A stretch of 56,201 nucleotides of DNA from a virus. A program made the translations under genes and the position numbers. Positions 1 through 56,201 of this stretch are shown here, one piece after another (positions within the stretch are counted from its first letter, which is position 1; the number at the start of each line of letters is the position of its first letter). The notes beneath the pieces are model-generated. The model was not told where the DNA came from. It saw only the letters and a list, made by a program, of their open reading frames with translations, and did not search any database. Where the stretch lies: positions 1 through 56,201 of the IMG/VR virus record IMGVR_UViG_3300027777_000045; one strand, written 5' to 3'.

Positions 1-2462
1 GAAGTTCCCCAGTGACTGATAGTTGGCGAGAACTGAGGAACATGCGAGTAAACCGCAATCGGAGCAGTGTTAGTGATATTGTGCGTATTTGCTGGCAGCG
101 ACATCTGAGTGAACGAGAATGTCAGACCAGACGAAGTAGCGGTAGCAGCCTGTGTTAGAAGAAGCGAACCAGCACCAGTATTGATAGAAACAACGTAGGT
201 ATCTCTTGGTAGGTTGGCGTTTGTTACAAGCATGCCTACCTGAACACCAGTAAGAGCAGAAGCAGTTGTTACGGTCGCGCTACCAGATACAGTGCTCATA
301 CCTGAAACTGTATTTGATGCCTTCGCTCTTGTTAGACCAGTGAACGAAGTACCAGTTGTTCCGGTATAAGTTGCATACTCGAAGCTTGATGGGTTAGCAA
401 TAAGGATTGTACCGTTTGATGGGAAGCCGAAAGTATTAGCAACCACCAGAGTTGTATCAGTTGACAATGCATTCGTTGTCATTGTAGTCTTAGGAGCAAT
501 GGTGTTTGTTTCATAACGGGCTGGAAGGTTACCAGAACGCATCCAGGCTTCCAGGTTTTGGTTGTTGTTTACGAAACGGTGGCAGTAGATGATCTTGCCC
601 TGCGTATCACGGAAACCGTAACGGATCGGACCTGAACCATACCAGCTATAATCCATGTAGAACATCTGAGACTTAGCAAGATCAAGAACAGTACCAGAAG
701 GACCATTTCCATCAAGAGTATCAATATTGAATTGGCTTTGTGGTACGCGAATGTCAACTGTCTTAGAGATCGTTACATAATTTGGAGAAGTAACAGTCGA
801 ACCACGATATGCAGGAGAAATCTGCATAGAAGTATCAGATACAATGTCCATAACGCGATAAGACATACCACGGATAACAATGAAGTCGCCAGGAACTAGC
901 TGTTTGCTGAACTTAGTAGAAGAGTTGTTATATGTCAAGCCAGTAACTGTAGTAGAACCGTTGGTTACGGTAGCACCACCAGCTAGCTGGTCGGTTGACT
1001 TACGACGAACTGCCCATAGTGTTTGACCATCAAACTCGAAGAAAACGCCGTTCTGTGCATCGAACATGCCAATACGAGAAGAAGAACCATACCAGTTAGT
1101 TACAGCCAGAGAAGGAAGACCGGTAGCTGGTGAAGCCGAAGGAGTTGTAAGAGCAGTGTATGTGAAACGGAAAGCGTCGATTACTGATGCTACAGTAAAG
1201 GTTCCGTTATATGCAGATTCGTTACATCCGGCAACAACAATCGTAACACCAGTCTGTAGAGCGTGACCGACCTTTGTTGTTACAGTGATTGTGCTAGAAG
1301 CTGAACCTGTAGCAGTTGTAGAGTCAATCTGATCGATATTGATATTTGGCTTCAGAATAGTACCAGTTGAGATCTGAATACCTTTACCAGACTGATAACG
1401 GAAGAAACGGCGTGTTTGACGAATTGTCTGAATATTGTGAGCTGGTGTACCAGTGTTGAATGTAACACCACCATCAAACGGACGGTGCAAATAAACACCA
1501 TCTGGACGAGGATAGATTACACCGTTTGTTACAGTAGCACCAGAAGTTGGTGAGTTTGGCGCGATAACAGAGAATACAGTCGAGTTTGAAACACTGGCAA
1601 CGCTATACGAACTGCTGATGTTATTACCAGATGAAACCGTTGTATTGGCAATGTAAATACCATCACCAACCTGAAGACCGTGCGAACCAGTTGTTGTAAT
1701 AGTAACAAGACCAGCTGCACCAATTACCGGCTGAGAAGGAATGGCATATGCCGAACCGGTATAGAACGAACCAGTGAATGCAAGAGTAAGAGCAGAGTTG
1801 TAAACCGAGCCAGTAGTACCAGTGAACGGATAACGAGCAGTGTAGGTAAAACTCACACCAGCAGATACAGTTTCAACTAGGAATGCTCCGTTACCACCAG
1901 CAAAGATACAATCCTGAATAAGAATAGGAGTACCGACAGCAGGAGGAGTTGTTGTTGCGACAGTAACTGTTAAGGAAGCATTTACGACTGTAATATCAGT
2001 AATTGTGAAAGGAGTCTGAGTATTCACAAAGAAAGAAGGACGATTATTCAGAAGAGTAAGTGTTTCCCACTTTGTTGGCTGTAGACCATACTCGAAGTCA
2101 GTATCGATAAGAGCCTGTGGAGTCGATACACGCATTTTTCCGACAGGGTCAAGATAAGCTTCGTCAGGAGCAAACAGCTCAGCTGCTTCATCAACAACAA
2201 TCTGGAGCTTATCTGTCGAGCTCATAGAAGTTGTATTGTATGCCAGCGTAATCGTAGTTACAGCGTTTGTGCTGGTAGTTGGCTGAGCCAAGCTATAAGC
2301 AGTAGCAGTCAGCGTCGAATCACTGAAGTTATAGATCACTCGGTTTGTTGTTACGTTTGTGATCAGCAGCAGACGCTCGCGAGGCAGAGCTCTCGGAATC
2401 GTGATTGTTCTTGAAGCTGGGTTAAACGTATACTGAGTGTCTAGAATTACTCTTCTTGCCAT
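1..2462 (-). CDS. Large virion structural protein (partial, 3' end beyond window)
   Basis: The frame opens at an ATG at 2462 with an AAAGG Shine-Dalgarno about 9 nt upstream. I saw no stop codon where I translated it (start, middle, left end), so about 820 codons are visible and the C-terminus is missing. The protein is Ser/Thr/Val/Asn-rich and beta-like. It begins MARRVILDTQYTF and has a less repetitive segment near residue 628 (NNNQNLEAWM, then NLPARYE). This composition is typical of adhesin/appendage proteins of T4-like marine phages. It is the last visible gene of the minus-strand virion block and has its own TATAAATA motif at 2499-2506. Structural role is inferred; no catalytic motif seen. 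Confidence 0.75.
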   Translation of the reverse strand, partial: MARRVILDTQYTFNPASRTITIPRALPRERLLLITNVTTNRVIYNFSDSTLTATAYSLAQPTTSTNAVTTITLAYNTTSMSSTDKLQIVVDEAAELFAPDEAYLDPVGKMRVSTPQALIDTDFEYGLQPTKWETLTLLNNRPSFFVNTQTPFTITDITVVNASLTVTVATTTPPAVGTPILIQDCIFAGGNGAFLVETVSAGVSFTYTARYPFTGTTGSVYNSALTLAFTGSFYTGSAYAIPSQPVIGAAGLVTITTTGSHGLQVGDGIYIANTTVSSGNNISSSYSVASVSNSTVFSVIAPNSPTSGATVTNGVIYPRPDGVYLHRPFDGGVTFNTGTPAHNIQTIRQTRRFFRYQSGKGIQISTGTILKPNINIDQIDSTTATGSASSTITVTTKVGHALQTGVTIVVAGCNESAYNGTFTVASVIDAFRFTYTALTTPSASPATGLPSLAVTNWYGSSSRIGMFDAQNGVFFEFDGQTLWAVRRKSTDQLAGGATVTNGSTTVTGLTYNNSSTKFSKQLVPGDFIVIRGMSYRVMDIVSDTSMQISPAYRGSTVTSPNYVTISKTVDIRVPQSQFNIDTLDGNGPSGTVLDLAKSQMFYMDYSWYGSGPIRYGFRDTQGKIIYCHRFVNNNQNLEAWMRSGNLPARYETNTIAPKTTMTTNALSTDTTLVVANTFGFPSNGTILIANPSSFEYATYTGTTGTSFTGLTRAKASNTVSGMSTVSGSATVTTASALTGVQVGMLVTNANLPRDTYVVSINTGAGSLLLTQAATATSSGLTFSFTQMSLPANTHNITNTAPIAVYSHVPQFSPTISHWGT

Positions 2463-2498
2463 TGTGAAAAACCTTTCTAAGTGAAACCTTATTTTGTT

Positions 2499-2506
2499 TA
2501 TTTATA
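2499..2506 (-). promoter_or_regulatory. T4-type late promoter (TATAAATA)
   Basis: Exact TATAAATA on the minus strand, 37 nt before the ATG at 2462, in the 68-bp gap after the 1124-aa gene. In T4 this octamer alone defines a late promoter; there is no -35 box here. Confidence 0.6.
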
Positions 2507-2530
2507 TATCTATAATTCTTACTTTGAGGA

Positions 2531-5500
2531 TTATGCCCCAAACGCAATATTTAATGGTGTGAAATAAGTCGAACTGTTTGTTGAATACGTAACATCTTTA
2601 TCAATACCAATTCCAGATCTCCAGAAACCATCAAATGACATTCCTGATAGTGGCGGAGTTGCGAAGTTGATAATGTTGTTTGACGTTCCAGACAAATACC
2701 AACCGGAATTGAACGTACCATTTACATATGTATTTGATGTTCCGAATTCAGTCAGATTTACATAATCGTATCTGTAAAAATTTGGATTGTAATCTACAAG
2801 AACGCTACCAATGTAAATCTGTAATTTATTAGGATCTACTGGTGATGCATTTGCGCTTGTTACAGTGGTGTTGCTATAAGTCAACGAAAAGGCGGTTTGA
2901 GCGCCATTGAACAGAGGTGAAATGTCATCAAGTGTAAAGACCTGAGCAGCTTTATTATCAACATAGGTCTTTACAGCTTGCTGTGTTGGAACTTTTGCAT
3001 CGCTGTTTGCACTTAGGGTTCCATCGGTGGAGAATTCACTGATCAGAGCGCCGACCTGCGCGCCAATAGAACCAAGACGTAGAGATGTAAGACCAGATAG
3101 ATTGAACGCAGAGGCATTCAGTGTAGCAGCACCGGTCGCCTGATTAACGGCAAAATATGAACCTACACGAAAATTACCGTCTTGGTCAGTAGAGGTATAG
3201 TAAACACGACCAACATTTGCAGCTGAAGTTTCCTGAGCCTGAATCGTCAAAGCATTATTGACATTCGGGTATCCACTGGTTGTAGTATTACCAGTTCCTA
3301 CACTCAAGAAGTCGTGACCTGTTAGACGAATGTTACTGAAGTTACTTCTGATTTGTATAGCAGCACCATTCGAAGATGGTGTTGTTTTTTGAGCAGTAAG
3401 AACGAGCTGAAGCACGCTGCTTGAATTGATATATGTACCAGAATAATTCTGAATGATGTATGACTGAGTATCACCACTCGTAAAATTCAAGCTCTGACCG
3501 ATACCAGGAGCCTGTGGAAGACCGCTGACAACTAGAATAAATCCAGCCTGACCAGTTACACTGTTTGAAGAAAGAGTATTGGCAGCATACGTACTGCTCA
3601 GACCAGTTACTGTTTCATTTGTTGTGAACGTATTCGCATTAGACTTATAATAGTAAACAGTTCCAGCGGTACCCTGCACCGCAGTTACAGTACCTCTTGC
3701 GCCTGTTACGCTACCAACGATTGTTTCACCAACACTATAGTTTACAGCATTGGAGTTGAGGGTAAGCATATTACCATAAACAACACCGTTTGATGAAACT
3801 TCGGTTGTGTCATAACCTCTAGCGAACGAACCATAATTACCATAAGAATGGTTACCGTTCAGGCTTCGAATAATACCACCACCAGAAGCAGCGTAACCGA
3901 AATAAGCAAAGTAAGTAAAGCAGGAAACAACTTCCGATTTACCTTTATCCTTTGCATAGATACCTACACCGTTATCAGCGATGTTTGTAAATGAGTGGAA
4001 CAGCATACTTCTATTACCAGAAGCGTGAACCGAACCATCAACCAATGCACCAATACCACTAGTGAAGAGCGCCGAGCAATATACAATATATGGACTCTTT
4101 GTAGTTATTGGACTCGAAGGGTTAAAAGCAATACCTATACCCTTGAGAGTGGCGCCAGTGATATCATTACCAGAAGGAACGAATCCAGTCATTCCTCTCA
4201 TTGAAATACTATTCAACGATGTTCCATCAGACATCTGGAACATCGTTGAGTTTTCGTTATTATTTACACCATCATTACTCAGAACGCCAGTTATTGGCTG
4301 AACAATAGTCGTACGCATTGTTTCACCAACGATCGAAACGTTCGGTGGAACAACGATAGGAAGCTGTTCAGTATATGTACCGGTTTTTACAAAGATTGTA
4401 GATAGACCACTGGTTTGCTGAGTAGCATATTGAATTGTTTTGAATGGTTTCTGAATAGTAGAACCATAACCGGCAGCGTCAACACCGTTTGGCGAAACAT
4501 AATAAGCATTTGCGGAAACGCCTGGATTGCCCCAAGATAATGTTGTTCCATTCGAAGTCATAATGGTGTTATTAGAGCCGATCGGAAGACGATCTAGACC
4601 ACTGACGTTATAGAACAGAGTGTCACCAAGGGTAGTCAACCCAAGATTAGCAGTTGTGCCTTGAGCAACTAGCTGCCAGTAGACGTTAGAGCTTGGTGTT
4701 GGCGCGTTATTGACATTGTTATAACCAGCAGACACATAAGAAGAACCACCATAGCTTACAACGTCGCCAGTCTGGTATGACGTTGCATTTGCCCAAGCAT
4801 TGTTCCACTTGAATCCAGAATTTAATGCAGTCCAGTAAGTGCCATTCGAAGGAGCAGTACCAGATGAAGCATCCTGAATACAGATATATGAATAACCGCT
4901 ATACGTTACAACCTGTCCAACTTTGTAAGCTGTAGCGCCTGACCACGCACCTTGAAAAGAGAAGCCAGAAACCAGAGCAGTCCAGTAAGTTGCATTTGTT
5001 GGTGTGTTACCAATAGTATCCTGAATGGCAATGTATGAGTTACCACCATACGTTACGATATCACCTTTATTATAGGTGGTACCAGCAGAGTATGTTGATC
5101 TGAACTGATTGCCGGGATTTAGTTGTTGCCAATAAGAACCAGCCGTTGAAGGATTTTGATTGGTTCCGTCCTGTAGAGCAACGTAGCTATAAGCACCATA
5201 AGTTACAATATCTCCAAGTTTATAGCCAGTTCCGCTAGACCAAGTACCAATAAACTTAGTACCAGCAGCAACTTGAGTCCAGTAAGAAGAAGCTGGAGCT
5301 GGAACTTGTCCAGTGCTATCCTGAGATGCTACGTAGCTGTAAGCACCATAGATTACCGTATCACCGATTTTATATGCAGTACCACTAGACCATGCACCAC
5401 GAGGATTATAACCGGTAGTTACAACGCTCCAGTAAGTAGCATTTGTTGGTAGGTTACCTAGAGTGTCTGTCTTAGCTGCATAAACATAACCACCGTATGT

Positions 5501-5905
5501 TACTACGTCGCCGATGGTATACTGAGTGGAATTATTGTAGCTGTTTAGGAACTCAAGACCGTTGACGAATACAGTGAAGTTTGATTCTGTGCTTTGGAAT
5601 GTTGAACCAGAAGTGTGACCAGCAGTACAAATCCAGATGTCAGGTCCATACTTTACAAGGTCGTTTACCTTATAGTATACTCCGTTCGACCAGGCACCCT
5701 TGTACTGAATACCGTCAGAGATCAGATTCCAGTTAGCGGAATCAGAATAAAAACCACCCGAAGCAGAAGCATTTGATGTGTGATTGGTGACACAAACATA
5801 CGTACGTCCACCGTAAGTTACGATGTCGTCTTTGATGTAGGCAAATGTGGTTGTCCAGTTACCTTGGTAAGTAAATTTTAGTCTGCCTAGTACAAAATCG
5901 ACCAT
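2531..5905 (-). CDS. Tail-fibre-like protein with eight CBM-type repeats and a beta-helix
   Basis: 1124 aa. Residues ~10-420 hold eight ~50-residue repeats of the form W..(6).Y..GD.V.YGG..Y, each like the small aromatic carbohydrate-binding modules (CBM5/12 type) common in phage fibres. From ~465 a segment (YYVSPNGVDAAGYGS, then KPFKTIQYA) matches the entry to a pectate-lyase-like parallel beta-helix. The C-terminal third has the fibre motif SDAKVPTQQAVKTYVDN. This suggests a trimeric host-surface or capsule-binding appendage; I see no clear depolymerase catalytic residues. It is followed by another structural gene in the same direction. Confidence 0.75.
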   Translation of the reverse strand: MVDFVLGRLKFTYQGNWTTTFAYIKDDIVTYGGRTYVCVTNHTSNASASGGFYSDSANWNLISDGIQYKGAWSNGVYYKVNDLVKYGPDIWICTAGHTSGSTFQSTESNFTVFVNGLEFLNSYNNSTQYTIGDVVTYGGYVYAAKTDTLGNLPTNATYWSVVTTGYNPRGAWSSGTAYKIGDTVIYGAYSYVASQDSTGQVPAPASSYWTQVAAGTKFIGTWSSGTGYKLGDIVTYGAYSYVALQDGTNQNPSTAGSYWQQLNPGNQFRSTYSAGTTYNKGDIVTYGGNSYIAIQDTIGNTPTNATYWTALVSGFSFQGAWSGATAYKVGQVVTYSGYSYICIQDASSGTAPSNGTYWTALNSGFKWNNAWANATSYQTGDVVSYGGSSYVSAGYNNVNNAPTPSSNVYWQLVAQGTTANLGLTTLGDTLFYNVSGLDRLPIGSNNTIMTSNGTTLSWGNPGVSANAYYVSPNGVDAAGYGSTIQKPFKTIQYATQQTSGLSTIFVKTGTYTEQLPIVVPPNVSIVGETMRTTIVQPITGVLSNDGVNNNENSTMFQMSDGTSLNSISMRGMTGFVPSGNDITGATLKGIGIAFNPSSPITTKSPYIVYCSALFTSGIGALVDGSVHASGNRSMLFHSFTNIADNGVGIYAKDKGKSEVVSCFTYFAYFGYAASGGGIIRSLNGNHSYGNYGSFARGYDTTEVSSNGVVYGNMLTLNSNAVNYSVGETIVGSVTGARGTVTAVQGTAGTVYYYKSNANTFTTNETVTGLSSTYAANTLSSNSVTGQAGFILVVSGLPQAPGIGQSLNFTSGDTQSYIIQNYSGTYINSSSVLQLVLTAQKTTPSSNGAAIQIRSNFSNIRLTGHDFLSVGTGNTTTSGYPNVNNALTIQAQETSAANVGRVYYTSTDQDGNFRVGSYFAVNQATGAATLNASAFNLSGLTSLRLGSIGAQVGALISEFSTDGTLSANSDAKVPTQQAVKTYVDNKAAQVFTLDDISPLFNGAQTAFSLTYSNTTVTSANASPVDPNKLQIYIGSVLVDYNPNFYRYDYVNLTEFGTSNTYVNGTFNSGWYLSGTSNNIINFATPPLSGMSFDGFWRSGIGIDKDVTYSTNSSTYFTPLNIAFGA

Positions 5906-5939
5906 TTAATGTCCCCGAATCTTTATTATTTTTTATTAT

Positions 5940-6713
5940 TTAGGAATAAGAATAATCAGCGCCGTAGCGAGCAACCAAAAATCCTCGAGAATTTAAATAA
6001 TAATTCAGTTGTTGATTATCAAATCTAACTTGCTCATATTTTCTATTCACTGTGTTTGTCAATGCTTCTTCCATACGAATAATTCCGAAACACCCAATAT
6101 CATTTCCAGAAGCATAGTAAAGCTGTTTCGGCGCATCAACAGGAACTGTAAAAATCAAAGGATTTGATGTTGATGTATTTGCATCTGGAGTTTGAGCGCT
6201 AACATTTGCCGATCTAGAAAATTCCACGCCATACAAATATTCGTTCGTATAAGAATTGCCGCTCGGAACGGTTGAGATGAAAATTGGATGACCGATAGTA
6301 GAACTGTCTTCCGTTACGAACTTATAGGTGGAACCTTTAGTCAAATACAATACCGGACTTGTATCACCATTAATAGTATACTGAGTATTGCCGCCAACTG
6401 AAGTTACTCTAACAAGAAAAGTATTTGTAATAACATTTTTTTCACCGACTTGATCACTTGTAATCTTGTCTAGATTATGCATAGCATTGCTTAAAGTGTA
6501 ACCGTTAATGAATTCTTCCATACCATTATATGCAAAACCTTTACCAGTCATATTTGTCATATTGACTGTTTCAGCGGTATTAGACCACAAAACCTTTGTA
6601 TATGTTAGTAAACCATTTGCATCGCGCGAAAGAGCATGCATAGCAAACTCTGATGGTGCAGCAGCCGCGGCTATAGCAGAAGTATTTTGGTATAAATTTG
6701 AAAGCTTTAACAT
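5940..6713 (-). CDS. Virion protein with degenerate cupredoxin-like domain
   Basis: 257 aa. Residues ~95-215 have a cupredoxin-like layout: a beta-rich start, a GHPIFIS strand and an LYYASGNDIGCFGIIRM segment. In related phage structural proteins the last segment usually reads LYY.C..H..MGG. Here only one His (GHPI) and one Cys (GCFG) stand near the canonical copper-ligand positions, so metal binding is doubtful. The C-terminus is Tyr-rich. A late-promoter motif lies 30 nt upstream. Likely a small fibre or decoration protein; function unproven. Confidence 0.6.
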   Translation of the reverse strand: MLKLSNLYQNTSAIAAAAAPSEFAMHALSRDANGLLTYTKVLWSNTAETVNMTNMTGKGFAYNGMEEFINGYTLSNAMHNLDKITSDQVGEKNVITNTFLVRVTSVGGNTQYTINGDTSPVLYLTKGSTYKFVTEDSSTIGHPIFISTVPSGNSYTNEYLYGVEFSRSANVSAQTPDANTSTSNPLIFTVPVDAPKQLYYASGNDIGCFGIIRMEEALTNTVNRKYEQVRFDNQQLNYYLNSRGFLVARYGADYSYS

Positions 6714-6742
6714 TTACATTAATTCCGTAAATATATCCATTC

Positions 6743-6750
6743 TATTTATA
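6743..6750 (-). promoter_or_regulatory. T4-type late promoter (TATAAATA)
   Basis: Exact minus-strand TATAAATAG in the 45-bp gap, 30 nt before the start at 6713. Confidence 0.6.
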
Positions 6751-6758
6751 CTTTTTTA

Positions 6759-7709
6759 TCATACAGTAAACACTTTCCATGTCGACCCGGTATAAACGAA
6801 TTCAGCAATTGTATCTGTCATATCAAATGATAAATCGTTTGAAGTATCACCAATTGTCGACCCGTTTCTTAAAATTACAGCCGGATTTGTTAGTTTACTC
6901 CCACCACCATCGGCAATTGACAATCTTTGTCCTACACTAGGAGATGCAGGCAAAGTAAGATAAATTGAACCATTACTTGTATCCGCAAGAAATGATCTAT
7001 ACGGAGTCAATGTTGTATTTGATGTTAATTTAACATATGGACCACCACCACCATAACCCCAGTACATACCAGAACCATTGCTGGTGAGGACTTGACCATT
7101 CGAACCAAAGCTACCATTAGCAACAATAACAGACGTATTACCTAGAACAATATTTGCGGTGTTGGTACTGATTGAAGTTGAATTGATCGTTACATTACTA
7201 ACAGACAATGTTCCTGTTGTCTTATTATAGGTAAAGTTATTTGAACCGCCAAGTAAGGACGAATCATTGAACTGTATGTTTGTATTGGATCCGCCATTGG
7301 CTATAGCAACAACCCACTGGAAGTTTCTGTAAATGTAAAGAGTTAAAGTATTACTATTCCACCAAAGGTCGCCGTCATTTGGGGGAGGTGATGATGGAGC
7401 TATACTGCTTATTTGTACCGAGGCTTTTGCAGCAGAAGTTGCCCAATAAACCGAACTTCCATTACTGGTAAGAACCTGACCAGCAGCACCAGAATCACCG
7501 TTTGCATAAAAACCACCGGAACCAAAAGTCAGATTCCCGGTTATTGAAATATTTGATACATTAGAACTAAGTTCAAATACAGAACTGCCGTTGGAAGTGT
7601 ATACTTTCTTATCAGCTAGATTGACACCTAGTTCACCTAGATCAAGATCTAGGGTTGTGGGTATTACACCACTTATTAAACTTCGTTTGACTTTAAACTT
7701 GGTTGCCAT
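6759..7709 (-). CDS. Tail fibre protein with GQVLTSNG modules
   Basis: 316 aa, starting MATKFKVKRS, a beginning shared in style with the 568-aa fibre (MANLIQIKRS). It contains two copies of the module N/S-G-x2-G-x2-GQVLTSNGS-x2-YW (around residues 70-90 and 200-220), a DGDLWWN segment and an NTNIQFNDS repeat, all typical of phage tail fibres built on a parallel beta scaffold. It overlaps the upstream coiled-coil gene by 17 nt, so the two are translationally coupled. Receptor-binding role is inferred. Confidence 0.65.
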   Translation of the reverse strand: MATKFKVKRSLISGVIPTTLDLDLGELGVNLADKKVYTSNGSSVFELSSNVSNISITGNLTFGSGGFYANGDSGAAGQVLTSNGSSVYWATSAAKASVQISSIAPSSPPPNDGDLWWNSNTLTLYIYRNFQWVVAIANGGSNTNIQFNDSSLLGGSNNFTYNKTTGTLSVSNVTINSTSISTNTANIVLGNTSVIVANGSFGSNGQVLTSNGSGMYWGYGGGGPYVKLTSNTTLTPYRSFLADTSNGSIYLTLPASPSVGQRLSIADGGGSKLTNPAVILRNGSTIGDTSNDLSFDMTDTIAEFVYTGSTWKVFTV

Positions 7710-8223
7710 CAGTCCACTCTGAGTCGCTAGGCGTCAGTTTCTTTTTATTGTTTTTAATAGTGCTGAGTTTTGATAGTTTACTATTAGCTTCTTCCAAAGC
7801 TCCACTTACTTTATTGTAGTTTTCTTTCATTTGATCCATATCTTTTTGATAAGTTTCAACTTTGGTACTAAGCTTGTTTACTGTTACAGATTTATTTGCA
7901 AGTTCATTTTCTACTGTTTTATATTTGTTTTGAAAATCTGTTAGATACACTATTCTTTCTTCAGCTTCGTCAAGTTTTTTCTTTAATCCATCTCTATCAT
8001 TGGTAATCGACTGCAAACCATTTACAGCTTGATTAATTGCAGTATTCAGTTGTCTTACTTGTTCTTCCAATTCTGAAATGGTGGCATTACGTTCGTTAAG
8101 AGCCATTTCCAATACAGTTGATTTTGTATCAGCCTGTAGTAGTCTACGCATTTGTTCAAGAAAAAGTGATTCTTGTTTCTTTATATACGTTTCAACAAAA
8201 AAGTCATTATCAGTTTCACTCAT
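7693..8223 (-). CDS. Coiled-coil virion-region protein
   Basis: 176 aa, almost entirely alpha-helical with heptad-like Leu/Ile spacing from residue ~40 to ~160 (for example ERNATISELEEQVRQL and DRDGLKKKLDEAEERIVYL). No Cys and no membrane segment. It lies between two fibre genes and overlaps the 316-aa fibre gene. It could be a fibre-assembly chaperone or a rod segment. No specific family recognised. Confidence 0.6.
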   Translation of the reverse strand: MSETDNDFFVETYIKKQESLFLEQMRRLLQADTKSTVLEMALNERNATISELEEQVRQLNTAINQAVNGLQSITNDRDGLKKKLDEAEERIVYLTDFQNKYKTVENELANKSVTVNKLSTKVETYQKDMDQMKENYNKVSGALEEANSKLSKLSTIKNNKKKLTPSDSEWTDGNQV

Positions 8224-8238
8224 AATATAAATTCTCCT

Positions 8239-9945
8239 TTAGAATGTTCCACCATCAAGTATGTTATAAACTAGAGCAGTTCCATTTGACTGTAATACAT
8301 AACCTGAAGTTCCTAGAGCCAATTGAGTAAATCCATTAGTGGAATTACCAACCAGAATAGCATTATTTGTAACTGTGTTTATTCCAGTACCACCACTATT
8401 TGCCATCAGCGGTGATGATATTGAAATTGAGTTAGCGATGATTGCTACATTAACCGTAGAGTTTGCAGTTACAACAACTGATGTTGCATTTGTTGTTATA
8501 CCACTGGAATTCAGATATGCCCATACTGAAGACAGTTTGAAAGATGGGTCGTTGATATCAACAACATTGCTGCCAGGTTCTGTTGTATAGTTTTTAAACA
8601 GATAATAAGCATCCGTAGCAGCATGTCTAATAACACCAGTATGTCTATCTGTAGTTCCATCATAATAGTGACCGACGAAACCAATGTCTACTAGATCTGA
8701 AGTATGATTATTAGAAGCTAGAATAATCAGAGGATCCGAAATGATTACCGAGCTAACGTTTGTGGTTACAAGGTTACCAGTGACAAAAATATCACCACCG
8801 ACTTCTAGATTACCTTCAATATAACCGCGAGTGGCATGAACGTTTGCAGCCCAAACATAATTCCAGCGCTGACCTGATTGACCGATATCGTAGGCAACGT
8901 TCGCCGCTGGATTAAAATTTGTATTGGCTCTACCAATAAAACTTATATTGTCAACAATATTATTACCAAGAACAACGTTACCTGTGGCACTGATTGAATC
9001 AAATGTAACACTATCGGTAACAGCAACAGGCTGACCAATATAAACACCGGAAGAGTTAACAGTGACACCAGTCCCTGGATTTACAAATACACCGCTTGAA
9101 TTGGCAATAATACCATTGTTTGCAAGAACTGATAGGGTACCGGTTGTGGTGATGGTACCACCAATAAGACCATTACCTGTAGCAACCGAAGAAACTCTAT
9201 CACCCCAATAAGCAGAAGAAGCATTAGAAAGCAGTACCTGACCAGCTGTTCCGATACTACCATTAGCTTGCAACCCAACACTTGAACCGATTACGACTTT
9301 GGTTGAATTTGCAACAAAATTTGAACCGACAGAGAATGATGAAGCATTTACACTATTAGCAACAAAAACACCTGTGGCATTAACAACAAAATTACTACCA
9401 AGAGATACTGAAGAAGCATTGACAGTACCAGTCAGGAATGCGCCAGTGCTGTTGGCTACAAAACTTGAACCGACGGTATAAACAGCTGCGTTTACAGTAT
9501 TAGAATTGATATTAACTGTTGCTAGGGTAGCAGTTGCTTGGTCAAATGTCAGATTTGCGTTAGCCCCAAGAGCACCGCTATTATTAAACTGAACTTGTGT
9601 ATTCGAACCGACAACACCGGGTAGAGGAGTATTCCAGTAAATTCCACCAGTTGAATTGGATGTTATAACTTGTCCGTTAGTACCAAAAGCACCGTTAGCA
9701 TAAACTTTGGTTGCAACAAGATTTGCCGCTCTGATTTCGTTAAGATATCCAGTTGTATTTGCTACAAGTGCCTGATTTGCAGTTAGGAATCCAGGAACCC
9801 TTACGCCACCAATCGCAACAATACTACCATTTGGACTACCAATATAAAGAACATCACCATTCGATGTATAGGCGAGCTCGCCATTAGCTAAAGATCCTGG
9901 AGTACTAGCGGTGGTACTACGTTTGATCTGAATTAAATTTGCCAC
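8239..9945 (-). CDS. Long tail fibre protein, repetitive
   Basis: 568 aa. The N-terminus is a fibre-type start (LIQIKRSTTASTPGSLANGELAYT). The centre has three to four ~25-residue repeats of the form VGSNFVANSTG...VNASSVSLG plus GQVLLSNASSAYWG modules. Near residue 345 there is a VAYDIGQSGQRWNYVWA block of the kind found before fibre tips. The C-terminus ends ILDGGTF; the preceding small protein ends DLDGGNF, suggesting a shared terminal fold or duplication. Start abuts the stop of the 115-aa gene. Confidence 0.65.
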   Translation of the reverse strand: MANLIQIKRSTTASTPGSLANGELAYTSNGDVLYIGSPNGSIVAIGGVRVPGFLTANQALVANTTGYLNEIRAANLVATKVYANGAFGTNGQVITSNSTGGIYWNTPLPGVVGSNTQVQFNNSGALGANANLTFDQATATLATVNINSNTVNAAVYTVGSSFVANSTGAFLTGTVNASSVSLGSNFVVNATGVFVANSVNASSFSVGSNFVANSTKVVIGSSVGLQANGSIGTAGQVLLSNASSAYWGDRVSSVATGNGLIGGTITTTGTLSVLANNGIIANSSGVFVNPGTGVTVNSSGVYIGQPVAVTDSVTFDSISATGNVVLGNNIVDNISFIGRANTNFNPAANVAYDIGQSGQRWNYVWAANVHATRGYIEGNLEVGGDIFVTGNLVTTNVSSVIISDPLIILASNNHTSDLVDIGFVGHYYDGTTDRHTGVIRHAATDAYYLFKNYTTEPGSNVVDINDPSFKLSSVWAYLNSSGITTNATSVVVTANSTVNVAIIANSISISSPLMANSGGTGINTVTNNAILVGNSTNGFTQLALGTSGYVLQSNGTALVYNILDGGTF

Positions 9946-10293
9946 TTAAAAATTTCCCCCGTCTAGATCCATTTGTCTAACGACATATTTATTATTTGTT
10001 GTATTGAACACCAGCGTGCTATTATTTGCCGGAGGAACTTGTGAAAGCTGAACATCAGTAATAGAAGCCACGGTAACATTGGATACAAGATTTGATGCGT
10101 AGGCTATTGCATTTGCATACGTTGTGGCGTCATTCGCCAGCATAGCAGAAGTATTTGAAAACTTTGTAAGGTCGGAAATAGCCGAAGCAGTAACAACAGG
10201 GACACTAGCCGGCATCGTCAGAAGTGAGCCGTTCTGATTGACTACTTTAACCTTATATTGATTGGTAGTTACAGATTTGACTACGAAAGACAT
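9946..10293 (-). CDS. Small fibre-associated virion protein
   Basis: 115 aa. An N-terminal beta segment (SFVVKSVTTNQYKVKVV) is followed by an Ala/Asn-rich region and a C-terminal segment NKYVVRQMDLDGGNF that parallels the end of the 568-aa fibre. An SD-like GAGGT overlaps the stop of the previous gene, so translation is coupled. No known family recognised; structural role inferred from context. Confidence 0.55.
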   Translation of the reverse strand: MSFVVKSVTTNQYKVKVVNQNGSLLTMPASVPVVTASAISDLTKFSNTSAMLANDATTYANAIAYASNLVSNVTVASITDVQLSQVPPANNSTLVFNTTNNKYVVRQMDLDGGNF

Positions 10294-10294
10294 A

Positions 10295-10621
10295 TTACCT
10301 CGTCACTTGTGGAGTAACAGTTACAATTCCTTCAACGATACGAGAACGAATGCCGGATTGACTTTCGACCTCAACATCATAAACATAACGACCGGCAACA
10401 ATACTACTAGTTGTTGCTGCATTCATGGAAAGAGTGACTAAACCAGTATTATTTAAAATTACATCAAACGTATAAGAATTTGAAGAAGAATACGATTTTC
10501 TAATTTGTGAGTTGGCTGTAAACCCAGTAAAGTCAATTGGTTCATCAATTGCATCATGAATTGTATACGTTGTATTGAACGTAGCACCTTGATCAATTAC
10601 AATGTTTACTTTGGCTGCCAT
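10295..10621 (-). CDS. Ig-like/beta-sandwich phage virion protein
   Basis: 108 aa, beginning MAAKVNIVIDQGATFN and ending RIVEGIVTVTPQVTR. This compact all-beta protein with DFTGFTANSQIRKSY in the middle is a family I recognise from T4-like cyanophages and many other tailed phages, usually annotated as hypothetical or virion protein. It probably forms a small Ig-like domain on an appendage. It lies 9 nt after the 391-aa fibre gene. Confidence 0.6.
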   Translation of the reverse strand: MAAKVNIVIDQGATFNTTYTIHDAIDEPIDFTGFTANSQIRKSYSSSNSYTFDVILNNTGLVTLSMNAATTSSIVAGRYVYDVEVESQSGIRSRIVEGIVTVTPQVTR

Positions 10622-10630
10622 TTTAACCTC

Positions 10631-11806
10631 TTATGGAACGATGGAAGTTCTGATGAATTTAGCCACAACGTTTGCTGTCGTTGGAGTTAGCTGTAAAGCA
10701 ATATTACCACCACTAATAACTGCATCAAAAGTACCAAGAGAAACACTATTGAATAAGGTCTGATATTCTGTTATGTATGGTGTTGTTCCATCATGAAGAA
10801 TAATAAGTTTTGTCATATGATAATATGGTGTCGGCGTTACAGTCGTATCCGAAAGTTGAACCGTATATTCAAAAGAACGATATGATGAAGTCAAGACGAC
10901 ATCTATATTTGCGGCCGCAGTACTATTATTAAATGTATAAGTATTTGCATATTTATGCGCTATCGAATTAAGTAATAATATTCCAGTTGTAGAAATATTT
11001 GAGGATATCACATAGTTAAAATAACCGTAAAGCCAGGATGAACTAGAATTACCAATATTATAATAATTACTTGATGCCGGAACTATATTACCTGCGGCTG
11101 TTCCGGAATAAGTTAAACTCCCTGAAACCGCAAGACTTCCACCAACCGCCATATTACCGATTACGTTTGCATTACCACCAACACCTAAATTTCCTGTCAC
11201 GTTTGCCGTTGACTGAAGATTTACTGCTCCTACAACGCTTAAAGTATTAGAAAGATATACATTTCCAACGATTGTGGTATTCGAAGTATTTGCAACTATT
11301 TGTGTACCGTTAACAGCAAAAACATTATAAACACTATTTGCTTTTAATATTGTATTACCTGTAATAGTTGTATTACCAGTGGCATTTAATGTACCAGAAG
11401 TTACATTTGTAACACTTGCATTAATATTTAAGTAATTGCCACCGATAGTCGTATTACCACCGGTGGCTATAATATAAATTGAATTGGTTGTAATTACTAC
11501 GTTTGAATATATTGAATTTGCATTAAATGATACTAAATTTGAACTTGCATAAGTAAAAGCAGTATTTGTAATTAAATTAAGTGTATTGCCGGTAGCTAAA
11601 GTCCCACCAGCAATACCCGTATAAGCAACTAGGGTGTTTGCGCCAAAATAACCATTTACATATGCGTTTCCGGTTGATAAAGATCCGGCTGAAGAAGTGT
11701 CAACAGTAACTGTATTCTGAGATACAATAGTGGCAAGTGTATTTGTTTTCGATAACCAAGAACCGAAGGTATCGGTATTTGATACGTTAGCTACTGCAAT
11801 AGTCAT
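10631..11806 (-). CDS. Tail-fibre-like repetitive protein
   Basis: 391 aa, Asn/Thr/Ser/Gly-rich. Residues ~120-240 are short beta-helix-type repeats (NATGNTTITGNTILKANS, NVTGNLGVGGNANVIGNM). These lead into a block NYYNIGNSSSSWLYGYF, a motif found before fibre tip domains, and then a beta-rich C-terminal domain of about 110 residues. Low-complexity composition limits assignment; fibre or whisker role inferred. Confidence 0.6.
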   Translation of the reverse strand: MTIAVANVSNTDTFGSWLSKTNTLATIVSQNTVTVDTSSAGSLSTGNAYVNGYFGANTLVAYTGIAGGTLATGNTLNLITNTAFTYASSNLVSFNANSIYSNVVITTNSIYIIATGGNTTIGGNYLNINASVTNVTSGTLNATGNTTITGNTILKANSVYNVFAVNGTQIVANTSNTTIVGNVYLSNTLSVVGAVNLQSTANVTGNLGVGGNANVIGNMAVGGSLAVSGSLTYSGTAAGNIVPASSNYYNIGNSSSSWLYGYFNYVISSNISTTGILLLNSIAHKYANTYTFNNSTAAANIDVVLTSSYRSFEYTVQLSDTTVTPTPYYHMTKLIILHDGTTPYITEYQTLFNSVSLGTFDAVISGGNIALQLTPTTANVVAKFIRTSIVP

Positions 11807-11809
11807 ATT

Positions 11810-12025
11810 TTATTTCTGCCCTATCAGTTGTCTTAATAAAGACTTAATTTCTTCTACATCATTCTTAAGCTGATCATTTTCTTTAAATAACTTTTGCAAT
11901 TTAATTTTCTCTTCGCGATCCTGCTTGTATTTATCAAGCTCTTTTGAGTTAGTATTTAAAACCGCTTTGCTGTCTTTTAACCTAACAAGATCCTTATTAT
12001 CTTTTACTTTTAAAATTTCAGTCAT
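11810..12025 (-). CDS. Short conserved coiled-coil protein of T4-like phages
   Basis: 71 aa. The N-terminus (LKVKDNKDLVRLKDSKAVLNTN) matches a small conserved family that sits beside fibre genes in cyanophage-type T4-like phages. Residues ~30-68 form a charged coiled coil. It is packed tightly between two structural genes (3-4 nt gaps). Function unknown; possibly a structural or assembly factor. Confidence 0.6.
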   Translation of the reverse strand: MTEILKVKDNKDLVRLKDSKAVLNTNSKELDKYKQDREEKIKLQKLFKENDQLKNDVEEIKSLLRQLIGQK

Positions 12026-12029
12026 AAGT

Positions 12030-14525
12030 TTATACTTGTAAAGCCAGACAACGCATATCTGCCATTCTAGGAATAATCTGAGTTGTATTGGAAATCAGAA
12101 CAATCTTAGTCGCAAAAGTTTTAAATGTTTCATATACACCATCATTCAAAGTAGTATATCGAATGATGTTGTTATTATTAGCATATTTAAACGCACCGTA
12201 TTGAGACTCAAGACCTGGGATCACTCCAACCGTAGCATTAGCAGACGCTATTGACAAGTTAGAAGATACGGTCAATACAGTGGAATTAGGTATTGCTACA
12301 ACTTGTCTAACATTAAATCCAATTGTATTGGAAGAAGTATTAGCAGCCACATAAACAAATCCACCGGCGGTAAATGCGGCAGTTGAACTTACCGTAATAT
12401 TTGCCGAAGTTGTATTCACCGAGGCACTATTGGCAATAATCATAAGTGAAGTTGGTAGATCATAAATCAACTCGACGAAGTCATCTTTATTTACAAGACT
12501 GCTGGTAAGGGTAGGATCCGACAATTCAGCCATAGCGGACCAATCTTTACTTGTAATGCTATCTGCATCAGCACCAGCCAAGAATTTACCATAGACTTTA
12601 AAGTTACTGCCAGTAGGTCTATATGCGGTGATATAACAAATCATATCTTCCGCGTCTTGTTGATCCGCAAGAATAACGTTTTTTGAAACATATCTAGAAG
12701 CATATTTTTGAGCATAACCACTGACTTCACCAAACGCAGTCACACCAGTAATATTAGCTGATATTGATTGTGTTGTGTTGTATACTGTGGTATTTGATGA
12801 AACAAATTTAGCCACCGAAGAAACATTAGAAGAAGTTACATTGACTACATAAATTGTGCTTGAATTAGATGAGAACACAGTGGCACTAGCAGTAACAGTT
12901 GAATTGGCTTGCTGAATATTATCACCGGCATAAAAATTACCGTTTGTATTACTGTAAGCAATTCTGTATCCAGATAGATCAGATTGCTTACAAATAACAT
13001 TATCAGTTAATGTTGCAAGATTACGAATCGTATCAATATATGGGCTAATCTTTGTATTAGAACTACTTAAGGATGCAGAAACAGACAGTGATCTATTGCC
13101 GCTCAAATATGCATATTCATTACTTCTGGACACCAGCATTCTAGGTTTATCAATGAATTCATATGGTATATCACTATCAACAGTTATGTAAGAAGAATCC
13201 ACATTTCTGCTGGTATCAGTCCCTTCAAATCCCCAAGCTATATCGGTTTGATTTGGGTATATATTTGAAATTTGACTTGTTATACTTTGGTAATTCGTAT
13301 CAACAATTTTGTTAATCTGTGCGGAAGCACCTGATGAAACACCAATAAGAATTTGACCATTACTGTTAGTAAAATTTTGCGATGAATTGGCAGAAACAGC
13401 ATAGATACTTAGAATACCATTATAACCAGGTGTAATCGCACTGAAATATCCTCTCAGATTTGCATCGGCTCTCACTCTACCAATGATAGCACTTGTATCT
13501 GAAAAGTTAATATTTGAATCTAAAGTCAAGGTTCTAGAAGTAGGTGAAATGGATGTAATTCTTTTAACATTTACATTAGCACCTGTATTAGTCCCGACAT
13601 AGATGTAATTGTTTACCGTAAAGTCCGTAATTGTAGTTGAATTTGCATTCGGTACAGTGATAACGTTACAAGCGGAGGTTGTAACAACAGTTTGATTTGC
13701 AAATGACGGGGCGGTAGCAACAAGATTTGATGTATAACTTCTTAATGTATTGATTGTATCAAAAGCTCCGTAAGTATTACTCATAACAACCGCTGTTGTA
13801 TTTGCAAATATAACATTTCCGTATGCCGTGGCTTGTGAAAGATTAGCAGTAACAGTTCCGGCAGGCTGAAATACAGTTTCCCCAACGGTAAAAGTATTAG
13901 AACCACTTATTGTCAACGAAGATATTTGTAAAGAGTTGTTGGAAACAACAATTTGTTCACCTCTAGAAAATATACCAATATGTTTGTTGGTAGAGAATCT
14001 ATCAATTGCAGAGTTTTTAAATACTGCAGTTGCTGAAGAAGCGGTAAACAATGCTGTATAAAGATTATATTTCATACTTTCGCTTTGAATCGGAGTAAAA
14101 TTTAAATCATTTGATGATATAAACAAAGAACCGAGCTGATTATTAGTAAAAATTGGAGTATTAGTTACAATATCAGTTCCGTTAAGTGCACCAATCCAAA
14201 CATTGTAATCTGGATTACCCCCGATAGGAACAACAACCAAAGCGTATTGTTCATTGGTTCTTAAAACTACAGGTGTATCAAAAGTAAACGTTGTACTTAC
14301 CGAAGAGTCTTGGCTTGTATTAACTTGTGATGTATAAAGAGTTTTGGAACCATATGGCACCACTTTGCTTGAAGGAAAACCGTTAACAGTTTCTCTTATT
14401 TGTAGCTCAACACCAAAAGTAGACGATTTGCTTTGGAAAAACAAATCTACTTTTGTTAAGAAAACAGCATCAACACCTTTGTCAGGTTCATTTACAATAA
14501 AAGTTTGAGCAATTGGCTTCGTCAT
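12030..14525 (-). CDS. Large baseplate/appendage structural protein
   Basis: 831 aa. The first ~170 residues (KPIAQTFIVN, then FLTKVDLFFQSKSS and IRETVNGFPS) match a module of phage structural proteins often found downstream of, or fused to, DUF4815 proteins. The remainder is Ser/Thr/Asn-rich beta repeats with many TVGETV- and NTTAV-type turns. The last ~200 residues are less repetitive (VYGKFLAGADADSITSKDW). Late motif TATAAATA is 23 nt upstream. Function inferred from position next to the DUF4815 protein. Confidence 0.65.
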   Translation of the reverse strand: MTKPIAQTFIVNEPDKGVDAVFLTKVDLFFQSKSSTFGVELQIRETVNGFPSSKVVPYGSKTLYTSQVNTSQDSSVSTTFTFDTPVVLRTNEQYALVVVPIGGNPDYNVWIGALNGTDIVTNTPIFTNNQLGSLFISSNDLNFTPIQSESMKYNLYTALFTASSATAVFKNSAIDRFSTNKHIGIFSRGEQIVVSNNSLQISSLTISGSNTFTVGETVFQPAGTVTANLSQATAYGNVIFANTTAVVMSNTYGAFDTINTLRSYTSNLVATAPSFANQTVVTTSACNVITVPNANSTTITDFTVNNYIYVGTNTGANVNVKRITSISPTSRTLTLDSNINFSDTSAIIGRVRADANLRGYFSAITPGYNGILSIYAVSANSSQNFTNSNGQILIGVSSGASAQINKIVDTNYQSITSQISNIYPNQTDIAWGFEGTDTSRNVDSSYITVDSDIPYEFIDKPRMLVSRSNEYAYLSGNRSLSVSASLSSSNTKISPYIDTIRNLATLTDNVICKQSDLSGYRIAYSNTNGNFYAGDNIQQANSTVTASATVFSSNSSTIYVVNVTSSNVSSVAKFVSSNTTVYNTTQSISANITGVTAFGEVSGYAQKYASRYVSKNVILADQQDAEDMICYITAYRPTGSNFKVYGKFLAGADADSITSKDWSAMAELSDPTLTSSLVNKDDFVELIYDLPTSLMIIANSASVNTTSANITVSSTAAFTAGGFVYVAANTSSNTIGFNVRQVVAIPNSTVLTVSSNLSIASANATVGVIPGLESQYGAFKYANNNNIIRYTTLNDGVYETFKTFATKIVLISNTTQIIPRMADMRCLALQV

Positions 14526-14547
14526 TTACTTTTTGTTCCGTTTTAAA

Positions 14548-14555
14548 TATTTATA
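14548..14555 (-). promoter_or_regulatory. T4-type late promoter (TATAAATA)
   Basis: Exact minus-strand TATAAATA in the 48-bp gap between the 1497-aa and 831-aa genes, 23 nt before the start at 14525. Confidence 0.6.
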
Positions 14556-14573
14556 TATACATACAAATTTTGA

Positions 14574-17500
14574 TTAATCGGTACCACCACTACTACCACC
14601 ATCACCACCAGCATCTCCTCCAGCGCCATCACTAGAATCACCGTCAGAACTACTAGCGGCCGCATCCGCTCCTGGACCAGGTCCGGCCGCGCCAGAGTCA
14701 CTTTCACCACCGTTACCAGGTGAACCCATATCAACGGTTCCGCCAGTATAGTCATTTGGTGGTGCATAATAACCAATATCCGGTACAGTATTATCTATGG
14801 GAGTAGTTGGCGGTTGAGTGGTATCGGTTGATGCTATTGAAGTATTACCTGTTGGTGGCTGCGACCCGCCACCCGGCGGGGTTTGGGCTGTCAGCACTGG
14901 CAACGCCACTTTCCATTCATTTGTGGTTGTAGAATTCTGATATATTGTTTGAGTATCTGAAACTTCTTGTGTAACAATTTGAGCCGATCTTATTGTCAAC
15001 AATGATTTTTGTTTTTGCACAGAAAGAGCAGAACAAAATAAACTATATGTAGCTTGAGTAGTTACGGCACTTTCGCCTTGAGCTAGATTTGAAATATCAG
15101 TTAGTTTAAATTCTAATTGACCACTTTTAAATACATTAGCCGGCACTTTAAAGATACCATAGACATTACCGTAACTATCACTAGTTATTTGTCCACCCCA
15201 GTTATTAGTGTGTGAATAAACAGTTCCATCATAAGCAATATAAGTATAAGCACCGGCTGTTGTTATATAATTACCGCCCGTTTGTGCCCAAGATCCAGCA
15301 TACGGAATCAGATTTAGACAATAATTACTTACGTTAACACTATCAAAATATACATAAAGATTTGTATTTGGTTTCATACCTTTAGCGGTAAAATATACAT
15401 CTCTAGATGGTACAAATGTTTGTATTGAAACATCTGTGACATAATCACCATTATCAATTGTAGTTTCAGTAGGCTGTGTCGTAAAAGTTCTACCGACACG
15501 AGTTTGTTGTTGAGCCAATGTTGACGTGGTTGTGGTTGCAAAAGTTCGCGAATCCTGAGAACTGGCAGTTAAATTTGTTTGACTGTTTTGACCAACAAGA
15601 GAAGGATTTCCAGCATCGGTCCAATTGCCCCATTCAGTCCCAAGTCTACTACTTGATCCTCCGCCAACAAAGTTGGTATAATTATCAATAGTTGAATTAA
15701 TTAACGGACGCTGTAAAAGATCCGGAGCTGTAATGCCGGGGGGATTTAAAATAAGTGTTCCGCGATAATTATATATATTGCCTTCGATACAGTTTCTATA
15801 CTTGGAAGCAAATTTTTGACTCTGATTTAAGTTATTTGCGGTATAAGGTAGAAGAATTAAGTCGCCAGTTTTAACAGCTGTTGATGATACCGAATCAAAC
15901 TGAAGATCGGCTGTCATCTGATTAAATACTGGTCTGGCTTCCGTGGTATTTCTGTCGATTGAAATATTATAGCTTTTATCATTTGTATTACCGATCGAAT
16001 GATCTCTGAAAGGATCAACCAAAATACCGTTTTTAAAACGATTTTGTCCTGTCGCATCACTACGAACCAATAAGGAATTTGTCGATTGTTCCAAGAGTGT
16101 TAAAGAAGTATAATACTCAAGTCTTTCAATTCTCTTTGAAAGTTTATTAATATCCGCCATAGTGTAGCGTTTTGTCTGAAGCAGACTAGTTTGAATAGAA
16201 TAATCATAACGATTATATGTTTTAGCTTCAGTTGGAGTGAGAGAAGGATACGGTGTCACTGTAGCAAAACCAATAGTCATGGTACCAGGAATTTCGTTCG
16301 GCGGAACAAGCGCCAACAAAGATTCACCCTCAGTCACAAGAATTTCACCGGCTGTTGTTAAAGCAATTCTGTCTTTTCTCGGTAAGTAATATTGAACAAC
16401 GGACTGATAATTTGTATCAGGTGAGACAAGATAAGCTCCACCGGATCCATATGTTTGCAGAGTAAGAGTATTTGAAGGATTAACTGTTGCGGATACAATT
16501 GTAGCATTAGCTACGGCTGTATTTACAGCGTATGGTCTAAAGTCAATACTATCTCTAAGATCAACCGCAGTACCAATCGTTGAAGTATATTGTGGTATCT
16601 GATATGTCTGAATTGCGGAAGTGTTTGATGTATTAGCATCGTCGATCGGATACGAAGCGGCTGTAAAGAATCCAACACCTTGAGAAGGAGATGCAACAAA
16701 ATTATCTACTGAAACAAGCAGTGTTGCATTTGGTGCGATTGGTCTTCCAGAAGAAATATATGCAAGACCGTAATATGAATCTTGTTGACCATTATTTAAA
16801 CCAAAAGAACCCGTAATATTAAGATTTGTATTGGCATAAGTTCCACCAGTTTCATCAATATAAACGGCATTTAATCTGCGAACATCTGGAATACCAAGAC
16901 ACCAAGGCCCTGTAACTCCACCAGCGTTGGTATTTGCTTGAATCTTGATATAGGTTGACTTTTTTATTTGCTTAGCGATAGGTACTGTACTTGATCGTAA
17001 AGTATTGAAATATACTGATGCCGTAAAATCAGCATTACTTGACTCACCTAAAGCAACATTGGCTGTGGTGCCTGAAGTAATATTAATTGTTCTTGAAAGA
17101 GAAGCAAAATTAATAGGAACACCGGCCGGCCAGGTCTTTTGATGCGTAAGACCGGAAGATGTGAAAGCAAATACGGAATCAACAGTCATTGAAATATCAC
17201 TTGTAACAGCTACAATTCTTTTTGTAGCTGTATTACAATAAAAATAATCACCGACTTGATATTGTGATACGAATAAAGTAGAGGATCCCACAACATTTGT
17301 AGATGATGTATTGACCGATACAGTCCCTGCTTTAGTTGTGCTATATCCATTTGCAGAAGGTATTATAATAAATGATGTTTCGGCAGATTGTGATAAGGTT
17401 CCAGTACCATAATTAAATGACTCGGTACCTGTACCTACAACGGCGGGTATTGTAAGAGCCAAAGATCCACTTACAGCAACAAAACTTGAATTGACTCTAT

Positions 17501-19067
17501 TTCTATAAACGTATTGAGCTGTTGTTGAGAATCCTTCAGGTCTAATAGCATTTTGTCCGAATGGATAAACCATCAATTCTGCATTTGAAGCTTGTATTTT
17601 AGCAACGTTAACACCGTTGAAGTCTTTATCGAGAATAATATCAGCTACTGCCAATAAACTACCATTTGAATAAATTATGCTTCGTACATCGGAAATCTTT
17701 TGACCTGGTAGCATTTGAATATTGAATACGTAGATTTCATATACAGCATCAACACCTGGAGTGCCTGATGCATAACCAACACCACGAATATAAGCAGTAC
17801 CGATTTTTGTAGTGGCGGAATATGAAGTATTTAGAAATGTTTTTCCTGAAATAGCTGTTTTTGCCACACTATGTAGATCGACTTGGGTCGCATTTTTGTT
17901 GTTAAAATCCCCACAAAATTCATTTACATTTAGATAATAACCAAATGTGGCTGTTACAATCTGATTGTTAACAGTTGCATAGTCAAGACCTTTTCTCAGA
18001 TCAGCGGTATTATTATTGATAAACTCAACTCTGTATCCCTTTACATAACCAATACCTGGTGATGCAACAATACTATTATATGTGGTATTTGCAGCACCAT
18101 TTGAAATTTTCTTGGTTGTGCTCAGTAGAAACGGATTGACAATGTAATCGCCGTTTGTTTCATACGTTCTGCGGGCTGTATCTTTAGACAAGGCCGCATA
18201 TTGCGGATCATTCTTAATTGAAACCGGCAGACCATTCTTGAAGTCACAAAGTGAAAAGAATGAAGTGGTATTTGATACGGTATTAGATGCTCTTGTAACC
18301 AGAGTAGGAACAAGTTTCAAACGATGTGCACCAGGAGCATCATAATTTGGAGAACCGGCAGCATTATCAAGAAGTGATGTATCAATCTCAGGAGTAACAA
18401 TTTCTTCTACTGCATCGAACCCAACGGAAATATTATCGGGGACATTATTGTATTTTGATACAACCAAAGTTTGAGGCTGAACTCTAATAAAGAAACCTTT
18501 CTTGAAGATTACACCTTCAGTTGTGGTAAATCCATATCCTTGACCTGTTGAATTGGAAACTGTAGCAACAACAACATTTCCAATATTCACATTTGAAGAA
18601 GTTTGAATTTGAATTACTTCACTATTTGCAAATACACTTTGCTGAGAACCATTTGCAAATGTACTAGAATTCAAATACTTTAAATAAAGAGTGTTTAAAT
18701 CTGGATCAGAAGATTCATAACCACCTAATGCATTTACAACTTTTGCTTGTAACCCGTTATTATTAATAGCAATTTTACCAACAAAATCATTTATATTTGA
18801 AATAGCAGAATTATTAGCATAATTATCTTTAATCTTTACATAGTTGTAAGCATTATCAAACGTAAATCCACAACCCTCAACAACAGAACCTTCTTTAAAA
18901 ATATGACGGCCAAATTTATCAATCTGATCTTGCAAAATAGTTTGCATCTGATTGAGTTCTCGTGCTTGAACGGCAGCCGCTGGGCGATATAATACACGAT
19001 AAAAATTCTTCGTTACATCATAATCATCGAAGTAAGGCTTACGTGAAAGGTCTGTATCTAGTGCCAT
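14574..19067 (-). CDS. DUF4815-type virion structural protein
   Basis: 1497 aa. The N-terminal 60 residues (YFDDYDVTKNFYRVLYRP, AVQARELNQMQTILQ, then GRHIFKEGSVVEG) are the signature of the DUF4815 family found in large structural proteins of T4-like phages. The middle is a long beta-rich stretch; residues ~1240-1370 include TFVPSRDVYFTAKGMKPN and a probable adhesive beta-sandwich. The last ~100 residues are Pro/Thr then Gly/Asp/Ser-rich (ending GGDGGSSGGTD), probably disordered. Probably a baseplate-periphery or fibre-attachment protein. Confidence 0.75.
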   Translation of the reverse strand: MALDTDLSRKPYFDDYDVTKNFYRVLYRPAAAVQARELNQMQTILQDQIDKFGRHIFKEGSVVEGCGFTFDNAYNYVKIKDNYANNSAISNINDFVGKIAINNNGLQAKVVNALGGYESSDPDLNTLYLKYLNSSTFANGSQQSVFANSEVIQIQTSSNVNIGNVVVATVSNSTGQGYGFTTTEGVIFKKGFFIRVQPQTLVVSKYNNVPDNISVGFDAVEEIVTPEIDTSLLDNAAGSPNYDAPGAHRLKLVPTLVTRASNTVSNTTSFFSLCDFKNGLPVSIKNDPQYAALSKDTARRTYETNGDYIVNPFLLSTTKKISNGAANTTYNSIVASPGIGYVKGYRVEFINNNTADLRKGLDYATVNNQIVTATFGYYLNVNEFCGDFNNKNATQVDLHSVAKTAISGKTFLNTSYSATTKIGTAYIRGVGYASGTPGVDAVYEIYVFNIQMLPGQKISDVRSIIYSNGSLLAVADIILDKDFNGVNVAKIQASNAELMVYPFGQNAIRPEGFSTTAQYVYRNRVNSSFVAVSGSLALTIPAVVGTGTESFNYGTGTLSQSAETSFIIIPSANGYSTTKAGTVSVNTSSTNVVGSSTLFVSQYQVGDYFYCNTATKRIVAVTSDISMTVDSVFAFTSSGLTHQKTWPAGVPINFASLSRTINITSGTTANVALGESSNADFTASVYFNTLRSSTVPIAKQIKKSTYIKIQANTNAGGVTGPWCLGIPDVRRLNAVYIDETGGTYANTNLNITGSFGLNNGQQDSYYGLAYISSGRPIAPNATLLVSVDNFVASPSQGVGFFTAASYPIDDANTSNTSAIQTYQIPQYTSTIGTAVDLRDSIDFRPYAVNTAVANATIVSATVNPSNTLTLQTYGSGGAYLVSPDTNYQSVVQYYLPRKDRIALTTAGEILVTEGESLLALVPPNEIPGTMTIGFATVTPYPSLTPTEAKTYNRYDYSIQTSLLQTKRYTMADINKLSKRIERLEYYTSLTLLEQSTNSLLVRSDATGQNRFKNGILVDPFRDHSIGNTNDKSYNISIDRNTTEARPVFNQMTADLQFDSVSSTAVKTGDLILLPYTANNLNQSQKFASKYRNCIEGNIYNYRGTLILNPPGITAPDLLQRPLINSTIDNYTNFVGGGSSSRLGTEWGNWTDAGNPSLVGQNSQTNLTASSQDSRTFATTTTSTLAQQQTRVGRTFTTQPTETTIDNGDYVTDVSIQTFVPSRDVYFTAKGMKPNTNLYVYFDSVNVSNYCLNLIPYAGSWAQTGGNYITTAGAYTYIAYDGTVYSHTNNWGGQITSDSYGNVYGIFKVPANVFKSGQLEFKLTDISNLAQGESAVTTQATYSLFCSALSVQKQKSLLTIRSAQIVTQEVSDTQTIYQNSTTTNEWKVALPVLTAQTPPGGGSQPPTGNTSIASTDTTQPPTTPIDNTVPDIGYYAPPNDYTGGTVDMGSPGNGGESDSGAAGPGPGADAAASSSDGDSSDGAGGDAGGDGGSSGGTD

Positions 19068-19076
19068 TCTATCCTC

Positions 19077-22000
19077 TTAAAACTTTATAATCAGTTTGAC
19101 TTCTTCTTTAGAAGTTGTTGAACGAGTAACTGGTGTAAAACTTTCCACGTAAATCATTTTTCCTGAATCTCTAACCAAATCGGGATTTGTAATTAACAGA
19201 TAATTATTACAAGTACCTGAAGCCCCTGAAGTCTGACCAATGATAGCATTTGAACCAGCTTGAAAATTATTTACGTCTGAAACATCGCTCAAAATTAAAA
19301 CAGGATAAACAGAAGAAATAGTTGCTGTAGATCCTAATCCATTATTTATAGTGTGGGTTGGACCGAAAGATAAACTTTGACTTACAGCGGTCAATTTTAT
19401 ATAAGTAGAGTTTGCAAAAATACAAATACCATTAGCACCTGTTGTAGTATCGGTTACAGTCTGCCCAATTGCAACTGTTCCACTCATAGAGGAAACCAAT
19501 AGATCTTTTTCATCGCTATTTGAAATAATTCTACCGCTTGCAAGTGAAATCTCTTGTTGAACATATTCATTATTGGAAAATGCTCCGGTATTAGCCGTGA
19601 GAGTAATTCTTCCGGTTTGATTAAAATGAATACCAAAACTAGAAGATACATCGGTTGTACCGTTAGCAGTATAGATACTGGAAACAGTAGCATAAGCATT
19701 TACAACACTATCATACATAATATCTCCGGCGACAAACTGACCGACAACATTACTCATGAAATATACACTATTGTTTACTATTGAGGTTACTATGCCGATC
19801 GACCCTGAATTGGACTCAGTAATAATTTCTGCAGAATTACCTACAGGAAAATAAATTGTATTGGCCGCATTTACATTTGCTGTTGAATTAGAATAATATC
19901 CATAGATTGTATTTGAGATATTAAATGTTCCCTTAACACTTTTTAGTTGAAGGAACGAAGAGTTACCATAAACAACAACGCCAGCAGCATTGGTTGATGA
20001 TTGTAGAACAACTTCGCCTGCTGTCCATCCACCACCTGTAGAAGAATAACTTGAAGTATTAAGAGTAAAGTTTGTCCTATCAAAATTTGTAAGAGTTACT
20101 TTAATGTCTTTAAATTGTGGATCTTGAAGAATACCAACTTTTCTATAAGAACCATAACCTAGTATTTTATAACTTTCATTTGTTATGGTATCAAATACAG
20201 CATCAACACCAACATATCTACCACCAAGTTCAGTTACGGCATCATATCCATGACCATATACAGGAGATATAATTGCTCTGGCTTGCGCACCAATACCATA
20301 ATTTGTATTTGCATAAATTGAAACATTTGCTTGTGTAAACCCCGTACCTGGATTTACTATATTAATACCAACAATATTATAACTTGAATTAGCCGATGTA
20401 TTGACAACAGCAATTGCAACAACGTTGGAGCCGTCACCTGTCACTTTTACAGTAGGTCCAATCTGATATTCTGTTTGATCATTTGGTAATGATATTTTAG
20501 CAATCAAAGTTGCATTACCACTTGAAGTACCGTTTGCTGTAGTTCTAAATGTTACAGGATAACCAAGTTTAAATTCACCGTAAGGATTACTAATGGTAAT
20601 ATTAGGATTACTTTGAACCGACATAATTTGGGATTTTTGTAAAGAAGATTCACCACTTACATAAAACTGATTCCCGCCACTATTAGCTTGCCATGTTCCG
20701 GCCACACTCGATAAGATAACAGTTGAAGAATTGGAAAAAGCTACAACAGCATTTGCGCCTTGGTTTACCAAACTGACATCTGTCATATCAACTTTCTCAC
20801 CTACAGAGAAGTAAATTCCAGATAATGATGAATTTGTAATTGCTATCTGAACAGATGTTAGATTGGTATTCGATATATATCCGTTTGATCCAGAAATCAC
20901 AATTGATGTAGGTTCGGCGACAACCGGCATTTTATAATGAGAGTTTGCAGAAGCTGAGAAAGAATTATTAAAAGGCTGGCTGACGATAAGAGCAGTCGTG
21001 TTTACAGTGTTAACAACTCTACGGATATTACTAGTAGTGTTTGCACCGATACGAATGTATTCATTATTAGAATAACCATTGGCTGAGTCGTTAAGTTGTG
21101 TTCCAGAACCAAAGATGATCTGATTATCACAGTACATAACAGCCGAAGCTGTTTGTCCTCGAAAGCTGTGACCTGTTTGGTTCGCACCTTTTGTTAGAGC
21201 AATACGTGAACCGACAGCAGTTGCTTTCAAAGCAATAACTGTGGAATTAGCAAAGTCAACATAATAAGTTGTACCAGATGTAAGCCCACCAATAGCAGTA
21301 TTACCAGTTGCTACTGTATAAGTTATCAGATCGTTGGCGGTATAAAAAGCTGTCGCAGAAGTTACGTTTGCGACCAAATAAGTTACGTTCGTATTACCAG
21401 CAGCTGTTCCGCCGGTTGCGTTAGTGATAGCTATATTTGATACTGGAATAGTTCCAGATAAAGCAAAACCTGCGCCAGTATTCGCGATTGTAAACGTGAG
21501 ACTACCACCTGTTGAGTTTGTCGTAAAAGTGACGGTGGCGTTGGTTGTTGCCGATTTAACTGTTATGATATCGTTATTGTTATACCCAAGAGCGGTTCCT
21601 CCGGACAAAGAAATATTGTCCAAACGAGTAAGATTGATAACGTTATTTGAACCACTGCCAGTTCCAGCAGTCACTGCAGTATTAGAGTTGAATGTCTGTG
21701 CAGTAGGAGCCGATATTGTAAGCAAAGGAGCTACAAAATAAGAATTACCTGCTGTGGTAATATTGATAGCTGAAATCTTACCAGTGCTATTGGCTTGAGC
21801 ATTAGCAACAGCACCGGTTCCAGTTCCATTTGCTGTAATCGTCACTGTAGCATTTGCTGTATAACCGGAACCATTTGATGTAATAAAAGCAATATTACAA
21901 GCCCCGACATTACCCACAGATACAGTACCAGTTTTTAAAGTTCCGGAATATGCTGTATCGACGATAGGTAGACCATTCTGAAAAATTGTATTTGCTACGT

Positions 22001-22991
22001 ATCTTGTTATTTGTATAACAGAGGTATTCACCGCCAATACTTTACCAGAAGCACCAGTATCGGACTGTGTTACAGTTCCACCAGTATTAAAATAACCTTG
22101 AGTATACAGATAGTTTATAATATCATAAGGTTGTTCTACATAATAGCCGGTAGTAACAGTTCCTGATATATTAGCAAGATCTAGTCTTGTATAAGTGTCG
22201 AACGGTTCATTAACAACAATTTGTTTGGAAGTTCCGTTTGATCCAGCAATCTCTCGAATCTGACCAGCACCAAATCCTGATTTCAGATAGATGGAAGAGT
22301 TTACATAATAGTCATCTGTATTTGATGCTGTTAATGGAAGCTGAACGACATATTTGTTAACCATCCCACCAATGTAACCTGTTTCATAAACAAAATAACT
22401 ATTTCCACCATCGATGATTTTAATGACATCGATGGAACCTGGAGTCGTGTTACCTTGAACAGCAGCATTAGTACTAACAGGGATATAATTTGCTGTAGTA
22501 AACTTAGTATTGGAAGCGGAGTCAATAGTATACATATACCTCCAAACGTAACCGTCTCCAGTTTTAAACGTACCAGAAGTAGAAGTTAGCGTTGGTTTGA
22601 CGTAAGAAACCACACCGCCGTTATTATCAATACACTTATATACTTCATATTTGTCTGTGACAACATAAAATTGTTTGTTATAAAGATCACCATCGTCCTG
22701 GTCATATATACTATATACAGTATTACCTGTCCAGTTATATCTGGGTATTAAATTATTAACATCCGAGTATGTTAAAAGCTTACCATAAAGCATATCTTTA
22801 TATAAGTATTGTTGAACTTGAGCAACGGAATTATTTGTGCTCAATATAGCTGTATCGTCATCACCTCCGGAACTATTAGCCCACGATTGAGGTTTGGAAG
22901 CAAACATATAATAGCCATTTCTTTTATTACGAATATCAGTAATAAAACCGTTTGCCTGATTTACATAATGATTAATTGTAAGTGTTGCCAT
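19077..22991 (-). CDS. Baseplate wedge protein, gp8-like N-terminus, greatly extended
   Basis: 1304 aa, against 334 aa for T4 gp8. Residues ~1-160 show the gp8-like pattern: YYMFASKPQSW near the start, a DMLYGKLLTYSDVNNLIPRYNWTGNTVYSIYD block, then FYVVTDKYEVYKC and DGYVWRYMYTI. The remaining ~1100 residues are Asn/Thr/Ser-rich beta repeats with many TGTGAVANA and VSNPNI-like turns, unlike gp8. It follows the gp7-like gene, matching T4 order 6-7-8. The gp8 assignment is by motif and order only. Confidence 0.6.
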   Translation of the reverse strand: MATLTINHYVNQANGFITDIRNKRNGYYMFASKPQSWANSSGGDDDTAILSTNNSVAQVQQYLYKDMLYGKLLTYSDVNNLIPRYNWTGNTVYSIYDQDDGDLYNKQFYVVTDKYEVYKCIDNNGGVVSYVKPTLTSTSGTFKTGDGYVWRYMYTIDSASNTKFTTANYIPVSTNAAVQGNTTPGSIDVIKIIDGGNSYFVYETGYIGGMVNKYVVQLPLTASNTDDYYVNSSIYLKSGFGAGQIREIAGSNGTSKQIVVNEPFDTYTRLDLANISGTVTTGYYVEQPYDIINYLYTQGYFNTGGTVTQSDTGASGKVLAVNTSVIQITRYVANTIFQNGLPIVDTAYSGTLKTGTVSVGNVGACNIAFITSNGSGYTANATVTITANGTGTGAVANAQANSTGKISAINITTAGNSYFVAPLLTISAPTAQTFNSNTAVTAGTGSGSNNVINLTRLDNISLSGGTALGYNNNDIITVKSATTNATVTFTTNSTGGSLTFTIANTGAGFALSGTIPVSNIAITNATGGTAAGNTNVTYLVANVTSATAFYTANDLITYTVATGNTAIGGLTSGTTYYVDFANSTVIALKATAVGSRIALTKGANQTGHSFRGQTASAVMYCDNQIIFGSGTQLNDSANGYSNNEYIRIGANTTSNIRRVVNTVNTTALIVSQPFNNSFSASANSHYKMPVVAEPTSIVISGSNGYISNTNLTSVQIAITNSSLSGIYFSVGEKVDMTDVSLVNQGANAVVAFSNSSTVILSSVAGTWQANSGGNQFYVSGESSLQKSQIMSVQSNPNITISNPYGEFKLGYPVTFRTTANGTSSGNATLIAKISLPNDQTEYQIGPTVKVTGDGSNVVAIAVVNTSANSSYNIVGINIVNPGTGFTQANVSIYANTNYGIGAQARAIISPVYGHGYDAVTELGGRYVGVDAVFDTITNESYKILGYGSYRKVGILQDPQFKDIKVTLTNFDRTNFTLNTSSYSSTGGGWTAGEVVLQSSTNAAGVVVYGNSSFLQLKSVKGTFNISNTIYGYYSNSTANVNAANTIYFPVGNSAEIITESNSGSIGIVTSIVNNSVYFMSNVVGQFVAGDIMYDSVVNAYATVSSIYTANGTTDVSSSFGIHFNQTGRITLTANTGAFSNNEYVQQEISLASGRIISNSDEKDLLVSSMSGTVAIGQTVTDTTTGANGICIFANSTYIKLTAVSQSLSFGPTHTINNGLGSTATISSVYPVLILSDVSDVNNFQAGSNAIIGQTSGASGTCNNYLLITNPDLVRDSGKMIYVESFTPVTRSTTSKEEVKLIIKF

Positions 22992-23016
22992 CAGTTCGCC
23001 CAGATACCTTTTTTAT

Positions 23017-23024
23017 TATTTATA
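23017..23024 (-). promoter_or_regulatory. T4-type late promoter (TATAAATA)
   Basis: Exact minus-strand TATAAATA in the 39-bp gap upstream of the gp8-like gene, 26 nt before its ATG at 22991. Confidence 0.6.
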
Positions 23025-23030
23025 TAATTT

Positions 23031-24806
23031 TTACGATTGTGTCAGAGAGAAAAACTCCGGTTCTGATTCCTCGGTCGTAAGTTCATTTTTTAATCTAAAG
23101 CGACCGAATAAGGCAATCCCGGATGGATGAATTAAATCTTCCACAATTCCTTTATATACATTTAACATTCTATTGACCAAAATTTCATATGAAAAGTTTT
23201 GATAATAATAACTATCTTGAATTTTCATAATATCACTAACAAAGCCTTTATTGCTTTTCCAATAACCAGTGCCCTTGCCATCCGTATCGACTACAGCAGC
23301 ACCCGTGACAACAACACCCTTATTTATTGGTGTTGTCAAGAAAACAGTATCACCAGGAGAGAATCCAAACCCTGAATCAATAAGTTCAACAGCTGTAGCA
23401 ACACCTTGTGCATTAGCCACGGCAGAAGTTACAACAGCATTGTGTCCTTTAAACCCGCCAAATCCATCTGGAAATCCTTGACCTAAAACATTGGGTTCAA
23501 TGATGTCTATATATGGGTTAGAAGAATAACCAACACCAGGATTAATTTGTGAAAGAAATGCAATTGTTCCAGCCTCAATTGTAACAAAAGATAAAGTATC
23601 TGATATTCTAGAATTTAAATTTGCCACAGGATTCTTAGGAAAATTCCAATTAACGCTTAAATTTGCATTTAAATAATTTGTTATGTAATCAGTATTAATA
23701 TAAAGAATTTCTTTATTAACTAGACCGCCGATCTTAAATGTAGCATTAGCTCCACCGCCACCGATTACACTAAGAACAGTACCTGAAACACCATTTCCAT
23801 TTGTTACACTATCACCCACATAAAAATTTAAATTATTGCTAAAATTAATCATTTGAACAAATGAACTATTTGAAAATGTAATAGTTCCGTTTGCAGTTGT
23901 ATTGGAACTAGTTAATGTATCGCCTACAGAAAAAGCCCCAATGGTGCCTGAAACTACTAGATCCAAAGAGGTTGCAACTGTTATTACAGCGTTTAAACTG
24001 TAACCGCTACCGCCGTTAACAAGATTAAACTGAACTTTACCATTCTCATCTCTAATACCAGCAATTCTAGCTTTACCGGTAACGCCCGATCCTGAAATAT
24101 CAACGATATCGCCTTTTTTAAATCCCAAACCACCATTTTCAATTGCTACCGCAGTCAATGATCCAAGAATAACAGGGGCGTTACTTAAAGTTATTTCTGG
24201 AACTGATTCTGAAAGAATTCTTTCACCATATTTGAATCTACCTTCTATTGACGATAGATAAAGAATATGCATAAAACGATTATTAACAATTTTCTGATTT
24301 ACAGATTCAACAACAGCTTTTGCATTACGACTGCTATTATAAATTCGTTTACCAATTAATTTTTCTAAATACAAACTATCGGAAACTTCTATGTATCTAG
24401 GAACAGTCCAATCGCCATCAGAAGGTTTTAAAATAAATTCACCGGGAATATACAATTCAATTGATTCGTTAAAAACCATTCTGAATAATAATTCGTATGC
24501 ACGCGGAGTTCCTTTCGATCTATAAAGATCAAGTATATGTTTAACCAATAATTTTTTATCGGCTAAAACTGTTTCTGGTATTGAGTTTAAATATGTGTTT
24601 CTGAAATACTGAATAAAGTTTGCTTCAGTTGTGTCAATATCACCATAATCAAGTAATGATCTAGAATGATATAATACTTGATCTGTGGATTCAAGCCACT
24701 CATAATATGCTTTTACAAAAGCAATAAAATTTGGGCCCTCATCTTTATAAAATAAAGGGAATTGCTGAGGTACAAAAGATGATACAAATTTTTCTATTCT
24801 AGACAT
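23031..24806 (-). CDS. Baseplate wedge protein (gp7-like position)
   Basis: 591 aa. The N-terminus has FVPQQFPLFYKDEGPNFIAF, then YYEWLES and LFRMVFNESIELYIP, a conserved block of the wedge/structural protein that follows gp6 in cyanophage-type T4-like phages. The C-terminal two thirds are beta-rich with GLGFKKGDIVDISG-type repeats. The start ATG at 24806 overlaps the gp6 stop (TGATG); an alternative TTG three nt earlier is less likely. T4 gp7 is much longer (1032 aa), so equivalence rests on gene order and complex context. Confidence 0.65.
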   Translation of the reverse strand: MSRIEKFVSSFVPQQFPLFYKDEGPNFIAFVKAYYEWLESTDQVLYHSRSLLDYGDIDTTEANFIQYFRNTYLNSIPETVLADKKLLVKHILDLYRSKGTPRAYELLFRMVFNESIELYIPGEFILKPSDGDWTVPRYIEVSDSLYLEKLIGKRIYNSSRNAKAVVESVNQKIVNNRFMHILYLSSIEGRFKYGERILSESVPEITLSNAPVILGSLTAVAIENGGLGFKKGDIVDISGSGVTGKARIAGIRDENGKVQFNLVNGGSGYSLNAVITVATSLDLVVSGTIGAFSVGDTLTSSNTTANGTITFSNSSFVQMINFSNNLNFYVGDSVTNGNGVSGTVLSVIGGGGANATFKIGGLVNKEILYINTDYITNYLNANLSVNWNFPKNPVANLNSRISDTLSFVTIEAGTIAFLSQINPGVGYSSNPYIDIIEPNVLGQGFPDGFGGFKGHNAVVTSAVANAQGVATAVELIDSGFGFSPGDTVFLTTPINKGVVVTGAAVVDTDGKGTGYWKSNKGFVSDIMKIQDSYYYQNFSYEILVNRMLNVYKGIVEDLIHPSGIALFGRFRLKNELTTEESEPEFFSLTQS

Positions 24807-26617
24807 CAAATTGGATTTACCTGGATCGAAAGATTTTGTAAATCAACTTGTATTAAATCGTTTCCTTTGGTTATAATATCTAGATTGTTAGGTGTAGCAA
24901 AAAACTGTATTGATGATGAATCAACAAAACCATTTACGGTAATTTTGTTTAAAGCAATTTTTCCTGTTGCATAATCTATCTGCCCTGCAACGCTATAGGT
25001 TTCTGTTTTGGATATGTTTTTTAAATATACATTTTTTGATTTGTTTACAGCATTTACTTGACCATTTGTAGATTGTACTGGGACTATAGTAATATTTAAT
25101 GGGTTAAAATCGGTATATTGATAATTTTGGCCGTTACTGATAAACACAGTTGATGAAAAAGACCCTGGGGTAATTTCATTACGAAAATCAATATCAATAT
25201 AGGAATCAGTATTAAGCTGAGGATTTATATTTTTTCTCAGTGAAACGTAAGTTTCGTTACTGCTAATACTTTTATCGGAATCGTTAATTGCCGCTTCCAA
25301 TCTGGATAATTTAAATGTTGTATCAAAATTAATTAAGTTGTTTGAATTATAATTACTAATTGCGTTTGTTACTATATTCTTTATATCTGTTGGAGAATTA
25401 ACGGTTACTTTTGGATTATAGTAAACATAAGAAGTTATAAGCAAATAAAGATAATCGGGATCAATCATTTTTGGTACTATACCTAGAGTACATTTATCCG
25501 CCAGAAAAGTTTCTATGTCTTGTTTTTCAAAATTTGATAAAGGTGCGCCTGAATATGTTGCGGCTGCAATATAAACTCTGCCATAATTAACTGACGTATT
25601 AATCGTTTCACCGCCATAAACATTTACTGCTTTAACATCTCTGTAATTCATCATTACAAGATTTTTAAAATCATTGGTTGTAATTGCTCTATCTTGTGTC
25701 TGATAATGTCTAGGAGCATTAAATCTAATTGACTCAATATCTTCTGCAGTAGATCCGCTTGATGCAACTTGAGTTATACTAATTGATGATGTTATTGAAC
25801 CAATACCATTAATTGGACCAAGATTATCATCAAGAATAAAATTGGTGGAACCATCGGCACCGCCCGCGGAACTGATTCTATATGTTGAATATATGACGGA
25901 ACCATTGAGAGGGTAGTTACCAAAAACTCTATCACCGAATACCAATTCATATTTGGTATCTTCTGTTGCTTGTATAAAATACACATTTGATGTTGGTGTC
26001 AGTCCGTATAGGTTTGTAGCTTGTGTATATAAAGTATTTGTTTGTCCACCATCTTGTGAAACAACGATCGTAAGACTGTCCGTATCTATATTATCGTTAC
26101 TCATAATAAACCGTTGAGCTTCAACAGAAGTATCAACAACAAACGTATCTGTAATATAACTGCCGTCATATAAGTCAATTGCTGATGTAAATTTACCTGC
26201 TGATGGGTATAAAATATAAGACTGATTTGTAGTAAAAGTAAATGTATTACTACCACTTTTACCTGTAAATCTAGTACCAAATGGTATTTGGAATATTGAT
26301 AAATTTGACTGAGGGAACGAAATGTTTATTGTTGCTTTAGATGATTTTGCTGATCTTGGAACATAATTCAATTCTTTTGACTTACTGATAACACTATTTC
26401 TCAATTGGGCAGAATCAAGAAATGATTCAGATACAGCCATGTTAGTATAAAAAGCATTCATGTGTGTATTATATGTCAGAATATCAAGCAATACAGACAT
26501 ATTTGAGCCGTCAAAATCATAATCAGCAAATTGTGATTGATTTTTGAGATAAGACTTTAATGTGGATTTTAATGTATCAAAGTCAAGATTTACAAGACTG
26601 ATTGAATTATTTGCCAT
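24806..26617 (-). CDS. 6: Baseplate wedge subunit gp6
   Basis: 603 aa, close to T4 gp6 (660 aa). It begins NLDFDTLKSTLKSYLKNQS, then FDGSNMSVLLDILTYNTHMN and ESFLDSAQLRNSVISKSKEL, the hallmark of the gp6/baseplate J-like wedge protein. A mid-protein block AEDIESIRFNAPRHYQTQDRA with ITTNDF following is the conserved baseplate-J core. gp6 dimers build the inner baseplate ring that couples to gp25 and gp53. It is followed by an overlapping gp7-like gene and preceded by gp25. Confidence 0.9.
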   Translation of the reverse strand: MANNSISLVNLDFDTLKSTLKSYLKNQSQFADYDFDGSNMSVLLDILTYNTHMNAFYTNMAVSESFLDSAQLRNSVISKSKELNYVPRSAKSSKATINISFPQSNLSIFQIPFGTRFTGKSGSNTFTFTTNQSYILYPSAGKFTSAIDLYDGSYITDTFVVDTSVEAQRFIMSNDNIDTDSLTIVVSQDGGQTNTLYTQATNLYGLTPTSNVYFIQATEDTKYELVFGDRVFGNYPLNGSVIYSTYRISSAGGADGSTNFILDDNLGPINGIGSITSSISITQVASSGSTAEDIESIRFNAPRHYQTQDRAITTNDFKNLVMMNYRDVKAVNVYGGETINTSVNYGRVYIAAATYSGAPLSNFEKQDIETFLADKCTLGIVPKMIDPDYLYLLITSYVYYNPKVTVNSPTDIKNIVTNAISNYNSNNLINFDTTFKLSRLEAAINDSDKSISSNETYVSLRKNINPQLNTDSYIDIDFRNEITPGSFSSTVFISNGQNYQYTDFNPLNITIVPVQSTNGQVNAVNKSKNVYLKNISKTETYSVAGQIDYATGKIALNKITVNGFVDSSSIQFFATPNNLDIITKGNDLIQVDLQNLSIQVNPI

Positions 26618-26619
26618 TC

Positions 26620-27042
26620 TTAACGTACTCGTCTAAGGATCAGATTTAAATTTTGTGGTGTAATGCTATTTATTATGGAAAAAATAAGATTTACCGCTAA
26701 ACGATCTTCCTCTGGATAATTGTAAATTTGCACCGAAAGTAAATTTACTCTTGGTTCATGAAATCGTATAGAATTTGTTATTGCATTTCTTAAATTTTCT
26801 TGAAGAATAATATCATTTGGTTCAAAAAGGGCATGATTGACATCAGAACCAAAATTAGGATTAAATCTTCTTTCACCAAGATTTGTAAGAAGTATGTTTC
26901 TCAATGCTTGTTTTATTGACTGTTCATTCTTCAATCGAACCACATCTTTTGTGATTGGATGTGGTGTAAGATCATCAAGGAAATCTGAAAAGAGATCCGG
27001 TATTAATTTTGTTTGTGTAAAATTATCGGCTCTTGTTGACAT
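26620..27042 (-). CDS. 25: Baseplate wedge subunit gp25
   Basis: 140 aa (T4 gp25 132 aa). Contains the GPW/gp25 core: ILLTNLGERRFNPNFGSD, LFEPND and FHEPRVNLLSVQI. gp25 sits at the centre of the wedge between gp6, gp53 and the sheath initiator position. It lies 2 nt upstream of gp6 and directly after the 364-aa protein, as expected for a T4-type baseplate cluster. Confidence 0.92.
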   Translation of the reverse strand: MSTRADNFTQTKLIPDLFSDFLDDLTPHPITKDVVRLKNEQSIKQALRNILLTNLGERRFNPNFGSDVNHALFEPNDIILQENLRNAITNSIRFHEPRVNLLSVQIYNYPEEDRLAVNLIFSIINSITPQNLNLILRRVR

Positions 27043-27045
27043 TTT

Positions 27046-28140
27046 TTATCCTGATATGTTTGCTGGTGGTGTTATTTGTTCTTGAGTTACAGGTAATGTA
27101 GCTGGTATTAATCCAGCAAACGATAAAGGAAAGCCAATTAATTGAAGAAAACTACAAAATGTAAATGGTATATACGTCAATAGTGCACCGAGACCAATTC
27201 GATTGAAAAACTCTTTTACAAGTTTCATCCAATTCTCTATTAAGTATAGTGGCCACTTAACAACAAAATCTTTGGCAGCAGAGATCAATCTATTTATTGT
27301 AAGTTCAGCAGATTCCGTCACATCCTCATATGCACCACCTAATAAATCCAAAAGTGTAAATCCAAAAATATTTATTGACTTTAAAGTAGCAATTATCATT
27401 TTGTAATATTGTTCAATTGGTAAAAGTTTTGAAACAGATGCAATTGCATCTTCAATAATTGTTTCAATATCTAAAGTAACCAGGGCCACAAGTGAAGGCA
27501 AACCAAGAGATCTCCAAATTGAATTAAACATTCCGATTAATGTATTGAACGCCGCGTGTAATATGCCGGTAGCAATGTTTGTCATTTCCATCACAAACCA
27601 AGACCAAATTTCTTGTACTTGCATTTCTGGGGCTTCAAGACCGAATTCACCACTAAATGATTTCCCAAGTCTACCAACTACTGCAAGAGCACCATTTAGA
27701 TTTTTTGTTATTCTTGATTTCACTTCCGCTCTATATTCGGCGTCTGTAAATAATTGCAGAATATTTACATTACCAAGAAATGGTACAGGGATTGTAACTA
27801 ATCCATTGATAATTGATCCAATAATTTCCAAACATTTTGCTAGAACATAAAGTTTAAACTCATATACAATAGCTCTAGCTTTAATTTCCCATTCATATTC
27901 GGGCATTGATAAAGCACCAAAAACAGGTTTTGTTACTGAAATAGGAAAATTACCAAGTAAATCATCAATTGACTTTAATGTGATTCTAATTTGATCTGCT
28001 ATTTCTTTATAACCAATTACGGTCAATATTGCTGGCAATGAAGCCATCTTTTTTAATGCTATAGCAAGATCGCCTGGCTTCGGTAAAAGAGTGTCTGGAC
28101 AACCGACATCCTTAATTATATCAGAAGTGTTTATTGTCAT
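27046..28140 (-). CDS. Conserved virion protein between spike and gp25, unknown
   Basis: 364 aa, mainly helical with several amphipathic or hydrophobic stretches (LVTIPVPFLGNVNILQLF, IFGFTLLDLLGG, FTFCSFLQLIGFPLSF) but no clear signal peptide. T4 has no obvious counterpart at this position; T4-like phages of the cyanophage type often carry a hydrophobic structural protein here. It could line the hub or tube interior and interact with the host membrane. It lies in tight operon arrangement. I do not recognise a named family. Confidence 0.6.
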   Translation of the reverse strand: MTINTSDIIKDVGCPDTLLPKPGDLAIALKKMASLPAILTVIGYKEIADQIRITLKSIDDLLGNFPISVTKPVFGALSMPEYEWEIKARAIVYEFKLYVLAKCLEIIGSIINGLVTIPVPFLGNVNILQLFTDAEYRAEVKSRITKNLNGALAVVGRLGKSFSGEFGLEAPEMQVQEIWSWFVMEMTNIATGILHAAFNTLIGMFNSIWRSLGLPSLVALVTLDIETIIEDAIASVSKLLPIEQYYKMIIATLKSINIFGFTLLDLLGGAYEDVTESAELTINRLISAAKDFVVKWPLYLIENWMKLVKEFFNRIGLGALLTYIPFTFCSFLQLIGFPLSFAGLIPATLPVTQEQITPPANISG

Positions 28141-28146
28141 AATTTA

Positions 28147-28884
28147 TTATCCATTTAGAATAATCTTACTTGCGGTAACAATAGTTTTACCAACAGACGT
28201 TGAATTAACTTGGCCTTTAGAGTTGATAGTGACATCACCGGAAGATGGTTTTGTATCTCCAGCCGTTGTAAACGTAATTGATTCAGCATCAATAATGAAA
28301 TTTTTACATTGGAATCTTATACTACCATCACTGACAATCTCAATATCACCATTGGAAGTTACAAACCAATTCCCAGATATTATTTCGGTTTTTGTATCTC
28401 CAATTCTTGTTACGGATTTACCAGTTATATCCTTAAATTCATTACCTTTGATTGTTGATGTATGTTTACCGCCGACTAAATCAGTCCTATCACCAACTAC
28501 TTTTTCTATTAAATTGCCACCGGCTCCCAAAACAAAATTACCACCAGCTGCTGTATATCTATTGCCTGCAGTTTCTTCGCTTACGGAACCGTCTACATTG
28601 ACATTCATTACACCTTTTACTTTTAAATCATAATGACCATCAACTGTAGTCGAAAAACCATCGCACATATAATAATATGATTTACCGACAGAGTTAACTA
28701 CAGTTCTTCCATCTTTATCAATCTCTACATAAGATCCTTTGGTGTGTGAAATTCGTAAACTTTCCTTGCCTGGGGTATCATTAATATGAATTTCATGACC
28801 ACTACGTGTAATCGTTGCTTGATTATACGGATATTCGGCTTCGAAAGTAGATGGAGGGTGACGACGGTTATTTGTATCCGACAT
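28147..28884 (-). CDS. Tail spike beta-helix (gp5 C-terminal/VgrG-needle type)
   Basis: 245 aa. From residue ~30 there are short VxVxxxG-type repeats: GSYVEIDKDGRTVVNS, HYDLKVKGVMNVNVDG, GNLIEKVVGDRTDLVGG, TSTIKGNEFKDITGKS. This is the intertwined triple-stranded beta-helix of the T4 gp5 C-terminal domain and VgrG spikes. In T4 this is part of gp5; here it is an independent gene just after the OB-fold gene, so the needle would assemble from separate chains. No PAAR tip protein is seen in the window. Confidence 0.8.
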   Translation of the reverse strand: MSDTNNRRHPPSTFEAEYPYNQATITRSGHEIHINDTPGKESLRISHTKGSYVEIDKDGRTVVNSVGKSYYYMCDGFSTTVDGHYDLKVKGVMNVNVDGSVSEETAGNRYTAAGGNFVLGAGGNLIEKVVGDRTDLVGGKHTSTIKGNEFKDITGKSVTRIGDTKTEIISGNWFVTSNGDIEIVSDGSIRFQCKNFIIDAESITFTTAGDTKPSSGDVTINSKGQVNSTSVGKTIVTASKIILNG

Positions 28885-28916
28885 AATTTATCCTATAATT
28901 TAAAATATTTTTCAAT

Positions 28917-30851
28917 TTAACCACCGGGTCTTGTTAAAGGAGGTAATCCAAGTTCAGCTCTTGTTATATTATTTTGCTCAAAAACACGTCTTGCTCGTTC
29001 CGCTGCATATATATCAGGATAATTTTCACGCATGTAATTTTCAACATCACCGCTTGTTCTGCTATATACACCTTCTCTTGCCCCGGCAAGTTGATATTGA
29101 GTTGCTAATCTATCATATTCCGAGGCATAAACAGATTGTGCTTGAGCAGCAGGAGCAGAATTTGTTGCTGCAGGAGTTTCAGCAGGTGCGGTATTATTTT
29201 CACTACTTCCTTGAGCTGGTCGACCAGCAAGACCTGCATTTAAATTTTGATCTTGTCTGGCTGCTACAGCTTGTGCTTCAGCAAATTCATCAACATCTGA
29301 TGATACTTGTGAAGATACCAATCTTGCTTTTTTGATATTTGTTTGAAATATTGATTGTAGACCCGAAGCAATTGTTGGGATAAGAGCGGCAACGGTTGCA
29401 ATTTTATTAGCTCCACCAAATCCTGCACCAAGAATTCTTGATAAACCAAATGTCTGTGTAAAATTAAGACTACTGGATACAGCTTGTGATAATGTATTAA
29501 ATGTAAGAGATCCACCACTTAATAATGTATTGCCGATTACACTTGTGAAATGATTTTGTGTTGCAAAAGAAGTATGTTCTTGTGCGTTTGCATAATTAGG
29601 TTGACCGTTTCTTAAAGTATAAACAGATAAACCAGTGGCTGGATCATTCCATTCAATATACCCGGGATGTGGATCATTTTCAACGGTATAATATTGCTGA
29701 ATATAATTATCAGGTGGTGTTTGTAAAATACTAGCTGAAGCAGGTCTTGATGATGTTGCGGTAGCTACTGCGGCTATAGGAATGGTAGGTACAGAATTTA
29801 GTAGTGTTTTAATTCCTAAATTTGCCGCACCTGAAACGGCATTACCTGCTGCAGTAACAGCACCTGTTGTCAAGTTAATTACATTATTAAGACCACCGGT
29901 AATTGTACCGACAATATTATTTAATCCACCAATTACAGATGCCATAGTAAAATCTGCGGCTTTAAATAATCCTTGATTAATAGGATTGACACCACAGACA
30001 CTAATATTTAATGCTTTAATAAGATCTTGTATTGCTTTTACACCAGAGACAGCTTTATTTAGCATCCCCATCAATTTGAATAAACCTATTTTATTAGCAA
30101 ACGATAAAATAGCATTACGGATAGCCCCAACCGCGGTTCTAACAATACCTGAAACAATTCCTTGGACAGTATTGCCAAGAAAATTAAATATCGAATTAAC
30201 GGAAATAAGACTATTATTTAAACATGGTAATGATGATAATGTTCCGAGTGGGTCAACCGCTTTTTTAATGTCTAAAACATCGCTGGTATTATCTTTACTA
30301 GCAGAAGCTGTTGTTGGTAATCCTGCATTTGCCATATTTCTTTGAACAGCGGTTGTAACATTAGCACCTTGGCTACTGTTTACAGAAGAAATACTTGCGG
30401 TACCAGAATCAATATTTGAAATTGAAACTCTATTATCATTTAATGAAGAATATGGGTTATTAGGATTGCCTTGGGAAGATTGAGGAATACTACCAGTATT
30501 TGTATTAATTCTTGGTGCACCATTAAGAATTTCATGGTCTATAGGATCACCTGCTTTGCCAATTGATCCTATGACTAATGGATATTGAAGATCATTACCG
30601 TCGGCCCAGAATCCTACAACACGAGAACCAACCACCAATCCAACAGGCGCGGATCCTATTCTACCGATAGCAGCTGAAGTTACAGATTGTGTTACTTGTG
30701 CCCATGGTAAAGCGGAATCAGGTATATTGGTTCTATCATCGTGTCGACCATATACTCTAATTTTAACTCTTCCAGATTGATGAGGATCATTTACATCGAC
30801 AACTTCACCAATCCAATATATCATATTTTGACCAAGATTTCTCTCAACCAT
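28917..30851 (-). CDS. 5: Baseplate hub protein with gp5 OB-fold, no lysozyme
   Basis: 644 aa. Residues ~8-105 are the gp5/VgrG OB-fold (MIYWIGEVVDVNDPHQSGRV, LPWAQVTQSVTSA, VGSRVVGFWADGNDLQYPLV). The central part (~220-350) is hydrophobic/amphipathic Ala/Gly/Ile-rich. The C-terminal ~100 residues are Gln/Ala-rich then a charged helix ending LPPLTRPGG. The T4-lysozyme-like domain and the beta-helix of T4 gp5 are absent; the helix is the neighbouring gene. Hub role with the gp27-like protein upstream is well supported. Confidence 0.8.
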   Translation of the reverse strand: MVERNLGQNMIYWIGEVVDVNDPHQSGRVKIRVYGRHDDRTNIPDSALPWAQVTQSVTSAAIGRIGSAPVGLVVGSRVVGFWADGNDLQYPLVIGSIGKAGDPIDHEILNGAPRINTNTGSIPQSSQGNPNNPYSSLNDNRVSISNIDSGTASISSVNSSQGANVTTAVQRNMANAGLPTTASASKDNTSDVLDIKKAVDPLGTLSSLPCLNNSLISVNSIFNFLGNTVQGIVSGIVRTAVGAIRNAILSFANKIGLFKLMGMLNKAVSGVKAIQDLIKALNISVCGVNPINQGLFKAADFTMASVIGGLNNIVGTITGGLNNVINLTTGAVTAAGNAVSGAANLGIKTLLNSVPTIPIAAVATATSSRPASASILQTPPDNYIQQYYTVENDPHPGYIEWNDPATGLSVYTLRNGQPNYANAQEHTSFATQNHFTSVIGNTLLSGGSLTFNTLSQAVSSSLNFTQTFGLSRILGAGFGGANKIATVAALIPTIASGLQSIFQTNIKKARLVSSQVSSDVDEFAEAQAVAARQDQNLNAGLAGRPAQGSSENNTAPAETPAATNSAPAAQAQSVYASEYDRLATQYQLAGAREGVYSRTSGDVENYMRENYPDIYAAERARRVFEQNNITRAELGLPPLTRPGG

Positions 30852-30854
30852 AAT

Positions 30855-32090
30855 TTAACCCTCTCGATAGCGACCTTTTAGACATTCTACAATACACGTA
30901 TATCTAGGTTTTTCTGCGACAAGACCTATTTTATGATGAATTCTTGAAATAAGAAATTTACCGGATAATAATGGATCTTCCGTAACAGTACCAGTTGTAG
31001 CTGAATTATTTGGGAAAGTACAATTAATAGTAGAACCTGGTGTTAATACAAAATCTCCTGGTACTCTTATCTTTAATGCATTTTGTAATAGTAATGCTAT
31101 ATATGCTTCTAAATTAGGAGTGCCTTCAGGAATATTGGTTACAGGTCTTTGTGAATTATCGATGGGTATAAATGATTGTGGTGGTATTCTTGGTTTTAAG
31201 TATCTGTTAGAAAATGCCCCTGAAACATCTGACCCGGTACCACCGTCTTTGAATTTAGTATCATTTGTTGGAACATCTATAATATTATATTCACAAGTGG
31301 TAAAATTAAATGTTGCTATCCTTCTTGGGCCACCATAAGTTACTCGATCAAGTGATGATAATGCTGTAGGTACTTGATATGATAATATATTTCTATCCAG
31401 ATCGGGACTTAGTACATTAACATTTATAGCACTAGATTGTACAAAACTTTTAACCGGGCTTGTAGCAAATAAATTTTCAATTGTAACAAATTTGAATATT
31501 TGATTATCCCCATTTCTAGTTTCAAAAAATACATAAGATGATGATTGATTTTCAACTGATATGGATCTTGATTTTACAAGATTAATTGCTTTATATGGAC
31601 TTAAATTACTTACAGGTAATATTTGTGGTCCTTTGGTTTGTTCCGTAATTATTTGTTTATCAGTATGAAGATATGTTTTTGCTATATCTTCAACTATCTG
31701 TGAATTTAATACGTTCTCATAACCTTTTTGTACGTATTCATTTTGTGCATACATGGCTTCAATACTGACACACTTCAGTACATACATTTTTGCTCTTTGA
31801 TTTGGTAGTTGTTGACCTTCGCCACGTTCATAAAGAGCAAATTTATAATGTGCTTTAACATCACTTGGACTTACTAGATTAAATTCAACTAATTCATCAC
31901 CAAGCAAACGCAAATTGCCGACAATATCTTGTGAGTCAAGAACTGTTATATCACAAACTATTCCTGGTGTAAAGATACTTTCGTAAATTGATGCTGATAC
32001 AAATGATGTTGTAAGTGTCAAAGAACCACGAGGAGAAGTTATAAGTAATTTCTCTACCCGTACATCACCAATCGAAATATTATTTCCCAT
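30855..32090 (-). CDS. 27: Baseplate hub subunit, gp27-like
   Basis: 411 aa (T4 gp27 391 aa). Starts NISIGDVRVEKLLITSPRGS and contains LLGDELVEFNLVSPSD, YVLKCVSIEAMYAQNEYVQK and, at the C-terminus, a PGSTINCTFPN-plus-FLISRIHHKIG block, the layout of gp27/gpD-type hub proteins made of two tube-like beta domains. It lies immediately upstream of the gp5 OB-fold gene, its physical partner. Identification is by motif pattern, length and context. Confidence 0.75.
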   Translation of the reverse strand: MGNNISIGDVRVEKLLITSPRGSLTLTTSFVSASIYESIFTPGIVCDITVLDSQDIVGNLRLLGDELVEFNLVSPSDVKAHYKFALYERGEGQQLPNQRAKMYVLKCVSIEAMYAQNEYVQKGYENVLNSQIVEDIAKTYLHTDKQIITEQTKGPQILPVSNLSPYKAINLVKSRSISVENQSSSYVFFETRNGDNQIFKFVTIENLFATSPVKSFVQSSAINVNVLSPDLDRNILSYQVPTALSSLDRVTYGGPRRIATFNFTTCEYNIIDVPTNDTKFKDGGTGSDVSGAFSNRYLKPRIPPQSFIPIDNSQRPVTNIPEGTPNLEAYIALLLQNALKIRVPGDFVLTPGSTINCTFPNNSATTGTVTEDPLLSGKFLISRIHHKIGLVAEKPRYTCIVECLKGRYREG

Positions 32091-32993
32091 TTATTTTAAC
32101 AAAGCCTTTAGTTCACCTGCAATTTGAGTTGAATATTGTTTCTTTAAAACTTGAATTGACTTATTTTTCTCATTAATTTCAGCTTCATATTCATAATAAT
32201 AAACTGGACTCCAATAAGTTGTTTCATTTACAGGAATATTATTTGTTATAAGAGTTGCATTGGTATAAAGTGTTTTAACTCGAGTTTCTCTACCCATAAT
32301 ATAATGTGTGGAACCATTTTCAGTTACATTACCAGATGTGTGCTGAATTAAAAGTGGTGAAACACTTGTTTGTCCATTTGTTGTTATATACTCAACACTT
32401 TTTCCACAAACTTGACCACTTCCTATAATTGTATTACCATTATATACATCAACTATTTCATCCGTAACAAATGCAGGAGCTTCGACTGTATATTGAACAA
32501 CCGCGTTTGTTGTTAGTTTCCAGTCAATCTGTTTACGTTTATAACCAAGTGGAGTCATGGAATAAAGAATATCACCATAAACTGGTTCATAAAATCGTTT
32601 CAGTGATGGATACAAACTTTGGAAAGTTATTTCAGAAATCGTACCCTCATTAATATACCAATTATTTCTATAGTACTTTATTTTTGAAGTAGCATTTGAT
32701 AAACTACCATATTTCTTGGTAATAAAATCATTAAAACTTGCTTGGTCTAGATACCAATCATAATACGGGTCAATTACTTTATTCGTTATATGAAGAATCC
32801 AACCCATATATTCATCTTGATAATAACGATTTGCTATTTCATCCGGATGTTCATTTTGTTGAATATCATATGGATAATAAAAGATAGGATTATTATAAAC
32901 AGAATTAAGCGTTTTTACTCGTTCCGTAATGTTACGAACTGGAGCACCATTATATCTAATAATAGGAAATTTTTCGAAATATTTTTCAGCCAT
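32091..32993 (-). CDS. 53: Baseplate wedge subunit gp53
   Basis: 300 aa; T4 gp53 is 196 aa. The first ~140 residues are the gp53 domain: YFEKFPIIRYNG, FYYPYDIQQNEHPDEIANRY and YYDWYLDQASFNDFITKKYG, including the LysM-like segment that clamps the gp6-gp25 wedge. The extra ~100 C-terminal residues are beta-rich and end in a helix. The start ATG lies 19 nt after the gp48 stop. Confidence 0.85.
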   Translation of the reverse strand: MAEKYFEKFPIIRYNGAPVRNITERVKTLNSVYNNPIFYYPYDIQQNEHPDEIANRYYQDEYMGWILHITNKVIDPYYDWYLDQASFNDFITKKYGSLSNATSKIKYYRNNWYINEGTISEITFQSLYPSLKRFYEPVYGDILYSMTPLGYKRKQIDWKLTTNAVVQYTVEAPAFVTDEIVDVYNGNTIIGSGQVCGKSVEYITTNGQTSVSPLLIQHTSGNVTENGSTHYIMGRETRVKTLYTNATLITNNIPVNETTYWSPVYYYEYEAEINEKNKSIQVLKKQYSTQIAGELKALLK

Positions 32994-33011
32994 TCTTTAA
33001 ATTCCTAATTA

Positions 33012-34064
33012 TTAACCTGGTAATTGTACTGTGGAAAATTGTGCGGCTTGATTAATTGCTTCACTGTTGGTTTGTACATCACGAATAAGTTGACTTGCGG
33101 GTATTGGCGCCGCATTTTCAGCAACTGTATCATTTGATCTTGTTGATGTGTAATCTCTATTAGTCCAGTATTCAATCTCTTTTAATTGTATAGTAATTGT
33201 AACTGCAGTTGGTGCATCAGTTCTTCTGTAAAAGGAAGGAGCAGAACCAGGTGCATAATTTACTGAAATACTTTCAACAACTGCAGGTTTGAATCTATAC
33301 AAAAATTCACTTGAAGGATGTAAACTAACTGTTACCATACTTGGGAATGAAAATATTAAACCTATACCATCACTTATACCAGGTAATGAATGATATTGAA
33401 AAGTGGTAATGATATCTCTAACAATACCACTCTCGATTTCATTTTTAGGTATTAATTTCCAAGTAAATGTATGTGATTTAAAATTTGGTCGTTCAAATAA
33501 AACCGTTTGGTACGGATTAACTGTTAATCCGAGGTATGATCTAATTCCTTTACCTGCATTAGTATCTTGTAAACCCTGTACAAATTCCGCAGCAACTCCT
33601 TTTAAGGCTGACGTTCCAATATCTGCTACGGATTGAAGTGAAGAAATAGCACTACCTGTTTGTTCTCGATTTATTGCTGCTTGTTCCAAAGCGGCACCAA
33701 CTAAAGGATCCATATCAGGTGTTGAATAACTAACTGATGTATTATCTTTTAAATTATCGGGTATAGGTAATCTAATTGTACTTTTTGATCTTAAAAATGG
33801 TGAATTATTAATTGATCTTTTTACATATTCTTGAAAAAGAAATGACATATAAAATTTGGTGGTTGTGGTTAAATCACTGGGAAATTCACTTTGTTGTTGG
33901 AATTGATTTGCCATTTCAGATCTAGAATTATAAAGATTTTGAGCATCACCATAAGCTAAATAAGCACCAGCGCCAACAGCAACACCGGTTGCAACCGCAC
34001 CGACAGTTTGTACTGTAGCACTGACGACACTAGCACCTCCAGCAGCAGTAGTAAGTATACCCAT
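33012..34064 (-). CDS. 48: Baseplate tail-tube cap gp48
   Basis: 350 aa (T4 gp48 364 aa). An Ala/Gly/Val-rich N-terminus (~40 residues) is followed by the tube-like fold: RPNFKSHTFTWKLIPKN, GIGLIFSFPSMVTV, LYRFKPAVVESISVNY and APTAVTITIQLKEIEYW. It caps the hub and, with gp54, initiates tube polymerisation. It is the first gene of the leftward virion block, with SD TAGGA 7-8 nt before the ATG and a TATAAATA motif 32 nt upstream. Confidence 0.85.
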   Translation of the reverse strand: MGILTTAAGGASVVSATVQTVGAVATGVAVGAGAYLAYGDAQNLYNSRSEMANQFQQQSEFPSDLTTTTKFYMSFLFQEYVKRSINNSPFLRSKSTIRLPIPDNLKDNTSVSYSTPDMDPLVGAALEQAAINREQTGSAISSLQSVADIGTSALKGVAAEFVQGLQDTNAGKGIRSYLGLTVNPYQTVLFERPNFKSHTFTWKLIPKNEIESGIVRDIITTFQYHSLPGISDGIGLIFSFPSMVTVSLHPSSEFLYRFKPAVVESISVNYAPGSAPSFYRRTDAPTAVTITIQLKEIEYWTNRDYTSTRSNDTVAENAAPIPASQLIRDVQTNSEAINQAAQFSTVQLPG

Positions 34065-34077
34065 TTTCCAGTCCTAG

Positions 34078-34085
34078 AATAAATA
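34078..34085 (+). promoter_or_regulatory. Possible rightward late promoter (AATAAATA)
   Basis: One mismatch to the T4 late octamer, 31 nt before the gp4 ATG in the divergent gap. It faces the leftward motif, so both late blocks could fire from the same 52 bp. No sigma70-type boxes are visible here. Confidence 0.35.
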
Positions 34086-34095
34086 TGATTATTCT

Positions 34096-34103
34096 TATTT
34101 ATA
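34096..34103 (-). promoter_or_regulatory. Leftward late promoter of the virion operon (TATAAATA)
   Basis: Exact minus-strand TATAAATA in the 52-bp divergent gap between gp48 (left) and gp4 (right); 32 nt before the gp48 start. Confidence 0.65.
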
Positions 34104-34116
34104 CTGATAATTCAAA

Positions 34117-34548
34117 ATGGCAAAATATCTACAAGGCTTTTTCAAACCTTTAAACCCTCATAAATATAAAGGGAATCCAACTAATATCGTATATCGTTCT
34201 AGTTGGGAATTACGACTCATGTCTCACTTTGATGAGCATCAAAATGTGGTATGGTGGTCATCAGAAGAACATGTGGTTCAATATCGTTCACCAATTGATG
34301 GAAAAATTCATCGTTACTTTCCCGACTTTATTATAAATACAAGGAATAAAGAAACGATTATGATCGAAGTAAAACCTTTGGCGCAAACAATTGAACCCAA
34401 GAAACAAAAGACTCCAACTAAAAGATATATTAACGAAGTATATACATGGGGTGTAAATTCTGCAAAATGGCATGCGGCGGAAGAATATTGCAAAAATCGA
34501 GGATGGAAATTCCAAATAATGACCGAAAAAGATATTTACGGTAAATGA
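34117..34548 (+). CDS. 4: Head completion nuclease gp4 (gp50/65-type)
   Basis: 143 aa (T4 gp4 150 aa). The order E31 (SWELRL), PD70 (FPDF) and E84-x-K86 (IEVK) forms a PD-(D/E)xK nuclease site, as in the TnsA-like fold of T4 gp4. The C-terminus KWHAAEEYCKNRGWKFQIMT is also family-typical. gp4 trims or seals packaged DNA ends during head completion before tail joining. No clear Shine-Dalgarno precedes the ATG. The stop overlaps the next start (ATGA). Confidence 0.92.
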   Translation: MAKYLQGFFKPLNPHKYKGNPTNIVYRSSWELRLMSHFDEHQNVVWWSSEEHVVQYRSPIDGKIHRYFPDFIINTRNKETIMIEVKPLAQTIEPKKQKTPTKRYINEVYTWGVNSAKWHAAEEYCKNRGWKFQIMTEKDIYGK

Positions 34549-35144
34549 CAGCTTATATTTTTCAACAATTATCAGAAAGAGGCCGTGCTGAAGGTATTAA
34601 TGAAACCACAAAACGCAGAGATGCTAGAAGATGGTTTCAGAATGCAGCACAGAAAGTACAAAGAGTCAATAAAAATTTGATGTTGGATGATCGTGAAAAT
34701 TTGGTTAATTCAATTGATGCCGAATCAATTGGTAAAATGTATATGTTTTCGTATTTGCCAAAACATAAAGAAACACTTCCTTATTATGATATGTTTCCTT
34801 TAGTGTTTCCGATCGATTTAAAAAAAGATGGATTTTTAGGTATTAATCTTCATTACTTACCACCCGTTCTAAGAGCAAAGTTAATGAATGCTATATATCA
34901 AACAATCAATAACAATGCTTATAATGATACCACAAAACTTAAAATATCATACAGTATTCTAAGCAATGCTTCTCGTTATCGATATTTTAGTCCATGTATT
35001 AAACATTATCTTGGTGCTTATGTTCAAAGCAGCTACCTAAATATTGAACCTACAAATTGGGATTCAGCATTAATGTTACCGACAGAGCAATTCAAAAAAG
35101 CAACTAAAGAACAAGTCTGGAAAGATTCAAGAGGTATGATCTAA
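34545..35144 (+). CDS. Conserved T4-like virion/assembly protein (gp2 candidate)
   Basis: 199 aa. Basic N-terminus with RRDARRWFQNAAQKVQRVN, then a strongly conserved core MYMFSYLPKHKETLPYYDMF, PLVFPIDLKKDGFLGINLHY and LPPVLRAKLMNAIY. I recognise this as a protein kept next to gp4 in cyanophage- and pelagiphage-type T4-like phages; T4 has gene 2 (DNA end protector) beside gene 4, so it is a candidate functional equivalent. Overlaps gp4 by ATGA and gp54 by TAATG. The DNA-end role is inference. Confidence 0.6.
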   Translation: MTAYIFQQLSERGRAEGINETTKRRDARRWFQNAAQKVQRVNKNLMLDDRENLVNSIDAESIGKMYMFSYLPKHKETLPYYDMFPLVFPIDLKKDGFLGINLHYLPPVLRAKLMNAIYQTINNNAYNDTTKLKISYSILSNASRYRYFSPCIKHYLGAYVQSSYLNIEPTNWDSALMLPTEQFKKATKEQVWKDSRGMI

Positions 35145-35959
35145 TGGCTGGATTTAACATAGCTGAATTTTCCACAAAAATTAATGAACGTGGTACGCTA
35201 CAGAATAACAAATTTATTGTCAGTATAACAAAACCGAGAATATTCTCTGATGATGATTTCAACAGAATATTAGAATTTAGAGCTTCCAATGTAAGAATAC
35301 CTAGTATTAATTTTGATGTACTTAGTACATATCGTTATGGTGTAGGACCTCAACAAAAAAATCCAACAAATGTAAATTTCAATGATATTACTATATCGTT
35401 TATTGAAACCGAAAGTAATTTTATTTGGAAAAGTTTTGCTTGGTGGATTAATGAAATTTTTGATTTCAGTGATCGTGGAAATGGAACCATAAAATATACA
35501 TCGGAATATAAGCAATACTATACATCACCAACCATTAAAATTACTGTATATAATAATAAAGGTGAAAATGTTAATGTGGTAGTTCTTAAGGAAGCTTATC
35601 CTATTTCATTAAATGATGTTGATTTGTCTTGGTCTAATAGAAATAATTTAATGATGATTAATGTAGGCTTTACTTTCAGAGAATGGTATTTTGAAGGATT
35701 TGAAACAATTCCTGCGTATGAATCTGGTAACATACCTGGTGATAGAATATTTGCATCAAGTCAAGTTGCACCAGCAGCAGCACCCGAAAGACCAGTTACA
35801 ATATTGCCTACACCACAACCTGTTATAAATCAAGGTGGTTTTGATAAAGGTGCACAACGAATTCGTTCAAATAACTGGGCGATTCGTGGTGGAAGTGCTT
35901 TTAATAATTATTCCCCCGAGCTTCAAGAACAACTGAGAGCATTAGAAAATGAACGATAA
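35144..35959 (+). CDS. 54: Baseplate-tail tube initiator gp54
   Basis: 271 aa (T4 gp54 320 aa). The tube-like fold is seen in NNKFIVSITKPRIF, LEFRASNVRIPSINFDV, YGVGPQQKNPTNVNFNDITI and FTFREWYFEGFE. gp54 binds the gp48 cap and seeds gp19 tube growth. In this phage gp48 and gp54 are on opposite strands, whereas in T4 they are adjacent. The last ~70 residues are Pro/Ala then polar, probably disordered. The start overlaps the upstream stop (TAATG). Confidence 0.8.
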   Translation: MAGFNIAEFSTKINERGTLQNNKFIVSITKPRIFSDDDFNRILEFRASNVRIPSINFDVLSTYRYGVGPQQKNPTNVNFNDITISFIETESNFIWKSFAWWINEIFDFSDRGNGTIKYTSEYKQYYTSPTIKITVYNNKGENVNVVVLKEAYPISLNDVDLSWSNRNNLMMINVGFTFREWYFEGFETIPAYESGNIPGDRIFASSQVAPAAAPERPVTILPTPQPVINQGGFDKGAQRIRSNNWAIRGGSAFNNYSPELQEQLRALENER

Positions 35960-35981
35960 TCTTTAACAATGGAGTTATATT

Positions 35982-36692
35982 ATGCCACTACCTAAAATCA
36001 AACACCCAATCCATGAATTCACAATCCCATCAATAAGAAAAAAGGAATTGTTCAGACCTTTTCTTGTTCGCGAGGAGAAAATTCTTTTAATGGCAAAAGC
36101 ATCAGGTGATCAAGGCGATATTCTAAGAGCAGTTAAGCAAGTAGTCAATAACTGTGCTATTAATAAATCATTTGATATTGATAAGATTGCCATCTTTGAT
36201 GTTGAATATTTGTTCCTACGATTAAGAGCTGTTTCAATCAACAATATGGTAAAGGTTTCATATATTGATAATGAAGATACAGAAGTATATGATTTTGAAA
36301 TTGATCTTTTAAAAATAGAAGTTAAGTTTCCAGAAAAAGTGGATCAAATTATCAAGGTTGATGACAAGATCACCATTGTTATGAAACACCCACCTGCATC
36401 ACTATTTGATGACAAGGATTTTGCAAATTCAGGCGAAGATGTTTTTTATGAACTTATTCTCCGTTGTATTGATAAGATTTATGAAGGTGATGATGTTTAT
36501 GATCCTTCCGAATACAGCAGAGAAGAGATAGAAGAATTTTTAAATGATTTAGATGTTGATGTATTTGAAAAGATTCAAACATTCATGTCCAACATGCCAA
36601 AACTCTATCATCGGATCGAATATAAAAATAAAAATCAAAAAGATAGGGTAATTGAGCTGACTTCGCTCGCCGATTTTTTTATGTTGGGCTAA
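35982..36692 (+). CDS. 26: Baseplate hub assembly protein gp26
   Basis: 236 aa (T4 gp26 208 aa). Begins PLPKIKHPIHEFTIPSIRKK and continues RPFLVREEKILLMAKASGDQ, the T4_baseplate (gp26) family signature; the C-terminal half is acidic and helical. T4 gp26 is needed for hub assembly. The SD GGAG lies 8 nt before the ATG. The frame ends LADFFMLG directly after a run of seven T that forms a T-TTT-TTT slippery heptamer (see the frameshift product). Confidence 0.85.
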   Translation: MPLPKIKHPIHEFTIPSIRKKELFRPFLVREEKILLMAKASGDQGDILRAVKQVVNNCAINKSFDIDKIAIFDVEYLFLRLRAVSINNMVKVSYIDNEDTEVYDFEIDLLKIEVKFPEKVDQIIKVDDKITIVMKHPPASLFDDKDFANSGEDVFYELILRCIDKIYEGDDVYDPSEYSREEIEEFLNDLDVDVFEKIQTFMSNMPKLYHRIEYKNKNQKDRVIELTSLADFFMLG

Positions 36693-36862
36693 ATCATAAT
36701 ACACTAGAAAATTACTATACTTCATTATTTTCATTGGTTCAACACCATAAATATTCAATTGCAGATGTTGAAAATTTAATACCTTTTGAACGTGATATCT
36801 TTGTTGAAATGCTCCTGCAATATCTGAAGGAACTTGAAGAACAAAGGAATCGTAATGTCTGA
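35982..36862 (+). CDS. Predicted gp26 -1 frameshift fusion product
   Basis: At 36674-36680 the gp26 frame reads GAT TTT TTT, a perfect X-XXY-YYZ heptamer four codons before its stop. A -1 slip joins 60 residues (starting YVGLNHNTLENYY, ending LEEQRNRNV) read to the TGA at 36860-36862. The extension has ordered coding character (NLIPFERDIFVEMLLQYLKE) and no usable start codon at its beginning. The arrangement copies the G/GT or E/E' tail-assembly chaperones, which lie directly upstream of tape-measure genes. T4 gene 51 occupies this position after gene 26. Inferred from sequence only. Confidence 0.6.
36674..36680 (+). promoter_or_regulatory. Programmed -1 frameshift slippery heptamer (T TTT TTT)
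   Basis: Seven consecutive T in the correct phase for tandem slippage at the end of gp26. Transcriptional slippage on the same run could also give mixed frames. I see no strong downstream hairpin. Confidence 0.55.
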
Positions 36863-37154
36863 TAGTAATATTGATAATAGTGTTTTAAATCAACAGCTGG
36901 AAATACAAAATGAGCACTGGGTTAAACAGTATTGGCGTCCAGCAATGGGTTGGCTATACATGGCGATGTGTGCATTTGATTTCATAATCTTTCCTTTAAT
37001 TATGATGTTTCTACCTGTTTTTACTCATGCACCATATGCTAAATGGGAAAGTCTGACCCTTTCAAATGGCGGACTAATTCATTTATCATTTGGTGCTATT
37101 CTTGGTGTTTATGCTTTTAGCAGAAGTCAAGAAAAAATGTCGACAAGTAAATAA
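36855..37154 (+). CDS. Holin-like small membrane protein (GTA holin type)
   Basis: 99 aa from the ATG at 36855, which has AGGA 7 nt upstream; an in-frame TTG at 36834 would add seven residues but lacks an SD. The pattern is WRPAMGWLYMAMCAFDFII then a hydrophobic segment to ~residue 55, a short polar loop, and GGLIHLSFGAILGVYAFSRS as a second membrane segment. This matches the small holin/GTA-holin-type protein found in alphaproteobacterial and marine T4-like phages. The ATG overlaps the stop of the frameshift extension (ATGTCTGA). Lysis role is inferred. Confidence 0.65.
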   Translation: MSDSNIDNSVLNQQLEIQNEHWVKQYWRPAMGWLYMAMCAFDFIIFPLIMMFLPVFTHAPYAKWESLTLSNGGLIHLSFGAILGVYAFSRSQEKMSTSK

Positions 37155-37156
37155 TA

Positions 37157-40100
37157 ATGGCAAAAAGATCTTTACCTAGAGCCACAAGACTAGCTAATAT
37201 AGCAGCAAAAAAACCTAAAGCGGCTGCACGTATAAATGCAAAAAGCGAGGGTGGCAAAAAAGTATTAAGAATAGGTAGTAAAGCATTCAATAAAATGTTC
37301 CCACAGTTGGGGAGATTATTGGGTGGTGTATATCGTGGTGGATCAAATGAAAATCAATCGTTGACTTCAGGGACACCTACCGCACAAATAACAAATAATT
37401 TGTATGGACAAATATTAGAAAATCAGAATAGACAAAACGATATATTAAATCAAATTTTACAGCAAGTAAAAAATTCAAATAATACTTTTCTTGGACCATC
37501 ATTATTAAATAATAATCCATCGAATAATAATCAAGGTGGTGGAACTGGTAATGGTCCATCAAATAATAATAGAAACAATAATAGTGTATTGGATGATTTA
37601 CTTACTATAGCAGGATTAGGTGCAACTGGTTATTCTACATGGGATGCAATTAGAAAACTATCGAGATCAGGCCCAACTGTAAGACCACCGACTAATGTAC
37701 CAAGACCTGGTGCACCACCAGAAGCACCACCAAGACCGGGTGCTCCACCAAGACCAAGTGCACCACCAACACCAGAAGCACCACCAAGACCTGGTGCACC
37801 TGGATCGAGACCCGGCACGGCACCTGGAGCAGTGGAAACACCAAGACCTGCACCGCCTGGATCAAGACCAGGTGCACCACCAACACCTGAAGCACCACCA
37901 AGACCTGGTGCACCTGGATCAAGACCCGGTGCGCCGCCAACACCAGAAGCACCACCAAGACCCGGCGCTCCACCAAGACCTGGTGCGCCATCTGGAGCAG
38001 TAGAAACACCAGCGCCTACAGAACCAAGAACAAGACCATCAGTACTTTCGGAACCGTCAGGAACAGCAAGACCTGCACCACCTGGATCAAGACCAGGTGT
38101 TCCATCAGCACCGACAGGAACACCAGCGCTTACAGAACCAAGAACAAGATCATCAGTACTTTCTGAACCATCGGGGACAGCAAGGCCTGCATCGCCTAGA
38201 TCAAGACCAGGTGCACCACCAGAGGCAGGAAGAACACCAACTGCGGTAGAACCAGGAACAAGACCAGGCGCTCCACCGGAAGCAGGAGGATCCTCGGCAA
38301 GACCAACAACACCAGGAAATATACCACCGAGACCGGCGACACCCCCAGTTTCAGCAAGACCAGCAGCACCACCTGGGACAGCAACTACTATACCACGACC
38401 GGTTAATTCACTCAGTATTAGTCAAAGAATTGCACAGGCTAGTACAATTGAAGAACTACGTGCTATACAAAATCTTGAATTTGAAAGATTAGGAACTACA
38501 CAAAGGCAAGCACTTGAAAATATAAGATCTGTTGAAAGAGCTCGGGTAATTCAAAGACAAACATCCCAACAAGTTGATCAACTTCAAAGATTAGTGAGTC
38601 GCCGGGCTGAACAATTAATCCCACCAACGGTAAGTGCTGTGCCATCTTCCGCTGTGAGCGTAGTACCGGGGAGAGGTATACCAACTCCTAATGTAGGAAC
38701 TAGTAGTTTACCACCACTATCATCTTCTTCTGCACCAATACCTAGAATCCCACCAACAGTAACTGCTGTGCCACCCCCAGCTGCTATACCTAGACCCCCA
38801 GGACCAATAAATCTTGTAGCACCACCACCGCCTCCGGCTGCAGGTCCTGCTACACCTGTTGTAAGACAAAGAATATCAACATTATCAGAATCGAGAGTAC
38901 CAAGATCAACTCCTTACAGATCAATTAGACTTGGTCTAAGAGGTTTAAGAATTTTAGGATCGCTTGGACTTAGAGTATTAGGGATAGCTAGTGGAGTATA
39001 TTTAGTTTATGACGTATATGTTGGGTTAGTTGAACTTAAAGCTAGAACAGTATCAATAAGTGTCAGAAATAGACAGACATTTTTTACCACATTAAATAAT
39101 CTAATAAGAAGACTAGAAGCATATAATGGTCTTTTAGATCAATTTGATAATGAAACAGATCAGACAAAAATACAAGACTTAGAAAATACAATCAAAGAAG
39201 AAAATGCAGAAATATCTTCTCAATATGATCGTATTATCGAAATGGCCGAAAATTTAGATAAAGAATATAATGAAGATGTTGCTCGTAGACTACGTAACGG
39301 ACAAAATATTCCCGAAAATCAAAGACAAGCGCCATATTTAAATATTTTGGCAAATATTGGCATATCCGGAGTTCAGCAACCATCTGATGCTACACCTGCA
39401 ACTCAAAATAAAGATGAAAGTGATGGATCTGGTGGTGGTGATGAAAATGGTGGTTCTGGTGGTGATGCAACTCCAGTTAATAATAGTTCGGTTAGTGCTA
39501 AACAAGTAGAAAATATACCAGCACCACAACAGCGTCAAAATAATAGTTCATCAACTGTTGATACAACTTCACAAATATTGTATACATTAAGAACTAGAGA
39601 ATCAGGTAATAATTATCGCGCTCAAAATCCTGTAGGATCTGCATCTGGTGCATATCAATTTATTGATAGAACATGGAGGGGAGTCACTAGACAATTTGGT
39701 ATAGGTACTGAATATCGTAGAGCTATTGATGCGCCTCCAGAAATTCAAGATGCTGTAGCAGCTGCTTATGTTAATTCGATATTAGCAGCAAATAACAACG
39801 ATATATCTGTTGTGCCTTTGGTTTGGTATACCGGTAATGCACAAGGTCGAATGACGGCAGAGGCTTTAGCTGTTAATCGTGGTTTAACAAGTGCTCAGTA
39901 TCAAGCAAATTGGATGAGAACATTTCAGAGACAACATGGAAATGTACCATTACCGCAAAATGTACAAAGAAGTTCAACACCACAAAGTTTAACATCACGA
40001 TCAGAATCAGTTCCACAAACTGGATCAAGATTAACTCAAGCTGGTACAAATATGGTTGCTGCAGATCAACGTCGTGCAAAAACTTTTCAAGAGATATTAA

Positions 40101-40246
40101 GCAGTATACTAAGAATACCAGGACAGCAAAATCAAATGGGATCAGCATCATCTAATAATATTAGAACAAATAATGTATCTGCTACTGAGGTACCTTTACG
40201 TAATAGATTAGAATCCGCGTTTGGTTTAAAAAAGAATATAAAGTAA
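37157..40246 (+). CDS. Putative tape-measure/hub protein with C-terminal lytic transglycosylase
   Basis: 1029 aa. Order: basic N-terminus; GSKAFNKMFPQLGRLLGGVY (~40-60) shared with the next gene; Asn-rich stretch; Pro-rich repeats (~175-415) of PPRPGAPGSRPG and PPTPEA units; Gln/Arg-rich helices; a hydrophobic segment at ~590-630 (LGLRVLGIASGVYLVYDVYV); a coiled coil (~645-715); an acidic Gly-rich linker; and a transglycosylase domain (~805-925). That domain has the RESGNNY motif (candidate catalytic E815), GSASGAYQFIDRTW and PLVWYTGN. Size, position after the gp26 pair and a late muralytic domain suggest a tape measure or hub-lumen protein used in entry. Confidence 0.65.
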   Translation: MAKRSLPRATRLANIAAKKPKAAARINAKSEGGKKVLRIGSKAFNKMFPQLGRLLGGVYRGGSNENQSLTSGTPTAQITNNLYGQILENQNRQNDILNQILQQVKNSNNTFLGPSLLNNNPSNNNQGGGTGNGPSNNNRNNNSVLDDLLTIAGLGATGYSTWDAIRKLSRSGPTVRPPTNVPRPGAPPEAPPRPGAPPRPSAPPTPEAPPRPGAPGSRPGTAPGAVETPRPAPPGSRPGAPPTPEAPPRPGAPGSRPGAPPTPEAPPRPGAPPRPGAPSGAVETPAPTEPRTRPSVLSEPSGTARPAPPGSRPGVPSAPTGTPALTEPRTRSSVLSEPSGTARPASPRSRPGAPPEAGRTPTAVEPGTRPGAPPEAGGSSARPTTPGNIPPRPATPPVSARPAAPPGTATTIPRPVNSLSISQRIAQASTIEELRAIQNLEFERLGTTQRQALENIRSVERARVIQRQTSQQVDQLQRLVSRRAEQLIPPTVSAVPSSAVSVVPGRGIPTPNVGTSSLPPLSSSSAPIPRIPPTVTAVPPPAAIPRPPGPINLVAPPPPPAAGPATPVVRQRISTLSESRVPRSTPYRSIRLGLRGLRILGSLGLRVLGIASGVYLVYDVYVGLVELKARTVSISVRNRQTFFTTLNNLIRRLEAYNGLLDQFDNETDQTKIQDLENTIKEENAEISSQYDRIIEMAENLDKEYNEDVARRLRNGQNIPENQRQAPYLNILANIGISGVQQPSDATPATQNKDESDGSGGGDENGGSGGDATPVNNSSVSAKQVENIPAPQQRQNNSSSTVDTTSQILYTLRTRESGNNYRAQNPVGSASGAYQFIDRTWRGVTRQFGIGTEYRRAIDAPPEIQDAVAAAYVNSILAANNNDISVVPLVWYTGNAQGRMTAEALAVNRGLTSAQYQANWMRTFQRQHGNVPLPQNVQRSSTPQSLTSRSESVPQTGSRLTQAGTNMVAADQRRAKTFQEILSSILRIPGQQNQMGSASSNNIRTNNVSATEVPLRNRLESAFGLKKNIK
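37680..38400 (+). repeat. Proline-rich degenerate tandem repeat region
   Basis: Dense imperfect repeats encoding PRPGAPPTPEAP, PRPGAPGSRPG and ALTEPRTR-SSVLSEPSG units inside the 1029-aa gene. Base composition is much more C/A-rich than in the flanks. The units vary by synonymous changes (ggtgcacc, ggcgctcc, ggtgcgcc), pointing to old duplications under amino-acid-level selection. Confidence 0.85.
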
Positions 40247-40257
40247 GAGTATAAAAT

Positions 40258-42426
40258 ATGGCAAAGAAACCAACAACTACAACTCTAGCTGATTTAGTTA
40301 ACAGTCCCGAGTATAAAGGAATGAGTGATATAGTAAAAGCTCAGATTGAATCAGCTTTGGCGGAAAGTAAAGGAAAGCCAGCGCCATTACCAAAAAAAAG
40401 TAAAACTGCTATTTCTACAGATGAAGTTCTTGCAAATCCCGCAATGGTTAAAGCAATTAAAGAAAAAATTGGTGAGAAAGCCACAGAAGAATTTTTAAAA
40501 AAAGCAGATGAAAAATCTGCTATCGATGACACGGATAAACCGATCGTTATAGATAAACAAAATAAAGTCAAAAAAACAAAACAGAAAACTAAAAAACAAC
40601 GAGACCTTGAACAACAAGAAAATACACAAAAATCTTTTAAGGATTTTATTTTAGGTAAAGGCAGTAAAGCATTTAATAAAATGTTTCCATTATTGGGAGC
40701 ATTATTAGGTGGTGTGTATCGTGGTGGTGATAAAAATAAAAGTAATGATACATCACAATCAAATACACGTTCATCGGATAGCGGTGTAACTGCAATTTTA
40801 TCCAGTATTGTTAGTAGTCAAAGAACTACCAATTCTATTTTAACAGAAATACTTAATGGTATAATAGGTAATCGAAATAATAATCCATTAGCACCGGGTA
40901 ATAATAATCCAAATACAAACATCGGTGGCGGTGGTGGACTTTTTGATGGTTTAAAAAGTTTATTAAGACTGGTGGGTTTTGCGATAGGTGGAGTTGGTTT
41001 AGGAATAGCCGGAGCGGCAGGTGTTTCAGCTTTACGAAATTCTGGGAATGATCAACAGCAAAGTTCCGACCAAAATACACCACCAAAAACTGTGACAACA
41101 CCAGCAAATACAAGTACTGCTCCTAGATTAATAAGTCCGAATGTTAATAATTATAGCCCTGAACCAACCCCTATGTCAGTTGATGCATCAAGGGCAAATG
41201 CATCACGTGTAAGACTTGCAGGCACAACCGCGGCTCAATTGATGGGTAGAGGTGCACCACCGGCAGGAAGAATTAATAGTGATACCGAAAGGGCTTTTAA
41301 TAGTTTACCACCGGCTCAACGAGGACTTATTAGTCCAAATGTTAATAATTATAATCCCGAACCAGAGCCTATGCGTTTAGGTGCTGCTGGACGAACATTT
41401 GCTGGTGAAGAAAATCCATTAAATCAACAGAAACTAAGTGAAGCAGCACAACTCACAAGACCTATTGAAAATTATATACGATCACTTAATGAATTGGATG
41501 CATCAGAGAACGCTAGTAATAATGTAGAAGGAATTTCCATTCCGCATGATTTGACACAAAGAAATGCATTAGAAAACGGTTTTATACAAAGTTTATCAAC
41601 ATTAAATAATGTTCCTATTTCCGAGCGCCCATCACCCCCAGAAGGTACTTTTGAACGTCTACGTTTAATTAGACAAAGAAGAGGTGAATCAGAACTACCG
41701 CCGATTCCAGGACCACAAGGAGGTGTATTTGCCGGAGAGCAAGATAATAGAAGTCCATCATTAATATCAGTAAATTCTGTCGGTAATTATAATCCCGAAC
41801 CAGCACCATCTGAAACAACCATACCTGGTATACAACAAGCTCAAAGAGCACGTATTGAATTGGCTGGTACCACAGCGGCTCAATTGATGGGTAGAGGTGC
41901 ACCGCCAGCCGGGAGAATTAATAGTGATACCGAAAGGGCTTTTAATAGTATAACACCGGCAACAATTCGTCGCCCAAGGAGTTCAGATCCACTTAATTGG
42001 CAAGGTGGGGGATCAACGCGTTCAAGGGTAAATCAGGGAAATACGTCAAACCCACAATCATCTCAAACTGCAAGACCTATACCATCATCTTCATCATCAA
42101 GCCCACAATCATCTCAAACTGCAAGACCTGTACCATCATCTTCATCATCAAGCCCACAATCATCTCAAACTGCAGGACCTGTACCACAAGCACCATCTGT
42201 AAGTGTAGGGAGAACATTATCCGATGTTTCCACACAAAATGCCATTGCTGAAAGAGCAGTACCTGCAGCACCAACAGCACCGCCAGCGACAGCTGTAGAC
42301 ACACCTGCAACGCCGGCACCAAGAACTGAGCGTTCTGCAAACCCTATTGATCCTGATAACCCAGGGCCATTAGAACCATCTGATGCTAGTATTAGATATA
42401 ATAGATTATTTAGTATGGTTGCATAA
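40258..42426 (+). CDS. Repeat-rich protein paralogous to the 1029-aa N-terminus
   Basis: 722 aa. The first 120 residues are Lys/Ala-rich and helical; residues ~135-157 carry GSKAFNKMFPLLGALLGGVY, nearly identical to the preceding protein. A Gly-rich hydrophobic segment (FAIGGVGLGIAGAAGVSAL, ~240-260) could enter a membrane. The rest is low-complexity with three ISPNVNNY-type copies, two near-identical ~30-residue RLAGTTAAQLMGRGAPPAGR blocks and PQSSQTARP-Ser-rich repeats. No enzyme domain seen. Likely an internal or hub-lumen virion protein co-made with its neighbour; function unknown. Confidence 0.6.
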   Translation: MAKKPTTTTLADLVNSPEYKGMSDIVKAQIESALAESKGKPAPLPKKSKTAISTDEVLANPAMVKAIKEKIGEKATEEFLKKADEKSAIDDTDKPIVIDKQNKVKKTKQKTKKQRDLEQQENTQKSFKDFILGKGSKAFNKMFPLLGALLGGVYRGGDKNKSNDTSQSNTRSSDSGVTAILSSIVSSQRTTNSILTEILNGIIGNRNNNPLAPGNNNPNTNIGGGGGLFDGLKSLLRLVGFAIGGVGLGIAGAAGVSALRNSGNDQQQSSDQNTPPKTVTTPANTSTAPRLISPNVNNYSPEPTPMSVDASRANASRVRLAGTTAAQLMGRGAPPAGRINSDTERAFNSLPPAQRGLISPNVNNYNPEPEPMRLGAAGRTFAGEENPLNQQKLSEAAQLTRPIENYIRSLNELDASENASNNVEGISIPHDLTQRNALENGFIQSLSTLNNVPISERPSPPEGTFERLRLIRQRRGESELPPIPGPQGGVFAGEQDNRSPSLISVNSVGNYNPEPAPSETTIPGIQQAQRARIELAGTTAAQLMGRGAPPAGRINSDTERAFNSITPATIRRPRSSDPLNWQGGGSTRSRVNQGNTSNPQSSQTARPIPSSSSSSPQSSQTARPVPSSSSSSPQSSQTAGPVPQAPSVSVGRTLSDVSTQNAIAERAVPAAPTAPPATAVDTPATPAPRTERSANPIDPDNPGPLEPSDASIRYNRLFSMVA
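41218..41304 (+). repeat. Internal repeat copy 1 (AGTTAAQLMGRGAPPAGR block)
   Basis: An ~87-bp segment nearly identical to 41862-41949, with only scattered third-position differences. Confidence 0.8.
41862..41949 (+). repeat. Internal repeat copy 2 (AGTTAAQLMGRGAPPAGR block)
   Basis: Second copy of the block at 41218-41304 in the same gene, preceded by a similar NYNPEPAP segment, so the duplicated unit is longer at the protein level. Confidence 0.8.
42051..42188 (+). repeat. 51-bp tandem repeat, about 2.7 copies
   Basis: Units at 42051-42101 and 42102-42152 and a partial third from 42153 encode SPQSSQTARPVPSSSSS. Copies differ by one or two bases (cctata/cctgta, gcaaga/gcagga), so the expansion is recent. 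The length is a multiple of three, keeping frame. Confidence 0.9.
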
Positions 42427-42427
42427 A

Positions 42428-42453
42428 AAAAGGGAGACTTTCGTCTCCCTTTT
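42428..42453. terminator. Bidirectional rho-independent terminator
   Basis: An 11-bp stem AAAAGGGAGAC/GTCTCCCTTTT with a TTTC loop, between the convergent 722-aa gene (stop at 42426) and gp32 (stop at 42459). T-runs occur on both strands. Confidence 0.9.
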
Positions 42454-42458
42454 CAGTA

Positions 42459-43394
42459 TTAACTTGCAAGTCGCTTAAAGAATTCTAAATCTTCACCATC
42501 GTCATCATCATCTGTATTAGTGGATGGTGCAGAGCGCGCAGGCGCCTCACGTTGAGGCGCCGATTCCTTCCAAGGAAGTTCATCCTCATCATTCTGCTTC
42601 CGATTGGCTGCAGCCTGGCGAGAACCAGCAGGGGTACTTTCATCAAGATTAAGAACCTTGTTCAACTTAGCCTTAAGTTCATCATAGGTCTTAAAGTTAG
42701 ATGGAGAAAGGAATGCCTGTAGTGAATGTTCCTGCTTCCAAATAGCCTCAATTTGATTGTCATTTTCAAAAAGAGGAGCAGCAGAGGCAAATTCAGACTT
42801 ATCGTAGTTGCGGTAACCCTCAACATTACGAATCTTAAGCTTGAAATTAGCACCAGACCATGGATCAAAAGGATTCATAGGCTCTTCATCCGCAAACTGA
42901 GGATTCATAGCTTCGTTGAGCTTATCATAAATCTTCTTGCCAAACTTGAACAGCTTAACCTTACCGTTATTTTCAGGATTGGCCTGGTCTTGAATGATAT
43001 AGATATTGCTGATAAAAGTCAACTTACGCTTTTGAGCGCGTGCCTGTTTACGAGTAGGTGAATTATCATCCTCGGAAATATTCCAAAGCTTGGAATTCAA
43101 TTCACCAACTGGGTCGGTCTTACCAATAGTTGTAAGAGAGTTTTCGATATACCAAAGACCGGTAGGGCCCTTGAAACCATGCTCGAACATGCGAATGAAA
43201 GGAACATCTTCATCACTGGGAGCTGGGAGGAATCGAATGACTGCAAAGCCATTACCGGCCTTGTCTACATTAGGATACCAGAAGCGGTCATCGCCCTTGC
43301 TGGATTCACCTTGTGTATTGAGTTTGGCAAGTTCTGCGGTAAGCTTTTCAAGTGAGTTCTTACCAGAATTGCGCTTAAGTTGTGAAAAGTCCAT
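42459..43394 (-). CDS. 32: Single-stranded DNA-binding protein gp32
   Basis: 311 aa (T4 gp32 301 aa). Starts MDFSQLKRNSGKNSLEKL, containing a LAST-like basic motif. The OB core has DDRFWYPNVDKAGNGFAVIRF, GPTGLWYIENSLTTIG, DPWSGANFKLKIRNVEGYRN and YDKSEF. The acidic C-tail (DDDDDGEDLEFF) recruits replication proteins. It contains no cysteine, so the T4 zinc site (His-Cys3) is absent. The start was chosen at the ATG with GGAG 7 nt upstream; an upstream in-frame extension would cover the leader. It coats ssDNA in replication and recombination and usually represses its own mRNA. Confidence 0.95.
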   Translation of the reverse strand: MDFSQLKRNSGKNSLEKLTAELAKLNTQGESSKGDDRFWYPNVDKAGNGFAVIRFLPAPSDEDVPFIRMFEHGFKGPTGLWYIENSLTTIGKTDPVGELNSKLWNISEDDNSPTRKQARAQKRKLTFISNIYIIQDQANPENNGKVKLFKFGKKIYDKLNEAMNPQFADEEPMNPFDPWSGANFKLKIRNVEGYRNYDKSEFASAAPLFENDNQIEAIWKQEHSLQAFLSPSNFKTYDELKAKLNKVLNLDESTPAGSRQAAANRKQNDEDELPWKESAPQREAPARSAPSTNTDDDDDGEDLEFFKRLAS

Positions 43395-43404
43395 GTATAG
43401 TCTC

Positions 43405-43461
43405 CGTATGTTTTGTATATTTGTATGATCGTATATTTGTATATGAGAGTAAACCCTCATA
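43405..43461 (-). promoter_or_regulatory. gp32 mRNA leader: hairpin plus AU-rich repeats (candidate autogenous operator)
   Basis: On the minus strand a stem TATGAG/CTCATA with an 8-nt loop (43442-43461) is followed by an unstructured leader with the repeated element ATACAAATATAC (twice) up to the SD. T4 gp32 represses its own translation by binding a 5' pseudoknot and then AU-rich repeats; this layout is analogous. Pseudoknot pairing is not demonstrated. Confidence 0.5.
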
Positions 43462-43463
43462 AC

Positions 43464-43471
43464 TATTTATA
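43464..43471 (-). promoter_or_regulatory. Late promoter motif overlapping gp32 -10
   Basis: TATAAATA overlaps the TATTAT -10 box of the sigma70-like gp32 promoter, so gp32 may be made both early/middle and late. Confidence 0.45.
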
Positions 43472-43497
43472 ATATCACTAGACAGAGAAAAAGTCAA
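43469..43497 (-). promoter_or_regulatory. sigma70-type promoter of gp32
   Basis: Minus strand TTGACT (43492-43497), 17-bp spacer, TATTAT (43469-43474). Lies at the 3' end of gp59, giving gp32 its own transcript. Confidence 0.65.
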
Positions 43498-44056
43498 CCA
43501 ATAGTTTTTTGATTTTCTCTCTATCATACTTAATGAATGGTATATATTTCTTGATAAGAAGTTTAATCTCATTCCATACAACATCATCATTAAGTTCTTT
43601 ATCCCAGTGCTTTAAACATCTGGAAATATCCACCAATACACATAAAGTTTCTGGTGATATGGAATCACTACAGAAAAGCTTAATTAGTATTGGGTGTTGG
43701 TTATCTCTTACTATAAAATTTTCATTGAATGTTTTATTTAGTTTCTTAAGGTCACCAGCAATCATATAAGTCAATGATTGACTTCGTTTCAACCAGTCAA
43801 GATATATTTGTTCAGCTGATTCATCATAAGCTATTTCACGGATAAAACATTTAGGATTTTGTATAAAATTAGCAAGCATAAGATTATGTGCGTCTCTATG
43901 CTTTGCAACTTTTTCAAAAAGAAATTTATCTTTACGCTTATTAAAAGATTCTAAATTTGCAGTTATTTTGCTGTTATATCTAAAGTAGTTATACCCAAGT
44001 AAATTAAAATGATTTTTTAAAGCAAGATAATCTTTATACACCTCAAATGATGTCAT
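43478..44056 (-). CDS. 59: Helicase loader gp59
   Basis: 192 aa (T4 gp59 217 aa). Features shared with the family: YNYFRYNSKITANLESFNKR then KDKFLFEKVAKH, a YLDWLKRSQSLTY helix, HPILIKLFCSDSISPETLCV and a C-terminal VVWNEIKLLIKKYIPFI helix. gp59 loads the gp41 helicase onto gp32-coated forks. Position between gp33 and gp32 copies T4 synteny (33-59-32). The start overlaps the gp33 stop by ATGA. Confidence 0.85.
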   Translation of the reverse strand: MTSFEVYKDYLALKNHFNLLGYNYFRYNSKITANLESFNKRKDKFLFEKVAKHRDAHNLMLANFIQNPKCFIREIAYDESAEQIYLDWLKRSQSLTYMIAGDLKKLNKTFNENFIVRDNQHPILIKLFCSDSISPETLCVLVDISRCLKHWDKELNDDVVWNEIKLLIKKYIPFIKYDREKIKKLLVDFFSV

Positions 44057-44271
44057 ATAGGTAGTCGTGCAGTCTTCTTGAGGATATTCAGATTTTCGGC
44101 TTCACACGTGATATTAGAAAGAATTGTAGGATCTTTCTTGATCAGTGATGCTGCATATTCTGGTTCGAGACTATTTACATCACACCAATGAATTACAGCA
44201 TCAATAAATTCCATTCCTTTCTCTTCACATAATTGACGAATATCGGTTGAGAAATTAACATTCTTAATCAT
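44053..44271 (-). CDS. 33: Late transcription coactivator gp33
   Basis: 72 aa; T4 gp33 is 112 aa, and the short form is usual in cyanophage-type relatives. Key segments: FIDAVIHWCDVNSLEPEYAA, LIKKDPTILSNI and a C-terminus LNILKKTARLPI that is strongly conserved. gp33 bridges RNA polymerase (beta flap) and the sliding clamp to activate TATAAATA late promoters. Its start overlaps the membrane-protein stop by eight nt (ATGATTAA). Confidence 0.85.
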   Translation of the reverse strand: MIKNVNFSTDIRQLCEEKGMEFIDAVIHWCDVNSLEPEYAASLIKKDPTILSNITCEAENLNILKKTARLPI

Positions 44272-44479
44272 TAGATAGTAACTCCGGAAAAAATTTAATT
44301 AATGCTTTTCCTAAAAAATGAACAAATGCATAGTAGCACCATATCCATATAAAAAACATGTACATATAACCAGCAAGATAAGGATATGCTGTATTATAAA
44401 TTGCACCTACAAAAAGCAAACTGAATAACAGATATGCTAGACCACCAAGTCTATTGCGCTTTGGAATTTCTTTTGCCAT
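44264..44479 (-). CDS. Small two-helix membrane protein
   Basis: 71 aa from the ATG at 44479, which overlaps the upstream stop as TGATG. A basic N-terminus (AKEIPKRNRLGG) is followed by two hydrophobic segments (LAYLLFSLLFVGAIYNTA and AGYMYMFFIWIWCYYAFV) and a short tail. No family recognised. It sits between the conserved 211-aa protein and gp33 with overlaps on both sides. Inner-membrane location is inferred. Confidence 0.7.
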   Translation of the reverse strand: MAKEIPKRNRLGGLAYLLFSLLFVGAIYNTAYPYLAGYMYMFFIWIWCYYAFVHFLGKALIKFFPELLSND

Positions 44480-45114
44480 CAGTCCCAAAGTGCCTCGTAA
44501 TACTTAGCAAAAAGACGGCGACCGTTCTTCATTCTTTCACGATGTGCTGCAACACCCTTTTCATCAACCGTAAAAGTATCCTTAGGGCCCTTCTTCATAA
44601 CACCATCTTCAAAAATAAGATCAGACTCACCACTGTAATACTGCTCTTCCCAATTTGACATATGCTGTTCAAATGCCCAGATCATTTCACCGAGAACCCA
44701 TTCCCAACGAGGAAACCAATTTTCGTCTGTGTCACCTGAGTTCTTTTGATCTTCAGACAAAACAGGAGCAGAAATGGTCTGAAGTTCCAAAGGAACATCC
44801 TCATCATCAATGAAAGGCGCGCCATACTTATTTTTACTGAGTTCTCTGAGCATAGGAACAATAATCATTGCTAGTGTGTGATCCATCGACCAGACATCGT
44901 AATCATCAATGTGGATATTCAGCTTGCGTTCCTTAAAGGTATCTACCCAACGACAGAAACGATAAAGAGCTGAATCAGTACCATCCTTATTCGTTGCCAA
45001 CCAGTCGCCAAGTTTTTCCACTATATCAGAATTCTTATCTTTCCAAAAAAGAATACCTTCAGCAATCTGATATGGACCAATAAAGTTCTTGTAGGGCCCA
45101 AAATAGATCTTCAT
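44479..45114 (-). CDS. Conserved phage protein (DDYDVWSMDHTLA family), unknown function
   Basis: 211 aa. I recognise the conserved pattern GPYKNFIGPYQIAE, then IHIDDYDVWSMDHTLAMIIV, PMLREL and PRWEWVLGEMIWAFEQ, a protein very widespread in large myoviruses and usually annotated as hypothetical. The many Trp/Asp/His residues suggest a compact enzyme-like or binding fold, but no catalytic site is established. Start overlaps the preceding small ORF (ATGA) and stop overlaps the next start (TGATG). Confidence 0.75.
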   Translation of the reverse strand: MKIYFGPYKNFIGPYQIAEGILFWKDKNSDIVEKLGDWLATNKDGTDSALYRFCRWVDTFKERKLNIHIDDYDVWSMDHTLAMIIVPMLRELSKNKYGAPFIDDEDVPLELQTISAPVLSEDQKNSGDTDENWFPRWEWVLGEMIWAFEQHMSNWEEQYYSGESDLIFEDGVMKKGPKDTFTVDEKGVAAHRERMKNGRRLFAKYYEALWD

Positions 45115-45290
45115 TCAAATTCTCCTTCAAAAGCACAAAAAGCACTAATGACTGTAGCACCTACATTATCCAAAACCGTCAATGCTGATACAGCATCACC
45201 AATACATTGACTGGGAGTGGTTGAAGCCAAATGAATATTTCTAACTTCTCCATTAAAAAGAAAAGTAATAAAAAGAATTGTGGTAAGCAA
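45111..45290 (-). CDS. Small protein with signal-like N-terminus, TTG start
   Basis: 59 aa from a TTG at 45290 with GGAG 8 nt upstream, placed over the stop of the preceding gene. The first 13 residues are hydrophobic (LLTTILFITFLFNG), then a polar region with three Cys in the last ~35 residues (SQCIGD, SAFCAFEGEFE). It could be exported or membrane-anchored. The stop overlaps the next start (ATGA). It has no ATG start, but the frame, SD and overlaps on both sides support it. Confidence 0.5.
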   Translation of the reverse strand: MLTTILFITFLFNGEVRNIHLASTTPSQCIGDAVSALTVLDNVGATVISAFCAFEGEFE

Positions 45291-45292
45291 TT

Positions 45293-45703
45293 TTATGTCT
45301 CCGACTTATTTGTTTTAAAATCACTGTGATCATGGCAGGTTCTACGATAACCATCATCATCTGTAGGGAAACCGCAACTTGCATAATTATAACAGCCAGG
45401 TTCGTCACAGATCAAAAGAGCAGACTTGAGTTCTTTGTTATCAATCTTTTGTTCTTTGACAACATCGGCAAGATTTTCACGATATGAATAATCCAACTCA
45501 TTTGAGATATTCATACCACCTGCTGAATATAGCGGTACGTATGCATCAAGATCAAAGCCAAGACGATCATAAATCAAATATCGGAATGATCCAGGATCTC
45601 TTCCGTGTTCATCAATCTTGCTGATAACCCATGCAGCAATATCTAGCCTGGTTTGATAATCATATTTTGAGACTAATTCATCATAGTCAATCTTTTCGAA
45701 CAT
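45293..45703 (-). CDS. Putative zinc-binding small protein
   Basis: 136 aa. The N-terminal ~95 residues are acidic and helical (YDELVSKYDYQTRLDIAAWV). The C-terminus has C-x4-C-x4-C-G-F-P ... C-x2-H (CDEPGCYNYASCGFP, RRTCHDH), a likely zinc site. The same C-terminal pattern occurs in other phage hypotheticals; function not known. It lies downstream of the two tRNAs in the same direction, probably on one transcript. Confidence 0.65.
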   Translation of the reverse strand: MFEKIDYDELVSKYDYQTRLDIAAWVISKIDEHGRDPGSFRYLIYDRLGFDLDAYVPLYSAGGMNISNELDYSYRENLADVVKEQKIDNKELKSALLICDEPGCYNYASCGFPTDDDGYRRTCHDHSDFKTNKSET

Positions 45704-45718
45704 ATATCACCTTTGAAA

Positions 45719-45796
45719 TGGTGGACCCGGTAGGACTCGAACCTACGACCAAACCGTTATGAGCGGTCCGCTACTAACCAACTGAGCTACAGGTCC
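45719..45796 (-). tRNA. tRNA-Met(CAT), or tRNA-Ile2 with modified CAU
   Basis: A 7-bp acceptor GGACCTG/CGGGTCC, anticodon loop CTCATAA, TPsiC arm GTAGG-TTCGAGT-CCTAC and encoded CCA. The D stem is imperfect (GCTC against TAGC). The anticodon CAT alone cannot separate elongator Met from lysidine-modified Ile2 reading ATA, a codon common in this AT-rich genome. Confidence 0.9.
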
Positions 45797-45802
45797 AAAT
45801 AT

Positions 45803-45878
45803 TGGCGGTCCCGAGAGGATTCGAACCCCTATCGTACGGCTTAGAAGGCCGATGCCTTATCCCTTAGACCACGGAACC
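45803..45878 (-). tRNA. tRNA-Arg(TCT)
   Basis: 76 nt with acceptor GGTTCCG/CGGGACC, anticodon loop CTTCTAA (anticodon TCT), T arm around GGTTCGAATCC, and encoded CCA. It reads AGA, used often by this phage and rare in high-GC hosts. It is the first gene after the promoter at 45888-45916. Confidence 0.95.
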
Positions 45879-45887
45879 AATATAGTT

Positions 45888-45916
45888 ATTATATCATACT
45901 TTTGAATGGCTGTCAA
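45888..45916 (-). promoter_or_regulatory. sigma70-type promoter for the tRNA genes
   Basis: TTGACA (45911-45916), 17-bp spacer, TATAAT (45888-45893), about 10 nt before the tRNA-Arg 5' end. Both hexamers are perfect. Confidence 0.85.
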
Positions 45917-45919
45917 CCA

Positions 45920-46207
45920 TTAATTATAAGATTCCTGCAACTGAAATACCGACCAACGAACTCCAGGATTACTGACTGGCTTAAAGACACTAGCATAAGA
46001 ATCTTTACCACCAGCAAGACTTGGAACAGTTACAATGAAGCATTTTTCCATAGCACCCCAGGGTGTCTTAACTCTCTTATAATAACCATAAGAAGGTTCT
46101 AGACCATCCTTCTCGCCTTTCTTATTATAGCGATACCCTGGGACTTGTACTCGTTCACCATCAATAATAACATAGTCAAAGTTGTTGGTTTTGTTTTGTT
46201 TTGCCAT
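45920..46207 (-). CDS. Hypothetical protein
   Basis: 95 aa, basic and aromatic (FDYVIIDGERVQVPGYRYNK, YGYYKRVKTPWGAMEKCFIV). Starts 4 nt after the stop of the 374-codon gene with only a weak SD, so it is probably translated by coupling. The tRNA promoter begins just before its stop. No family recognised. Confidence 0.65.
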   Translation of the reverse strand: MAKQNKTNNFDYVIIDGERVQVPGYRYNKKGEKDGLEPSYGYYKRVKTPWGAMEKCFIVTVPSLAGGKDSYASVFKPVSNPGVRWSVFQLQESYN

Positions 46208-46211
46208 AATC

Positions 46212-47330
46212 TTATGCTTTCAAAAGGATGGTATTTTCGTTAATGCGATGTTGCAATGTTGCTGTTTTTAACTTTTCCAAATTCTTAAGAAATGCCCTAC
46301 GACCACTGCGGAAGACCATTTCAATATTTACCTCTACATTTCTGCCGAGTTTATAAGTTTTACTTTTTTCTTCATCATAGTTTAAGATAGTAGTTCCTTT
46401 GACATCCAGACCTGACTCGGTTGAAGCAATGAACTGTGTGAGTGTCTTGTACTTAGTATTAAATGTAAGTAATTCACCAGAGCCTAAGATCTTTTCGGGA
46501 TTGATGGATACCACCTTAAAGTCCTTACTTTCAGTTTGGAACTTTAGATCCTTGAGTTTCTTATCGGATGAAATTACTTTCTTCTTACGGACGATTTGTT
46601 TCTTATTTGCACCATGGCGCTGACAGTCAGCCACAATACTCGAGTAAAATGCCGCTCTCTTCTTCAACTCGGCACTGGTGTAATGGTTATACCCTTCTTT
46701 GACATTAGTGCTGGTGAGAGACAGATTAGCCTCTTCGGCGATTGGTGCGTAAAATTCCTGAACAATCTTTGCTTGGTTCGAGGGAATCTGTTTATTCTGC
46801 AGCCATTCATACATGGATAATGTCCAACCTGACTTATCTATGGCTTCCTCAAACTCACCGATAAAGTCAGATATCTTGGCACTTGGTTTACGAACTTTAA
46901 CAGTCACTTCTTCGGAGACTGGTTCATCAGAAACTTCTAATGCTTTATTCAAAGTCGACTTGGAAAACATCTCCGTCAACCTAAACCTAAACTTTTTTAC
47001 ATGAGGCATTTCAAGAATACCACCACGATTCAGAATACGTGCATACCAAGCAGCCGTAACACTAATCCAAATGTCTGGCACTGTTGCCAACATTTCCAGA
47101 TTAGTATCCTCACCTTGAATTTTAAAAAAATCTTGAAGATACTGACGAGCATCTGATCTGGTACACATGTAATTATACCAACCAAAGATCTTCGTTATAG
47201 TCATATCGTCAAGTTCAACAATACCCTTGACTACCGGTTCTTCACCCATGAACTTTAAATCAGCAATGTATTGTGCAGTTTTACCTACACGTTCATTCTT
47301 TTTAGGTTTGGGTTTAGTCAACCGGGCCAT
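46212..47330 (-). CDS. Conserved T4-like phage protein, unknown function
   Basis: 372 aa from the ATG at 47330 (AAGGA 7 nt upstream); an ATG six nt earlier is too close to the SD. The N-terminus RLTKPKPKKNERVGKTAQYI is basic; a helical middle (FGWYNYMCTRSDARQYLQDF) and a C-terminal region with GLDVKGTTILNYDEEKS and RSGRRAFLKNLEKL follow. I recall similar proteins in other large T4-like phages annotated as hypothetical. It is Lys-rich and might bind nucleic acid, but no motif proves this. Confidence 0.7.
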   Translation of the reverse strand: MARLTKPKPKKNERVGKTAQYIADLKFMGEEPVVKGIVELDDMTITKIFGWYNYMCTRSDARQYLQDFFKIQGEDTNLEMLATVPDIWISVTAAWYARILNRGGILEMPHVKKFRFRLTEMFSKSTLNKALEVSDEPVSEEVTVKVRKPSAKISDFIGEFEEAIDKSGWTLSMYEWLQNKQIPSNQAKIVQEFYAPIAEEANLSLTSTNVKEGYNHYTSAELKKRAAFYSSIVADCQRHGANKKQIVRKKKVISSDKKLKDLKFQTESKDFKVVSINPEKILGSGELLTFNTKYKTLTQFIASTESGLDVKGTTILNYDEEKSKTYKLGRNVEVNIEMVFRSGRRAFLKNLEKLKTATLQHRINENTILLKA

Positions 47331-47357
47331 CGGCATATCCTTTTCGATTTATAAGTT

Positions 47358-47386
47358 ATAATATCATAAACTATGAGAGTTGTCAA
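47358..47386 (-). promoter_or_regulatory. sigma70-type promoter
   Basis: TTGACA (47381-47386), 17 bp, TATTAT (47358-47363), upstream of the 372-aa gene. The -35 box lies inside the 3' end of the preceding gene. Confidence 0.75.
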
Positions 47387-47696
47387 TCACTTTTTTATCA
47401 ACCCTCTTCATGCTCTTAGCGCTCTCGGGGATGATAAACGCTTCGAAGTCACGACCTTTGGTAACATATCCCATTCCATATGCCATCTTCTCAGTTGAAT
47501 CACCACTCAATCTCTGAGCAATGATAGCAGCGGTGAATGAATGGTTGGCAAAACCGATCTTGATACAAGGTCCCCAAATTTCAGCATTCAAATCATCAAC
47601 ATACCTACCACCGGACACGCCACATTCACAAGTCCTATCCGCGTTTTTTCTGAGTGTCACTAGATCATGACACTTTTCACAGAAAATAAGCTTCAT
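47364..47696 (-). CDS. Zinc-ribbon-type small phage protein
   Basis: 110 aa. Start ATG at 47696 overlaps the upstream stop (TGATG) and has AGGAGG 4 nt away. The N-terminus FCEKCHDLVTLR ... TCECGVSGGRY is a CxxC...CxCG zinc ribbon. The C-terminal part (ANHSFTAAIIAQRL and GRDFEAFIIPESA) is conserved in a family of phage hypotheticals. Function unknown; an RNA/DNA- or protein-binding adaptor is possible. Confidence 0.7.
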   Translation of the reverse strand: MKLIFCEKCHDLVTLRKNADRTCECGVSGGRYVDDLNAEIWGPCIKIGFANHSFTAAIIAQRLSGDSTEKMAYGMGYVTKGRDFEAFIIPESAKSMKRVDKKVIDNSHSL

Positions 47697-47989
47697 CAAA
47701 CCTCCTTTGATACAGTGCTATATGAAATAGTATTATCCCAACGATCAGCATTATGCTTATTCCGAAGGGCAGTAATATTTTGATCATGAGCAAGACTTTG
47801 TGCACTTATATTAGTAAGAGCCCAAACTTCCTGTTCAATCTTATCCACAACGGTTGTCTTCTTCATAATTGTTGTAACAAGGAACTTCTTATTATTCTTG
47901 TTCTTCTTGTGACGCTTGATATATTCCTTCATGAATCCATAAGGTCTATTCTCCCAAATGTCATCAAGATCAGTACGAGAAACTTTCAT
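47696..47989 (-). CDS. Small basic hypothetical protein
   Basis: 97 aa from the ATG at 47989, preceded by GGAGG at 8 nt; a TTG 15 nt earlier overlaps that SD and is rejected. Lys-rich segment YIKRHKKNKNNKKFLVTTIM, then a helix with TTVVDKIEQEVWALTNISAQ. No family recognised. Coupled to the zinc-ribbon gene downstream by TGATG. Confidence 0.65.
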   Translation of the reverse strand: MKVSRTDLDDIWENRPYGFMKEYIKRHKKNKNNKKFLVTTIMKKTTVVDKIEQEVWALTNISAQSLAHDQNITALRNKHNADRWDNTISYSTVSKEV

Positions 47990-48004
47990 ATAATAAACCT
48001 CCAA

Positions 48005-48027
48005 AAGAGGGGGGGTTTCCCCTCCCC
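48005..48027 (-). terminator. Probable terminator after the DUF932 gene
   Basis: A G/C-rich stem (CCTCCCC-type arm against a seven-G run, with GGGG-AAA-CCCC at the tip) followed by TCTTTT on the minus strand, just past the DUF932 stop. The following SD (GGAGG) starts directly after it. Confidence 0.6.
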
Positions 48028-48034
48028 AGTTGAT

Positions 48035-48988
48035 TTAGGCCGCTTCCGCCATTTCGATAGCGGTCTCAAGAGCACGAACCTTGAGGTTCTTGTTTGAACC
48101 ATACCAGGCTGAAGTCATCCGGGTATCGGTAGAGCGACCGATGAGGTGATCGGTCATATAGGTAGTGGCATTAAACGCCTGCCACCAGGATCCAGCAGCA
48201 TATTCGGCACCAGGCTGAGTCTCAAGAATACCAAGAGCGGTCCGAGCATTCTTGGTGATTTCAGAGCGCTTGGCATTTTCCGAGGCAGGAAACACACGCT
48301 TGAAGTACTCAACCACGTTTTCATCACTGTAGCGCTTAGAACCGAGGAACTGAGCCATTTCCTTGTACTGGGCAAGCTTTTCGGCTGCAACACCGAGCAT
48401 CAACTTAGTCTGGTCACCGTTAAACTCACGACGGTGGCTGATCTTGACCATACGCTCGACCTTGGTATTGAGCGACAAAGTCAAAGTGTTGTTACACACC
48501 ACACGGATCGGAGTGAACCGAACATCGGTGCTGCAGCCATACTTATGGAAGTTGGTGAAGTGCAGGTAAGAGTCAACCTTATCACCACCAAATAACTCGA
48601 ATGAATCCTTCACCTTAGCCAGAGCCCAGACAATCTTGCCGTCACAGAGACTACCAGCGGTGTGCATTTCCATGTCACCCTCAGCAATGAAGTCGTTAAA
48701 GAACTCGAAAGCCTCAGAGTTCTGCACCGGATTCCAGTCATCCGAAACCACATCAACGATCTTGCTATCGCTAGAGCGAACCAGAGCAGACCAACCGACA
48801 TTAACATTCTTGCCGGCAACCTTAGCAAAGGCAGGGACCTTATTGACCTCCCAATTCAGACCAGCTGCATCGAGCATCTGTTCGGGGGTAAGATCGCCGG
48901 GTACCCGAGTACCCAGACCGTGCCAAGGCACATCACCGGCATATGCCATCTGAGCCTTACCGTCAACCATTTCGATATTATGAGCCAT
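48035..48988 (-). CDS. DUF932 phage/plasmid-like protein
   Basis: 317 aa. The DUF932/TIGR03299 signature is clear: MAHNIEM, PWHGLGTRV, LTPEQMLDAAGLNWEV, WNPVQNSEAFEFFNDFI, HKYGCSTDVRFTPIRVVCNNT and a C-terminal GSWWQAFNATTYMTDHLIGR. The family is common on phages and plasmids; its role is not established, though it is often placed near replication or recombination genes. Codon use is noticeably more GC-rich than in neighbours. It has its own consensus promoter and an AAAGG SD. Confidence 0.9.
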   Translation of the reverse strand: MAHNIEMVDGKAQMAYAGDVPWHGLGTRVPGDLTPEQMLDAAGLNWEVNKVPAFAKVAGKNVNVGWSALVRSSDSKIVDVVSDDWNPVQNSEAFEFFNDFIAEGDMEMHTAGSLCDGKIVWALAKVKDSFELFGGDKVDSYLHFTNFHKYGCSTDVRFTPIRVVCNNTLTLSLNTKVERMVKISHRREFNGDQTKLMLGVAAEKLAQYKEMAQFLGSKRYSDENVVEYFKRVFPASENAKRSEITKNARTALGILETQPGAEYAAGSWWQAFNATTYMTDHLIGRSTDTRMTSAWYGSNKNLKVRALETAIEMAEAA

Positions 48989-49035
48989 TATATAAACCTT
49001 TCATATGATGGGCGATATGCCCTGTTAATAAAGTT

Positions 49036-49064
49036 ATTATAACAAACTTTGGGGGTAATGTCAA
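49036..49064 (-). promoter_or_regulatory. sigma70-type promoter for DUF932 gene
   Basis: TTGACA (49059-49064), 17 bp, TATAAT (49036-49041). Both hexamers perfect. Confidence 0.85.
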
Positions 49065-49105
49065 CCAAAATTTTGCGGTTTTCAAAACTTTTTTGTTAAC
49101 ATTTT

Positions 49106-49294
49106 TTAATCTTCAAGATCGTCTCTGAGTTGATGAGTAACTTCCACCCATGCCGCAACTCTCACTTTTGAAAATACTTCTACATCGAGTAGTCCATTTC
49201 TTACTTTTTCTGAAATAAGATATTTTACTTCTTTATTGGTTTTAAATTCACATTCTTTTCTCGAATAAACACGGTAAGCGCATAAACTAATCAT
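49106..49294 (-). CDS. Micro-gene array 1, third member
   Basis: 62 aa, starting MISLCAYRVYSRKECEF and ending WVEVTHQLRDDLED, the QLxDDLED form of the shared tail motif. The ATG lies inside the GATGAT codons of the preceding gene (8-nt overlap). A further ATG follows its stop after AAAA and opens a 6-codon ORF (MLTKKF), which looks like a vestigial next-gene junction. Confidence 0.65.
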   Translation of the reverse strand: MISLCAYRVYSRKECEFKTNKEVKYLISEKVRNGLLDVEVFSKVRVAAWVEVTHQLRDDLED

Positions 49295-49451
49295 CTAAAT
49301 CGTCTCTAAGTTGTTCATGAATATGTGGAACATACAACATAATATCATATAATACTTGGTTATGATCATAGACATCGCATTTAATTAGATTATGAGCAGG
49401 AATTCCAATATTCCATATCGATGGTGGAAAGATAATATCTTTAACTTTCAT
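49287..49451 (-). CDS. Micro-gene array 1, second member
   Basis: 54 aa from the ATG at 49451 (MKVKDIIFPPSIW), ending HIHEQLRDDLDD. Longer in-frame starts would read back through the upstream gene and are rejected; an ATG nine nt earlier (MQKMKV) is possible. The central region (IPAHNLIKCDVYDHNQVLYD) is mixed alpha/beta-like. No known homology recognised. Confidence 0.6.
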   Translation of the reverse strand: MKVKDIIFPPSIWNIGIPAHNLIKCDVYDHNQVLYDIMLYVPHIHEQLRDDLDD

Positions 49452-49626
49452 TTTCTGCATCTTCCACAAATTGTTCTCTAATATGAAATTCACAATCAAG
49501 TATCTGACCAATATGTTTAAGTTCAAAAACTTCCATAAAGTTATGATATACTACATATTTCCTAACCTTTATCCTAATAGTATCCTCAACATCATCCATT
49601 ATTTGAGTTATGGTTTGACTATACAT
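49441..49626 (-). CDS. Micro-gene array 1, first member
   Basis: 61 aa from the ATG at 49626, which has AAGGA 8 nt upstream (an ATG six nt earlier is too close). MYSQTITQIMDDVEDTIRIK, then FHIREQFVEDAENES, the array tail in its AENES form; the last member of array 2 ends similarly (AEDINES). It sits directly behind a consensus promoter. Confidence 0.65.
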   Translation of the reverse strand: MYSQTITQIMDDVEDTIRIKVRKYVVYHNFMEVFELKHIGQILDCEFHIREQFVEDAENES

Positions 49627-49667
49627 TTTCATATTCCTTTTATATTATCCATATTATGTCATTACTG

Positions 49668-49696
49668 ATTATAACACAATCATATATCACTGTCAA
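49668..49696 (-). promoter_or_regulatory. sigma70-type promoter of micro-gene array 1
   Basis: TTGACA (49691-49696), 17 bp, TATAAT (49668-49673). It is separated from the upstream gene by a strong terminator. Confidence 0.85.
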
Positions 49697-49716
49697 CAAA
49701 AAAATGCACAAAAAAA

Positions 49717-49742
49717 GAGGGTGATAACTTAATACCACCCTC
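49717..49742 (-). terminator. Rho-independent terminator after DUF6745 gene
   Basis: Stem GAGGGTG/CACCCTC with a 12-nt loop followed by a run of seven T on the minus strand. Confidence 0.9.
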
Positions 49743-49769
49743 CGAGTTAAACCAAATATGTTTTAAAAA

Positions 49770-50636
49770 TTAAGTACGGAATTCCAAGTCTCGAAGCACC
49801 TCGGGGTCAACACCATAAGTCCAGGCATTTGCTTCCAACGCGGTCTTGACAGTAGGCGGCACAGGAATAGCAAACTCACGACCAGTACCACAAACAACAC
49901 GCAGGAACTGTTCTTTACCAATATCAGGAATATTCACCTGCAGAAGAGTACCAATCTGCGGATCCTCATCCTGGTCAATAACCTTGGACTTCAATTCCTT
50001 TAGAATATGAACCCAACCAAGGATTTCACAAGCAACTCGACGGAGTTCCAGGTTGTCTTCCTTGAGAGCGGCCTTAGCGGTCAACTCTTGCTTATTGGTG
50101 ATCCAGAACCACTTATCACGGCTCAGACGAACACCGTGCCAGGCAAACACCATGGTACCGTCCTGATATTCAATGGCGGGACCATCCTCACAATGCAGAC
50201 GGTTCTGGTCATCGAATCGGATATACATCGGGAACTCTTGAATAATAGCAAAGTCCTTGTCGACATAAGTCCAGCAAGCAACTTGCGCATATTCAATCAG
50301 CGGTTGGACAATCTCCAGATCCAGACCGCAGACTTCCTTGAAGTAAGCATAGAAACTCAACCAAGAACTATCATGAGCACCATAGATCATAGAGTTCATG
50401 AATTCAGTAGAAGTACCGTTAGGCTTTACAGACTTATAGATCTTATAGGCATCCATAGGTCCAGTAGCATAATAAACACTAGAAGGTGCTTCAAGATCAC
50501 GAGACGTGTAGCACTTTGCAAGAGCAGTCTTAGCTGCAGCAAAGTCAAGAACTTCAGTACGAAGACCGATTTCCAACCAGCGGTCCCGATAGACGGGAAT
50601 TTGCGCCAGTTGGTCTTCATTCAAACTAGTAATCAC
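49770..50636 (-). CDS. DUF6745-like protein
   Basis: 288 aa. The core GPMDAYKIYKSV, DSSWLSFYAYFKEVCGL, RLHCEDGPAIEYQDGTMVFA and WHGVRLSRDKWFW is the repeat signature (LHxxxGPAIxYxDG...HGV) of the DUF6745 family found in phages and actinobacteria. The role is unknown. It ends VDPEVLRDLEFRT. It is followed by a strong terminator and lies after the 120-aa His-containing protein, a pairing I also recall elsewhere. GC-richer codon use than the structural genes. Confidence 0.75.
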   Translation of the reverse strand: MITSLNEDQLAQIPVYRDRWLEIGLRTEVLDFAAAKTALAKCYTSRDLEAPSSVYYATGPMDAYKIYKSVKPNGTSTEFMNSMIYGAHDSSWLSFYAYFKEVCGLDLEIVQPLIEYAQVACWTYVDKDFAIIQEFPMYIRFDDQNRLHCEDGPAIEYQDGTMVFAWHGVRLSRDKWFWITNKQELTAKAALKEDNLELRRVACEILGWVHILKELKSKVIDQDEDPQIGTLLQVNIPDIGKEQFLRVVCGTGREFAIPVPPTVKTALEANAWTYGVDPEVLRDLEFRT

Positions 50637-50696
50637 ATTATCACCTTTACATTATATAAGTGGAAAGCTTCTAAAAATGAAACCTAAGATCAAAGA

Positions 50697-51059
50697 TCAG
50701 TCGGCAGCCTTACGGAAACCTTCGGCAGTATATTCACGTTGACGGCGAATCTCGTAGGTACCGGGTGGGACCATAATAGCCTCGTGAGTATCGAAAGATC
50801 GAAGATGGTCAATCCGAGTGTCTTCCTTGACAAGAAGGAACATCTTGTACAAGTCAACATTCTGAGAGTTAGACTTATCGGCAGGAATTTCGAATGCCTC
50901 GACTCGAGTTGCTTCCATCACGTGATTGTGCCCAGTTTCACTGTGAGCAACAATTACCTTGCCATTCTCAGGAGCAACGGGAACAACACCCTCGGGGATA
51001 TTCTGAATACGCAGGATAATGAAGTCACCCTGAGCAGCCATGTTACGCATAATCTTCAT
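50697..51059 (-). CDS. Small beta-rich protein paired with DUF6745
   Basis: 120 aa, SD GGAG 8 nt before the ATG. Central VIVAHSETGHNHVMEATRVEAFEIP with two His in GHNHV, and a C-terminal HEAIMVPPGTYEIRRQREY. The HxxTGHxH pattern could bind metal. It is the first gene after a promoter and lies 60 nt upstream of the DUF6745 gene. No established function. Confidence 0.65.
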   Translation of the reverse strand: MKIMRNMAAQGDFIILRIQNIPEGVVPVAPENGKVIVAHSETGHNHVMEATRVEAFEIPADKSNSQNVDLYKMFLLVKEDTRIDHLRSFDTHEAIMVPPGTYEIRRQREYTAEGFRKAAD

Positions 51060-51088
51060 GATATAGTCTCCTTGTTGGTTATAATGAT

Positions 51089-51116
51089 ATTATATATGGT
51101 TTTAGTAAAAAGTCAA
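51089..51116 (-). promoter_or_regulatory. sigma70-type promoter
   Basis: TTGACT (51111-51116), 16-bp spacer, TATAAT (51089-51094), upstream of the 120-aa gene. Confidence 0.7.
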
Positions 51117-51361
51117 GGGTTATTTTTGAACAAAATGTTTTTGGCTCTAGTGAGAGCATTACCTGTGTCTGTAATATGGCCTTTTGAAACAAAATGGCCA
51201 ACTTGATGTGCACAGTCTGTTACAGTGAATAGTGCTGTAAGAGCCTCACGTAGTTCATCTCGTTCGTCTAACAAGGCCAACATATGTGTCTTTTCGACCA
51301 TAATAACAGTTGGACCTTGAGAGACGAGGGCACGAAATGTTTCGGTATCTGTAATAGCCAT
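51113..51361 (-). CDS. Small helical hypothetical protein
   Basis: 82 aa from the ATG at 51361, overlapping the upstream stop as TAATG with GGAGG 7 nt away. MAITDTETFRALVSQG, then a helix MLALLDERDELREALTALF and Cys/His residues (TDCAHQVGHF). No family recognised. Last gene of the 52160-51113 operon. Confidence 0.65.
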   Translation of the reverse strand: MAITDTETFRALVSQGPTVIMVEKTHMLALLDERDELREALTALFTVTDCAHQVGHFVSKGHITDTGNALTRAKNILFKNNP

Positions 51362-51777
51362 TATTGATCCTCCATCGCTTTTGTTACATGTCGGCACTTC
51401 TTATGGAATTGAAATCCAATACAAGTACACGACCAACGTTTAGTGCGGCCATCCTGTCGCACGGTATAGACTTCACCGGTTTTAGATGAAGTCACATTTA
51501 AGACCTTGTCGACAGTGACCTTCGGTTGTTTTACCGTAACACCACCAATCGACAAGACTTTATGCATAGGGATATAATTGAAGCCCTTGGTCTCACTATT
51601 TAGAATAGTAAGATCTGCAATAGAAGTCATCCACTTAGGAGTAGGTACAACAACCCCACGAAGAGTCAATGTAGGCTGTACCCTATGTACTGAACATGGA
51701 GCCATAGCATAACGTGCTGCAGCATTGTCCAATACGACCTCTACGACTGAACCTTCGGTGGGGAGTTGCATTTTCAT
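51361..51777 (-). CDS. SWIM-type zinc-finger protein
   Basis: 138 aa. The C-terminal ~45 residues read VYTVRQDGRTKRWSCTCIGF, QFHKKCRHVTKAM: a CxCx(n)CxH SWIM zinc finger preceded by a typical beta strand pair. SWIM domains bind DNA or proteins and occur in many phage and plasmid proteins. The N-terminal ~90 residues are beta-rich without a known domain. Overlaps both neighbours by TAATG. Confidence 0.8.
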   Translation of the reverse strand: MKMQLPTEGSVVEVVLDNAAARYAMAPCSVHRVQPTLTLRGVVVPTPKWMTSIADLTILNSETKGFNYIPMHKVLSIGGVTVKQPKVTVDKVLNVTSSKTGEVYTVRQDGRTKRWSCTCIGFQFHKKCRHVTKAMEDQ

Positions 51778-52160
51778 TATGCCTTTACGGTAATCCGTGC
51801 AAGAATTGCCCGCACGGCATTGTCTACAAGAGCATTCAGTTCAGTCTTGAGTGCGGTCTCAAGAGTATTTGTTACAGGAACACTATTTTGTTCCACATTA
51901 ATCCGAGTCGACATTTCAGCAGGCATACCACGCAGCGCTTGTTGAGTACCCCGCGAACCCAAATCCCAACCATAATAATCCTTCCACTGCCTAAGCCATG
52001 CTGTGTACTTATGCACAGCGGCAGTTGTTGTCTTATGATCGTCGGTATTTAAAAGTAGACCGGCCTTAATAAGGGCCTCCGGTCGCGACAGATGTGTTTG
52101 CTTAAGAACAAACATGTACAAATTATAGTTTGTGCTCATAGACGGTGTAATATTCTTCAT
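51777..52160 (-). CDS. Hypothetical protein, first of SWIM operon
   Basis: 127 aa, starting MKNITPSMSTNYNLYMFVLK. Contains HKYTAWLRQWKDYYGWDLGS and a C-terminal helical part ALKTELNALVDNAVRAILAR. Directly downstream of a consensus promoter. No family recognised. Confidence 0.65.
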   Translation of the reverse strand: MKNITPSMSTNYNLYMFVLKQTHLSRPEALIKAGLLLNTDDHKTTTAAVHKYTAWLRQWKDYYGWDLGSRGTQQALRGMPAEMSTRINVEQNSVPVTNTLETALKTELNALVDNAVRAILARITVKA

Positions 52161-52211
52161 AATATAATGTCCTTTTCAATTTTGACCATCATTGGTCTGG
52201 CTAACATAGTT

Positions 52212-52240
52212 ATTATAACAAACTTTTGGGGTCGTGTCAA
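52212..52240 (-). promoter_or_regulatory. sigma70-type promoter of the SWIM operon
   Basis: TTGACA (52235-52240), 17 bp, TATAAT (52212-52217); perfect hexamers. Confidence 0.85.
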
Positions 52241-52261
52241 CAAAAGATTTGTTAACTTTTG

Positions 52262-52597
52262 TTAATCTTCTAGCTGAGCACAACCACCATGCTTTTCAAC
52301 TGTTTCCAATATCTTAGCGACTGGAACCCAGCCAAAAACACAGTCCTCATCTGAGGGGTCATCACCCATGTCCTCGCGCCATTGACGAAGTTCTGGCACT
52401 GGCTTGGTAGGAAAACCTACCTCCATGGAAGACCACGGGCCGACATGAGACCTCGGTGAAGAATAATGATAGGAACTGGCCTGGACGGACATCTTGAATC
52501 CATCACGACATATCAGAGGCGGCATCACCTCGTGACTCAGATTACCGAGCACGGCTTTGTCTCGCATACGGGTTATGTAGGCTGATAGAACATCCAT
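52262..52597 (-). CDS. Phage hypothetical protein
   Basis: 111 aa, SD AGGAG 8 nt before the ATG. YITRMRDKAVLGNLSHEVMP, Ser/His/Tyr-rich middle (SSYHYSSPRSHVGPWSSMEV) and a C-terminal GWVPVAKILETVEKHGGCAQ ending LED. The last four residues QLED resemble the micro-gene tails, though this is too short to prove relation. Single-gene unit between two consensus promoters. Confidence 0.65.
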   Translation of the reverse strand: MDVLSAYITRMRDKAVLGNLSHEVMPPLICRDGFKMSVQASSYHYSSPRSHVGPWSSMEVGFPTKPVPELRQWREDMGDDPSDEDCVFGWVPVAKILETVEKHGGCAQLED

Positions 52598-52621
52598 AGT
52601 AAATCTCCTGTTTATAAAAAG

Positions 52622-52650
52622 ATTATATCAAACACCGATGGTCATGTCAA
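52622..52650 (-). promoter_or_regulatory. sigma70-type promoter
   Basis: TTGACA (52645-52650), 17 bp, TATAAT (52622-52627), upstream of the 111-aa gene and just after the last micro-gene of array 2. Confidence 0.85.
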
Positions 52651-52661
52651 CAACAGTTTTG

Positions 52662-52841
52662 TTAACTTTCGTTAATATCCTCAGCGACTTGGTTCTCTAG
52701 ACTTATATTGAACGATCTATCATAAATTGGCATTTGTAGCCCAGCATATGTCTTAAACCGAACGTTTTTTCGAACAGATTTATGCAATTCGCGCATAGAA
52801 TCATCCAATACATGACTCAAAAGCACATCAATAGTCTTCAT
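52662..52841 (-). CDS. Micro-gene array 2, tenth (last) member
   Basis: 59 aa: MKTIDVLLSHVLDDSMRELH at the N-terminus, then basic RKNVRFKTYAG, and NISLENQVAEDINES at the C-terminus. The ATG lies within the last codons of member nine (14-nt overlap). No ATG follows the motif, consistent with its being the end of the array; the next promoter starts 12 nt later. Confidence 0.7.
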   Translation of the reverse strand: MKTIDVLLSHVLDDSMRELHKSVRKNVRFKTYAGLQMPIYDRSFNISLENQVAEDINES

Positions 52842-53025
52842 AGTTTAGATTTTCCTTGATTTGTTCATCGAGTAACGTATAAATGTCATCTATAAATGCT
52901 GGTTCAACCCATCGAATCACATAACTACGAATACCATCAGCAAATACACCCTGAGATTTGTGCCAAATAGCATCTGATACATCATCCGCCATGATATTAC
53001 GTGCTGTTTCATTCATTCTAAGCAT
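52828..53025 (-). CDS. Micro-gene array 2, ninth member
   Basis: 65 aa. MLRMNETARNIMADDVSDAI, then WHKSQGVFADGIRSYVIRWV and a C-terminal helix DIYTLLDEQIKENLNYEDY, a variant of the tail (QIKENLN). Shares an S/GDxxW[KH] segment with members one and six, supporting common descent. Confidence 0.7.
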   Translation of the reverse strand: MLRMNETARNIMADDVSDAIWHKSQGVFADGIRSYVIRWVEPAFIDDIYTLLDEQIKENLNYEDY

Positions 53026-53176
53026 TATCTAGATCTTCTTTTATTTGTACTTTTAATGGGACCAAAACAAGCATAATTTCATGCAATAATTTATCACCGA
53101 CAGCAAATTGTAAACGAGGACAAATTTCAGATGTATCAATATGTCGCATGGTTTGGATTTTATTGACTATATTCAT
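53018..53176 (-). CDS. Micro-gene array 2, eighth member
   Basis: 52 aa. MNIVNKIQTMRHIDTSEICP, then a helix LHEIMLVLVPLKVQIKEDLD ending NA. The start overlaps the stop of the membrane-peptide gene (ATGA). Tail motif QIKEDLDNA; its GATCTAGATAATG codons hold the start of member nine. Confidence 0.65.
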   Translation of the reverse strand: MNIVNKIQTMRHIDTSEICPRLQFAVGDKLLHEIMLVLVPLKVQIKEDLDNA

Positions 53177-53319
53177 TGATATAACAATCTCATTATTGTA
53201 ATAAATTCGTGTACTCCAAAAATACCTACAGCAATCAATGCAAAGCCTGTTATAGTCATAGCAATTGCTACAATTGTAAGAGTAACAACGTCAATATAAG
53301 CATTTAACTTTTCAAGCAT
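53173..53319 (-). CDS. Micro-gene array 2, seventh member: single-span membrane peptide
   Basis: 48 aa, MLEKLNAYIDVVTLTIVAIA, then a continued hydrophobic stretch to ~residue 35 (MTITGFALIAVGIFG) and a short C-tail ending RLLYQ. It is the only array member without the acidic Q-x-x-E-D-L-D tail. Its own ATG still uses the motif codons of member six (GGAGGATTTAGACGATG), so it was inserted at, or kept, the standard junction. Confidence 0.65.
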   Translation of the reverse strand: MLEKLNAYIDVVTLTIVAIAMTITGFALIAVGIFGVHEFITIMRLLYQ

Positions 53320-53491
53320 CGTCTAAATCCTCCCAAACTTGACTGATCATATAATCTTCAATTATAGCTTCAATTACAACAAAATGATTAAGCCAAATTT
53401 TATTACGAACCTCCAATCCACTCGACATTGCCGTTTGTTTCCAGGCAGTATCCGATGTATCAGTATGTATCCGTTCAACAATTCTAGACAT
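53312..53491 (-). CDS. Micro-gene array 2, sixth member
   Basis: 59 aa from the ATG at 53491 in the tail codons of member five; a longer upstream frame is rejected. MSRIVERIHTDTSDTAWKQT, then a hydrophobic helix LNHFVVIEAIIEDYMISQVW ending EDLDDA. The TSDTAWK segment matches members one and nine. Confidence 0.7.
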   Translation of the reverse strand: MSRIVERIHTDTSDTAWKQTAMSSGLEVRNKIWLNHFVVIEAIIEDYMISQVWEDLDDA

Positions 53492-53678
53492 CACGTAAAT
53501 CCTCATCCACTTGTATAAACACATTATCCAATATCGGTCTATGAATACGACCATTCAAATCCATACGTATATTCAATGCTATATGGCGCATGGTACCATC
53601 ATCTGTAGTATCCCATGTTCTACCCGAGGCTTCTTCTGCACACTGGCTTTTTATTATATATCGTATATTCTTAGACAA
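53484..53678 (-). CDS. Micro-gene array 2, fifth member (TTG start)
   Basis: 64 aa. The start is TTG (MSKNIRYIIKSQ), placed exactly where neighbours have ATG and preceded by GAGGATC. Then TWDTTDDGTMRHIALNIRMD and a tail NVFIQVDEDLRDV. The weaker start may set a lower relative output. Confidence 0.65.
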   Translation of the reverse strand: MSKNIRYIIKSQCAEEASGRTWDTTDDGTMRHIALNIRMDLNGRIHRPILDNVFIQVDEDLRDV

Positions 53679-53856
53679 GATCTAGATCCTCTTCCATTTG
53701 ATCTTGAATTATACCGCGCATAATAAGTAAGGGCTCAGCATAATCTTGAATAATACGTGCATCACACCAAACCTCCAAGGAAACACTTTCGTGTTCATGG
53801 AGCTTATGACCGGCTTGAATTCTAACCTGATATTTGATTTCATTTATAATTGACAT
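53671..53856 (-). CDS. Micro-gene array 2, fourth member
   Basis: 61 aa. MSIINEIKYQVRIQAGHKLH, then SVSLEVWCDARIIQDYAEPL, LLIMRGIIQDQMEEDLDLV. The final 12 residues form an amphipathic helix carrying the array tail (QMEEDLD). Start overlaps member three by 17 nt. Confidence 0.7.
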   Translation of the reverse strand: MSIINEIKYQVRIQAGHKLHEHESVSLEVWCDARIIQDYAEPLLIMRGIIQDQMEEDLDLV

Positions 53857-54025
53857 CTAGATCCTCATCTATCTGATCTTGAAGGTTATATCGTAATTCA
53901 AGTCCAATTTTAGCACTAACATCACCTAGAGTCACACCTACAAGTACTTCCTCGGATAATGCATCAAGATACAAATCGAGTGAATCTTGAATTGATCCTT
54001 TAATACATCCAGTAATTTCAGACAT
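53840..54025 (-). CDS. Micro-gene array 2, third member
   Basis: 61 aa. MSEITGCIKGSIQDSLDLYL, then EEVLVGVTLGDVSAKIGLEL and a tail LQDQIDEDLDVNYK, four residues longer than usual because the frame continues past the next start. Start overlaps member two by 8 nt (ATGTCTGA). Confidence 0.7.
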   Translation of the reverse strand: MSEITGCIKGSIQDSLDLYLDALSEEVLVGVTLGDVSAKIGLELRYNLQDQIDEDLDVNYK

Positions 54026-54182
54026 TTTCTAGATCTTCTTCAATTTGGGAATAAATCGATTTCGAATAATCATCATGCCAAAGTTCGTCTTCAATCTCAC
54101 ATACCATATCAAATCCGACATTCTCATATACAATATGAAAAAGATTACCTTCACCCATGATTTTACTCTCTGTATCAGACAT
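54018..54182 (-). CDS. Micro-gene array 2, second member
   Basis: 54 aa, acidic: MSDTESKIMGEGNLFHIVYE, then VGFDMVCEIEDELWHDDYSK and a tail SQIEEDLENV. It has no close match to the other members outside the tail. Overlaps member one and member three by 8 nt each through the sequence ATGTCTGA. Confidence 0.65.
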   Translation of the reverse strand: MSDTESKIMGEGNLFHIVYENVGFDMVCEIEDELWHDDYSKSIYSQIEEDLENV

Positions 54183-54363
54183 CATCTAGATCTTCGGCAA
54201 ATTGATCCAATAGAGGTTCGCGAACTTGATCTAATACTTGATATCCTGTTTCATTATTGACGTAAAATCCTATATGATAATCAGCATTTTTGACACGTAC
54301 TGCTTTCCATATTATATCGCCGGCCATGTCTGATGCAGAACTGATTTTTTCACCAATTGTCAT
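54175..54363 (-). CDS. Micro-gene array 2, first member
   Basis: 62 aa. MTIGEKISSASDMAGDIIWK, then VKNADYHIGFYVNNETGYQV and REPLLDQFAEDLDDV. No SD at usual distance from its ATG; instead a 5-codon leader ORF ends on it (ATGA), so translation is probably by re-initiation. Confidence 0.7.
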   Translation of the reverse strand: MTIGEKISSASDMAGDIIWKAVRVKNADYHIGFYVNNETGYQVLDQVREPLLDQFAEDLDDV

Positions 54364-54377
54364 ATTATATACATCAT
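54360..54377 (-). CDS. Five-codon leader ORF (MMYII) before array 2
   Basis: AGGAG 7-8 nt upstream of ATGATG, then three codons and a TGA that overlaps the ATG of member one. The leader start sits in TTAGATGATG, which resembles the CTAGATGATG junctions inside the array, as if it were the remnant of a deleted first member. Confidence 0.45.
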   Translation of the reverse strand: MMYII

Positions 54378-54397
54378 CTAATGTCTCCTATAGTCTT

Positions 54398-54426
54398 ATT
54401 ATAACAAAAAACCCGGTACTTGTCAA
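54398..54426 (-). promoter_or_regulatory. sigma70-type promoter of micro-gene array 2
   Basis: TTGACA (54421-54426), 17 bp, TATAAT (54398-54403). The -35 lies inside the loop of the upstream terminator and the spacer contains its 3' arm and T-run. Confidence 0.85.
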
Positions 54427-54451
54427 CGATTAAGTCAACAATACCGGGTTT
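54409..54451 (-). terminator. Terminator hairpin embedding the array 2 -35 box
   Basis: A 10-bp perfect stem AAACCCGGTA/TACCGGGTTT with a 23-nt loop and a T-run on the minus strand. It ends transcripts of the 75-aa gene while its loop carries TTGACA of the next promoter. Confidence 0.8.
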
Positions 54452-54474
54452 CTTTAACATATCATAAATTTATG

Positions 54475-54702
54475 TTAACGTTCTAGGGCTTTTTGTACTT
54501 CTGGTGTATAAACCCACGCTTCCATGGCATTATCCCATTCATATACTGAATTCCACCAATCCAATAGCTCTTCATGTGTGAAATAGTACCTAGGTTGCAT
54601 CCATGCCGTACCAAGATCAATATATGCGGCCGTGCATTCCGCGTATAGATCCCTATGAGAGAATAAAGTTATATCACTAGAAGCTTGAATTGCAGTTACC
54701 AT
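54475..54702 (-). CDS. Small hypothetical protein
   Basis: 75 aa from the ATG at 54702, which overlaps the 3' end of the upstream gene (GGATGGTAA). MVTAIQASSDITLFSHRDLY, then Trp/Tyr-rich MQPRYYFTHEELLDWWNSVY and ending VQKALER. No family recognised; last gene of its operon before the composite terminator. Confidence 0.65.
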   Translation of the reverse strand: MVTAIQASSDITLFSHRDLYAECTAAYIDLGTAWMQPRYYFTHEELLDWWNSVYEWDNAMEAWVYTPEVQKALER

Positions 54703-55151
54703 CCCTTTTTGTCTCCGTATTCCTCGTTCCAATCGTATCCAGCCATATATTCGGCAATCTCTTCTTCAGTTACAGCAAGAACACAGTCACCATTATAAGT
54801 ACCATTTGGATACCAATGAGGATACCGTGCCCTATCATAATAACTATCAGCACTGCCTCGATCATAGAGACTACCATGGCGATTACGATCAAATGCTAAA
54901 ACCTTCGGATCTACAACGGTTTCCTCAGGAGCCTTCTCGGATCGGTTATATTGTGGCTGACCTAGTGCAATAGTATCCTTTGCCATATGGACAACATTAT
55001 CCAATGCAACGTTGGAGCCAGGATTTACCTTAGCAATAGTATGTAGTGCATCATCATAGAGTTCAATCAGCCGAATAGCATCCTGGATAGTGACAATTTC
55101 ACTATCCCTGGCGCGAGCATATAGTTCTTCGAGTCGTTCAATGATGTTCAT
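54696..55151 (-). CDS. Conserved phage protein (DRGSADSYY...PHWYP family)
   Basis: 151 aa. The C-terminal ~60 residues (LYDRGSADSYYDRARYPHWY, then TEEEIAEYMAGYDWNE) form a motif I recognise in many phage and plasmid hypotheticals. The N-terminal half is helical. SD GGAG 8 nt before the ATG, behind a consensus promoter with a short 5' UTR hairpin (AAAGGC/GCCTTT). Function unknown. Confidence 0.75.
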   Translation of the reverse strand: MNIIERLEELYARARDSEIVTIQDAIRLIELYDDALHTIAKVNPGSNVALDNVVHMAKDTIALGQPQYNRSEKAPEETVVDPKVLAFDRNRHGSLYDRGSADSYYDRARYPHWYPNGTYNGDCVLAVTEEEIAEYMAGYDWNEEYGDKKGW

Positions 55152-55198
55152 AATAATGTCTCCTGAAAGGCCCTATGCCTTTCCTTCCTTATATGGCT

Positions 55199-55227
55199 AT
55201 TATACCAAAAGAATACGTCAATGTCAA
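55199..55227 (-). promoter_or_regulatory. sigma70-type promoter
   Basis: TTGACA (55222-55227), 17 bp, TATAAT (55199-55204); perfect hexamers, upstream of the 151-aa gene. Confidence 0.85.
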
Positions 55228-55254
55228 CAATTATTTTATTACAAAATGTTAATA

Positions 55255-55467
55255 CTAAGGATTCTGCCAAGGCGGCGGTCGATCAGGACCACGTGCCTGA
55301 TTGCCAATAGCCTCAATCCTCTTCATGACATCTTCATATGCACTCAGATAACCTTCTCCCCACATCAGATGCAGACTCAAGTCAGTGTCATGGTTATAAG
55401 GATTATCTGCAAAATGCCGACCACGCTTATAGTCATCATAACCAGACCAATAAGGATCAGCTGACAT
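55255..55467 (-). CDS. Ribosome-modulation-factor-like small protein
   Basis: 70 aa. GYDDYKRGRHFADNPYNHDT, then LMWGEGYLSAYEDVMKRIEA: the spacing G-x2-Y-x2-G ... NPY ... W-x2-G-[WY]-x2-A resembles bacterial RMF (55 aa), which dimerises 70S ribosomes. A phage version might modulate host ribosomes, but many phage RMF-like proteins are uncharacterised. Its ATG lies in the tail codons of the upstream micro-gene (11-nt overlap). Confidence 0.5.
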   Translation of the reverse strand: MSADPYWSGYDDYKRGRHFADNPYNHDTDLSLHLMWGEGYLSAYEDVMKRIEAIGNQARGPDRPPPWQNP

Positions 55468-55639
55468 TACACAAATCCTCCATCAATTGAAGTTTAGTCA
55501 TAGGCCCAATAGATAGAGGCGCAAGCTGATTCATATATCCAAGTGCTTGGATGGCGCCATACTGATACATAAGTTTAACTACAATGGAAGTACGCATATG
55601 ATATACAACATCTGGAATGTTAGTCATATCTAACATCAT
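55457..55639 (-). CDS. Solitary micro-gene with the array tail motif
   Basis: 60 aa. MMLDMTNIPDVVYHMRTSIV, a Gln/Leu/Tyr-rich helical middle, and LQLMEDLCNVS at the C-terminus, the same Q-hydrophobic-x-E-D-L tail. GAGGATTTGTGTAATG codes both for EDLCNV and for the next gene's start. This extends the junction design beyond the two arrays. Start overlaps the upstream stop (ATGATG). Confidence 0.65.
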   Translation of the reverse strand: MMLDMTNIPDVVYHMRTSIVVKLMYQYGAIQALGYMNQLAPLSIGPMTKLQLMEDLCNVS

Positions 55640-55800
55640 TGTGCTTTACCAATAGGCTTCCTAGGGCACACAGGATTCATACATGTCTGTTCACTAGTAG
55701 GTGGACAAATACATCCTATGGGCTGTTGTGGGGTCGGACCACTAGTCCAGACGGTACGGATAGGTTGATATACAGGATAGTTTGGATAGCGATCGCTCAT
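55636..55800 (-). CDS. Cys/Pro-rich micro-protein
   Basis: 54 aa: MSDRYPNYPVYQPIRTVWTS, then GPTPQQPIGCICPPTSEQTC and MNPVCPRKPIGKAQ. Four Cys (CxC...C...C) could bind a metal or form disulphides. ATGA overlaps on both sides place it firmly in the operon. No family recognised. Confidence 0.55.
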   Translation of the reverse strand: MSDRYPNYPVYQPIRTVWTSGPTPQQPIGCICPPTSEQTCMNPVCPRKPIGKAQ

Positions 55801-56033
55801 GGCTTCATCTCCAAAGCTGCGCGGGCTTGTTTCAGTCGATCTTCAAACCATTCGCCGAAATCCCGAACCCAACTATCATCCAGCAAATCCTCCAAAGCCT
55901 CCCGCAGCCGTGTGTTCTCGGCACGCAATCGTGTGATCTCGATGCACGCCTCACCGGCAGAGGCGTTTCGCCAGCTGCCATCCATCGCACGGACCCAGAA
56001 TATCTCGCCGTAAGTGTCTCCGCGATCAGTCAT
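55797..56033 (-). CDS. Small coiled-coil protein
   Basis: 78 aa from the ATG at 56033. N-terminal RGDTYGEIFWVRAMDGSWRN, then a coiled coil ACIEITRLRAENTRLREALE and a Trp/acidic C-terminus (DFGEWFEDRLKQARAAL). GC-rich codon use, unlike the micro-genes, suggesting separate origin. Common type in phages; function unknown. Confidence 0.65.
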   Translation of the reverse strand: MTDRGDTYGEIFWVRAMDGSWRNASAGEACIEITRLRAENTRLREALEDLLDDSWVRDFGEWFEDRLKQARAALEMKP

Positions 56034-56201
56034 CACTTATCATTCTCTTTTAAAAACTGTTCAATACTATTCTGCGGATAGTTCACGTCGGGATAATCAA
56101 TTCTACCTAACTCTTCTGCAGCATCACGCAATAGCCAACAAGCCGTTCGGAACTTCTCTTGAAGTTCTTCAAATTGCTTTTGCAAGACTTCCAATTCATC
56201 C
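56033..56201 (-). CDS. Partial helical protein at right edge
   Basis: 55 visible residues up to the stop at 56033-56035; the 5' end is outside the window. The visible part is a coiled coil (ELEVLQKQFEELQEKF) then DYPDVNYPQNSIEQFLKEND. Stop overlaps the next start (TGATG). Not recognised. Confidence 0.55.
   Translation of the reverse strand, partial: DELEVLQKQFEELQEKFRTACWLLRDAAEELGRIDYPDVNYPQNSIEQFLKENDK

What the first reader, a model, noticed from the sequence alone, without database searches (positions are those of the whole stretch)
52662..54363. Ten-gene chain of overlapping micro-genes with a shared acidic C-terminal tag
Ten consecutive minus-strand ORFs of 48-65 aa, each overlapping the next by 4-17 nt, behind one consensus promoter. 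Nine end in a variant of Q-[hydrophobic]-x-[E/D]-[D/N]-L-[D/E] (for example DQFAEDLDDV, SQIEEDLENV, DQMEEDLDLV, SQVWEDLDDA, VQIKEDLDNA). Outside the tail they diverge, but members 1, 6 and 9 still share an S/GDxxW[KH] segment, so duplication then divergence is likely. A family of small proteins with one conserved tail suggests many variable heads presented to one common partner (a host or phage protein, or a protease). I know of no described system with this layout.
Basis: partly seen in the sequence, partly recalled or inferred. Interest (0 to 1): 0.9.

Follow-up and report, generated by a model that had tools for sequence, protein, structure and literature searches.

The report
Chained micro-genes for tetrapeptide-repeat phage proteins
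A virus of bacteria carries ten tiny overlapping genes that look like worn-down members of a widespread, apparently undescribed family of four-residue-repeat proteins; elsewhere the same repeats are built into one larger uncharacterised protein (DUF6745) that this virus carries nearby, so the tiny proteins probably work together with it.

Summary
Ten minus-strand ORFs of 48-65 aa overlap by 4-17 nt, and nine end in QΦx[ED][DN][LI]. A Markov null never chains more than two such ORFs; the strict tail occurs in 12 ORFs against 0.1 expected. Five related contigs keep frames and tails, mostly under purifying selection.

The tail is not a free-standing tag. Close relatives also carry arrays of overlapping micro-genes encoding (xxQV)n tetrapeptide repeats that end in the same cap, and such arrays occur in some two dozen phage types. 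The window's heads keep an in-register period-4 hydrophobic signal (p = 2e-4), so they look like decayed repeats. The E-D codons often also encode the next gene's Shine-Dalgarno, but chain-end genes keep the cap through synonymous changes.

The likely partner is the window's DUF6745 protein (49770-50636). Elsewhere (xxQV)n is a single insert inside DUF6745; DUF6745 proteins without the insert usually have micro-gene arrays next door. A 120-aa protein is a near-constant neighbour.

Best reading: a repeat module of DUF6745 that has been split off, multiplied and supplied in trans by coupled translation. Binding is inferred; the biochemical role is unknown.

The parts
54398..54426 (-). consensus promoter of chain 1 (TTGACA, 17 nt, TATAAT), overlapping the upstream gene's terminator-like hairpin
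   Evidence: sequence
54175..54363 (-). g1, tail DQFAEDLDDV; keeps literal tetrads QVLDQVREPLLDQF
54018..54182 (-). g2, tail SQIEEDLENV; no ortholog in the five relatives
53840..54025 (-). g3, tail DQIDEDLDVNYK
53671..53856 (-). g4, tail DQMEEDLDLV
53484..53678 (-). g5 (TTG start), tail IQVDEDLRDV
53312..53491 (-). g6, tail SQVWEDLDDA
53173..53319 (-). g7, transmembrane-like protein without the tail; replaced by an unrelated protein in L023-L025
53018..53176 (-). g8, tail VQIKEDLDNA
52828..53025 (-). g9, tail EQIKENLNYEDY; among the most conserved members
52662..52841 (-). g10, last gene of chain 1, tail NQVAEDINES kept although no gene start overlaps it
50697..51059 (-). p120, near-constant neighbour of DUF6745 in diverse phages and bacteria
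49770..50636 (-). DUF6745 protein (PF20530), without a repeat insert; proposed partner
49441..49632 (-). chain 2, first gene (c2a), tail EQFVEDAENES
49287..49448 (-). chain 2, second gene (c2b), tail EQLRDDLDD
49106..49294 (-). chain 2, last gene (c2c), tail HQLRDDLED
55457..55639 (-). isolated tailed micro-gene (LQLMEDLCNVS) overlapping the next gene by 11 nt; probable family member
   Evidence: the corresponding place in L024 (6479-6649) holds a different tailed gene

Best explanation
The chain is an array of micro-genes arranged for coupled translation, encoding small proteins that descend from (xxQV)n tetrapeptide-repeat proteins and keep that family's C-terminal cap (a final Q-hydrophobic tetrad plus [D/E/N]-[D/E]-hydrophobic). 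In many phages and some bacteria the same repeats are one in-cis insert inside a DUF6745 protein. In this phage and others, DUF6745 has no insert and the repeat module is supplied in trans by many separate micro-proteins. How it would work: one promoter makes one mRNA; each stop overlaps the next start and the cap codons often double as the next Shine-Dalgarno, so ribosomes reinitiate and all members are made together; the repeat proteins, through their shared last tetrad and cap, assemble with DUF6745 (and its neighbour p120) into a mixed complex whose variable heads set specificity. Shown: coding, conservation, array architecture, cap, fusion, neighbourhood association. Inferred: coupling in vivo, physical assembly, and that head variability serves recognition. 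The biochemical output is unknown.
For: Conserved frames and purifying selection in five relatives. Close relatives L024 and L027 carry canonical QV arrays ending in NQLKDDLS or MQLKEDLLYHD, and one such array starts with a degenerate member bearing the same tail. Similar arrays in some two dozen phage types. Period-4 hydrophobic phase in the window's heads, p = 2e-4. Cap present in both overlap frames (0.56 and 0.60) and in only 7 of 1604 internal repeat units. (xxQV)n insert at one site of DUF6745 in 13 aligned proteins, absent from 17 others. 24 DUF6745 proteins with insert have no nearby array; insert-free ones mostly have arrays on the same strand at -4 to 977 nt, and in L048 and L111 the gene sits within the array. 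DUF6745 in 17 of 24 array contigs of at least 10 kb against 0 of 25 controls, p = 5e-8. L029, a relative without DUF6745, has no tail pattern. Short overlaps couple translation and are enriched for subunits of heteromeric complexes (PMC10666635).
Against: No direct evidence of binding. The window's members keep at most two or three literal tetrads; the period-4 signal is strongest near the tail and an amphipathic helix could contribute. Loci were collected by QV patterns, which exaggerates the insert-or-array complementarity. In the window chain 1 is about 2 kb from DUF6745 with other genes between. Seven of 24 larger array contigs show no DUF6745, though they are fragments. L283's contig has insert-free DUF6745 about 16 kb from its array. 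AF2 of g9 (pLDDT 59.5) and of the QV insert is of low confidence.
Confidence: 0.52

Rival explanations
1. The shared tail is mainly a by-product of translation: overlapping genes need a Shine-Dalgarno and a start codon within the last codons, and GARGAT (E-D) plus GATGAx or AATGAx (D-D, N-E) happen to encode acidic residues. The heads are otherwise unrelated small genes.
For: In chain 1 the E-D codons are the next gene's Shine-Dalgarno, and residues after EDL follow the identity of the next gene (g3 ends EDLDVNYK before g4 but EDLENV before g5). The cap is rarer where no QV gene follows (0.32), the last gene of the L032 array ends QLNES, and L144 tails (REQTK) fit GGGAG.
Against: g10 and c2c, at chain ends, keep QΦxEDI and QΦxDDL with synonymous codon changes. 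The preceding Q-hydrophobic lies outside the initiation signal yet is kept. The cap is equally common in two different reading-frame relations. It does not explain period-4 heads or the DUF6745 link.
Confidence: 0.15
2. The chain is a host-takeover or anti-defence island: independent small early proteins with different host targets, sharing a C-terminal docking or stability tag.
For: Strong consensus promoter, small size, rapid gain and loss of members, moderate dN/dS. SPO1 has a takeover cluster of 26 genes (PMC6873191).
Against: No PADLOC match. The tail belongs to a repeat family also found as an insert in DUF6745. The repeat family's members are too alike in canonical arrays to suggest many separate targets.
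Confidence: 0.2
3. The arrays act at DNA or RNA level: 12-nt repeats that recombine, with protein products of little importance.
For: Canonical arrays are built of 12-nt repeats, and repeat number differs between members and between fused proteins.
Against: The window's members have lost nucleotide repeats but keep frames, caps and purifying selection; Q and V are kept while the two other residues vary.
Confidence: 0.05
4. Chance or spurious ORFs.
For: Single ORFs are short and match no family at a significant level.
Against: Null chains of at most two ORFs; conserved frames and dN/dS below 1.
Confidence: 0.01

Closest known systems
DUF6745 (Pfam PF20530) proteins with an internal (xxQV)n insert
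   Same: Same tetrapeptide repeats; the same DUF6745 domain and p120 neighbour are in the window.
   Different: Here the repeats are separate overlapping micro-genes, many per genome, with a C-terminal cap that the inserts lack, and in the window they are strongly decayed.
Translationally coupled overlapping genes (PMC6728339, PMC10666635)
   Same: Overlapping stop and start codons; short overlaps are enriched for subunits of heteromeric complexes.
   Different: Here up to ten or more small genes in a row, often with 8-17 nt overlaps, in which a conserved protein motif and the initiation signal are dual-coded.
SPO1 host-takeover module (PMC6873191)
   Same: A cluster of many small phage genes.
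   Different: No common repeat ancestry or shared cap is reported for it that I know of, and no link with DUF6745; not compared by sequence here.
PHROG 5189 and 33514 (unknown function)
   Same: Weak but significant match to the canonical QV protein of L027 (E 5e-4 and 2e-3).
   Different: The window's own members do not match them at a significant level; no function, array organisation or partner is recorded in the family table.

Membership tests
DUF6745 (PF20530), for window 49770-50636 | score above the Pfam gathering cut-off | tested here: met
   100.6 bits against 27, residues 83-280
(xxQV)n micro-gene array family (as defined here) | chain of small co-directed genes with overlapping stop and start | tested here: met
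(xxQV)n micro-gene array family (as defined here) | C-terminal Q-hydrophobic tetrad plus [DEN][DE]-hydrophobic cap | tested here: met
   9 of 10 genes in chain 1
(xxQV)n micro-gene array family (as defined here) | at least four literal in-register QV tetrads | tested here: not met
   at most two or three in g1; only a statistical period-4 phase. Hence the chain is filed as a diverged relative, not as a canonical member
(xxQV)n micro-gene array family (as defined here) | insert-free DUF6745 and p120 in the neighbourhood | tested here: met
   49770-50636 and 50697-51059, same strand
Translationally coupled overlapping genes | translation of the downstream gene depends on the upstream one | not testable with these tools
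   only the architecture is visible: nine junctions with 4-17 nt overlap
Known anti-phage defence or candidate defence families (PADLOC) | profile match | tested here: not met
   no hit at E 0.1 for DUF6745, p120 or micro-proteins
Host-takeover module (SPO1-like) | early expression and effect on host physiology | not testable with these tools
   no expression data

The most novel reading that the evidence does not exclude
A new kind of phage system: a repeat module that elsewhere is an in-cis insert of DUF6745 is encoded as a long chain of dual-coded micro-genes, giving a combinatorial set of small repeat proteins that plug in trans into one conserved DUF6745-p120 core, with heads that diversify rapidly, perhaps under conflict with hosts or rival elements.
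Probability: 0.4. Interest if true: 0.92.

Novelty: categorically new. Interest (0 to 1): 0.82.

Why it matters
If true, it ties many unexplained arrays of tiny overlapping genes in environmental phages to a conserved but uncharacterised protein family (DUF6745) and a neighbour without any family model (p120), which are also paired in bacteria beside genes annotated as STM4011-STM4015 family. It would show a domain broken up into a swarm of free micro-proteins, and a protein motif that doubles as a ribosome-binding site. It makes direct tests possible: does DUF6745 bind the micro-proteins, and what does the complex do?

Tried and rejected
Nucleotide search of the region against 50,697 phage records: no match. 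Pfam and PHROG scans of single micro-proteins: chance-level matches only. tblastn of a QV-repeat protein against phages: no match, probably masked as low complexity. Genome-contig scan with the QV DNA pattern: mostly unrelated tandem repeats (LAQV, QVQV, TPQV and the like), and none of those loci holds DUF6745 by the session HMM; not used as evidence. Foldseek of the fused DUF6745 model: no PDB match with E below 0.001, only DUF6745-like viral models. AF2 of g9: low-confidence helices, not used as evidence. Sliding-clamp-binding motif (QLxLF type, from memory): rejected because position 4 is acidic here. No paper in the library mentions DUF6745, strings such as DQVWDQV, or two or more of STM4011-STM4016.

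Full report
What is there. The window is a 56-kb fragment of an environmental phage (IMG/VR record, host unknown) with T4-type structural genes; the best matches of its gp6-like baseplate protein in named phages are about 33-35% identical, e.g. Caulobacter phage Cr30, Sinorhizobium phage phiM12 and Pelagibacter phage HTVC008M. The ten-gene chain at 52662-54363(-) is real and as described. A first-order Markov null gave chains of at most two ORFs in 500 trials; the strict tail motif occurs in 12 of 438 ORFs against 0.1 expected. Nine of the twelve are in chain 1, two in a second three-gene chain at 49106-49632 (whose first gene, EQFVEDAENES, fits only loosely), and one is 55457-55639.

Conservation. 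A search with the protein upstream of the chain (54696-55151) brought eight related loci; five (L023-L027) carry the chain. g1, g3, g9 and g10 are in all five; g4 to g8 come and go, g2 is not found in them, and new tailed members appear (L023 6271-6462, L027 8959-9156). Median pairwise dN/dS is about 0.40 for g1, 0.49 g4, 0.55 g5, 0.71 g6, 0.73 g7, 0.44 g8, 0.26 g9, 0.28 g10, 0.47, 0.38 and 0.34 for the three genes of chain 2, and 0.07 for DUF6745. g3 is near 1 with very low dS and is uninformative. A more distant contig that shares only the upstream gene (L029, 162 kb) has neither the tail pattern nor DUF6745.

Is the tail a matter of protein or of nucleic acid? Both. In chain 1 the E-D codons (GAGGAT, GAAGAT) are the Shine-Dalgarno of the next gene and the last residues overlap its start (ATGTCTGA and similar), so the residues after EDL follow the identity of the next gene: g3 ends EDLDVNYK before g4 but EDLENV before g5. 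But at chain ends, where no start follows, the core is kept with synonymous changes: g10 has Q[IV][AL]EDI with CAA/CAG and GAG/GAA changes and free variation after it; c2c has HQ[LF]xDDL written GAC GAT, which is no Shine-Dalgarno. Over the wider family the cap Q[VILMF]x[DEN][DE][LIFYVM] is present in 0.56 of members with -1/-4/-7 overlaps and in 0.60 with -8/-11/-14/-17-type overlaps, two different reading-frame relations; in 0.32 where no QV gene follows (a class that also holds misdetected cases); and at only 7 of 1604 internal repeat units. So it is a C-terminal protein feature that is fitted to serve as an initiation signal too.

Kinship. L024 and L027, close relatives, carry canonical arrays upstream of the chain: overlapping micro-genes such as MTSIKDQVYIQVLGQVHSQVYNHV...NQVENQLKDDLS and MINIQDQVMNQVMNQV...NQVYMQLKEDLLYHD. 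In L024 the first gene of that array is itself degenerate (MQKMTVNSLHSI...QNQVSDLV...IKEQLKDDLS) and has the same tail. The equivalent positions lie beyond the end of the window. After sorting, some two dozen distinct phage types hold arrays of 2-16 (xxQV)n micro-genes, mostly overlapping; others hold single genes or unrelated tandem repeats. In the window's own micro-proteins V, I and L upstream of the tail concentrate in the phase predicted by a tetrad register (62/146 against 32/148, 31/154 and 41/145; p = 2e-4), and some keep literal tetrads (g1 YQVLDQVREPLLDQF; L027 AAQVRNQVREDLD). I read them as decayed repeats; a plain amphipathic helix near the C-terminus could contribute to the signal.

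Partner. Among the pattern hits are single proteins of about 340-570 aa in which (xxQV)n is an insert and whose two ends match window 49770-50636, a DUF6745 protein (PF20530, E 9.7e-29). The alignment puts the insert at one place, between the N-terminal 60 or so residues and the DUF6745 domain, in all 13 fused proteins aligned; the 17 aligned proteins from array-bearing contigs, the window and its relatives lack it. Over all loci, 24 DUF6745 proteins with at least 7 QV units have no nearby array (one stray QV ORF 9.5 kb away), while insert-free ones mostly have arrays on the same strand at -4 to 977 nt; in L048 and L111 the DUF6745 gene sits within the array. The loci were found through QV patterns, so absence of both could not be seen; co-occurrence of both could have been, and was not. 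DUF6745 occurs in 17 of 24 array contigs of at least 10 kb and in 0 of 25 control contigs from the same scan (p = 5e-8; p = 2e-7 after removing two near-duplicates). Two further control contigs were left out because the pattern hit lay in or beside their DUF6745 gene. In the window DUF6745 lies about 140 nt upstream of chain 2 and about 2 kb downstream of chain 1, all on the same strand.

The wider module. p120 (50697-51059) has no Pfam or NCBIfam model but lies next to DUF6745, or within about 1.1 kb of it, in most of some 30 loci that hold both, and is fused to its C-terminus in L116. A p120 homolog is also next to DUF6745 in Streptomyces, Deinococcus and a Mycobacterium prophage and near it in Nocardia; in Streptomyces and Deinococcus the pair lies beside genes annotated as STM4011-STM4015 family. 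The repeat slot varies: a siphophage from Manatee Spring has (xSSL)n tetrads there, and the Deinococcus protein has leucine-rich-like repeats before the domain. This suggests a constant core with an exchangeable repeat module; that is inference.

Mechanism. Shown: coding, conservation, array architecture, cap, fusion and association. Inferred: coupled translation from one mRNA, as measured for other overlapping genes (PMC6728339, PMC10666635); helical repeat proteins (AF2 draws the insert as helix, but at pLDDT about 42-76; g9 likewise, pLDDT 59.5); assembly with DUF6745 in place of the in-cis insert; diversity of heads for recognition. Unknown: what the complex does. The DUF6745 model has no PDB match with E below 0.001 and the name occurs in no paper of the library searched.

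Verdict. The most economical account is not variable heads on a common tag but a split and multiplied repeat module linked to DUF6745. My confidence is about 0.95 that this is a genuine coding array, 0.85 that it belongs with the (xxQV)n family, 0.7 that it works with DUF6745, and 0.5 that it does so by direct binding.

Noticed in passing
window 50697-51059: p120: a conserved small protein (QGD...AHSETGHNHV...DTHE...PPGxYxxRQREYTxEG) without a family model, near-constant neighbour of DUF6745 in phages and bacteria and fused to it in L116.
   Followed up: partly
L302:5347-6621 (MW202476.1): DUF6745 protein whose central insert is (xSSL)n tetrads instead of (xxQV)n, at the same site and with the same variable residues W/G/R/E.
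   Followed up: partly
L306 and L308: Bacterial DUF6745-p120 pairs lie beside genes annotated STM4011-STM4015 family (radical SAM proteins, hydrolase); in Deinococcus the DUF6745 protein starts with leucine-rich-like repeats.
   Followed up: partly
window 54360-54377: A 5-codon ORF (ATGATGTATATAATATGA, MMYII) with its own Shine-Dalgarno overlaps the start of g1 by 4 nt; in L024-L026 the corresponding start is in frame with g1 (MYNMTIGE, MHNMTIGE), so the leader arose by a small frameshift.
   Followed up: partly
window 54398-54451: A terminator-like hairpin with T run (ACCCGGTA...TACCGGGTTTTTT) overlaps the -35 region of the chain's promoter; a similar hairpin-then-promoter arrangement stands before chain 2.
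   Followed up: no
window 53173-53319: g7 is a transmembrane-like micro-protein inside the chain without the tail; at this place L023, L024 and L025 have an unrelated 75-96 aa protein, also without it.
   Followed up: partly
window 48035-48988 and 51361-51777: A DUF932/TIGR03299 protein just past chain 2, also found near DUF6745 in L044, L109, L117 and L285, and a protein with a SWIM zinc-finger match between the two chains.
   Followed up: partly
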